From: Gammaproteobacteria bacterium
GTDB taxonomy: Bacteria; Pseudomonadota; Gammaproteobacteria; UBA9214
DNA: 42,001 nucleotides
Direction of reading: 5' to 3'
Assembly: GCA_003230545.1 (NCBI GenBank)
Contig: QIFB01000010.1
Coordinates: 1 to 42,001, forward strand
In this document: piece after piece, positions 1 through 42,001 of the stretch
Numbering within the stretch: the stretch's first letter is position 1
Layout of the letters: the number at the start of each line of letters is the position of its first letter
Made by a program: the position numbers and the translations under genes
Notes under the pieces: generated by a model
Told to the model about the DNA's origin: nothing
What the model saw: the letters and a program-made list of their open reading frames with translations, nothing else
Database searches by the model: none

Positions 1-187
1 AACAGGTGGTACACACGAAGTGGGCGTCGTCACCAACGCCATTGTCACCCTGGGTACCGTCATCCCGGTCGAAATACTCGAGACTGGTATCGAGATGGCC
101 AATGACCGCGACATCGGCCTGTGCCGCCATCGAGATCCCCCCGGTCAGGATCATGCCAAGCAGTACCGGTGTCTTTTTACTATTCAT
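1..187 (-). CDS. Gram-negative porin, N-terminal part only (truncated by window edge)
   Basis: Reverse-strand reading gives MNSKKTPVLLGMILTGGISMAAQADVAVIGHLDTSLEYFDRDDGTQGDNGVGDDAHFVCTT. Signal peptide and HFVCTT block match the adjacent porin (AQADVQIKGHLDEAILAYD...NFVCTTCAVGFYG). Not in the ORF track because it runs off the window. Confidence 0.8.
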   Translation of the reverse strand, partial: MNSKKTPVLLGMILTGGISMAAQADVAVIGHLDTSLEYFDRDDGTQGDNGVGDDAHFVCTTC

Positions 188-300
188 GCGACTACCCGTA
201 AGTACCGTTGCTCAGAAGTAACGGTTTTAGATTTCTAATTCCTGTTCCCAGTGAGTAGGTTACACATTCATCGGCCTATGTGCAACATTAATATACAAAA

Positions 301-320
301 ATGTTGCGTAAATGCAACAT
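301..320. promoter_or_regulatory. Perfect palindrome ATGTTGC-GTAAAT-GCAACAT upstream of truncated porin; candidate operator
   Basis: 7-bp perfect arms, 6-bp spacer; same TGTTGC-N6-GCAACA architecture at 1636-1653 upstream of the second porin; extra half-site TGCAACAT at 281-288. Confidence 0.5.
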
Positions 321-345
321 CTTGCCATCACTGTTCTCAGCCGGG

Positions 346-381
346 CCCAAAAAGGAAACGGGGCCGACTGGCCCCGTTTCC
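346..381 (-). terminator. Rho-independent terminator downstream of porin
   Basis: 12-bp perfect stem GGAAACGGGGCC/GGCCCCGTTTCC with 4-nt loop, followed on the minus strand by TTTTTGGG; lies just after the stop of the 404..1504 porin. Confidence 0.85.
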
Positions 382-403
382 CGGCTCTGATCCAGACAAC
401 CGA

Positions 404-1504
404 TCAGAACTTGTGCTTTATACCCGCCGTCCAGGCCGTGTTGTCGCCACCACCGGTACCGGTGCCGCCTTCAATATCTTTACAGACCGCCACATCCATA
501 CCGTTTGCGTAGATGTTGTTCATGTTCGCATCACAGTCAGCCGCGCTGTAACCGGCGTAGACCTTGGTGCGCTTGCTCATTTTGTGGATGCCGACGATCG
601 ACCAGGTGGTGTATTCCTCGTCACTAAAACCCCCGCCCCTGAAGTCGGCTTCACCCTCACCGTAGGCCGCATAGATCATGTTGTTACCCATGGTGTAAGT
701 ACCGCCAAGGTGCCAGACCGTCAGGCCGTCGGCAGCCGCAAAGGTAGAATCATCTTCGGAATCTTCAAACTGACCGAAGACCGAGAAGTTGTTCAGGACG
801 TACTTGCCGCCGATCTTCCAGGCGCTAATGTCGCCCTGGCCTGCAGTATCACCGCCATCGTTGGTCATGTAGTCACCGAAGACCAGGATGCCGCCGTTCT
901 CGTAGCTGACGCCCAGGCCGTACGGGTTGTCGTCTTCCGTGGTGTCCGCAGAATCCAGCGTAAAGAACCCACCAACCTTGATGCCATTCCAGCTCGGGCT
1001 GTCATAACGCGCAGTGTTGTCGGCACGGCCCTGCAGCTCTTCGCCGGCGCCGAGGTGGAAGTTGGACTGCAAACTACGACTACGTGCCTGGACCACGGTG
1101 CGGTAGATCGGGTCGATCGCGGCACCATGGGACTTGTACTGCGTGGAGATGGTACCCACGCGGACCTGGCCCCATTGGCTGCCCTTCAGACCCAGCCATT
1201 GGTCACGATCGATCATGGAACCGCTGAATCCACCGCCGTTACGATTGTTTATGTCAAATTGGAAGTCGAGTTTGAAAATGGCTGTCAGGCCGTTACCCAG
1301 GTCCTCGCTGCCATAGAAGCCGACGGCACAAGTGGTACACACGAAGTTGGTGTCGCCGTCATCGCTACCTTTCTTACCGTCAATATCGTATGCGAGAATG
1401 GCTTCGTCGAGATGGCCCTTGATCTGGACGTCCGCCTGGGCAAGGCCCATGCCGCCGAGCAGGATCGTGGCGATCGTTGCTGGTAAAAGTTTTTTCACGT
1501 TCAT
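404..1504 (-). CDS. Gram-negative porin (general porin-type beta-barrel)
   Basis: 366 aa; signal peptide MNVKKLLPATIATILLGGMGLAQA; porin-like GFYGSEDLGNGLTAIFKLDFQFD...RDQWLGLKGSQWGQVRVGTIST; C-terminal F (AGIKHKF). Confidence 0.9.
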   Translation of the reverse strand: MNVKKLLPATIATILLGGMGLAQADVQIKGHLDEAILAYDIDGKKGSDDGDTNFVCTTCAVGFYGSEDLGNGLTAIFKLDFQFDINNRNGGGFSGSMIDRDQWLGLKGSQWGQVRVGTISTQYKSHGAAIDPIYRTVVQARSRSLQSNFHLGAGEELQGRADNTARYDSPSWNGIKVGGFFTLDSADTTEDDNPYGLGVSYENGGILVFGDYMTNDGGDTAGQGDISAWKIGGKYVLNNFSVFGQFEDSEDDSTFAAADGLTVWHLGGTYTMGNNMIYAAYGEGEADFRGGGFSDEEYTTWSIVGIHKMSKRTKVYAGYSAADCDANMNNIYANGMDVAVCKDIEGGTGTGGGDNTAWTAGIKHKF

Positions 1505-1635
1505 GATTTTCCCCTTAACACAGTTAATAAAAAAGTTGACTGCTAAAAGCTGCTGTCATTGCACGCGAGCACTTTACAACAACAAAATGTATTTATGCAA
1601 CAACTTTTTTCAAAAAAACTACATTTTCAGTTTTT

Positions 1636-1653
1636 TGTTGCATTCAGGCAACA
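1636..1653. promoter_or_regulatory. Palindrome TGTTGC-ATTCAG-GCAACA upstream of porin 2; candidate operator
   Basis: Same half-sites and same 6-bp spacing as 302-319; extra TGCAACAA half-site at about 1596-1603. Confidence 0.5.
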
Positions 1654-1749
1654 TTACCCGGTCCCCCGGCCCCTGCGTGATCGCCTTCATTTATATTTTC
1701 TACTTATATTTTATATAGTTAGCGTCCATCCATAAACCAGCGAAAATTT

Positions 1750-1778
1750 GTAGCCCGGATATGCAGCAGGCGGGATTC
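1750..1778. repeat. Partial copy of the GTAGCCCGGAT... interspersed repeat (family A)
   Basis: gtagcccggatatgcagcaggcgggattc; left half matches copies at 7317, 36187 and 37531. Confidence 0.5.
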
Positions 1779-1849
1779 ATTCCGCCGCCATACGTTACTC
1801 CATAATATGACTACCGGCCGGCAGGGGTTCTCATCCTGGTCCGCCATAA

Positions 1850-1873
1850 CAAAACCCGCCTGGTGGCGGGCTT
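1850..1873 (-). terminator. Rho-independent terminator after rplM-rpsI-tRNA-Gln
   Basis: Minus strand GCCCGCC-ACCA-GGCGGGTTTTGTT: 7-bp GC stem plus T-rich tail. Confidence 0.8.
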
Positions 1874-1879
1874 CATTAA

Positions 1880-1953
1880 TGGCTGGCGGACTAGGATTCG
1901 AACCTAGATTAGAGGAGTCAGAGTCCTCTGTCCTGCCGTTAGACGATCCGCCA
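1880..1953 (-). tRNA. tRNA-Gln (anticodon CTG), CCA encoded
   Basis: TGGCGGATCGTCTAACGGCAGGACAGAGGACTCTGACTCCTCTAATCTAGGTTCGAATCCTAGTCCGCCAGCCA; 7-bp acceptor, T-loop GGTTCGAATCC, anticodon loop CTCTGAC, discriminator G. Confidence 0.92.
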
Positions 1954-1962
1954 ACAGGTGGG

Positions 1963-2352
1963 TTAACGCTTGGAGAACTGCGGTGCGCGGCGGGCCTTGT
2001 GCAGACCAATTTTCTTGCGCTCGACCTGGCGGGCGTCGCGGGTGACAAAACCGGCGCGCCGCAGGGATGAGCGCAGCTCGCCGTCATACTCCATGAGTGC
2101 ACGGGTAATCCCGTGCCGGATGGCGCCGGCCTGGCCACTGCTGCCGCCGCCTTTTACCGTGATGGAAATATCAAAACTGTCCGCCATGTTGGCGGTCTGC
2201 AGCGGTTGACGCACAATCATGCGCGCGGTTTCACGGCCAAAATACTGGTCCAGCGGCCGCTTGTTGACGGTGATGCTGCCCTTGCCCTTGCGCAGGAAAA
2301 CGCGTGCTGTTGAAGTCTTGCGGCGTCCGGTACTGTAGTAGATATCACTCAT
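1963..2352 (-). CDS. rpsI: 30S ribosomal protein S9
   Basis: [34 protein letters not shown]...[26 protein letters not shown]. Confidence 0.98.
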
Positions 2353-2381
2353 ATTCGAGGGTTCCTGTGAATCCTGTGTGC

Positions 2382-2810
2382 CTAGAGTTCCAGTGGCCTG
2401 GGTTGCTGGGCGGCGTGGCGGTGGTCCGGTCCCGCGTAGACCTTGAGCTTGCGATACATGGCACGACCCAGCGGGTTTTTCGGCAACATGCCCTTGACGG
2501 CCAGCTCAATGACCCGTCCCGGCTTTCTTTCCTGCAGCTTTTCGAAACTGATCGATTTCAGGTTGCCCACATAGCCGGTGTGGTGGTGATACATCTTGTC
2601 GGTCACCTTGTTCCCCGTCACCCGCACCTTGTTGGCATTGATAACAATGATATAGTCGCCGGTATCCACATGCGGCGTATATTCCGGCTTGTGCTTCCCG
2701 CGCAGACGGCGTGCCACTTCCGAGGCCAGCCGCCCCAGGGTCTTGTCGGCTGCGTCAACGACGAACCAGCCATGGTTCACCTCGTGCGGTTTTGCGGAAA
2801 ATGTCCCCAT
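2382..2810 (-). CDS. rplM: 50S ribosomal protein L13
   Basis: [54 protein letters not shown]; adjacent to rpsI. Confidence 0.98.
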
Positions 2811-2899
2811 CAGAGTCGCTCCGATACTGCCCAGAATACAAGAGCGGGGATGTTACATAAGCGGCTGGAAACTTACAAGACTCGGCCTTATTGCGGGCA

Positions 2900-2933
2900 A
2901 AAAAAAGCGCGGTTCGTAAACCGCGCTTGATAA
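2900..2933 (-). terminator. Intrinsic terminator-like hairpin upstream of rplM
   Basis: Minus strand AAGCGCGGTTTACGAACCGCGCTTTTTTTTGCC: perfect stem plus U-tract, about 90 nt before the rplM start and about 215 nt after the ferredoxin stop. Confidence 0.75.
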
Positions 2934-3145
2934 AACCTCCTTGGGGGGAGGTGGAGGAGCACTGACTGGCTAATGAAGATAGGGGGGCAAGCCAATCAGC
3001 GTGTTAGCATTCTCTAATATACTGGCGGAGAAGTCAAGCGTCGAAATGATTTACTTTGCAGTTAGCGGCGGAAAATACGTATCTATCTGTTTTTAAATGT
3101 ATTGTAAAAACTTAGTAGGAATAACTTACAGAATTGCGACCGTGT

Positions 3146-3454
3146 CTAGATCCGCAGACGCTCCACGATGCGCCCGTTGACCAGGTGTTCCTCGATGATT
3201 TCATCGACATCTGACTGATCAATATAGGTATACCAGACCCCTTCCGGGTACACGACCAGCACCGGGCCCTCCTGGCAACGATCGAGACAGCCGGCCGTAT
3301 TGATACGCACCCCGTCGCGCCCGGCGATCCCGAGCTGCTTGCTGCGCAGCTTGGCGTAAGCGCGCATGCCCTGCGCATCGAAGCGCTGGCAGCAGTCACT
3401 GCCATCGGTGCGCAGGTTGGTGCAGAAAAATACATGGTAGCGGTAACAGGCCAT
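3146..3454 (-). CDS. (2Fe-2S) ferredoxin domain-containing protein (thioredoxin-like ferredoxin)
   Basis: MACYRYHVFFCTNLRTDGSDCCQ...GVRINTAGCLDRCQEGPVLVVYPEGVWYT: four-Cys pattern of thioredoxin-like ferredoxins. Start moved to internal Met. Confidence 0.88.
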   Translation of the reverse strand: MACYRYHVFFCTNLRTDGSDCCQRFDAQGMRAYAKLRSKQLGIAGRDGVRINTAGCLDRCQEGPVLVVYPEGVWYTYIDQSDVDEIIEEHLVNGRIVERLRI

Positions 3455-3532
3455 GCACGCACCATACAAGATGGTCGTCCGGCATGACAGCAGGCCCGGG
3501 ACGCGCTGTCATGAACATGCTATGTTGAATAC

Positions 3533-4177
3533 ATGCCCTCCAGGAACCGGAATTTTACCGATCACTGCATCGAGCAGCTCGACCAGGCGGTGCGCACCGT
3601 ATTTGGCGAACCCTCCGGATCAGACCGGTCCAACCCCGCAGAACCGCTGCAGGACGACGAGTTCACCGCTACCGGCCAGGCGGATAGCAGCTGCCTGATG
3701 CGCGTTAATCATGCGGGCGAGGTGTGCGCACAGGCGCTCTACCAGGGACAGGCGCTGACCGCCCGGAACCGTGCCGTCCGGGACCGGATGCAACAGGCCG
3801 CTGACGAGGAAAACGATCACCTGTCCTGGTGCCGGCAACGCATCGGGGAACTCGGCGGCCACACCAGCCTGTTGAACCCGGTCTGGTATACCGGCTCATT
3901 CCTGCTGGGTGCGGCAACCGGACTGCTCGGCGACAAGTGGAGTCTCGGATTCCTGGCAGAAACCGAGCAGCAGGTCGTCAAACACCTGGAAGGTCACCTG
4001 CAACGCCTGCCGGATAACGATAACAAGTCCCGGGCAATCCTCGAGCAGATGAAGACCGATGAGGCAAAACACCGGGAAACCGCCATCAACAGCGGCGGCA
4101 CCGAGCTGCCGGAACCGGCCAGGAAGGCCATGGCGCTGATGTCCCGCGTCATGACCACGATGGCCTACCGAATCTGA
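3533..4177 (+). CDS. coq7: 2-polyprenyl-3-methyl-6-methoxy-1,4-benzoquinone monooxygenase (di-iron)
   Basis: LMRVNHAGEVCAQALYQGQAL...EENDHLSWC...ETEQQVVKHLEGHL...DEAKH di-iron ligands. Confidence 0.95.
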   Translation: MPSRNRNFTDHCIEQLDQAVRTVFGEPSGSDRSNPAEPLQDDEFTATGQADSSCLMRVNHAGEVCAQALYQGQALTARNRAVRDRMQQAADEENDHLSWCRQRIGELGGHTSLLNPVWYTGSFLLGAATGLLGDKWSLGFLAETEQQVVKHLEGHLQRLPDNDNKSRAILEQMKTDEAKHRETAINSGGTELPEPARKAMALMSRVMTTMAYRI

Positions 4178-4590
4178 GCCGGCACGACCTCGAAATCATG
4201 GGTGATGTCAGCGGCCTTGCCCAGCATGATCGAGGCGGAGCAGTACTTCTCGGCCGACAGGCGCACGGCCCGCTCAACCTGCTTTGCTGACAGGCCATCG
4301 CCACTGACGATGAAGTGCACATGGATGCGGGTAAACACTTTCGGCACCGTGTCGGCGCGCTCGGCATCGATCTCCACCACGCAATCGGTCACCGGCTGGC
4401 GCGCCTTGCCGAGTATCAGCATGACATCAAATGCCGTGCAGCCACCCATGCCAATCAGCAGCATCTCCATGGGGCGAATTCCCGTGTCCCGGCCGCCGCT
4501 GTCGCGCGGACCGTCCATGACCACGCTGTGGCCACTACCTGACTCGCCAACAAACGCGGCCCCTTCCAGCCACTTGATTCGTGCCTTCAT
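4165..4590 (-). CDS. OsmC family protein (YhfA-like)
   Basis: MKARIKWLEGAAFVGESGSGHSVVMDG...PMEMLLIGMGGCTAFDVMLIL; neighbour of crp, as yhfA is in enterics. Confidence 0.9.
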   Translation of the reverse strand: MKARIKWLEGAAFVGESGSGHSVVMDGPRDSGGRDTGIRPMEMLLIGMGGCTAFDVMLILGKARQPVTDCVVEIDAERADTVPKVFTRIHVHFIVSGDGLSAKQVERAVRLSAEKYCSASIMLGKAADITHDFEVVPAQIR

Positions 4591-4714
4591 GCATCCCCCG
4601 GAATCCAAGGACTGTGAAGCCTATCACAGTTCCCTGCGGGTCCAGACCGGGGTCTCAAGATCGCCGCCGCTGCGCCGATAGCAGCGTATGCTAGGACTTC
4701 CACAGGCCATTGAT

Positions 4715-5353
4715 ATGAACACCTCCAGGATCCCGGATGTTGCAAATCCCTGCGTCCAGCGGTTCCTGGAACATTGCCATCGACGCAAGTACCCTGGCAA
4801 AAGTGTCATCATCTATGCCGGCGATCAGCCGGACGTGCTCTATTACATTATCAACGGTTCGGTCAGTGTCCTGATCGAGGACGAAGACGGCCACGAAATC
4901 GTGCTGGCGTATATCAATGCCGGCGGGTTCTTCGGGGAGATGGGATTGTTCGGTGAACAGCCCAACCGCAGTGCCTGGGTGCGGACCCGCGGTGAGTGCG
5001 AAGTCGCGGAGATCAGCTATTCACGGTTTCGCGCACTCAGCAAGGAAGACCCGGATATCCTGCTGGAACTGACTGCCCAGCTGGCTACCCGGTTGCGCAA
5101 GACCAGCCGCAAGGTAAGCAACCTGGCGTTCCTGGATGTCACCGGGCGCATTGCGCACACCCTGCTGGAACTCTGCAAGGAACCGGATGCCATGACGCAC
5201 CCGGACGGCATGCAGATCAAGATTACCCGCCAGGAAATCGGCCGCATCGTCGGCTGCTCCCGGGAAATGGCCGGGCGCGTTCTGAAGGCGCTTACCGAAC
5301 AGGGCCACATCCTGGCCAAGGGCAAGACCATCGTGGTATTCGGGGCTAGGTAA
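4715..5353 (+). CDS. crp: cAMP-activated global transcriptional regulator CRP/Vfr
   Basis: [33 protein letters not shown] cNMP pocket and [26 protein letters not shown]. Confidence 0.92.
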
Positions 5354-6143
5354 ACAATTCCCGGAGTTTTTCGCCCGGCTCGGGCGCTTTCATAAAGGCC
5401 TCACCCACCAGAAAGGCATTAACACCACGCGAGCGCATCAGCGACACATCGTCCACGGTGTGAATACCACTCTCGGTCACCACCAGGCGCTCATCCGGAA
5501 TCAGGTCCAGGAATCCCAGCGTCACGTCAAGACGGGTCTCAAATGAGCGCAGGTCACGGTTGTTGATCCCGATCAACGGGGCATCGGTCCGCAGGGCACG
5601 GTCCAGTTCCTCGCGATCATGCACTTCCATCAGCACATCCATGCCCAGGTTCCCCGCCAGCTGCATCAACTCCAGCAGCATGGCATCTCCCAGTGCCGCC
5701 ACGATCAGCAGGATGCAGTCTGCACCGATGGCCCGTGCCTCGTACACCTGGTACGGGTCGATGATGAAGTCCTTGCGCAACACCGGCAGTGCGCAGGCGG
5801 CACGCGCCTGCACCAGGCAGGCCTCACTACCCTTGAAGAAATCGGCATCGGTGAGCACCGACAGGCAGGTCGCACCACCGCGCTCGTAGCTGGCGGCAAT
5901 CTGTGCCGGATCGAAATCCTCGCGCAGGATGCCACGGCTGGGCGAGGCCTTCTTCACTTCCGCAATGACGGACGGACGGCCGGCCGCGGTGGTGCTGCGC
6001 ATGGCCGCGAGAAAACCGCGTACCGGATCCGCCTCACCTGCGCGTTCAGCCAGTTCCTTCAGGCTGCACTGGCGATTGCGCTCGTCGACCTCCTCGGCCT
6101 TGCGTGCCAGGATTTTTTTCAGGATGTCCGGTGTATCAGTCAT
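5346..6143 (-). CDS. trpC: Indole-3-glycerol phosphate synthase
   Basis: [19 protein letters not shown]...[48 protein letters not shown]...[12 protein letters not shown]. Confidence 0.97.
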
Positions 6144-6189
6144 GCTGGTTAACTCGATTATGAAACCTGTGATTTACAGTAGTTTGTCT

Positions 6190-6246
6190 GGCGGAATAAA
6201 TTCCGCCCTACAGCACCACTTTTTGCAGGGCCGAATTAATTCGGCC
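6190..6246. repeat. Bipartite palindromic repeat (family B), trpD-trpC gap
   Basis: ggcggaataaattccgccctacagcaccactttttgcagggccgaattaattcggcc; two palindromes joined by a linker; related copies at 22890-22953 and 36688-36743. Confidence 0.8.
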
Positions 6247-6280
6247 TGGTACATACCGGGCCACTACCATTTCAATCCAT

Positions 6281-7297
6281 TCAAACCGTATTGGACACCT
6301 CGATGAGAGCAGCTAGCGTTTGCCCGGCCTTGCCATTCTCCAGCGCCTCTGCTGCCAGCTGCACACCGTCATTCAGTGAATCCGCAATACCCGCTGCGTA
6401 AATGGCTGCACCGGCATTCAACGCGACGATATCCCGTGCCGGCCCGGGCGTGTTGTCAAACACGCCGCGAATCATGGCCAGGCTTTGTTCCGCATCTGCT
6501 ACGACCAGTGCAGACAATTCAGCACGCTGCAGCCCGAAGTCCTCGGGCGCTATCTGGCAGGTCGAGATCTCGCCATTCTTTAATTCCGCAACCTGCGTCG
6601 ACGACCCGATACTGATTTCGTCCAGCCCGTCATCTGCATGCACCACCAGCACATGCTCGCTGCCCAGCTGCTTCAGCACCTGTGCCAGCGGCTCCACCCA
6701 CTGCTTGCTGAACACCCCGAGGATCTGGTTGGGGGCGCCGGCCGGGTTGGTCAGCGGGCCAAGCAGGTTGAATACGGTGCGCACCCCCATTTCCTTGCGC
6801 GGGCCAATGGCGTGTTTCATGGCACTGTGATGCCTGGGCGCGAACAGGAAGCCGACGCCGACCTGCTCGATACACGTGGCCACCTGGCCGGGGTCCAGGT
6901 CCAGCCGCACCCCGGCGGCTTCCAGCACATCGGCACTGCCGGAACTGCTCGACACGGAGCGGTTACCGTGTTTTGCCACCTTGCCACCCGCGGCGGCAGT
7001 AACAATGGCGCTGGCCGTCGAGATATTGAAGGTGCTGGCCCCGTCACCGCCGGTACCACAGGTGTCCACCAGGTGCGGACCGGCCACCTCGACGTGTGTG
7101 GCCAGCTCACGCATCACCTGCGCGGCACTGGCAATCTCGTCCACGGTCTCGCCCTTCATGCGCAGCCCGACGAGGAACCCGCCGACCTGCGCCGGCGTGG
7201 CCTGCCCGGTCATGATCAGCCGCATGACGGCCTCCATGTCGGCGGCCGCAAGATCGCGGCCTTCGGTGACAGCACGAATGGCAGCTTGCATGTCCAT
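6281..7297 (-). CDS. trpD: Anthranilate phosphoribosyltransferase
   Basis: [53 protein letters not shown]. Confidence 0.98.
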
Positions 7298-7316
7298 TTA
7301 ACAGTTCCTCATCAAG

Positions 7317-7348
7317 GTAGCCCGGATGCAGCGTAGCGAAATCCGGGG
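7317..7348. repeat. Family A repeat in trpG-trpD gap
   Basis: gtagcccggatgcagcgtagcgaaatccgggg. Confidence 0.75.
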
Positions 7349-7351
7349 CAT

Positions 7352-7930
7352 CTATTGCTCCAGAAAATTGCGCAGCAAGTCATGCCCGCAACCGGTGAGA
7401 ATGGACTCCGGGTGAAACTGGACCCCCTCCACCGCCAGCCCCCGGTGGCGCACACCCATGATCTCGTCGCGGTTGCCCGCTGTATCTTCGGTCCATGCGG
7501 TCACTTCCAGGCACTCCGGCAACGAGTCGGATTCGATGACCAGCGAGTGATAACGGGTCGCCTCGAACGGCTGCGGCAGTCCCCGGAATATCCCGGTGTC
7601 GGCATGCCGGATCATGGAGGTCTTGCCGTGCATAATGGCACGCGCATGCCCGATGCGCCCGCCGAAAGCCTGGCCGATACTCTGGTGCCCCAGGCAGACG
7701 CCGAGGATCGGCACTACCCCGGCAAACTGCCGGATCACATCCACCGACACGCCGGCCTCGTTCGGGGTACACGGTCCCGGTGAGATCACAATCTTTTCCG
7801 GCCCGAGCGCAGTGATTTCCTCCACGGTAATACGGTCGTTGCGATACACCTGCACCTCGGCCCCCAGTTCCCCGAGGTACTGCACCAGGTTGTAGGTAAA
7901 TGAATCGTAATTGTCGATCATCAGCAACAT
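7352..7930 (-). CDS. trpG: Anthranilate synthase component II (glutamine amidotransferase)
   Basis: [26 protein letters not shown]...[12 protein letters not shown]...[15 protein letters not shown]...VQFHPESI. Confidence 0.97.
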
Positions 7931-7961
7931 GGTTCATTCATCCTGTTGATTATTATACATA

Positions 7962-9968
7962 TTATAATAACCCGCGCACTTTTTCCAGAGCATCGAACAG
8001 GGGAGCCATTTGTGACTCGTAGCGTTTCCATACGCCAATGACTTTTTCCGGTGGGGGCAATAAATCAGCTAACCGCTGATCGTTCCCGTTGGTAACAATG
8101 GCGCTTTTGTCAGACGGTAGTTTGCAAAAGCCCAGCACATCGTTCATCACTTTTTTCGGCTCGTGGACCAGCTCTTCAAACTGTACAATGTGCACATGAT
8201 CGGGCATTAACCTTGCCCAGTAGTCAAGCAGGTCTTCCTGCAACCGGTAATAGCTCGACAAGGTATCGAATTTGAGACTGTAATTGTTCCCGTTATCAAA
8301 ATTCTTTTTATATATTTCAGTGCAGGTGTCTTTCCCTTCCCTTCGACAGATAAGAATTTTCGACTCCGGCAGGCATAACCTGATCATGCCCAGATAGTCT
8401 GTGTTGGCCGGGTGAGTATTGGTTACCAGGGAAACCACCTGATAACTGCGCAGAAGACGATCCGCATAATCTTTACCGATCGCCGAAAATGGAGGTTCCG
8501 CAACAGCCTGCATGCATTCAGGGAATAAAGCTCCAGACAGTTTGCCCAGTTCGGCGTTTGCCGCAAGAATAAAATCGGATGATTCGCCTCCTGTAATGAT
8601 CTCTGGATGGATGCCAAGGACTGATTCAAGCAATGATTTACCGCTACGAGACATGCCGGTGATGAAAACAGGCGAGCAATCCCTGGAGCCTGCTAGTTCA
8701 TGCTGTCTCATGCAGCCTTCCGTAAATACAGATTTGATGGTTTCTATTTGCTTTTCACGGGCCTCTATATCGTAAGGATTCCTTTTTGACTTCAGGTCAT
8801 TTCCTTCCCTGAAGTATTCAAAGGCCTTCCTGTAGTCGCCATTATCATCACTGGATTTTCCAAGTGCATTCAGCAGGGAGGCCTTGTCGAGATCCCTCAG
8901 GCCATTGCGATCGAGTAATGCCTCAATCCTTCCCAGATCACTGGCGTGTTCGGCAGGTTCAGTGATGCGCAGATATCGGCAATTGGCCTGTATATATCCC
9001 GGATCCAGCTGTAATGCCTTTTTGAACGCTGTTACGGCATCGGCCTTGTGGTTGCCCGATTCCAGGGCCAGCCCCAGGTTGCAATGGATCTTCGGGTTCT
9101 GTGGATCGAGGGCAACAGAATCACGCAGCACTTTAATTGACTCTTCCTGCCTGTTCTGTTTTCTCAGAATTTTCCCAAGGACCAGATAAGAATCCTGCTC
9201 GTCAGGTTTGATTTTAATTGCCGTATCGATGGACTTCCTGGCTTCGATTAACTGTCCTTCCCGACAAAATATTTCTGCAATACTCGCATGCAGCGCAGCA
9301 TTGTCCGGCATCAGGGACAGCGCCTTGTCTAACAGTATGATGGCTTCCCCGGGTCCATGCAGGCGATACAGGGCATTGGCAAGTTCCAGACAGGCGTCAG
9401 TAAAGCGGGGATTTTTTTCAAGGGTTTCCTGCAGGAGCGGTATTGCCTTTTCGTACTCCTCCTGCTTGCAGAGGGCAGATCCGAGATTTGTTGTTATCTC
9501 GGGAGCATCAGGCATTTTCCTGCGAGCTGTTTCAAAGTATTTCACCGCATCATCCAGCCGGTGAAGCTTCATCATGACATTGCCCATGGTGTTATTGGCC
9601 AATGCGTGTTCAGGGTCTGCCTTGAGCGCCTGCTGCAGGATGGCCGACGCTTCCTTGTAGTTTTCCTGGAGATACAACACATTGCCAATGTTGCTCAGCA
9701 ACACCGGGTTACCGGGGGACTGCTGTAGCGCCCTGCGATAGGATTGCTCTGCTGCCTTCCATTTCTTCCTGGATGCGAGCACATTCCCGAGCCGGTTATG
9801 GGCCTCGGCAAGATCCGGCTGTACGGAAAGGCACTTGCGGTATTTTTTTTCTGCCAGACCCAGGTTACCCTGCTTCTCCGATTCCAGGCCCTGTTGGTAT
9901 ATGTGCAGGGCTTTCTGCCGGGCAGATGATCTTGCAGTGACAGTTGATCGGGCATTATGTTTATTCAT
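7962..9968 (-). CDS. TPR-repeat protein with C-terminal sulfotransferase domain
   Basis: 668 aa; tandem TPRs (e.g. PDLAEAHNRLGNVLASRKKWKAAEQSYRRAL...) then sulfotransferase-type PVFITGMSRSGKSLLESVLGIHPEI and RLCLPESKILICRREGKDTCTEIYKKNF. Confidence 0.85.
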   Translation of the reverse strand: MNKHNARSTVTARSSARQKALHIYQQGLESEKQGNLGLAEKKYRKCLSVQPDLAEAHNRLGNVLASRKKWKAAEQSYRRALQQSPGNPVLLSNIGNVLYLQENYKEASAILQQALKADPEHALANNTMGNVMMKLHRLDDAVKYFETARRKMPDAPEITTNLGSALCKQEEYEKAIPLLQETLEKNPRFTDACLELANALYRLHGPGEAIILLDKALSLMPDNAALHASIAEIFCREGQLIEARKSIDTAIKIKPDEQDSYLVLGKILRKQNRQEESIKVLRDSVALDPQNPKIHCNLGLALESGNHKADAVTAFKKALQLDPGYIQANCRYLRITEPAEHASDLGRIEALLDRNGLRDLDKASLLNALGKSSDDNGDYRKAFEYFREGNDLKSKRNPYDIEAREKQIETIKSVFTEGCMRQHELAGSRDCSPVFITGMSRSGKSLLESVLGIHPEIITGGESSDFILAANAELGKLSGALFPECMQAVAEPPFSAIGKDYADRLLRSYQVVSLVTNTHPANTDYLGMIRLCLPESKILICRREGKDTCTEIYKKNFDNGNNYSLKFDTLSSYYRLQEDLLDYWARLMPDHVHIVQFEELVHEPKKVMNDVLGFCKLPSDKSAIVTNGNDQRLADLLPPPEKVIGVWKRYESQMAPLFDALEKVRGLL

Positions 9969-9993
9969 GATTTCTGATTGCGTGGCATGGTAC

Positions 9994-11478
9994 TCAGCCT
10001 TTTCCTTTCAGGCCGGCACAGGCCATGGTGACGGCACGAAAGATCGCGCGACCCTTGTTCATGGTCTCGTCCCATTCATTGCGCGGTACCGAGTCGGCCA
10101 CGATCCCGGCACCGGCCTGGATGTGCAGGGTCCCGTCCTTGATGACCGCGGTGCGGATGGCAATCGCGGTGTCCATGTTTCCGGACCATGACAGGTAGCC
10201 GACCGCACCGGCATACACCCCCCGCCTGACCGGCTCGAGTTCATCGATGATCTCCATGGCGCGGATCTTCGGGGCGCCGCTGACGGTACCGGCCGGAAAC
10301 GTGGCCCGCAGCACATCGATGGCACTCATGCCGGGACGAATGTTCCCGGTGACATTGGAGACGATGTGCATGACGTGCGAGTAACGCTCGATCACCATCT
10401 TTTCCGTCAGGGTCACACTGCCGATTTCACACACCCGGCCGGCGTCATTGCGTCCCAGATCGATCAGCATCAGGTGCTCGGCCAGCTCCTTCGGGTCGGC
10501 CAGCAAGTCCTGCTCCAGCCGCTGGTCTTCTGCTTCATCCTGACCGCGCGGCCGGGTACCGGCAATCGGCCGCACCGTAACGATGTCGTCCTCCAGATGT
10601 ACCAGGATCTCGGGCGAAGACCCGACCACATGAAAGTCACCGAGATCAAGATAGTACATATAGGGTGATGGATTGAGGCTGCGCAGGGCGCGGTACAGGT
10701 CCAGTGGCGGTGCCGTAAACGGGATCGACATGCGCTGCGACAGCACCACCTGCATGCAGTCGCCCTCGACGATATAGTCCTTGATACGCTCGACCGCTGA
10801 CTCGAACCCCTCGCGGCTCATGCCGGAGACAAAATCGGCCTCCTCGACCACTTTCCCGGGTGCAGGGTCACCAGCCACCGGGGTGGCGTGGTGCAGCTGT
10901 TCGGTCAATTCGTCGAGGCGTGCCTGGCCGTGCGCGTAAGCGCCGTCTTCCGTCGGGTCGACGTGTACGATGAGTTGCAGGGTGCCGGCGAGATTGTCGA
11001 ACACCACCAGCTCGTCCGAGACCATGAGCAGAATGTCCGGGCAACCGATCGTATCCGGCTTGTCAAAGGCCGCCAGCCGGGGCTCAATATAGCGCACGGT
11101 GTCATAGCCGAAGTAGCCGACCAGCCCGCCGTTAAAGCGTGGCAAGCCGGGCAGTTCCGGCGCCCGGTACCGCGCCTGGAACGCCTCCAGCCAGCCGAGC
11201 GGATCATCCGTGGTCGCCGACTCGATGACCGCGCCGTCACGCAGCACGGTGATCTCCGACCCGCTGATCCGCAACACGGTCGAGCACGGCAGCCCGATGA
11301 TGGAGTAGCGGCCCCACTTTTCGCCGCCGTACACCGACTCCAGCAAATAGGAATACGGGCCGCTGGCAAGCTTGAGCCAGGTACTCAGCGGGGTTTCGAG
11401 GTCCGCGAGGACCTCGCGGGTTACCGGAATCCGGTTGTAGCCTTTCCCGGCGAGGGAAGTAAATTGTTCAGGTGTCAT
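9994..11478 (-). CDS. trpE: Anthranilate synthase component I
   Basis: [37 protein letters not shown]...[45 protein letters not shown]...[22 protein letters not shown]. Start set at internal Met. Confidence 0.97.
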
Positions 11479-11609
11479 TGCACTCACCTTTGAGCAGGGT
11501 AATCGGTGTATCACAGTGTTTCAGGCAGCAGACAGCCCCGGGCCATCGACTGCGCGTAAACTGTGGTACCCGAAAATGCTCTCCAGTGAATTGCATCATT
11601 CCGGTTCTT

Positions 11610-12308
11610 TCAGGCGGCCTGTTCCAGCAGCGGCAGAAGTTCGGCCATGGTATCAATAACCGCATCCGGACGGGCATCACGAATATCCTCGCCGTGATTA
11701 TAGCCGTAACTCATGCACACGATCTGAAACCCGGCAGCCCGCGCTGCTGTCACATCGCTCACCGAGTCACCGATCATCAGCGCGGCTTCCGGCGCCACCC
11801 CGAAATGTTCTGCTGCATGCAACAGGGGCCCGGGGTCCGGTTTTTTGACCGGCAGGGTATCGCCGCTGATGATGATGGAAAAATAATCGGCCACACCGAG
11901 GTCGGCCAGCAACGGCTCGGTAAACTGCGCCGCCTTGTTGGTCACGCAGCCGAGCGGATAGCCACTCGCCCTGAGCCGGTCCAGCGCCTCGCTGACACCG
12001 GGATACAGGCTCGAGCGCTGCGAGGTGTTATCGGCATACAAATCGAGAAAGATCGGGTAGGCGCGTTCGAAATCGGCCGTAGCCGGCATGCCGTCGAGTT
12101 CGCTGCTCAGTGCACGCTCCACCAGCCGCTGTACACCGTTGCCGACCCAGTTACGCACTGCCGCCTCTCCCTGTGCGGGACGGCCAAGCTGTTGCAGCAT
12201 CGCGTCCACGCACCAGGCCAGGTCCGGCACACTGTCGACCAGCGTACCGTCCACATCGATGAGGATCATTTCAGGTTTGTGTAAATTCATCATGCGGTTT
12301 GTTGCCAT
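11610..12308 (-). CDS. gph: Phosphoglycolate phosphatase (HAD family)
   Basis: MILIDVDGTLVDSVPDLAWCVDAMLQQLG...GCVTNKAAQF...KKPDPGPLLHAAEHFGV...MIGDSVSDVTAARAAG; between rpe and trpE. Confidence 0.93.
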   Translation of the reverse strand: MATNRMMNLHKPEMILIDVDGTLVDSVPDLAWCVDAMLQQLGRPAQGEAAVRNWVGNGVQRLVERALSSELDGMPATADFERAYPIFLDLYADNTSQRSSLYPGVSEALDRLRASGYPLGCVTNKAAQFTEPLLADLGVADYFSIIISGDTLPVKKPDPGPLLHAAEHFGVAPEAALMIGDSVSDVTAARAAGFQIVCMSYGYNHGEDIRDARPDAVIDTMAELLPLLEQAA

Positions 12309-12321
12309 GGTATTGCGTCTC

Positions 12322-12351
12322 TCCGGATTTCGCTCTGCTTCATCCGGGCTA
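12322..12351. repeat. Family A repeat in rpe-gph gap
   Basis: ccggatttcgctctgcttcatccgggctac. Confidence 0.75.
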
Positions 12352-12355
12352 CATT

Positions 12356-13030
12356 CTACGCAGTGGCCCTGGCGATCTCGTCGCGCATGGCGGAGATGGT
12401 TGCCTGGTAGTCATCCGCACCGAAAATGGCCGAGCCGGCGACAAAGGTGTCGGCGCCGGCCGCCGCGATCTCACCGATATTGTCGACCTTCACGCCGCCA
12501 TCGATTTCCAGGCGGATATCGCGGCCGCTTGCGTCGATGATCTTGCGGGCCTCGCGCAGCTTGACCAGCGCTTCCGGGATGAAACTCTGGCCGCCGAAAC
12601 CGGGGTTGACGGACATCAGCAGGATCATATCCACCTCGTCGATGACATACTTCAGGTAATCCAGCGGAGTGGCCGGGTTGAATACCAGCCCGGATTTACA
12701 GCCACTGTCTCGCACCAGCTGCAGGGAGCGATGGATGTGCTCGCTGCCTTCCGGGTGAAAGGTAATGTACGTTGCGCCGGCCCCGGCAAAATCCGGAATG
12801 ATCCGGTCCACTGGCTTGACCATCAGGTGGACATCAATGTCCGCGGTCACCCCGTGATTGCGTAATGCCTCGCAGATCAGCGGGCCGATGGTCAGGTTTG
12901 GTACATAGTGGTTGTCCATGACATCAAAATGCACAATATCTGCGCCGGCAGCCAGGACAGTGGTGACCTCCTCTCCAAGGCGGGCAAAATCCGCGGACAG
13001 TATCGAAGGTGCAATCTTGTAATCGGCCAT
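12356..13030 (-). CDS. rpe: Ribulose-phosphate 3-epimerase
   Basis: [22 protein letters not shown]...[25 protein letters not shown]...[20 protein letters not shown]. Start set at internal Met. Confidence 0.97.
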
Positions 13031-13288
13031 GTGGTTGTCCTCACTCGGAAATTCAATTGGATTGGTGCGTAAAGAAACCTGCACTTTACCCTAACAGGCC
13101 GGGATTTTCAGCTTTCTGCCACTCCCTACCGGCACCATGGGTGCTATACAGCAAGCGGCTAATGCAGCTTGCCAATGACGGCAACAGGTCTTATAACATC
13201 GGTAAGGGAAATGGAAAGGGAGTGCCTGCTACCGGCTGGCGTATTGCCAGACTGTCGGATAAAAAAACTGCAACGGGGTCATTTCACC

Positions 13289-13576
13289 ATGGCAAACAGT
13301 TTCCAACCGCGTGTCGGTGACTGGTACCAGAATATCAGCGGCGACAACTTTGAAATCGTAGCCTTTGACGCCGACGAGGCATCCGTTGAAATACAGTATT
13401 TTGACGGGGCCATCGAGGAAATCGAGTCGGATTCCTGGCATGAAATGGAAATCCAGCCGATCGAACCCCCGGAAGACTGGTCCGGGTCACTGGACATCGT
13501 GCGTGAAGATTACGGCGTCGATCTCGAATTGACGGCACCCAACGACCACATCAACCCACTCGACGAACTCGAATAA
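13289..13576 (+). CDS. DUF6763-type small protein
   Basis: MANSFQPRVGDWYQNISGDNFEIVAFDADEASVEIQYFDGAIEEIESDSWHEMEI; family name recalled, not searched. Confidence 0.75.
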   Translation: MANSFQPRVGDWYQNISGDNFEIVAFDADEASVEIQYFDGAIEEIESDSWHEMEIQPIEPPEDWSGSLDIVREDYGVDLELTAPNDHINPLDELE

Positions 13577-13731
13577 GCCGCCTGCCTCCCGGCACCGGCA
13601 GCACCCATAACCACCTGATTTGCCACAGGGATCCCGTACGCCCGCAGAATATTTCAATGCGGCAGCCCGGCTGCCGATACCCTGATTGATTCCCGGACAC
13701 CGCGGGACAGCGCAGCGACAGGAGACAACCC

Positions 13732-13929
13732 ATGACCATCGTTTACGATATGGCAGCAGGCAGTATCCGGTCCGACGCACAGGATGAGGGTCGGAACGAA
13801 ACCCCGCAGGACCAGCGCCCGGAACTTATCCCGGACACTCCCGCACCTGCGCTCCGGGAATATGAGGCGAGCGAACCATCAGCGACGAACAACATTCACC
13901 TGGTACGCGAGCTGCTGAAACAGGGCTGA
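13732..13929 (+). CDS. Hypothetical 65-aa protein
   Basis: MTIVYDMAAGSIRSDAQDEGRNETPQ...NNIHLVRELLKQG; ATG preceded by AGGAGACAACCC Shine-Dalgarno-like sequence. Confidence 0.55.
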   Translation: MTIVYDMAAGSIRSDAQDEGRNETPQDQRPELIPDTPAPALREYEASEPSATNNIHLVRELLKQG

Positions 13930-13935
13930 CGGACC

Positions 13936-14730
13936 CTATTCACCGATATGCAATAACAGCCCCCGCTGCCGGGCGCTGGTGAACGCCTTCAGGAACGCGC
14001 CGGTCCCGACCACGAGATACAGCACGTTCAGTGCAGCCGCCCGCAGCATCAGGTCTGCCCGGAATACCTGCTCGAACATGACGGCACGCATGCCTTCGAA
14101 CACGTGACTCGACGGCAGCGCCCAGGCCACGGTCTGCAGCCATTCCGGCAGCACGGCAACCGGATAGTAAATGCCACTCACCGGTGCAATGGCAAAAATC
14201 GCCACCCAGGCGAGACTCTCCGCGCCCAGCCCGTAACGCAGTACCAGGCCTGCTACCAGCAGGCCGATGGCCCAGCCCATCACCAGCAGGTTGAAGAAAA
14301 ACCCCAGCAGCGGCAGTCCCAGCCCGAAGATGGAAAAGTCAAACAGCGGAATGGCCAGCAGCGCCGCCCCGCCGACGCCGATCAGCGTGCGCACCATGCT
14401 GATCAGCAGCAGCGCACCGACCAGCTCTACCGCACGCAACGGACTGGCGAACAGGTGGCCAAGGTTGCGTGAGTACATCTCCTCGAAAAAGGCGAGCGAA
14501 ACACCAAGCTGGCCCCGAAACAACACGTCCCAGAGCATGACCGCGGCCAGCAGCACTCCCGGAGCCTGCGCCAGCCAGGTACTGCTGGTCAGGAAAAACT
14601 CGGTAATGAAACCCCACAGGACCAGTTGCACGGCCGGCCAGTAGACCAGTTCGAGAATGCGTGGCCAGGAACGCCGCACCAGGTAGGTATAACGCAGCAC
14701 CATGGCATTGATACGCCGCAGTGATTTCAT
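13936..14730 (-). CDS. ABC-2 type transporter permease
   Basis: Multiple TM helices; start overlaps the ATPase stop (4 bp). Confidence 0.88.
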   Translation of the reverse strand: MKSLRRINAMVLRYTYLVRRSWPRILELVYWPAVQLVLWGFITEFFLTSSTWLAQAPGVLLAAVMLWDVLFRGQLGVSLAFFEEMYSRNLGHLFASPLRAVELVGALLLISMVRTLIGVGGAALLAIPLFDFSIFGLGLPLLGFFFNLLVMGWAIGLLVAGLVLRYGLGAESLAWVAIFAIAPVSGIYYPVAVLPEWLQTVAWALPSSHVFEGMRAVMFEQVFRADLMLRAAALNVLYLVVGTGAFLKAFTSARQRGLLLHIGE

Positions 14731-15485
14731 GATGCCGACCTGCCGCTGTGCAACCGTTCCGTGTCCCGCGCCACATCGATAAACACCTCTTCCAGGGTAT
14801 CCCGCCCGTACTTTTGCAGGAGTTTCGCGGGTGAGTCGCGATCCACCACCACGCCCTGGCGCAGCATGATGACATCGTCACACAGGCGTTCCACTTCCAG
14901 CATATTGTGCGACGCCATCAGCAGGGTCGCGCCAGCCTCATTCCGGTAGTCATTCAGGTGGCCGCGGATGATGTCTGCCGTATCCGGATCCAGGGATGCC
15001 GTGGGTTCGTCCAGCAGCAGTACCTCCGGGTGATTCAGCAGGGACTTGGCCAGGGCAACCCGGGTGCGCTGACCGGCCGACAGGGTACCGTAGGGGCGAT
15101 TCAGAAAGCAGTCAATGTCGAACTGAGCGGCAAGTACCTTGATCCGCTTGCCGGCTGCACGCACCCCGTAGAGACGGGCATACACGATCAGGTTCTCGCG
15201 CACCGTGAGCCGCTGCGGCAAGTCCACATAGGGGGAAGACAGGTTGACGCGCTCGAGCACCCGGTAACGGTGCCGCAGCATATCGGTCCCCAGCAAGGCA
15301 ATCCGCCCGGCGGTCGGTAACAGCAGGCCAAGCAGCATGGACAGCAGGGTTGTCTTGCCGGCGCCATTGCCACCCAGCAGCGCACACACCGAACCACGCT
15401 CGACGCTGAAGGAAACATCATTTACCGCGAGCACGTCATCATAACGTTTGGTGACGTTATGCAGCTCGATAACGGTGTCAGGCAT
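14727..15485 (-). CDS. ABC transporter ATP-binding protein
   Basis: Walker A GGNGAGKTTLL, signature LSAGQRTRVALAKSLL, Walker B VLLLDEPTASLD. Confidence 0.95.
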   Translation of the reverse strand: MPDTVIELHNVTKRYDDVLAVNDVSFSVERGSVCALLGGNGAGKTTLLSMLLGLLLPTAGRIALLGTDMLRHRYRVLERVNLSSPYVDLPQRLTVRENLIVYARLYGVRAAGKRIKVLAAQFDIDCFLNRPYGTLSAGQRTRVALAKSLLNHPEVLLLDEPTASLDPDTADIIRGHLNDYRNEAGATLLMASHNMLEVERLCDDVIMLRQGVVVDRDSPAKLLQKYGRDTLEEVFIDVARDTERLHSGRSAS

Positions 15486-15597
15486 AGAACGGGATTTCCG
15501 GTCAGGGTTTGTTATTCATTTGCAAGATACGCGCCGGACGGATTATGCCAGATCGTGTACATGGCAGGCAGCACGCAATGCAGTAAATGATCTGTTC

Positions 15598-16470
15598 TCA
15601 TGATTGCACAAGTCCCGTAACCCCGTCCCGGGTGCACTTCCGCCCCGCAAGCGTACAGGCCTGCTCGAGGATTGCGGACGTATCCAGTCCGGCGAGGCTG
15701 CCGTTGATGATGGCCGCATTGAAGGTATCGCCCGCACCGAGGGTATCGATGACCTTGCCCGGTGCAACGCCCGGATGCCGGAATACCCGGCCCCGGTAGT
15801 CGATCGCAACTGCACCGTCCGCACCCCGGGTACAGCAGGCGAGTGCTGCCGGGTGATCCGCATGGATGGCCTGTAACAACCACTCCGGTTGTTCATAACC
15901 GCGCTGACGCGCATAGTCCCCTGAAAACAGCAGCACATCGGCAAGACCGAACAGGTCCTCGATACCATCCCGCGCCTTTTCCACTTCCAGTGAACGCGGG
16001 ATGGCGGGATGGTGTTCCCGTGAGCGCTGCAGCATAACCTGCAAGGCCGCAATGTTCCGGCCCTCGAAATGCAGCCAGTCGAACGGCTGTAAATCCAGCG
16101 CTGCAAAATCTGTCGTTGATAGCTCGGGGAGGTCGCGATAATGCACAATCGTGCGCGATCCGGTGGCTGCACTCAACAGGACGGACGAGACCGGCGTGCT
16201 GCCGCTGTCGCAGGTCCGGCATGGCGCAATATCAATACCGTTGTCCAGGAGGTCGGCGCTGACCTGCCGGCCAGCGCTATCGTCGGCCAGCACCCCGGCA
16301 AAGCTGCAGGCATGGCCGAGTCCGGCAAGCACCACCAGCAGGTTCGCGGTGTTTCCACCGCGGCGGTATTTTTGGTTGCTGCAACGGATTTCCGCGTTCT
16401 CGTGCGGATACGCACCCACCTGATAAATGATATCCAGTGTGGCATTGCCGATGCCAAGGATGTGCGCCAT
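15598..16470 (-). CDS. PfkB-family carbohydrate kinase
   Basis: MAHILGIGNATLDIIYQV...RRGGNTANLLVVLAGLG and DTLGAGDTFNAAIINGSLAG. Confidence 0.9.
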   Translation of the reverse strand: MAHILGIGNATLDIIYQVGAYPHENAEIRCSNQKYRRGGNTANLLVVLAGLGHACSFAGVLADDSAGRQVSADLLDNGIDIAPCRTCDSGSTPVSSVLLSAATGSRTIVHYRDLPELSTTDFAALDLQPFDWLHFEGRNIAALQVMLQRSREHHPAIPRSLEVEKARDGIEDLFGLADVLLFSGDYARQRGYEQPEWLLQAIHADHPAALACCTRGADGAVAIDYRGRVFRHPGVAPGKVIDTLGAGDTFNAAIINGSLAGLDTSAILEQACTLAGRKCTRDGVTGLVQS

Positions 16471-16518
16471 GCCCGCAGACTACGGGGCAGGAAGGCAATG
16501 TCAACCGGCAGACCGGCG

Positions 16519-19500
16519 TCAGTCGGTACGCACCACCCGAAAGCCGAGATTATCCAGGCGGGTGTCGTGGTCATACTGGCCACGCCTGGTACTGCGTATG
16601 CTGTCGATCGGGCTGGTATAGGCACCACCACGGATCACGCGCTGGGTGCAGCGGCGCGCCTTCCGGGCACTGCCGTCCGTTGCCGCAGCCTGGTAGTTGG
16701 CGTGGTAACAGTCCTCGACCCATTCCTGTGCGTTGCCGGCAGTGTCGTGCAGCCCGAAACCGTTGGGGCTGAAGCTGCCGACCGTGGTAGTGCGCTTGCC
16801 GTCCCACTGGTTACCGCAGTCAAAGCAGTTGGCCGGGACTTCGGCTACCTCCTCATCCCACCAGTAGGGCTGTGTCGTACCGCCGCGTGCGGCAAACTCC
16901 CATTGTGCTTCGGTTGGCAGCCGGTAGTCATGGCTGGTTTGTTTCGACAGCCAGGTTGCATAGGCCGTTGCATCTTTCCAGGATACGTTGATGACCGGCT
17001 GATCCTGGCGTCCCCAACCTTCATCGTAGGGCAGCCGGCGGCCGGTTGCGCGAGCGAACCGGTCATACTCGGCAAAGGTGACTTCGGTTTTACTGATCGA
17101 GAAGCCTTGCAGGTCAACCTGGTGCTGTGGCCGTTCGTCGAAATTCATGGAATTCGGCGCACTGCCCATAATAAACGCGGCATCCGGCAGTTCCACCATC
17201 GACGGACCGTTGCCACCACCCTTCAGCGCATCCCGGTATGCACGCACCGGTGCAACAGGCGGCAATGCGACCGGTTCGGGCGGTGCACTGTCGTCAACCC
17301 GGGCCTGGTCCTGACCGGGGCTGGCGACTGTGACCGGTTTTGCGGCCGGCTTGCCGGCTGTGACTGGCGGTCGGGATACTGCTGGCGGAGTGCCGGTAGC
17401 CGGCGCCGGTGCAGCCTCTCCGTCCGTGTCAGTCACAACCCCGGGTTCGTCAGTAGCCAGACTCAACGGGTTCCCGGGCTGCAGCAGCAACCAGGCTACC
17501 AGCGTAGCGATGGCAACCACGCCGAGGCCGATGACCTTGCCCAGCCAGCCATGGCTGTCCTTACCGGTTACTTCAATCCCCGGGCGGACCTCCGGGACCG
17601 GCGCCGGATCAGTTGCGGTAAACGTGGCAGCGGTGGCCGGTGGCGCCGGCTTATCTGCCGGGGGTTCTTCATCCAGTGACGGAATTTCCAGCGGCGCAGC
17701 CACAGCGCCATCCTGACCGTGTCCGGCACGCAGCGTCTCCATCTGCTGCAGTGCCTTGTCGCGCTGCGCCTCGGCCTCGGTGCGCAGGCGTACTGCAATT
17801 TCGATATTCCTGCGGAACTCTTTCAGCTCGGCGCGCAATTTTTCCGGGTCTTCCAGCTGGCCTTCCTCATCCGTGTTCATCAGGCCACGCGCCACCTCAA
17901 CCTCGACCCGCAGTGTATTCAGCTGCTCACGCGTAGCCTGCTGTTCATCCAGTGCGGTATCGCGCTCCCCGGTCAGCAGCTTCAACTGGGTCTCCAGCTG
18001 CTCAATGGCCGTGTCAGCTTCTGATTTCTGCTCCCGAATCAGTTCCAGGTCTGTCAGGCTGCGCTCCCGCTCCTGCCGGACCGCCTCCGCGGTCTCTGCG
18101 TGCGCCTTGTTCAGGTCATTCTGCAATGCCGTCAGCTGTTCCTCTGCCGGGTCGTTACCGGCCAGTTCCTGTTCCTGCAGCTGCTTCAGACGCGAACGTT
18201 CTTCTTCGCGGACATCATCCCGGGCACGTTCGAGCGCGCCTTCCCGGGATGAAAGTACCTCCTCATGCTTGCTGGCAATGGCAGCGAGCTGTTCCTTCAG
18301 CTGTTTCTGGCGCGCTGCAAGCTCGGCCCGCTCCTGTGCCCGGTCACGCCGCTCGGCCTGCAGCTCTTCCCGGAAATGCCCGGCGCCGGTACGCGCATCA
18401 TCCCGTGCCGCCTGCAGATCATTGGTCGACTGCTCCAGCTTCTTGCGCAACCGCTCGAGCTGGCCCTGTAGCTCCTTTTCTAACTCATTCTTCCGGTTCA
18501 GATCCTCATAGGCCTTGCTCAGTGCATCCTGGTTATCGAGGTCATGTGTTCTTGAACGCTCTTCCGCAGCCTGCAACTCCTTCCCGAATTCACTGCGCTC
18601 TTTTTCCAGCCCGGAAACCTGCTGTTGCAGTTCCTGCTTTTCTCCGTTCTCCTGATCGATTACCTGTTGTAACGACTCGATTATTCCGGCCTGTTCACCG
18701 GACTGCCGCTGCAGCTCCCCGGAATTCTTTTGTGCGGCTTCAAGCTGCTCACCAAGCAACCCGACCTCATCGTCTGCAGCACCCGTTAACGCGGCAATAC
18801 GCTCATTCAGCTTGCCCAGTTCCTGTCCCTGCGCAGTGTTCTGCTGCTGTGACTCATCGAGTTGCTTCCTGAAACTGTCACACTCGGCTGTCGCTGTCTG
18901 CAACTGTTCCGCGCGCACCGAGTTTTCCTGCTTGAGCTCCAGGTAACGCAGCTCCTGCTGCTCCAGTTTCTCGTTGTTTTTCCTGGTGTGGGTTTGCTGC
19001 TGCTTTTCGAATTTTGCCTTGTCCTTATCAGCCTGATCCCGCAATTTCTGCGTCTGCGTTTCAAGTTTCTCAAGCTGCTTCTGCCGGTCCTGAATCTCTT
19101 TCTGCAGTGTTTTCTGCCCACTGCTTGACTCATCCTGCAGCCGTTCCAGCGCGGTTTCCGATGCCTGCGCGGCTGCACCTGCATTTTCGAGTGCTTCCTG
19201 AAGTTTCTGCTGCTGCACCTCAAGCTGGCGGTTTTCGGCGCACAGTGTTTCCTGCTGCTGCCCGGCTTCCTGCAAACTGGCACTGAGAGTTTCGTGCCCG
19301 GAAGATGTCGAGTTCAGTTGTTGTTGCAGCGCCTCGACCTTCCTGTCAGCATCGGCAAGCCGGTCAGACACGGCCGTATTTTCCCGGTGTGACAGCTCCA
19401 GCTCACCACGCAGGGTATCCATCTCACTGTTATGCTGCTTTATGCCGGAGGCTGCCTGTCCGGCAACCGTCTCCTGCTCTTCCCGGGCAGCCGCGATACC

Positions 19501-21306
19501 GGTTTCCAGTCCGGTAATCTGCCCTCTGGCCTGTTGCAGTTCCTGCTGCAGCCCTTCCACTACCTTGTTATGGTCGGTCGCCGAGTCATCCGCACGCTTG
19601 ACTGCCAGTTGTTGCTCAGTGTGCGCCGAGTTAATCGAAGCCTCGAGCATCCCGGCCTGCTGCCGCGACTGCTCCAGCTCGGTTCGCAACTGATCCGCAA
19701 GCTGCTGCTGTCCCGCATACTGCCCCTGCAGTTGTGCGCGTTCCTCGCTGGCCTCGCTGGATTCGGTCTGCAGCCTCGACAGCATGTCACCGGACTCCGT
19801 GAGCTGTTTCTCCAGCTGCGTTACCCGCTCCGTGTATTCATCCTGCAGGGCAGCGTATTGCTCGCGGACCAGCCGGGTCTCGTCTGCGCCGGACTGTTGT
19901 GTATGTTGCAGGCCGGCGAGCTGGTCCTGTGCCTCGCGCAGTGCATTCTCCAGCCGCTCGACATCCGCCTGGCTGTCTACCAGGCCACGTACGGTGTTCT
20001 CATGGTCACTGGCTGCCTGCCGGAGCCCGGTGTTTTCCCGACGCAAGGCCGTGATTTCCTCGAGCTGTTCCGCAGCCGGGTTTATTTCCTGCACAGCATT
20101 AGCGGCCACCGCTGCGGCAGGCGCTGCGGCCGGGCTGGCTGTGGCTTCCGGCTCATCCGCAGCCAGGTCACTACTATCCGCACCTGGCTGGCCGAATTCG
20201 ACCGAGACCACGGCCCCGCCCTCGCTGGCCACCGGTGGTGTATCCCTTGTCTGTTCAGCCGCCGGACTCAGACCATTCATCCCGCCATCGAGCACATATA
20301 CCTCATATCCCTTGTGGCTGAGGATAAAGGCAGCCGAGGAACTGCGGCGCCCGGTATCACAGCAAATAATGTATTTCACGTTAAAAACCAGTTCGGGGAG
20401 CTCACCGCGCAGGTCTGACAGGGGAATATTGACGCTGTCTTCAAAGGCACCGGCCTCGTACTCGCCTGGCGAGCGCACGTCGATCCAGACTGCACCGTCA
20501 TCGACCATTGCGGATGCCGTCTCAAAATCGAGGTTACTGATCAGGTGTTTCTGCAACAGCTCGACAAAGTCCTTTTTGGCGAGGCGCATCAGCACACCGT
20601 CTGTCAGCATGGTCACCGTGGCATTGCGCCGGGCATCCGAGACCAGCGCCTCTTCACCGAAACAGTCGCCATCCGACAGCTCGGCCAGCTTCAGGATTTC
20701 GCCGTCAGGGGCGTCCTTGCGGGTGACCGCACACTGGCCCTGGTGGATGGTATAGAAATAGTCTCCCTCGTCCCCCTGGTTGATTACCGCCTTGCCGGCA
20801 CGTACGGGGACGGATTCCATCTTCATCAGCAGACGCTGGATAATGGCCGGCGGAATCTTGATGAAGACCTCCGACTGGAGAATCCGCGTCATCCAGTCCT
20901 CGTTGCCGTCAGCCCGGATTTCAGTTGCCTCGGTGGACGTTGTCTGGTCCCAGGTCAGGAACACGTCCAGCAACCCGGAATCGATCCGTGCGATCACGAC
21001 CTTGGTTACGGCACGGGCCGTCAGGGGTCGCGGTTGCTGGTTTGCAATCGGGTAACGGCTGACGTCGGTACCGGCTTCCACTTCACTGGTAACCTTGCGG
21101 TGGCCATCAATCAGGTTGATTTTTCCGTCCAGCAGGTAAAATGACTCGTTATTGCGGTCACCCTTGCGGAACAGGTAGCGTCCCTTGCGGACCTCCTCGA
21201 TGACGATTTTCCTGGCGACCTCCGCAAAACGGCTCTCCGACAACGCATTCAGCGGAACCAGGTCCTGGAGGTATTTTTTATTATCCGGTTTTGTCGCTGC
21301 GCCCAT
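16519..21306 (-). CDS. Giant multidomain protein: 2x cNMP-binding-like, rhodanese, long coiled coil, TM helix, FGE/SUMF1-like domain
   Basis: 1595 aa. cNMP-like KGRYLFRKGDRNNESFYLLDGKINLIDG and AVINQGDEGDYFYTIHQGQCAVT...ELSDGDCFGEEALVSDARRNATV; rhodanese VWIDVRSPGEYEAGAF...YIICCDTGRRSSSAAFILSHKGYEVYVLDGGMNGL; about 700 residues of Q/E/L-rich coiled coil; TM GWLGKVIGLGVVAIATLVAWLLL; FGE-like MVELPDAAFIMGS...FGLHDTAGNAQEWVEDCYH...NLGFRVVRTD. Confidence 0.9.
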   Translation of the reverse strand: MGAATKPDNKKYLQDLVPLNALSESRFAEVARKIVIEEVRKGRYLFRKGDRNNESFYLLDGKINLIDGHRKVTSEVEAGTDVSRYPIANQQPRPLTARAVTKVVIARIDSGLLDVFLTWDQTTSTEATEIRADGNEDWMTRILQSEVFIKIPPAIIQRLLMKMESVPVRAGKAVINQGDEGDYFYTIHQGQCAVTRKDAPDGEILKLAELSDGDCFGEEALVSDARRNATVTMLTDGVLMRLAKKDFVELLQKHLISNLDFETASAMVDDGAVWIDVRSPGEYEAGAFEDSVNIPLSDLRGELPELVFNVKYIICCDTGRRSSSAAFILSHKGYEVYVLDGGMNGLSPAAEQTRDTPPVASEGGAVVSVEFGQPGADSSDLAADEPEATASPAAAPAAAVAANAVQEINPAAEQLEEITALRRENTGLRQAASDHENTVRGLVDSQADVERLENALREAQDQLAGLQHTQQSGADETRLVREQYAALQDEYTERVTQLEKQLTESGDMLSRLQTESSEASEERAQLQGQYAGQQQLADQLRTELEQSRQQAGMLEASINSAHTEQQLAVKRADDSATDHNKVVEGLQQELQQARGQITGLETGIAAAREEQETVAGQAASGIKQHNSEMDTLRGELELSHRENTAVSDRLADADRKVEALQQQLNSTSSGHETLSASLQEAGQQQETLCAENRQLEVQQQKLQEALENAGAAAQASETALERLQDESSSGQKTLQKEIQDRQKQLEKLETQTQKLRDQADKDKAKFEKQQQTHTRKNNEKLEQQELRYLELKQENSVRAEQLQTATAECDSFRKQLDESQQQNTAQGQELGKLNERIAALTGAADDEVGLLGEQLEAAQKNSGELQRQSGEQAGIIESLQQVIDQENGEKQELQQQVSGLEKERSEFGKELQAAEERSRTHDLDNQDALSKAYEDLNRKNELEKELQGQLERLRKKLEQSTNDLQAARDDARTGAGHFREELQAERRDRAQERAELAARQKQLKEQLAAIASKHEEVLSSREGALERARDDVREEERSRLKQLQEQELAGNDPAEEQLTALQNDLNKAHAETAEAVRQERERSLTDLELIREQKSEADTAIEQLETQLKLLTGERDTALDEQQATREQLNTLRVEVEVARGLMNTDEEGQLEDPEKLRAELKEFRRNIEIAVRLRTEAEAQRDKALQQMETLRAGHGQDGAVAAPLEIPSLDEEPPADKPAPPATAATFTATDPAPVPEVRPGIEVTGKDSHGWLGKVIGLGVVAIATLVAWLLLQPGNPLSLATDEPGVVTDTDGEAAPAPATGTPPAVSRPPVTAGKPAAKPVTVASPGQDQARVDDSAPPEPVALPPVAPVRAYRDALKGGGNGPSMVELPDAAFIMGSAPNSMNFDERPQHQVDLQGFSISKTEVTFAEYDRFARATGRRLPYDEGWGRQDQPVINVSWKDATAYATWLSKQTSHDYRLPTEAQWEFAARGGTTQPYWWDEEVAEVPANCFDCGNQWDGKRTTTVGSFSPNGFGLHDTAGNAQEWVEDCYHANYQAAATDGSARKARRCTQRVIRGGAYTSPIDSIRSTRRGQYDHDTRLDNLGFRVVRTD

Positions 21307-21338
21307 GTGGTGGTATCTCTCCGATTATCGACCAATCA

Positions 21339-21358
21339 GGCGGTCATGCATGACCGCC
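21339..21358. promoter_or_regulatory. Perfect 20-bp palindrome GGCGGTCATGCATGACCGCC upstream of the giant gene
   Basis: Read directly; 33 bp upstream of the start codon at 21306. Confidence 0.4.
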
Positions 21359-21938
21359 CCATTGCGACCTGCTGCCGCACCCACCATATCGGCTGAAAAT
21401 GCTTTAAATTTAGTACCGTACAAGCGCTCCAAGCAGACCGTGGAGAATGCCCGGAACACCTCCGGTGTGGCTGGCAGGCAACAGGACTGCCGGGCCCTGC
21501 ATGGCTGTGCCGGGCCACCCGGGCTTTCCCGGATACATGCTTATTTCACTATATTATTCAGATAGTTGTGTAATTTTCAGGCCATAGCCAAGCGGCCCGC
21601 CGGATGCAGGGGGGGGGTTGCTGCTGTGCGGCGTTCTCGAATGCCGGTCATCCGGCCATGCCGGGGGCGGGAGGCGTGGATGCAGGGATTGAATGCATGC
21701 GTCCACCGGTAACTCCGGGCCGATCGACTGTCCGCGCCAGTGCAGACACATCGACACGCATTCCGGGACTCCCGTATCGATGTTGTGACCGCTGACGACC
21801 GCCCCTCAGTGGAAACAGCAGGTATAGGAAACACTGCTATACAAGGCATTTCCTGCATTCAAAAACACTTTCACATTTTATTTATTGTGCTATCTTACGC
21901 GGGCAGTTTTAACAACCACTCTAGAGGAGCGATATCGA

Positions 21939-22310
21939 ATGGCTGTGAGAAAGAAAGCAAAGAAGAGAGCTACCAAGAAGGCGCCTGCGAAGCGGGTACC
22001 AACCGTCAAGACGGCAATGACCAAGTCTGCCATGATGGGTGTCATTGCCGACGATACCGGCCTGACCAAGAAAGAGGTTTCAACGGTATTTGATTCTCTT
22101 GCAACTGTTATTAACGGCCACATCAAGAAAGGCGGTGCTGGCACCTGCACCATCCCGGGACTGATGAAGATCAAGACCGTGCGCAAGCCCGCAACCCGTG
22201 CCCGCAAGGGTATCAACCCGTTCACCGGTGAAGAGATGATGTTCAAGGCCAAGCCGGCCCGTAACGTGGTAAAGGTTCTGGCCCTCAAGAATCTGAAAGA
22301 GATGGCCTGA
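21939..22310 (+). CDS. HU-family DNA-binding protein with Lys/Ala-rich N-terminal extension
   Basis: MAVRKKAKKRATKKAPAKRVPTVKTAMTKSAMMGVIADDTGLTKKEVSTVFDSLATVINGHIKKGGAGTCTIPGLMKIKTVRKPATRARKGINPFTGEEMMFKAKPARNVVKV; GAGGAG upstream of ATG. Confidence 0.9.
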   Translation: MAVRKKAKKRATKKAPAKRVPTVKTAMTKSAMMGVIADDTGLTKKEVSTVFDSLATVINGHIKKGGAGTCTIPGLMKIKTVRKPATRARKGINPFTGEEMMFKAKPARNVVKVLALKNLKEMA

Positions 22311-22320
22311 TTCCTGAACG

Positions 22321-22352
22321 CAAACGGGGCCACAGCGGTGGCCCCGTTTATA
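22321..22352 (+). terminator. Rho-independent terminator after HU-like gene
   Basis: AAACGGGGCCAC-AGC-GGTGGCCCCGTTTAT. Confidence 0.8.
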
Positions 22353-22377
22353 CCTGCCTCACACGCGCCGCCTGACG

Positions 22378-22851
22378 TTACCCGTCTTCAGCCGGCCCTT
22401 CCCCGACCACCTGCAGCTTCACCCGGATAAAATCACGGTGCGGCACGTGCAACAGGTCCGCAATCCTTCTCACCAGGTGCTCTTCGTGCGCATCGATCAC
22501 CCCGTCGGCGCAGGTAACCTTCCAGAGCATTCGCATTACCTGCTTCTTGTCTGACGCACTGCATTCGTCATTGATCAGCCGGGTCAGGGGATACAGCGAG
22601 GTGGCGTGTTCGGCCTCGTGCTCGGCCGCCTTGATAATCTCATGCGTTATGTCGGGCGCCAGGGAAAAATGCTCCTCAATGACCCGCCTGACAACCCGGC
22701 GCTCCGCCTCGCTCACCCCGGAATCCGCACGCGCCACTTCCATCAGCAGGGTGGCTGCCGCGAACTGCAAGGCATACTCGTCATTTCCCTCGACAGCCTG
22801 GCCTGCAGCACCCAGATGCTTATCAAGAAATGCCTGAATGGTACCCAGCAT
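22378..22851 (-). CDS. TerB-family (tellurite resistance-like) protein
   Basis: MLGTIQAFLDKHLGAA...QFAAATLLMEVARADSGVSEAERRVVRRVIEEHF...MLWKVTCADGVIDAHEEHLVRRIADLLHVPHRDFIRVK. Start set at internal Met. Confidence 0.85.
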   Translation of the reverse strand: MLGTIQAFLDKHLGAAGQAVEGNDEYALQFAAATLLMEVARADSGVSEAERRVVRRVIEEHFSLAPDITHEIIKAAEHEAEHATSLYPLTRLINDECSASDKKQVMRMLWKVTCADGVIDAHEEHLVRRIADLLHVPHRDFIRVKLQVVGEGPAEDG

Positions 22852-22889
22852 TATTATTTCATCCTGTTTGAAAACGCGTCGGGCCTGAT

Positions 22890-22953
22890 GGTCGAATAAA
22901 TTCGGCCCTGCAACACTATCTGAATTCATCGGTAGGGTCGAATTCATTCGACC
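22890..22953. repeat. Bipartite palindromic repeat (family B)
   Basis: ggtcgaataaattcggccctgcaacactatctgaattcatcggtagggtcgaattcattcgacc. Confidence 0.7.
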
Positions 22954-22966
22954 ATCGGTATTGCGG

Positions 22967-23278
22967 CTAGTTGATCGTCCTGTCAGTCCGGTAGACACCT
23001 TCCCGGAAGTCCTCGAAAAATTCATTCACCAGCGGGTGGTTCACCGGTTCATTGGAATCATCCTGCACCATGTTTCTTTCTGCCACGTAGGTTTCCTTGC
23101 TACCGTCATGAACCAGCACGTGATACCAGGGCTCGTTTCTCGGGGGCCGGCTGCTGGCGACATTCTCGTACCACTCATCAGTACCCTGGAATTCCGGATC
23201 GACATCGACGATTACACCGCGGTAATCAAACAGCCTGTGCTGGATGCATTGACCGATCGAAAATTTCGCCTGTTTCAT
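22967..23278 (-). CDS. hspQ: Heat shock protein HspQ
   Basis: MKQAKFSIGQCIQHRLFDYRGVIVDVDPEFQGTDEWYE...PRNEPWYHVLVHDGSKETYVAERNMVQDDSNEPVNHPLVNEFFEDF. Start set at internal Met. Confidence 0.95.
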   Translation of the reverse strand: MKQAKFSIGQCIQHRLFDYRGVIVDVDPEFQGTDEWYENVASSRPPRNEPWYHVLVHDGSKETYVAERNMVQDDSNEPVNHPLVNEFFEDFREGVYRTDRTIN

Positions 23279-23565
23279 CAGCCTGTTCCTGCAAGTCAGG
23301 TGCGTCCGGGCCCGATTGCCGGAGTACCTGTACAGTTTTGACCGGTATGGATCTATCCAGTTCGCTGATACTGCATGGATTGATTTTATCGTCCAGTCAA
23401 CCGGTTTCCCATGGATACACAGCATATTACCAGACACAAGGTCATCACCATGCAGTATTCCCTGACCAACAGTCAGGGGTACGGTCACCGCGGGCCGTGC
23501 GGACATTGACCAGGGAGCCGCTGATGAATCCGTCATCGGCGAATACCGGAATGACGGAAACGGAC

Positions 23566-24312
23566 TCACTGCCGGTAGATAAACTGTTTCCCCCGGAACG
23601 ATAGCTGCAAACCTTCCGGTGTAATCTTCTCCAGCTGCGCCCCACTCGCCAGGCGGTCGCCTTCACGATATTTCTTCAGGTCCACCAGGATAAAACGCCG
23701 CTGCGGGTCCGTATCATAAACATGCACATCAATCCGCGGTACTGTAAACCCGCTGCGAAATTCGAGTGACAGCTCATCCCAGTATGGCAATCCACTGGCC
23801 GGCTTTGCCGGGGGTGGCGTGGCTGCCTGCGCGGCGGGCGCCGGAGATTCAGGCACCGGCGCCGCATCCAGGGGCTGCTCCGCCCTGGTAACGGTTCCAC
23901 CCGTCTTCGGGGTCACCAGTGGAGTCACCCTGGCTGCCGGCGGTACATAGGGCCGTGCCGGGGATCTTGGGGCAGGTGGCCTGGTGGTCACCGCAGGCCG
24001 GGGAGGAATCGCGGGCCGAACGGGGACCGTGGGCCGGGCCGGTATCGCGGTCGTGACAATCGGCGGCGCTGTCTCTACTGCCGGTGCCGGCGCAACGGCT
24101 GCGTGTTCGGGCCCGCCACCGGCATCCTCCTTATACAGTACGTAAGCGGCCACCAGTATGCCGATAACAACCAGCAAGGCCGCCAGAATCCAGATCCAGC
24201 GGGAATTGCCACGGGCCGGCCGGACTTGCTCATGCACGGAGTCGAGATCCGGGACCTTGCCGACCACGCGTTCCTGGTCGGCCTTCTTCAATGCTTCGAG
24301 TATATAGGACAT
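23566..24312 (-). CDS. General secretion pathway protein B-like (GspB)
   Basis: MSYILEALKKADQER...; TM IWILAALLVVIGILVAAYVL; Pro-rich linker; C-terminal VPRIDVHVYDTDPQRRFILVDLKKYREGDRLASGAQLEKITPEGLQLSFRGKQF. Confidence 0.85.
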   Translation of the reverse strand: MSYILEALKKADQERVVGKVPDLDSVHEQVRPARGNSRWIWILAALLVVIGILVAAYVLYKEDAGGGPEHAAVAPAPAVETAPPIVTTAIPARPTVPVRPAIPPRPAVTTRPPAPRSPARPYVPPAARVTPLVTPKTGGTVTRAEQPLDAAPVPESPAPAAQAATPPPAKPASGLPYWDELSLEFRSGFTVPRIDVHVYDTDPQRRFILVDLKKYREGDRLASGAQLEKITPEGLQLSFRGKQFIYRQ

Positions 24313-24323
24313 ACCCTGCCTGC

Positions 24324-26117
24324 TCAGGATGGCCCGGTGACCAGTCGCGGGATTCCGGGCACTGCCGCACGCGTATTCAGCTGGATAATCGTATGACGCC
24401 CGACGATGCCGTCCGTTACCAGTCCATTGTCGCGCTGAAATGCCAGTACCTGTTGAAACAGCGGGTAATCAAAATCCAGCGGATCTGCGGACGGCAGATC
24501 GACGCCCTGCGCAAGTTCGATCTGGCGGCGCAACCAGCCGACGTCCGGGCCCTTGCCGCCAAGTTCCATGTACAAGGTCCCGCCCGGCGGCGCCTGCAAC
24601 ATCAGCACAAAACCGCCGTCCCAGAATCCGGTGATCTCCGCGACCGGGACGCGGTGCACATCAGCGCCGATGCGCAGCAGGGCCATGTCCTGCTCCAGTT
24701 GCTCAAGCACTACCGGAGCACGCTGACCGTCCGCGTTGACCAGTTTCAGTATCACCGGGCGATCCACATATTTCAGCGACGTCCAGTCGCCCGCCCCGAT
24801 CAGGCAGCGCAATCCCTGTTGAACGGCAAAATTACAAAAGTCCGGTTTGACTTCAGGCGGCAACACCATCGACCAGCGTGCGAACAGATCGGTCCAGGAG
24901 CGCCGGTACCAGGAACTGTCCGCGTCCTGCAACCGCTCTGCCAGCGAGGTCTCGACCACCATGGCCGGTTCCGGCACCACTTCGGGTTCCGGGATCACTT
25001 CAGGTTCGGCCAGCACTTCGGGTTCCGGCGGCACCGCAGGTTCCGGCAGCACGGCTGCTACTGCGGCAACCGGTGGCTCCGGCTCGGGTATTTCCTGTAT
25101 CTCCGGTTCCTGCTGCACAACCGGCTCCGGCACCGGATCGACCGGTATATCCACGGCAGCGGCCGGTGCAGGCCGTTCACCAAACAGTGCTGCCTGTATT
25201 TCCGGATGCTGCCAGGGCTGGTAATAGACAGCGGCGGCCGCCAGCCCGGCAATGGCCAGGCCCCAGGCCAGCCGCGGGGACCTGCGGCTGCGCGTGGCCT
25301 CCTCACCCTGTCGTTCAAGTACTTCCCTGGACGCCCGCCTGACAATATCAGGGTCGATATGTGACTTGCCTTCCACGTACGCCCCCAGCATGGCACGGTC
25401 GCATAGCACGTTGATGAGGCGTGGAATACCGCCGGACAAGCGCTGGATCAGGTCGATGGCTCCCTTGTTGAAAATAGCGTGTGAGGTGCCACAGACCTGC
25501 AGGCGGTGCTGTATATAGGCGCCAGCATCATCCCGGTCAATCGGCTCCAGGTGATAGCGTGCCGTGACCCGCTGCGCCAGCTGGCGCATGTGGTCCTGTG
25601 CCAGCAGGGTGCGCAGCTCGGGCTGCCCGATCAGAATGATCTGCAGCAGTTTTTGCGTGGCGGTTTCCAGGTTGGTCAGCAGGCGGACCTGCTCAAGCAC
25701 TTCCGCACTCAGGTTCTGTGCCTCATCAATAATCAGCACCGTGCGGCGGCCCTGTGCATAGGTATCCAGCAAGTGCCGGTTGAGCACGTCGGTCAGTGTC
25801 TTGATGCTGGCTGTATCCGCCGGGTAATCAACACCCAGCTCGTCACACATGGTCGCGATGAGCTCCCCGGCCGTCACCATCGGGTTGAACACCACCGCGA
25901 TGTCCACGTTGGCAGGGACCTGTTCCATCAGGCAGCGACAGATGGTGGTCTTGCCGGTACCGACTTCGCCCGTCAGCTGGACAAAGCCGCCGCCCTCGCC
26001 CAGGCCATACAGCAGGTGCGCCAGCGCCTCGCGGTGGCAGGCGCTCATGTAGAGAAACCGTGGGTCCGGTGTTATCGAGAACGGCCGCTCGGAAAGATTG
26101 AAATGGTTCAGGTACAT
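24324..26117 (-). CDS. ExeA/GspA-type AAA ATPase with C-terminal peptidoglycan-binding domain
   Basis: MYLNHFNLSERPFSITPDPRFLYMSACHREALAHLLYGLGEGGGFVQLTGEVGTGKTT...VLIIDEAQNLS; TM; PE-rich linker; PLFQQVLAFQRDNGLVTDGIVGRHTIIQLN. Confidence 0.92.
   Translation of the reverse strand: MYLNHFNLSERPFSITPDPRFLYMSACHREALAHLLYGLGEGGGFVQLTGEVGTGKTTICRCLMEQVPANVDIAVVFNPMVTAGELIATMCDELGVDYPADTASIKTLTDVLNRHLLDTYAQGRRTVLIIDEAQNLSAEVLEQVRLLTNLETATQKLLQIILIGQPELRTLLAQDHMRQLAQRVTARYHLEPIDRDDAGAYIQHRLQVCGTSHAIFNKGAIDLIQRLSGGIPRLINVLCDRAMLGAYVEGKSHIDPDIVRRASREVLERQGEEATRSRRSPRLAWGLAIAGLAAAAVYYQPWQHPEIQAALFGERPAPAAAVDIPVDPVPEPVVQQEPEIQEIPEPEPPVAAVAAVLPEPAVPPEPEVLAEPEVIPEPEVVPEPAMVVETSLAERLQDADSSWYRRSWTDLFARWSMVLPPEVKPDFCNFAVQQGLRCLIGAGDWTSLKYVDRPVILKLVNADGQRAPVVLEQLEQDMALLRIGADVHRVPVAEITGFWDGGFVLMLQAPPGGTLYMELGGKGPDVGWLRRQIELAQGVDLPSADPLDFDYPLFQQVLAFQRDNGLVTDGIVGRHTIIQLNTRAAVPGIPRLVTGPS
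24961..25050. repeat. 18-bp imperfect tandem repeat (5 units) in the ExeA-like linker
   Basis: Units atggccggttccggcacc / acttcgggttccgggatc / acttcaggttcggccagc / acttcgggttccggcggc / accgcaggttccggcagc; encodes PEPEVx hexapeptides. Confidence 0.8.
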
Positions 26118-26580
26118 AGTGTCATCGCATGCCGGATCCCGTAATCACCGGCGGGGTAGCCTTTGTATCACTTGAGACCCTATACTTCAAAGCCTTGTCA
26201 GGCAGTTCACCAAATAATCGTTGTTCATACCACCATCCCAGTCGAAATCCCCCGAATCAGGCTGTTTCTGCTGCTGGTGGTGCAGCTGCCACTGCCCGGC
26301 CCGGCCCGGCCGCGGATCTGGAGCGACTTCGCCCCGCTCTCCGCCCAGCAGACCATACCCGGTGCCGATCACTACCATGATGATTACGAGGATGCACTGA
26401 CCACCGTGGTTATCGACTGGCTGGATACGCCGGCTCGCTGAAAAGCGTGCAATACCCTTACCGTAATGCCCTCCAGCTGCTATATATGTAGGAACGCATT
26501 TCCCCGTGCCCTCGCCGGGACGCATTCCCCCGCGGGGCGCGGGTCCTGCCCGACAAGGCATCAGGCACAGGGTTCTATCC

Positions 26581-26763
26581 ATGAAGAATTCACTTGCAGA
26601 ACCCCAGCAACCGGCAAAAGCAAAACCGCAAAAGAGCCTGAGCATGCATGACGGCACTGCCGTGTGGTGCGATTGCTGCTCGTGCGAGATGGAGCCCTAC
26701 TGGGCCGCGGTCGCGGAAGAAATGGGAATTGACGTCTATAACGACTACGAGGACGGCGAATAA
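26581..26763 (+). CDS. Small Cys-rich hypothetical protein
   Basis: MKNSLAEPQQPAKAKPQKSLSMHDGTAVWCDCCSCEMEPYWAAVAEEMGIDVYNDYEDGE; 60 aa with WCDCCSC. Confidence 0.45.
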   Translation: MKNSLAEPQQPAKAKPQKSLSMHDGTAVWCDCCSCEMEPYWAAVAEEMGIDVYNDYEDGE

Positions 26764-27656
26764 CCAAAGTCCGGCCGCATGGTTTCCGTTACCAGCGCAT
26801 CAATCTGCGCCAGCTGCGTGTCGTCAAAGTAGTCGCGGTAGCCACCCACCTTGGCGCGCCGGACCTTGTAGGTATTCGGATCGCCCTTCTTGCCCGGCAC
26901 CAGACGTGCGCCACTGGCGCGGAACGCGTTCTTTTCCTCGAGCTTCTTCATGTTTTCGTAGGCGGCAAATTCCACGGCATCATGGATCTCGGCAGTGGTT
27001 CCGGGGGTATCCATAAAACCGAACAGCCGCTCCAGCGCCGTTACCGGGTCGCGGCGCATATCCTCGTAGCGCAGCACCAGACTGGCCTCGACTTTTGGCA
27101 GTTCCTGTGCCCAGATGTTGAAGAAGCGGATTATGCACGGCAGGCCGGCATCCTCGTTCATGATGAAGTCGAACAGGGGAATGTCGCTGTTATGTGGCGG
27201 GTACCAGTTGAGCTCCTTCTTGCGGCGTTTCATCCGGTACTTCCACTGGAAGAACTGGGAGACTGCCACGTCGCGCGGATCGCGGACCAGCATAATGACC
27301 TTTTTACCGTAGAACTCGGCCTTGTCATCCCAGTTGCCGGTGTAGTTGCGGAGATAATTACTGTGAGTAAAAAACACGCGCGGTACCGCGGGATTGATGC
27401 GATGATAGTTGTCAAAACCCAGCATGTATTTTTCCGGAATGCCTAATTTCTGCTGGTAGTAGCGCGACATCATCACCCGCAGCCAGGTTCGTCCGCTCTT
27501 GCCCCACGACATCAGTACGTAGTCCGTTTGCTGCAGCTTGCGGTTTTCCTCGCGGCCGCGCAGCCAGCGGTCGACCCTGATGCGCCGCTGTCTCGGCAGA
27601 ACGAGACACGGCAGCAGGATCAACTCCCGCGTAATGGCAGGCCAGACATCGTGCAT
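26745..27656 (-). CDS. Sulfotransferase domain protein
   Basis: SWGKSGRTWLRVMMSRYY (PAPS 5'-phosphosulfate loop), VIMLVRDPRDVAVSQFFQW, VLRYEDMRRDP, DPNTYKVRRAKVGGYRDYF. Confidence 0.9.
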   Translation of the reverse strand: MHDVWPAITRELILLPCLVLPRQRRIRVDRWLRGREENRKLQQTDYVLMSWGKSGRTWLRVMMSRYYQQKLGIPEKYMLGFDNYHRINPAVPRVFFTHSNYLRNYTGNWDDKAEFYGKKVIMLVRDPRDVAVSQFFQWKYRMKRRKKELNWYPPHNSDIPLFDFIMNEDAGLPCIIRFFNIWAQELPKVEASLVLRYEDMRRDPVTALERLFGFMDTPGTTAEIHDAVEFAAYENMKKLEEKNAFRASGARLVPGKKGDPNTYKVRRAKVGGYRDYFDDTQLAQIDALVTETMRPDFGYSPSS

Positions 27657-27882
27657 ATGGTGGTTACGGTTTTCCTGGTCAATTTGCCCGACAGGGCGGC
27701 GTAGTGTAAACCAAACACCGGGGGTTTTTCCCGATAGCCGGGCCCGCGAACCAGCGGGTTCGGAGTGTAATTGACCAGCGGGTAAGCTGCTGATTCCTGG
27801 ATGCCCGGCGCATCTGCTACACTCGGCCTGGAAAGCACAGTTAATTCAGATACCTGAATTCAACCCCAGGTATGATCCAGCC

Positions 27883-28512
27883 ATGACATACGTCGATCTA
27901 ACCGCCATCGAAGCCACCCCTCTGACAGCGGATCCGTATGATTATATGGTGGTGCCGGACTGTATCAGCGCAACCGGACTGGTAGCGGCCAACCGTGATT
28001 ACCCTGATATCGACACCCCGGGGAACAAGGATCTGGAAGAACTGCAGTACGGCCCGGGCTTCCAGGGCCTGATCGATGAACTCGAGAGCCCCGAATTACG
28101 GCAGGCCATCAGCGACAAGTTCAACGTCGACCTCGATGATGCCTGGACCACAATCACGGTACGCAAATTCTGTGAGCCCAGCGATGGCAACATCCATACC
28201 GACCACTGGAGCAAGGTGATCACGGTGCTGGTCTACTTCAATACCGACTGGGACAACAATACCGGGCAATTACGCCTGCTGCGCTCACCCGATGATATCG
28301 AGGACTACGCGGCCGAGGTCCCGCCGGCCGGCGGGACCCTGCTGGCCTTCCGGCGCACCGACATCTCGTGGCATGGCCACAAGCGCTTCGTCGGCGAACG
28401 CCGCATGTTGCAGCTGAATTTCGTGAAAACCGGGCGCACCGCCCGTTATACCCAGCAATTTGCCCGGTTCTCGACGCGCATGATGAAACGCGTCGCCAGA
28501 CTCGTTCAATAA
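27883..28512 (+). CDS. 2OG-Fe(II) oxygenase family protein
   Basis: NIHTDHWSKVITVLVYFNTDWDNNTGQLRLL...GGTLLAFRRTDISWHGHKRFVGERRMLQLNF: HxD...H...R motif. Confidence 0.82.
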   Translation: MTYVDLTAIEATPLTADPYDYMVVPDCISATGLVAANRDYPDIDTPGNKDLEELQYGPGFQGLIDELESPELRQAISDKFNVDLDDAWTTITVRKFCEPSDGNIHTDHWSKVITVLVYFNTDWDNNTGQLRLLRSPDDIEDYAAEVPPAGGTLLAFRRTDISWHGHKRFVGERRMLQLNFVKTGRTARYTQQFARFSTRMMKRVARLVQ

Positions 28513-28524
28513 GATACCGGGGCC

Positions 28525-29499
28525 GTGACGCCCCGCCATCCGAAACCCAGGACACAGACCATGCTCCAGGTAGTACACGCCGGCAGACAGCTGTTTCGCT
28601 CGATATGGAAAAAGCTCTCGCGCCGATTGTTGCGCGCGGCTCTGCTGTTCGCGTCCGAAGACCGTAAAACGGCGGCGGAACGCTGGCTTCGGGGGCGTGA
28701 ACAGAACCGGAAACTGCAGCAGTCAGATATCGTCATCGTTTCCTTCGGCAAGAGCGGGCGCACCTGGCTGCGGGTCATGCTGTCGCGCCTCTACCAGGTC
28801 AAGCATGGCCTGTCGCAACGCTACCTGATGGGGTTCGACAATTTTCACTACATGAACCGCGCCATCCCGAAGGTATTTTATACCCACGACAACTACATCA
28901 AGGACTACACCGGCAACGCGGACTCCAAGGTAGATTTCTATGACCGCAAGGTGGTACTGCTGGCGCGCGACCCGCGCGATGTCGCGGTGTCCCAGTACTT
29001 CCAGTGGCAGTACCGCATGAAGCCCAACAAGAAAATTCTCAACAAGTACCCCGGTGAAGGTAAAGAGGTTCCGATCTACGACTTCGTCATGGACAAGGAT
29101 GCCGGACTGCCCAAGGTGATCGAATTCATGAACCTGTGGACTCGTGAAAGCCCGCGCCTGAAAGGCTTTTTCCTGCTGCGTTACGAGGACCTGCGCACAG
29201 CGCCGGAAGCCACGCTGGAAAGGCTGCTGGAATTCATGGGGACGCCGGGAACACCGGAGGAAATCCACGATGCGGTTGAGTTCTCGTCCTATGAGAACAT
29301 GAAAATAATGGAGCAGAAAAAGACCTTCTGGCTCAGCGGTGGACGCATGGTGCCGAAGGACCGCGACAATCCGAATACCTACAAGGTCCGGCGCGCCAAA
29401 GTCGGTGGCTACCGCGACTACTTCGACGAGGCACAGGTCGCGCAAATCGAGACGCTGGTCAATGACACCCTGTCACCAGAGTTTGGTTACAACACATAA
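28525..29499 (+). CDS. Sulfotransferase domain protein (paralogue of 26745..27656)
   Basis: SFGKSGRTWLRVMLSRLYQ, VVLLARDPRDVAVSQYFQWQYRMK, LLRYEDLRTAP, NPNTYKVRRAKVGGYRDYFDE. Confidence 0.92.
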   Translation: MTPRHPKPRTQTMLQVVHAGRQLFRSIWKKLSRRLLRAALLFASEDRKTAAERWLRGREQNRKLQQSDIVIVSFGKSGRTWLRVMLSRLYQVKHGLSQRYLMGFDNFHYMNRAIPKVFYTHDNYIKDYTGNADSKVDFYDRKVVLLARDPRDVAVSQYFQWQYRMKPNKKILNKYPGEGKEVPIYDFVMDKDAGLPKVIEFMNLWTRESPRLKGFFLLRYEDLRTAPEATLERLLEFMGTPGTPEEIHDAVEFSSYENMKIMEQKKTFWLSGGRMVPKDRDNPNTYKVRRAKVGGYRDYFDEAQVAQIETLVNDTLSPEFGYNT

Positions 29500-29628
29500 A
29501 CGGGGTCAGGTAAGGTGCAATAGCGAAGCGTATTGCACCGCAGATATTGACCATACGGCGCAATGCATTTCATTTATTGCGCCCTACTCAACTACCCGAG
29601 AAAGAGGAAAATCTGCTCTGACCCGTCC
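29500..29628. repeat. MITE/REP-like element with imperfect terminal inverted repeats and two internal hairpins
   Basis: Ends acggggtcag / ctgacccgt; hairpins ggtgcaatagcgaagcgtattgcacc (29514-29539) and ggcgcaatg...attgcgcc (about 29557-29583). Confidence 0.6.
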
Positions 29629-29645
29629 TTTTAAAGGACTTCATC

Positions 29646-30872
29646 ATGTCATATTCAAAATTCGATCCAGGAATTGCAGCAACACTCGTAATCACGCTGC
29701 TCCTGTACGCGTGTGATGGCGGATCTTCTGGCGGAGGAAAGAATCGCCCAGCGCAACCTCCTCCCGGCAACCCGACCATCGCCCTCGCGTCTGTATTCCC
29801 GGGCGTATCATTCATTGGCCTGCTTGGGTTATTGCAGGCACCGGGAGATTCCAGCCGCTGGTTCGCCGTCGAGCAACGTGGAATGGTGTGGGTATTCGAT
29901 AATGACCCGAACGTTGCGACAGCCACACTCTTTATAGACATCACTGCACGTGTGGATTCCGGGTCGAACGAGGCAGGCCTGCTGGGAATGGCCTTTCATC
30001 CCGACTGGGGAACAAACGGCAACTTTGAAGTATTCCTCTCGTATACACGCACCGGCGCACCACTTGAATCGTATGTCTCGCGTTTCTACAGCCTGGATAA
30101 TGGCGCCACGCTCGATAACAGTGTGGAAGATGTGATCATGACTGTGCTGCAGCCATCCGGTAATCACAACGGTGGCAATATCGAATTTGGTCCCGACGGC
30201 TATTTGTATGGTGGCTGGGGAGACGGTGGCGGGGCTGGCGACCCGCAGGACAATGCTCAAAACACATGGAACCTTCTCGGTTCGTTTACCCGTGTGGATG
30301 TTGACGGTGGCACACCGTATGCCATTCCGGCCAATAACCCGTTTGCAGCAAATGGAGTCTGCACGCAAGGTGTCGGCGGCGCGCCCTGCCCCGAGATTCT
30401 TGCCTGGGGATTACGCAATCCGTGGCGCTGGAGTTTTGACAACTCGACGGGTGATCTTTGGGCCGGTGATGTGGGCCAGGGAGCAATCGAAGAGGTTGAT
30501 GTAATCGAACCTGGCAATAACTACGGCTGGCGCTGTCGTGAAGGATCAACCGTATTCGATAACTCTGGTAACTGCCCGGCGGGGCTGATCGACCCGATAA
30601 CGGAATACGATCATGGTGTTGGCCGGTCAATTACTGGCGGTTACGTTTATCGGGGTTCGGCTATTCCGGATCTGCGCGGTTTCTACGTTTTCGGCGATTT
30701 CATCTCGGGCAGAATCTGGTCACTGCCGGCAACCAGCGGCACCGGAAGTGCGGCAGATGAGTTACTGGACACAAGCTTGTTAATATCCTCATTTGCGGTA
30801 GACAATGACAATGAACTCTACGTACTCGATTTCGCGGCCGGCAATATTTACAAGATCATTGGCGCGCCATAA
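29646..30872 (+). CDS. PQQ-dependent sugar (glucose/sorbosone) dehydrogenase family lipoprotein
   Basis: Lipobox LLLYAC; LGMAFHPDWGTNGNFEVFLSYT, NHNGGNIEFGPDGYLYGGWGDGGGAGDPQDNAQN, LAWGLRNPWRWSFDNSTGDLWAGDVGQGAIEEVDVIEPGNNYGWRCREG. Confidence 0.9.
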   Translation: MSYSKFDPGIAATLVITLLLYACDGGSSGGGKNRPAQPPPGNPTIALASVFPGVSFIGLLGLLQAPGDSSRWFAVEQRGMVWVFDNDPNVATATLFIDITARVDSGSNEAGLLGMAFHPDWGTNGNFEVFLSYTRTGAPLESYVSRFYSLDNGATLDNSVEDVIMTVLQPSGNHNGGNIEFGPDGYLYGGWGDGGGAGDPQDNAQNTWNLLGSFTRVDVDGGTPYAIPANNPFAANGVCTQGVGGAPCPEILAWGLRNPWRWSFDNSTGDLWAGDVGQGAIEEVDVIEPGNNYGWRCREGSTVFDNSGNCPAGLIDPITEYDHGVGRSITGGYVYRGSAIPDLRGFYVFGDFISGRIWSLPATSGTGSAADELLDTSLLISSFAVDNDNELYVLDFAAGNIYKIIGAP

Positions 30873-30893
30873 AATGTGTTCTGACACCGATGT

Positions 30894-31796
30894 TCAGGCC
30901 GCCTGCTTCGAGATGCGCCCGATGACCTCGAATGCATCGTGGCGCACGTGGTTCTTCGCCATTTCATCACGCACCAGGTCCTCGCCAAACACGCCCTTCT
31001 CAAGACACTCGGCGACCAGCTGGAAAAAGAACCGTTCCTGGTTCGGGTCCGGGTTCTGTTTGTACTTGCCGGTGAATTTATAGTCCCCGAACAGCGCGCG
31101 GCGGGCGCGGCGAATCCAGTGACGCGGCGGAAACAGACGGAAGGTATCGGCCGGACGGTAATCTACCGGCAAGCCGGTTTTCCACGGCTGGGTCTTGCGC
31201 TTTGTGGTATGCAGCATCTTCGTCTGCGACGTCAGGTGGTCGAAGTCATTCCATTCGGGCTCGAAGAAGCCGATGCTGCCGGGATCCTCGTACTTGAGAC
31301 AGACCCATTTCATGTAGTCACGCTGGAACTCGAACATCGCGTCAAACTGCTCCTCGACCTTCCAGTGTGTGAGTTTTGCATTTTCAAGCAGCATCACGCT
31401 GGTGGCCAGGCAACCGCGCTTGCCCTTGTTGCCGGACTTGGGGCGGCACATGATGGCCTTGCCCTGCATGTCACGTGACAGCAGGTCCCAGATATCGGCA
31501 ATGGCAAACACGTCCGGATCGATGACCACGGAACGGCCTTTGTAGTCCATCAATTGGGGTGGCAAGAACCGCGTCGGCGTGAAGGATTGCAGGTCATCGC
31601 GCACCCATTCACGCTTGTCACCGTCGCGAAGATAATAATCACCCTCGCGCGCCTTCAGGAACGGAAAGTCATCATAGGGCATGATGCGGATATCAAAACG
31701 GTCGTTGTGCTGCGAGTTACGCCGCAAGGCATATTCGGCCACCAGCGCACCCAGCCACTGCTTGTCATTGGCCTGGATAAATACACAATGGTCCAT
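30894..31796 (-). CDS. Glycosyltransferase-like protein (GT8-like, uncertain)
   Basis: MDHCVFIQANDKQWLGALVAEYALRR...YKGRSVVIDPDVFAIADIWDLLSRDMQGKAIMC: DPD motif and GT-A-like order. Start set at internal Met. Confidence 0.6.
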   Translation of the reverse strand: MDHCVFIQANDKQWLGALVAEYALRRNSQHNDRFDIRIMPYDDFPFLKAREGDYYLRDGDKREWVRDDLQSFTPTRFLPPQLMDYKGRSVVIDPDVFAIADIWDLLSRDMQGKAIMCRPKSGNKGKRGCLATSVMLLENAKLTHWKVEEQFDAMFEFQRDYMKWVCLKYEDPGSIGFFEPEWNDFDHLTSQTKMLHTTKRKTQPWKTGLPVDYRPADTFRLFPPRHWIRRARRALFGDYKFTGKYKQNPDPNQERFFFQLVAECLEKGVFGEDLVRDEMAKNHVRHDAFEVIGRISKQAA

Positions 31797-32008
31797 AGGA
31801 AACCCCTGGTAACCCCTGGTAAGCAGTGGCCCGGGCTGTCGTCGGGCCGGCAATTTCGATGAGGGAAAAATTATATCATGACAAACGCCGCCGCTTTTAT
31901 TGATCCGGCGCACACGTCACCGCCAGGTTTTGGGATTTGACCCGGGATGCCGCACAATAGGCGCATGCTCGGATATTTCCAACGACCCGGCCGGCTGACA
32001 CCCTGACC

Positions 32009-32942
32009 ATGGCCAGACTGTTCCTCGGCAGTTCCCTGAAGAAGCTCACAGACCGTGCTCCGGCGGTGCGCCAGCTGCTGTGGGCCATTGAGGCCCTGCT
32101 GATCGCCATCCCGCTGGGCCTCGCCTGGCTGCTGCCACCGGGCATGGCCTCCAGTGCCGGCGCACGGCTGTTCCGCCTGATCGGCCCGCACCTCGACAAG
32201 ACCCGTAAATTCCGGCGCAACCTGACGCTCGCCTTCCCGCAACGGTCAGCCGCTGAAATCGAGGCCCTGATCCGGGACAACTGGGGCAATGTCGGGGCAA
32301 CGCTGGCGGAGTTTCCCCACCTCCCCGCGATCGCCCATGGCACGGCTCGAGATCGTCAATCACTGCAGCAGCGAGGTGTTCCGCAAGGATGGAAAATCCG
32401 CCATCTTCGTCGCTGCCCACCTGTCCAACTGGGAGGTCCCGGCCGTCGTCGTGGTGCAGCTTGGCATCCCCGTCAGTGGCATCTACACCCCGCTGCAAAA
32501 CCCGTGGCTGAACCGGATGTTGCTCAAGGCGCGTGCTGCCATCGGTTGCGGACTGATACCGCGCGAGGGTGGCCTCCGGATCCTGATACAGGAACTCGGC
32601 AAGGGCCGCTCGATTGGCCTGCTGGTGGATCAGCGCGTCGATGCCGGGGAACCGGTGCCGTTTTTCGGGCACGACATGCTGACCTCGACCACCCCGGCAA
32701 CGCTGGCGCTGCGCTATGACTATGACCTGATCCCGATACGGGTGGAACGCACCGCCCCGGCGCGTTTCCGGGTCACCCTCTACCCACCGGTCACGGTGCC
32801 GGAGAGGGCCACGGACAAACACCAGCGGTCCGTACAAATGACATATGAAATCAACAAGTTATTTGAAGAATGGATCAGGGCGCAGCCACATGAATGGTTG
32901 TGCACCAAGCGCCGCTGGGCCAAAGACGCCACCCCCGGCTGA
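32009..32942 (+). pseudogene. Lysophospholipid/lipid A acyltransferase (LpxL/HtrB-like), apparent frameshift near 32330-32350
   Basis: N-terminal half in frame of 32009..32719 (MARLFLGSSLKK...NLTLAFPQRSAAEIEALIRDNWGNVGATLAEFPHLPAIA) continues in frame of 32289..32942 (ARLEIVNHCSSEVFRKDGKSAIFVAAHLSNWEVPAVVV...DQRVDAGEPVPFFGHDMLTSTTPATLALRYDYDLIPIRVERT). Confidence 0.75.
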
Positions 32943-33013
32943 TTCTCCGCGGCACTGTCCGTCGCAGCTCTTTATAATGCAGCGCTCTTCTTGCCGAACG
33001 CGATACCGCTACC

Positions 33014-34036
33014 ATGCAGGCCACTCTGAAAAACCGGATTCCGAATTCGACGGATAAACCGCTGCCACGCTGTATCGCCGAGATCGAGGGCATCGGCTAC
33101 CAGGACAGCGACCTGCCGGAGGCGCCGGTGGATTTCCCGGCCGGCTATTTTATTGTGGGCGCACCACGCTGCGGCACTACGGCCGTCAGCAAGGCGCTGT
33201 CACGCAATCCGCGCATCAGCTTTTCCAAACCCAAGGAGCCGCACTTCTTTCTCGAGCCCCGGCCCGGCTTGAGTCCGGATGAACTGCACCGGCAATACCT
33301 GTCACGCTACCACCGGGAACTCAACCCGGAGCACCAGGCATACGGTGACGGCTCGGTTTCCTACCTCTACGAGCCGGAGGCCATTCGGCGGGTGTTGCAA
33401 TTCGACCCGCGCGCGCAATTTATCGTGCTGGTGCGGAACCCGGTAGAGATGATGCGCTCGTATCACAGCCGCATGCTGTTTCAGCTGGACGAGGATGAAG
33501 TGGACTTTGCCCGCGCCTGGGAGCTGCAGGAAAGCCGCGCCGCCGGTCACAACCTGCCGCGGCGCTGCCGCGAGCCGATGCTGCTGCAGTACGCGTTCCT
33601 CGGCCAGCTCGGCATGCACCTCGAGCGCCTGTTCGAGGTGGCCGGCCGCGAACGCTGCCACGTCATCGTCCACGACGACTTCCGCGATGACCCGCGCGCG
33701 GTCTACCTGCGTGCACTGGAATTCATGGGAGTGGATGACGACGGCCAGGTCAAGTTCAAGCGTACCCGCGCCACCAGCAGCTTCAAATCGCCCTGGCTGC
33801 AGCAGTTCGTGATGAACCCGCCACCATGGACATTCCGGCTGATCGCAATCAGTAATTCCCGCATGTTGAAGCGGCTCAAGGGGGTGCGCAAGCGCATCAA
33901 GACCTGGAATTCCAGTGATGCCAAACCACGCCAGATATTCACCGATGAGGTGCGCGCCATGTTGCGGGATTATTTTGCGGACGATGTCGAGAAGCTGTCC
34001 GGATTACTGGCACGTGACCTGGGCGATTGGAAATGA
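33014..34036 (+). CDS. Sulfotransferase (heparan sulfate/NDST-like family)
   Basis: YFIVGAPRCGTTAVSKALSRNPRISFSKPKEPHFF, FIVLVRNPVEMMRSYHSRML. Confidence 0.9.
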   Translation: MQATLKNRIPNSTDKPLPRCIAEIEGIGYQDSDLPEAPVDFPAGYFIVGAPRCGTTAVSKALSRNPRISFSKPKEPHFFLEPRPGLSPDELHRQYLSRYHRELNPEHQAYGDGSVSYLYEPEAIRRVLQFDPRAQFIVLVRNPVEMMRSYHSRMLFQLDEDEVDFARAWELQESRAAGHNLPRRCREPMLLQYAFLGQLGMHLERLFEVAGRERCHVIVHDDFRDDPRAVYLRALEFMGVDDDGQVKFKRTRATSSFKSPWLQQFVMNPPPWTFRLIAISNSRMLKRLKGVRKRIKTWNSSDAKPRQIFTDEVRAMLRDYFADDVEKLSGLLARDLGDWK

Positions 34037-34095
34037 GGTTATGACTCAATCCAGTAATGAGTCACAATTTATGGTAATACGCACATCGAGAGCCG

Positions 34096-35058
34096 ATGAT
34101 GCCGGTACGTGACAGTGTAAAAAAAATAGCCATCCTGGTGCCCACGGCACTGTTGCCGCGGCCGTGGCGGGTTGCCGCGCGCCGGAAGCTGCTGTCGAAC
34201 CTCGAGCTGGCCATCGCCAACCGTGCCGGCCTGCTGATCATCGGTCACCCCAAGAGTGGCAATACCTGGCTCAAGGTGATGCTGGCACGGCTCTACCAGG
34301 TACGCCACGGGCTGGAGGCCTCCGCCCTGATCGGATCCGATGAACTCGCGCTGCGCAACCCGGCAATCCCCAGGCTCGCTGCCACCAACGCCTGGTACAG
34401 CTATGAGGGTAGTGTCGGCAAGGTACTGGCATCGGGTGCAGCCGATGCTCCGTTGCGCCACAAGCCGGTCTTGCTGCTGGCACGCAATCCCATCGACATT
34501 GCCGTGTCGTGGTTTTTCCAGTTCACCAAACGCCAGTCGGCTCACAAACAGGAGTTGATCAACGACTTCATCGATCACCCGATCGACCGCCACACGGTCA
34601 CCCTGTGGGACTTCGTGCGTTACAGTGATATCGGGCTGCCGTTTCTGATCAACTACCTGAACACCTGGGAGCACAACCTCCGGCAGCTCGATCACTCCCT
34701 GCTGTTACGTTATGAAGACCTGCGCGCGGATCCGGCGGCAACCCTGAAGCAGGTGACCCGCCTGATGGGCGAGGACTTCAGCGCTGCGGAAATTACCGAA
34801 GCCGTCGAGTTCGGCTCCTTTGACAACCTGCGCAAGCTGGAGACCAGCGGTTTCTTCCGGCGTGGCGGCATGCGCCTGCACAACGCGAAGGACCCGAACA
34901 CCTTCAAGACCCGACGCGGCAAGGTCGGCGGCTACCCGGACTATTTCGAACCGGATCAGGTCAGGGAACTCGAGGATCTGATGATGCAACACCTGACACC
35001 GACCTTCGGCTATCAGCCATCAGATGATCGCGGGCAGGACGTCCAGCCGTCCCCATGA
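34096..35058 (+). CDS. Sulfotransferase domain protein
   Basis: LLIIGHPKSGNTWLKVMLARLYQ, VLLLARNPIDIAVSWFFQF, LLRYEDLRADP, DPNTFKTRRGKVGGYPDYFEPDQ. Confidence 0.92.
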   Translation: MMPVRDSVKKIAILVPTALLPRPWRVAARRKLLSNLELAIANRAGLLIIGHPKSGNTWLKVMLARLYQVRHGLEASALIGSDELALRNPAIPRLAATNAWYSYEGSVGKVLASGAADAPLRHKPVLLLARNPIDIAVSWFFQFTKRQSAHKQELINDFIDHPIDRHTVTLWDFVRYSDIGLPFLINYLNTWEHNLRQLDHSLLLRYEDLRADPAATLKQVTRLMGEDFSAAEITEAVEFGSFDNLRKLETSGFFRRGGMRLHNAKDPNTFKTRRGKVGGYPDYFEPDQVRELEDLMMQHLTPTFGYQPSDDRGQDVQPSP

Positions 35059-36230
35059 ACACCGCTGACAACCAGTCTGCCCCCCGGACGTGGGTGGTGC
35101 TGGGTGACAAGCAGGGTGACAACGCCCAGGTCGAGGCGATCGTGCAGGCCCTGCCATGGCCCTGTGAACAGCGCCATATCCAGGTACTCGACAAGTTCGT
35201 TTTCGGCAAACCGAAAGTCGGCCCCACGCTGTATCACATCGACCGGGAACGCTCGGACCCGCTTGAACCCCCGTGGCCTGACCTCATCCTAACCATCGGG
35301 CGGCGCCCGGCCAACGTGGCGCTGTGGATCCGTGAACAGTCCGGCGGGCACACCAGAATTATCATTGTCGGCAAACCGTCCAGCATGCCGGACGACTACG
35401 ACCTGGTGATCTACAGTGCCGAGAACCAGTTTCCGCCACGCGCCAACCTGCAGGGCATTTCCCTGCCGCTGATGCGTATCGATGCGACCGCAGTGGAAGC
35501 GGCCGCACGCGAGTGGGCATCACGCCTTGCGGACCTGCCCCGGCCCCTGACCGCCTTCCTGGTCGGTGGACCGACCGGCCCGTTCATCTTTAACGACGCG
35601 GCCATCCGCCGCCTGCGGCAGACCATTGACCGGATCCTCGATGAAACCGGCGGCAGTATCTACATCACCACCAGCCGGCGCACGCCACCGGCAGTCGTTG
35701 ACGCCTTGCAAAACCGCTTGCCTGACGGTGCACGGCTGTTTGCCTGGCGCGCGGATGCGCGCGATAACCCGTATCGCGGCCTGCTCGGACTCGCCGACGG
35801 TTTCGTCGTCACCGGCGACAGTATTTCCATGATGGTGGAAGTGATCCGCCTGCGGAAACCGCTGGCGATCTTCCCGTTACCGGTTGGCAAGGTGGGCGCC
35901 GTTGACCAGCTGCGCCGCAGCTTCACGCGCCGGCTGTTCGCGCCGGCCAGCGGTGCAACACTGGACCGGCTGCGTACCGGCCTGTGCAAGCTGCTGTATG
36001 CCATGCGCATCGTGACCCATACACGGGATTTTACCGCCTTCAACGAAAGCCTGGTGCGGGGCGGGCTGGCCGGTTACGCGAGTGACCCGTTGCAACCGCC
36101 GAGCGGGGAGGTACCGGATGACCTGGCACTGGCCGTGCAGCGGATCATTGCCGTGGTGGACGGCAAACCGCAGGTTGGTGCCGAGCGTAGCCCGGATGAA
36201 GGCCGCAAGGCCGTAAGCCGGGAAACATGA
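35055..36230 (+). CDS. Mitochondrial fission ELM1 family protein (GT-like)
   Basis: TWVVLGDKQGDNAQVEAIVQALPWPCEQRHIQVLDKFVFGKPKVGPTLYHID...DLILTIGRRPANVALWIREQSGGHTRIIIVGKPSSMPDDYDLVI...VTGDSISMMVEVIRLRKPLAIFPLP. Confidence 0.88.
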   Translation: MNTADNQSAPRTWVVLGDKQGDNAQVEAIVQALPWPCEQRHIQVLDKFVFGKPKVGPTLYHIDRERSDPLEPPWPDLILTIGRRPANVALWIREQSGGHTRIIIVGKPSSMPDDYDLVIYSAENQFPPRANLQGISLPLMRIDATAVEAAAREWASRLADLPRPLTAFLVGGPTGPFIFNDAAIRRLRQTIDRILDETGGSIYITTSRRTPPAVVDALQNRLPDGARLFAWRADARDNPYRGLLGLADGFVVTGDSISMMVEVIRLRKPLAIFPLPVGKVGAVDQLRRSFTRRLFAPASGATLDRLRTGLCKLLYAMRIVTHTRDFTAFNESLVRGGLAGYASDPLQPPSGEVPDDLALAVQRIIAVVDGKPQVGAERSPDEGRKAVSRET

Positions 36231-36271
36231 TTCGGAAAGTCCCGGATTCCGCTGCGCTTCATCCGGGCTAC
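36187..36271. repeat. Family A repeat, inverted pair overlapping the ELM1 3' end
   Basis: gtagcccggatgaaggccgcaaggccgtaagccggg ... cccggattccgctgcgcttcatccgggctac. Confidence 0.85.
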
Positions 36272-36304
36272 AGCACTATGAGGTATACAGAGGTATTCCG
36301 GAAA

Positions 36305-36529
36305 TCAGTAGTCCCGCGCCGCACTCTGCTGTTCGGCGACGGGTGAATGCAATACCAGGTCCATCCCCCTCCAGTCACCGGTGTCGATATAGTCGCGCGT
36401 ACCGCGGATGTCCTCCAGCACGATACGCCGGCATTTACCCGAGATAAACAGGATGGCCCGGACCTGGATTAACTGGCCGGAGACATTGCTGTACCAATAG
36501 CCCGGCATAGGCTGTTGTTGCATAAACAT
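36305..36529 (-). CDS. Small hypothetical protein, weakly DUF6763-like
   Basis: MFMQQQPMPGYWYSNVSGQLIQVRAILFISGKCRRIVLEDIRGTRDYIDTGDWRGMDLVLH; aligns by eye with the 13289 protein (WYxNxSG...V...I...G...D.W..M). Confidence 0.65.
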   Translation of the reverse strand: MFMQQQPMPGYWYSNVSGQLIQVRAILFISGKCRRIVLEDIRGTRDYIDTGDWRGMDLVLHSPVAEQQSAARDY

Positions 36530-36687
36530 ACTACCTCCTCCGCCGGGACCGGTTCCCGCGGCGTGCTGTTATTGTTATGACGTCTGCTCTGACCTGTCGA
36601 TCGATGCGCCCTCATATAGTGTTATAACCGAAAAACCGGTAGTAAATCAATGGTACCAGGGGACAGGTAGTCGTCCGGCCGGTTACC

Positions 36688-36743
36688 GGCGGAATTTATC
36701 CGCCCTACAACAACATTTTTTGTAAGGCCAAATTTATTCGGCC
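36688..36743. repeat. Bipartite palindromic repeat (family B)
   Basis: ggcggaatttatccgccctacaacaacattttttgtaaggccaaatttattcggcc. Confidence 0.75.
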
Positions 36744-36757
36744 AGACAGACTTGATC

Positions 36758-37486
36758 TCACCCGCATTTGGACTCTCCGCAATTCAGACAGGTCAGGCAG
36801 CCGTCCATCACAATGGCCGCCTTGGTCTGGCATTTACCGCACAGCCGGGCCCCTTCAGGGAAATCACTGGCAGCTTCGGTGTCCGCCGTATTCACGGCCG
36901 ATTCATACTGGGCGCGCTTTTCCGCCACCAGTTTTTTCTGGTGTTCGTCGAGCCCGTCATCTTTCAGCAGGCCGATCATGCGCATGTGGCATTCAATGGC
37001 GTCACCGATTTCCGCCACCAGTGACGGCATATACTTGCCGCCCTTCTTGAAATAACCGCCGCGTGGGTCGAACACCGAACGCAGTTCCTCGACCAGGAAA
37101 GTGACATCCCCGCCCTTCCGGAACACGGCCGAGATAATCCGGGTCAATGCCACGATCCACTGGAAGTGGTCCATATTCTTGGAGTTGATAAAGATCTCGA
37201 AGGGACGGCGCAGTTCGTTCTCGGTACCGGCATTGAGAATAATGTCGTTGATGGTGACATACAGGGCATGCTCGGAGAGTGGTGTCTTTACCTTGTAGGT
37301 CGAGCCGATCAGCATCTCCGGGCGCTTCAGCTTTTCATGCAGCTGCACCACGTTGTCCTGTGCAGCCGGTGTGGCCTGTACCTCGTTGGCGGCGGCTGCC
37401 TGCGTGTCTTCCTGCGGTTCGTCCCGACGGACGCTGTAGTCCACGATTTTCTTTTCAATCTTGAAAGTCATGTTGAACTCCTGCAA
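36758..37486 (-). CDS. nrdJb: Adenosylcobalamin-dependent RNR small/C-terminal component (TSCPD domain, NrdJb-like)
   Basis: KRPEMLIGSTYKVKTPLSEHALYVTINDI...FEIFINSKNMDHFQWIVALTRIISAVFRKGGDVTFLVEELRSVFDPRGGYFKKGGKYMPSLVAEIGDAI...; C-terminal CGKCQTKAAIVMDGCLTCLNCGESKCG. Confidence 0.88.
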   Translation of the reverse strand: MQEFNMTFKIEKKIVDYSVRRDEPQEDTQAAAANEVQATPAAQDNVVQLHEKLKRPEMLIGSTYKVKTPLSEHALYVTINDIILNAGTENELRRPFEIFINSKNMDHFQWIVALTRIISAVFRKGGDVTFLVEELRSVFDPRGGYFKKGGKYMPSLVAEIGDAIECHMRMIGLLKDDGLDEHQKKLVAEKRAQYESAVNTADTEAASDFPEGARLCGKCQTKAAIVMDGCLTCLNCGESKCG

Positions 37487-37530
37487 ATACCTTTATCAGA
37501 AAACTGTCATTGCGAGCGCAGCGAAGCAAC

Positions 37531-37626
37531 GTAGCCCGGATGAAGCGCAGCGCAATCCGGGAAGATCGCATCTTGTCTGAAACAAGTTCCCCGGATTCCG
37601 GTCCTGCGGACCTTCATCCGGGCTAC
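37531..37626. repeat. Family A repeat, inverted pair between nrdJb and nrdJa, preceded by CATTGCGAGCGCAGCGAAGCAAC
   Basis: gtagcccggatgaagcgcagcgcaatccggg ... ccccggattccggtcctgcggaccttcatccgggctac. Confidence 0.85.
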
Positions 37627-37640
37627 GTGTTTTCTTCATC

Positions 37641-39794
37641 TCAGAATTTTCCGTAATAGCCTTCTTTGAGGGCATCATAAAGATTGGCGGCGGTATGCGT
37701 CTCGCCGTCATACTCCACCTCCTCGTTACCCTGCAGACTGACAACCGAACCGTCATCCAGCGTGAACTCGTAGGTCGTGTTCTCCAGGTCTTTCTCTTTC
37801 ACCAGCACGCCCTGGAAGGCCTCCGGGTTGAAGCGGAACGTGGTGCAACCCTTGAGACCCTGCTCGTAGGCGTACATGTAAATGTCCTTGAAGTCCTCGA
37901 AGGGATAGTCCGTCGGCACGTTGGCCGTCTTCGAAATCGAGGAGTCTACCCATTCCTGGGCAGCCGCCTGGATATCAACATGCTGCTTCGGCGTGACGTT
38001 ATCAGCCGCGATAAAATAGTCCGGCAGTGCATCATCCTCGCCTTCCATGCTGGTACTCGCCTGCGGGTTGATCAGTTCCCGGTAGGCCAGCAGTTCAAAC
38101 GAATAGACCTCCACCTTTTCCTTGGTCTTCCTGCCCTCGCGAATCACGTTGCGGAAGTAGTGATGTGCAAAACTCGGCTCGATGCCGTTGCTCGCATTGT
38201 TGGCCAGCGACAGCGAAATGGTCCCGGTCGGTGCAATCGAGCTGTGATGAGTGAAGCGCGCCCCGGTTGCCGCCAGCTCGCTGACGAGATCGGGCGCCAC
38301 CTCCGCAACCTGTTGCATGTAATGGCTGTACTTCGCATGCAGTACCTTGCCCTTGATGCTGTCGCCCGGCAGGTAGCCGTCACGGCGCATTTCGGGCCGC
38401 TTGCGCAGCATCTCCTCGGTGACCTCGAAGTCCTCCTCCATGACCGGAGCCGATCCTTTCTCGCGGGCGAGGTCCAGTGCCACCTGCCAGCCGGTCAGGG
38501 CCAGCTCGCGGCTGACACGCTCGGTAAATTTCACCGAGGCTTCTTCGCCGTATTTCATGCGCAACATGGTGACCGTGGAACCCAGTCCCAGGAAACCCAT
38601 CCCGTGACGGCGCTTGCGGGTAATCTCGTCGCGCTGTCCTTCCAGCGGCAGCCCGTTGATCTCGACCACGTTGTCGAGCATGCGGGTAAAGATGGCAACC
38701 ACCTTGCGAAATTCCTCCCAGTCAAATTCGGTCTGGTCGGTAAATGCGTTGCGTACGAACTTGGTCAGGTTGACCGAACCCAGCAGGCAGGAGCCGTAGG
38801 GCGGCAGCGGCTGTTCTCCGCAGGGGTTGGTCGCACGGACATTCTCGCAAAACCAGTTATTGTTCATCTCGTTGACCTTGTCGATGAGGATGAACCCCGG
38901 TTCGGCAAAATCATAGGTCGAACTCATAATCACGTCCCAGAGACGCCGCGCCGGGATGGTCTTGTAGATGCGGCAGGCAACCAGGCCGGCATTGTTGGTG
39001 ATGTAGTCGCCCTTGCTTGGCCATTCACGCCAGATCACCTTGCTTGAATCATTCAGGTCAGTCCCGTCGTCGAGTTCCTTGCGATTGATGGGAAACGCCA
39101 GCTGCCAGCCGGTATCCTGCTTGACCGCATTGATGAATTCCGTGGTGATCAACAGCGACAGGTTGAACTGGCGCAGGCGGCCGTCTTCACGCTTGGCGCG
39201 GATGAAATCCACCACGTCCGGATGGCCGACATCAAACGTCGCCATCTGGGCACCACGCCGCCCGCCGGCCGAGGACACCGTGAAACACATCTTGTCGTAG
39301 ATATCCATGAAGGACAGCGGACCGGAAGTATAGGCGCCGGCGCCGGAGACATACGCGCCTTTCGGGCGCAGCGTGGAAAATTCATAACCGATGCCGCACC
39401 CGGCCTTCAGCGTCAGCCCGGCTTCGTGCACCTTTTCGAGGATATCATTCATGGAATCATGCACGATGCCGGACACCGTGCAGTTGATGGTCGACGTGGC
39501 CGGTTTGTGTTCCTGCGCACCGGCATTGGAAGTAATGCGCCCGGCCGGGATGGCACCGTGCCGCAATGCCCACAGGAATTCCTGGTACCAGGTATCGCGC
39601 AGGGTATCGGTTTCCTCGACGTCGGCCAGTGCCCGCGCCACCCGCTGGTAGGTGCCATCAATAGACGGGTCGATCGGGGTCCCGTCCCTGGCCTTCAGGC
39701 AGTACTTCTTTTCCCAGATATCGAGTGAGGCCGGCTGCAGGCTGATGTCAGCCGCGCTCGCGGGTACGGTTTCAAGGTGTACAGTGGTTGTCAT
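37641..39794 (-). CDS. nrdJa: Adenosylcobalamin-dependent ribonucleoside-diphosphate reductase, catalytic subunit
   Basis: RVARALADVEE...AGRITSNAGAQEHKPATSTINCTVSGIVHDSMNDI...ATNPCGEQPLPPYGSCLLGSVNLTKFV...GMGFLGLGSTVTMLRMKYGE...IAPTGTISLSLANNASNGIEPSFAHHY. Confidence 0.95.
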   Translation of the reverse strand: MTTTVHLETVPASAADISLQPASLDIWEKKYCLKARDGTPIDPSIDGTYQRVARALADVEETDTLRDTWYQEFLWALRHGAIPAGRITSNAGAQEHKPATSTINCTVSGIVHDSMNDILEKVHEAGLTLKAGCGIGYEFSTLRPKGAYVSGAGAYTSGPLSFMDIYDKMCFTVSSAGGRRGAQMATFDVGHPDVVDFIRAKREDGRLRQFNLSLLITTEFINAVKQDTGWQLAFPINRKELDDGTDLNDSSKVIWREWPSKGDYITNNAGLVACRIYKTIPARRLWDVIMSSTYDFAEPGFILIDKVNEMNNNWFCENVRATNPCGEQPLPPYGSCLLGSVNLTKFVRNAFTDQTEFDWEEFRKVVAIFTRMLDNVVEINGLPLEGQRDEITRKRRHGMGFLGLGSTVTMLRMKYGEEASVKFTERVSRELALTGWQVALDLAREKGSAPVMEEDFEVTEEMLRKRPEMRRDGYLPGDSIKGKVLHAKYSHYMQQVAEVAPDLVSELAATGARFTHHSSIAPTGTISLSLANNASNGIEPSFAHHYFRNVIREGRKTKEKVEVYSFELLAYRELINPQASTSMEGEDDALPDYFIAADNVTPKQHVDIQAAAQEWVDSSISKTANVPTDYPFEDFKDIYMYAYEQGLKGCTTFRFNPEAFQGVLVKEKDLENTTYEFTLDDGSVVSLQGNEEVEYDGETHTAANLYDALKEGYYGKF

Positions 39795-39828
39795 GCGTCT
39801 CGCTCCCCTCCTCGATCATGCAAGTTAT

Positions 39829-39912
39829 TGTTTATATAGTGTTTTGTCAGGTATTTGCGGGGTCTGGCGGTATTCCCGTGACCGACCTGACAAAAAACAC
39901 AAGATATTGGGT
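39829..39912 (-). promoter_or_regulatory. nrdJ leader/promoter region: two NrdR-box-like sites flanking an 11-bp inverted repeat
   Basis: tgtttatatagtgt (39829-39842), ttttgtcaggt (39842-39852) / acctgacaaaa (39885-39895), acacaagatattgggt (39897-39912). A third box-like site, ccctatatattgtgtt, lies at 40057-40072. Confidence 0.4.
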
Positions 39913-40073
39913 GCAGAACTTGAAGACTATGACCGCCTTCGGGGGCTGTCAAGTTTCATTGATATGGGTATAAATATCCTTTCTCATCAAAAGGATAACA
40001 ATAGAAAACATTTGTCAATACGGTTATTTGGACGACTTCACCCTATAACAGTTCAACCCTATATATTGTGTTT

Positions 40074-40811
40074 CTAATATAGCCCGTCGGGCGATGGCCC
40101 GTGCGTGTGATGCGCACCGTGCTGTCGATGATCCTCCGGCAGTGTGGCCAGGGTATAGACACCGAACAGCAGCACCGTAATGCCGGCGAGGGCGCGAACT
40201 ATACGACCCTGCAGCCGGCGTGCCAATGTACTGAACGCCACGCCCATGGCGAGCATCAGCGGCAGGGTCCCCAGCCCGAAAGCAAGCATGGTGAATGCGC
40301 CATCCAGCGGACTGCCACTGGCCAGTGCCAGCGTCAGTACCGCGTAGACCATGCCACAGGGCAACCAGCCCCAGAGCATGCCCAGCACCAGGGCCTGGCC
40401 ACTGTGGCGTATCGGGATAAAGCGGCGACCGAAGGGTTCAATGCGCTTCCAGGCGTGTGCGCCGGCCTGCTCCAGCCAGCGCAGCGCCGGCCACCACCCG
40501 GCCAGGTAGATGCCCAGCAGCAGCATGAAAATACCGCTGAAGACCCGGGCGACGGGAAACCCGGTCAACGGGTCCAGCGCACTGACCTGCTGACCGAGTA
40601 GCCCCAGCAACACACCGGCAATGGTATAACTGGCGATGCGGCCCGTGTTATAGGCCAGTAGCGCCACCAGGAAGCGTCCGCGGGATGCCCGGACCCTGGC
40701 ATCGAGACTGCCGGTGAGTGCCGCGACAATGCCACCGCACATGCCAATGCAGTGCACACCGCCGAGCAGTCCGACGAGGAACGCGGCCGGCAGGGTCAGC
40801 GCGACTTCCAT
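40074..40811 (-). CDS. Sulfite exporter TauE/SafE family protein
   Basis: MEVALTLPAAFLVGLLGGVHCIGMCGGIVAALTG...GMLWGWLPCGMVYAVLTLALASGSPLDGAFTMLAFGLGTLPLML; next to FixH and CcoG. Start set at internal Met. Confidence 0.9.
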   Translation of the reverse strand: MEVALTLPAAFLVGLLGGVHCIGMCGGIVAALTGSLDARVRASRGRFLVALLAYNTGRIASYTIAGVLLGLLGQQVSALDPLTGFPVARVFSGIFMLLLGIYLAGWWPALRWLEQAGAHAWKRIEPFGRRFIPIRHSGQALVLGMLWGWLPCGMVYAVLTLALASGSPLDGAFTMLAFGLGTLPLMLAMGVAFSTLARRLQGRIVRALAGITVLLFGVYTLATLPEDHRQHGAHHTHGPSPDGLY

Positions 40812-40812
40812 G

Positions 40813-41325
40813 TTACTGGTTGATGCGGGCCAGTGGCCGCAGTACGGCCGGTGATTCCAGCGGCACCCGGATGCGCCCGAACAGGCGCCAGTCATCGGCT
40901 TCCAGCTGCAGGTACCAGTCACCGTGCCGCAGTTCATCGAAATGCCCGCTGTAGCGGTCATCCCCGGTTCTGGTGAACCGGACCTGCTGGTCGTGTCCCT
41001 GGGCTGTCGGATGCAGGAAGGTCAGCATCAGTGCCTCCGGCAAGTCCGCGTCACGTGATTTCAGCTGCACGACAACCCGGTCATTGACGGCATCGAGTGC
41101 AATGCGCGCCTCAAGCCCGCGTTCTGCAGCCGCCCGATCACGCGCCAGCACCCGGTTGATGGTCTTGCCATACCGGTAGTAATCATCCACCACCAGCCCG
41201 TCACTGGTGGTTACCGCCAGGTAGATGGTCACAATGCCGCCAATGACGGCAGCCGCTGGAAAGGCGATCATCAGCCACACCCAGGGATGGCGGTACCAGG
41301 GTTGTTGGCCGGTGTCGGGGTTCAT
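40813..41325 (-). CDS. FixH family protein
   Basis: MNPDTGQQPWYRHPWVWLMIAFPAAAVIGGIVTIYLAVTTSDGLVVDDYYRYGKTIN. Confidence 0.9.
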   Translation of the reverse strand: MNPDTGQQPWYRHPWVWLMIAFPAAAVIGGIVTIYLAVTTSDGLVVDDYYRYGKTINRVLARDRAAAERGLEARIALDAVNDRVVVQLKSRDADLPEALMLTFLHPTAQGHDQQVRFTRTGDDRYSGHFDELRHGDWYLQLEADDWRLFGRIRVPLESPAVLRPLARINQ

Positions 41326-42001
41326 CAGTTCGGACCGAGGAAACGTGCTTCCTGCTGCACCTGCAGTGCACTGTCATCCGTCGCTTCAAGGCTGAAGATC
41401 ACGGTGCTGCTGCGTGCCTCGAGGTCGGACTCATCGGCACGCAGGCGCGCCGGGAATTCCATGACATCACCGGCAGGCACGCGGATTGTTGCTGCATCCA
41501 TGTGCAGCTCGACTCCCGGTATACCCTGTACACCGAGCTTATAGGTATGTGCGCTGTCATCCATGTTGAGAATCTTCAGAATATAGACGTTCTCGATCAA
41601 CCCTTCATCGGTTTCCCGGTACAGGCTGTTACGGTCCCGGATGATATCGAGTCCAAGCGCCGTACGCGTGAGTACAGACCAGGCAAAAAGCGACACGGCC
41701 GTCAGCAGGATAATGGCGTAGATCACCACCCGCGTGCGCAAAATATGCGTCGGCTTGCCCTCCATGGCATGTTCCGTGGTGTACTTGATCAGGCCTTTTT
41801 CATAACCCATCTTGTCCATGACATCATCACAGGCATCAATACAGGCCGAGCAGGCGATACATTCATATTGCAGGCCATTGCGGATATCGATGCCCATCGG
41901 GCACACCTGTACGCACATGGTGCAGTCGATACAGTCACCCAGTCCGAGTACCGCCACGTCCGCACTGCGCTTGCGCGAGCCGCGCGGTTCGCCGCGTGCC
42001 G
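41325..42001 (-). CDS. ccoG: Cytochrome c oxidase accessory protein CcoG (C-terminal part; continues beyond window)
   Basis: In-frame reading continues to the edge (ARGEPRGSRKRSADVAVLGLGDCIDCTMCVQVCPMGIDIRNGLQYECIACSACIDACDDVMDKMGYEKGLIKYTTEHAMEG); 4Fe-4S ferredoxin motifs. Confidence 0.93.
   Translation of the reverse strand, partial: ARGEPRGSRKRSADVAVLGLGDCIDCTMCVQVCPMGIDIRNGLQYECIACSACIDACDDVMDKMGYEKGLIKYTTEHAMEGKPTHILRTRVVIYAIILLTAVSLFAWSVLTRTALGLDIIRDRNSLYRETDEGLIENVYILKILNMDDSAHTYKLGVQGIPGVELHMDAATIRVPAGDVMEFPARLRADESDLEARSSTVIFSLEATDDSALQVQQEARFLGPN

Follow-up and report, generated by a model that had tools for sequence, protein, structure and literature searches.

A single gene in the 42,001-nucleotide stretch of gammaproteobacterial DNA analyzed here (the window) encodes a 1595-aa protein in which a pseudo-cyclic-nucleotide-binding (CNB) domain, a second CNB domain, a rhodanese domain, a coiled coil of about 790 aa, one transmembrane helix, and an FGE/C-type-lectin-fold domain follow one another. 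The phosphate-binding cassette of the second CNB domain is intact and the rhodanese loop retains its Cys, whereas the FGE-like domain has lost the Cys pair of FGE, carries four other invariant Cys residues, and is joined in its relatives to a predicted cytoplasmic part that has been exchanged modularly. We tentatively interpret the protein as a single-pass inner-membrane receptor or scaffold whose FGE-like domain would act as a non-formylglycine ligand-binding module, a reading that we place somewhat short of an even chance.

16519..21306, minus strand: whole gene, 1595 aa; an open reading frame with homologues in 23/23 genomes of the source order.

The reading frame begins with ATG and contains no internal stop, and the plus strand across the same interval carries several. 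The domain search proposed in the initial annotation recovers cNMP_binding twice (4.1e-30), Rhodanese at residues 263-345 (1.1e-13), and FGE-sulfatase at residues 1367-1593 (1e-56), all of these Pfam matches exceeding their gathering cut-offs. The orientation of the protein is predicted mainly from one segment and its flanks.

17479..17535, minus strand: single transmembrane helix (aa 1258-1276), from hydropathy; one is also present in other fused homologues.
17209..17478, minus strand: Pro/Ala-rich, predicted periplasmic linker (aa 1277-1366) of 90 residues, from sequence.

The helix (KD 2.33) is the sole hydrophobic segment above threshold, and in nearly all homologues its N-terminal flank is rich and its C-terminal flank poor in K/R. 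The K/R-rich N-terminal flank indicates an N-in/C-out orientation, which in turn places the coiled-coil rod in the cytoplasm. The topology prediction thus supports cytoplasmic CNB and rhodanese domains and a periplasmic FGE-like domain. This location agrees with L107, a secreted form of the same FGE subfamily in which only a signal peptide precedes the domain, and with the likeness to the periplasmic protein PvdO. The initial annotation had assigned the two ends to the same sides; the rod, which it set between them, lies on the cytoplasmic side and not in the periplasm.

16528..17208, minus strand: FGE/C-type-lectin-fold domain (aa 1367-1593); Pfam match, AlphaFold2 pLDDT 94, TM score 0.85 to PvdO.
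16816..16827, minus strand: CxxC (C1494, C1497); C1494 in 50/50 and C1497 in 49/50 aligned domains, absent from aligned PvdO.
16708..16710, minus strand: C1533, which probably forms a disulfide with C1553; 50/50, at a position common to PvdO.
16648..16650, minus strand: C1553; 50/50, at a position common to PvdO.
16594..16629, minus strand: stretch aligned to the FGE catalytic Cys pair, GGAYTSPIDSIR (aa 1560-1571); both Cys absent in all homologues aligned.

The AlphaFold2 model of this domain, a check suggested in the initial annotation and built here from the family alignment, is a confident FGE fold (pLDDT 94, pTM 0.91). FGE structures match it at TM scores of 0.73-0.77, and PvdO from Pseudomonas (5HHA) is the best solved relative by sequence, by profile (8e-59), and by fold. 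The domain shares its fold and Pfam family PF03781 with FGE (SUMF1/FGE), but the catalytic, copper-binding Cys residues of FGE are both absent in all 50 relatives aligned. In the alignment with FGE chain 6muj, RGGAYT---SPIDSIRS stands opposite RGGSYLCHDSYCNRYRV; a deletion of 3 residues takes out the first catalytic Cys, and Ile stands in place of the second. No Cys occurs in this stretch in any of the 50 domains. The missing pair had been correctly recognized beforehand, yet its loss is a property of the whole PvdO-like subfamily rather than a peculiarity of this protein. Relocation of the pair within the domain, which would have overturned the earlier claim, is rejected, as C1494, C1497, C1533, and C1553 all occupy non-catalytic positions, two of them common to PvdO. 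A pattern search for the catalytic pair in the C59 FGE paralogue gave no match, but a looser control pattern went equally unmatched, so nothing follows from this result. N1525 and E1528, conserved in 50/50 domains, probably coincide with the calcium site of FGE.

Like the window's domain, PvdO lacks the catalytic pair and has Cys residues equivalent to C1533 and C1553; it differs as a stand-alone soluble protein of pyoverdine maturation that is devoid of the CxxC at 1494/1497, membrane anchor, rod, CNB domains, and rhodanese. PvdO is periplasmic, and the final oxidation of dihydropyoverdine depends on it, although the purified protein was inactive and had no detectable cofactor (PMC6206403). 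A Cys-less FGE fold can therefore be needed for a chemical step, so a reading of the domain as purely ligand-binding is not established. The corresponding alternative is a membrane-tethered, PvdO-type periplasmic enzyme that performs an oxidation without the FGE Cys pair under control of the nucleotide/sulfur head, in which the CxxC could be a redox or metal site. We regard it as doubtful, though worth serious consideration. The closeness to PvdO argues for it, as do a co-encoded Rieske protein and the invariance, across the 50 domains, of an NCxxCG motif and numerous polar residues, which goes beyond the needs of a bare fold. That Rieske protein, however, is predicted to be cytoplasmic, on the opposite side of the membrane; the CxxC has no counterpart in PvdO, itself inactive as purified; the score against the PvdO NCBIfam equivalog model (151.9 bits) lies far below its cut-off of 500; and the nearby genes scanned include none of pyoverdine type.

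The company kept by the FGE-like domain in other proteins speaks to the receptor reading. Members of the same subfamily, which share 43-75% identity with the domain in the window, occur in PP2C-transmembrane-FGE proteins (L098:5155-7029, L101:6581-8620), a further receptor-like transmembrane architecture; in a 611-aa caspase-transmembrane-FGE protein (L110:6088-7923); and in short proteins with a coil and transmembrane segment (L103-L105). Such joining to PP2C, caspase, or coil N-termini through one transmembrane helix is as expected of a receptor ectodomain. One of the short proteins, L103, occupies the same genomic place, ahead of PfkB and Rieske genes, its head lost or never present. Conversely, two long relatives, L092 and L093, keep head, rod, and transmembrane helix and end in a disordered, low-complexity C-terminus in place of the FGE-like domain; they weigh against the receptor reading, since the FGE-like domain is evidently dispensable to head and rod. 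The head is found on its own in a 558-aa paralogue of the source genome comprising CNB-CNB-rhodanese and a short coil (L045:12498-14174) and, in three genomes, at the C-terminus of SulP-STAS transporters (L046:6644-9451, L047:357-3161, L048:9629-12439), each adjoined by a gene for a SoxA/TsdA-like cytochrome c. By sequence, the latter proteins look like regulated sulfur-anion transporters. This pattern of swapping is the outcome expected of signal-input and receptor modules that can be interchanged and less so of a single-substrate enzyme. Close to the paralogue are a dsbB gene and one encoding TerB-DnaJ. Elsewhere in the source genome, L045:3002-5413 encodes an 803-aa protein that combines a transmembrane helix and four PEGA stretches with an FGE domain belonging to another subfamily.

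Between head and membrane lies the rod.

17737..20118, minus strand: predicted coiled-coil rod (aa ~397-1190), from periodicity and composition; length variable in homologues.
17776..18501, minus strand: membrane-proximal, strongly conserved coil part (aa 936-1177), kept in the source order and one other family (L078).

The coiled coil noted in the initial annotation is present, its length being about 790 aa rather than the 700 aa given there. It is rich in E/K/R/Q and almost free of Pro, and hydrophobicity recurs with a period of 3.5 residues in most of its segments. Coiled coils rise by 0.15 nm per residue, so the head-to-membrane distance of 368-1296 aa found among homologues would correspond to about 55-190 nm if wholly coiled coil. 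A fixed-length periplasmic ruler is accordingly rejected, given this variation and the cytoplasmic placement of the rod. Within the rod, conservation is highest in the approximately 240 aa towards the membrane, for which a profile is convincing outside the source order in L078 only and weak, with strong composition bias, in L081.

HubP/FimV-type scaffolds are large inner-membrane proteins with a single transmembrane helix and a long cytoplasmic part. HubP has been described as a large membrane-anchored landmark (PMC8789113). The window's protein resembles them in size, in its single inner-membrane helix, and in its long cytoplasmic part, and differs in carrying an FGE-like domain instead of LysM and in the opposite order of its parts. 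In principle, then, it might be a structural organizer, an inner-membrane-anchored cytoplasmic rod that positions machinery and is only tuned by its sensor domains, which we judge unlikely. In its favor, coiled coil accounts for half of the protein, almost all fused homologues carry a large rod, the conserved 240 aa near the membrane resemble a partner-binding surface, and relatives retain rod and helix when low-complexity sequence stands in for the periplasmic domain; gspA and gspB also lie close by in the source order. Against this, the CNB2 and rhodanese motifs are far more constrained than the rod, the head also occurs by itself and in transporters, Pfam detects neither LysM nor another known landmark domain, and the closeness of gspAB belongs to a long conserved gene order.

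The N-terminal head, on which the receptor reading relies for its cytoplasmic side, comprises the following features.

20947..21249, minus strand: CNB1 (aa ~20-120), pseudo cyclic-nucleotide-binding domain; Pfam, alignment of 41 heads, AlphaFold2 beta-roll.
20545..20805, minus strand: CNB2 (aa 168-254), cyclic-nucleotide-binding domain; Pfam, with PKG/PKA best by profile and fold.
20617..20661, minus strand: CNB2 phosphate-binding cassette FGEEALVSDARRNAT (aa 216-230), from the alignment of 41 heads.
20272..20520, minus strand: rhodanese domain (aa 263-345), Pfam.
20341..20361, minus strand: rhodanese active-site loop CDTGRRS (aa 316-322), from translation; Cys in 39/41 heads.

In CNB2, residues F216, G217, E218, R227, and A229 of the cassette (pattern FGEEAL...RNAT) are invariant in 41/41 aligned heads, the Glu and Arg of the phosphate-binding cassette among them. 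CNB1 lacks the FGE-L cassette and has a conserved QPR motif in its place; the conservation of this motif across the 41 heads marks CNB1 as a conserved pseudo-domain rather than a decay peculiar to this genome, and judged from the alignment it cannot bind nucleotides in the canonical manner. The description of the first domain as degenerate was thus accurate, as was that of an intact CDTGRRS loop. The active-site Cys of the CxxGxRS loop, C316, is kept in 39 of the 41 heads and replaced by Ser in L080 and L092, which implies that sulfur transfer is not universal among homologues. An AlphaFold2 model of the head from the family alignment gives a plausible CNB-CNB-rhodanese arrangement (pLDDT 84, pTM 0.55), in which the individual domains are good and their mutual placement is uncertain.

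The PKG and PKA regulatory domains are the nearest solved tandem CNBs by profile search and fold comparison, sharing the tandem arrangement and the FGE-x-AL...R-x-A cassette of the second domain; here, by contrast, the first CNB has no cassette, and a rhodanese and a rod follow instead of a kinase. The rhodanese shares PF00581 and the six-residue CxxGxR loop with the single-domain rhodaneses PspE and GlpE but is embedded in a membrane-anchored, predicted sensor, and its Cys is not universal. The source genome carries four class III nucleotide cyclase genes, so a cyclic-nucleotide ligand can be made.

The gene is also linked to particular neighbors.

15598..16470, minus strand: PfkB-family kinase gene, directly downstream, a conserved neighbor; Pfam and linkage in relatives.

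A PfkB gene, a Rieske gene, or both lie directly downstream in the same direction at 18/18 source-order loci and at 9/17 fused loci outside it, and likewise in L097, L103, and L111. In L111, the FGE-like gene is followed downstream by a fusion of the two into a single protein of 442 aa (2656-3984), and the Rieske protein of L031 has CPH and CATH metal-ligand motifs. Unlike nearly all relatives, the window has no Rieske gene between PfkB and the ABC transporter (15485-15598), and a search of the rest of the source genome gave a distant match only; the genome G008, of the same genus, has a Rieske gene after PfkB. The other neighbors, namely TerB-like, HspQ-like, and HU-like genes, gspB and gspA, rpe, trp genes, and crp, form a conserved gene order to which we attach no function. 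The crp gene noted in the initial annotation is indeed nearby (4688-5353), at 11.2 kb rather than about 12 kb. A functional link to it is rejected as incidental, since it lies beyond the trp genes in this long order. The 42-kb contig also contains four sulfotransferase-domain genes, at 7962-9968 (minus), 26745-27656 (minus), 28525-29499 (plus), and 33014-34036 (plus); one is a TPR-sulfotransferase gene between trpG and trpE, with no such gene in the fetched relatives.

Under the receptor or scaffold reading, the protein would lie with its N-terminus inside and its C-terminus outside and would probably dimerize through the long cytoplasmic coiled coil. The periplasmic FGE/C-type-lectin-fold domain would be a disulfide-stabilized, non-formylglycine ligand-binding module, and the head may read cyclic nucleotide through CNB2, while C316 may carry or sense sulfane sulfur by persulfide or rhodanese chemistry. 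The rod, chiefly its conserved membrane-proximal 240 aa, could transmit between the ends, recruit partners, or both, and the PfkB kinase and the Rieske [2Fe-2S] protein encoded alongside may act in the same process. No recognizable output domain is found in the 1595-aa protein. In line with the earlier suggestion, cyclic-nucleotide or sulfur status may be linked to the periplasm; the transporters bearing a CNB-rhodanese head and the Rieske neighbor make a sulfur/redox link the more plausible.

Proteins in which a CLec domain is linked to a kinase, STAND, or TIR module are known (PMC10907252, PMC7159879). Such membrane-bound FGE/CLec receptors likewise join an exchangeable cytoplasmic signaling part to an FGE/CLec domain, but here the interior holds CNB-CNB-rhodanese and a giant coil, and the domain is not diversified. 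FGE/C-type-lectin folds are the usual targets of diversity-generating retroelements, and periplasmic CLec receptors on signaling proteins have been described in Thiohalocapsa (PMC10907252); a diversified antigen sensor is nevertheless very improbable here and is rejected, as the C-terminal stretch, the site of the variable repeat in such targets, ranks with the best-conserved regions of the protein rather than forming a hypervariable surface. A Pfam scan of window genes showed no reverse transcriptase or template repeat among those covered.

Homologues occur in all 23 genomes sampled from the source order. Each retrieved contig of the order that contains the full gene has it in one-ORF form, including a 1745-aa version on the single 2.6-Mb contig of G008. 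Across the class, 98 of 185 genomes in a spread sample have a strong match to some part of the protein, and in 15 further gammaproteobacterial families, represented by 17 genomes, both ends reside in a single ORF of 1322-1984 aa, with identities between families of about 47% for the head and 53% for the ectodomain. Distances of the head and the FGE-like domain are correlated among 30 fused proteins (Mantel r = 0.84, 0/2000 permutations) and among the 17 outside the source order (r = 0.72, 0/2000 permutations), which indicates that the two ends have mostly travelled together; the head tree calls for three switches between the fused and the stand-alone state, so the parts have at times been split or rejoined. 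A search of plasmids gave partial matches only, with no place covering 80% of the query. Stand-alone CNB-CNB-rhodanese genes and separate FGE genes do exist elsewhere, but the same order as one ORF in independent genomes, together with the co-divergence of the parts, leaves an assembly or frameshift artefact a negligible chance, and it is rejected. The phylogenetic profile proposed in the initial annotation therefore upholds the uninterrupted, genuine single gene described there, its homologues not being consistently separate. From these sequence comparisons the family is old, and its age and its retention in every sampled genome of the source order suggest that it probably does something the cell needs.

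Every domain of the protein is known, as are FGE/CLec domains on signaling proteins (PMC10907252, PMC7159879). The combination of CNB, rhodanese, FGE/SUMF1, and coil, its breadth, and its linkage to Rieske and PfkB genes were not found in the searchable literature, whose incomplete coverage makes this weak evidence of novelty. With considerable reserve, we suggest that Gammaproteobacteria may possess in this family a widespread, undescribed system of transmembrane signaling. Its head would read cyclic nucleotide and sulfane sulfur inside the cell and be coupled, via a coil possibly longer than 100 nm, to an FGE/C-type-lectin ectodomain that does not make formylglycine. Rieske and PfkB proteins would be its conserved partners, and the CNB-CNB-rhodanese head would be a sulfur/redox input module of general use, present also in transporters of the sulfate-permease type. 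Bacterial proteins as large and as rich in domains as this one are usually annotated by the name of a single domain. The family makes three ideas testable: that a cyclic nucleotide can signal directly to the envelope with no transcription factor in between, that a rhodanese can serve as part of a sensor, and that an FGE fold lacking the Cys pair can be put to new use as the ectodomain of a receptor.
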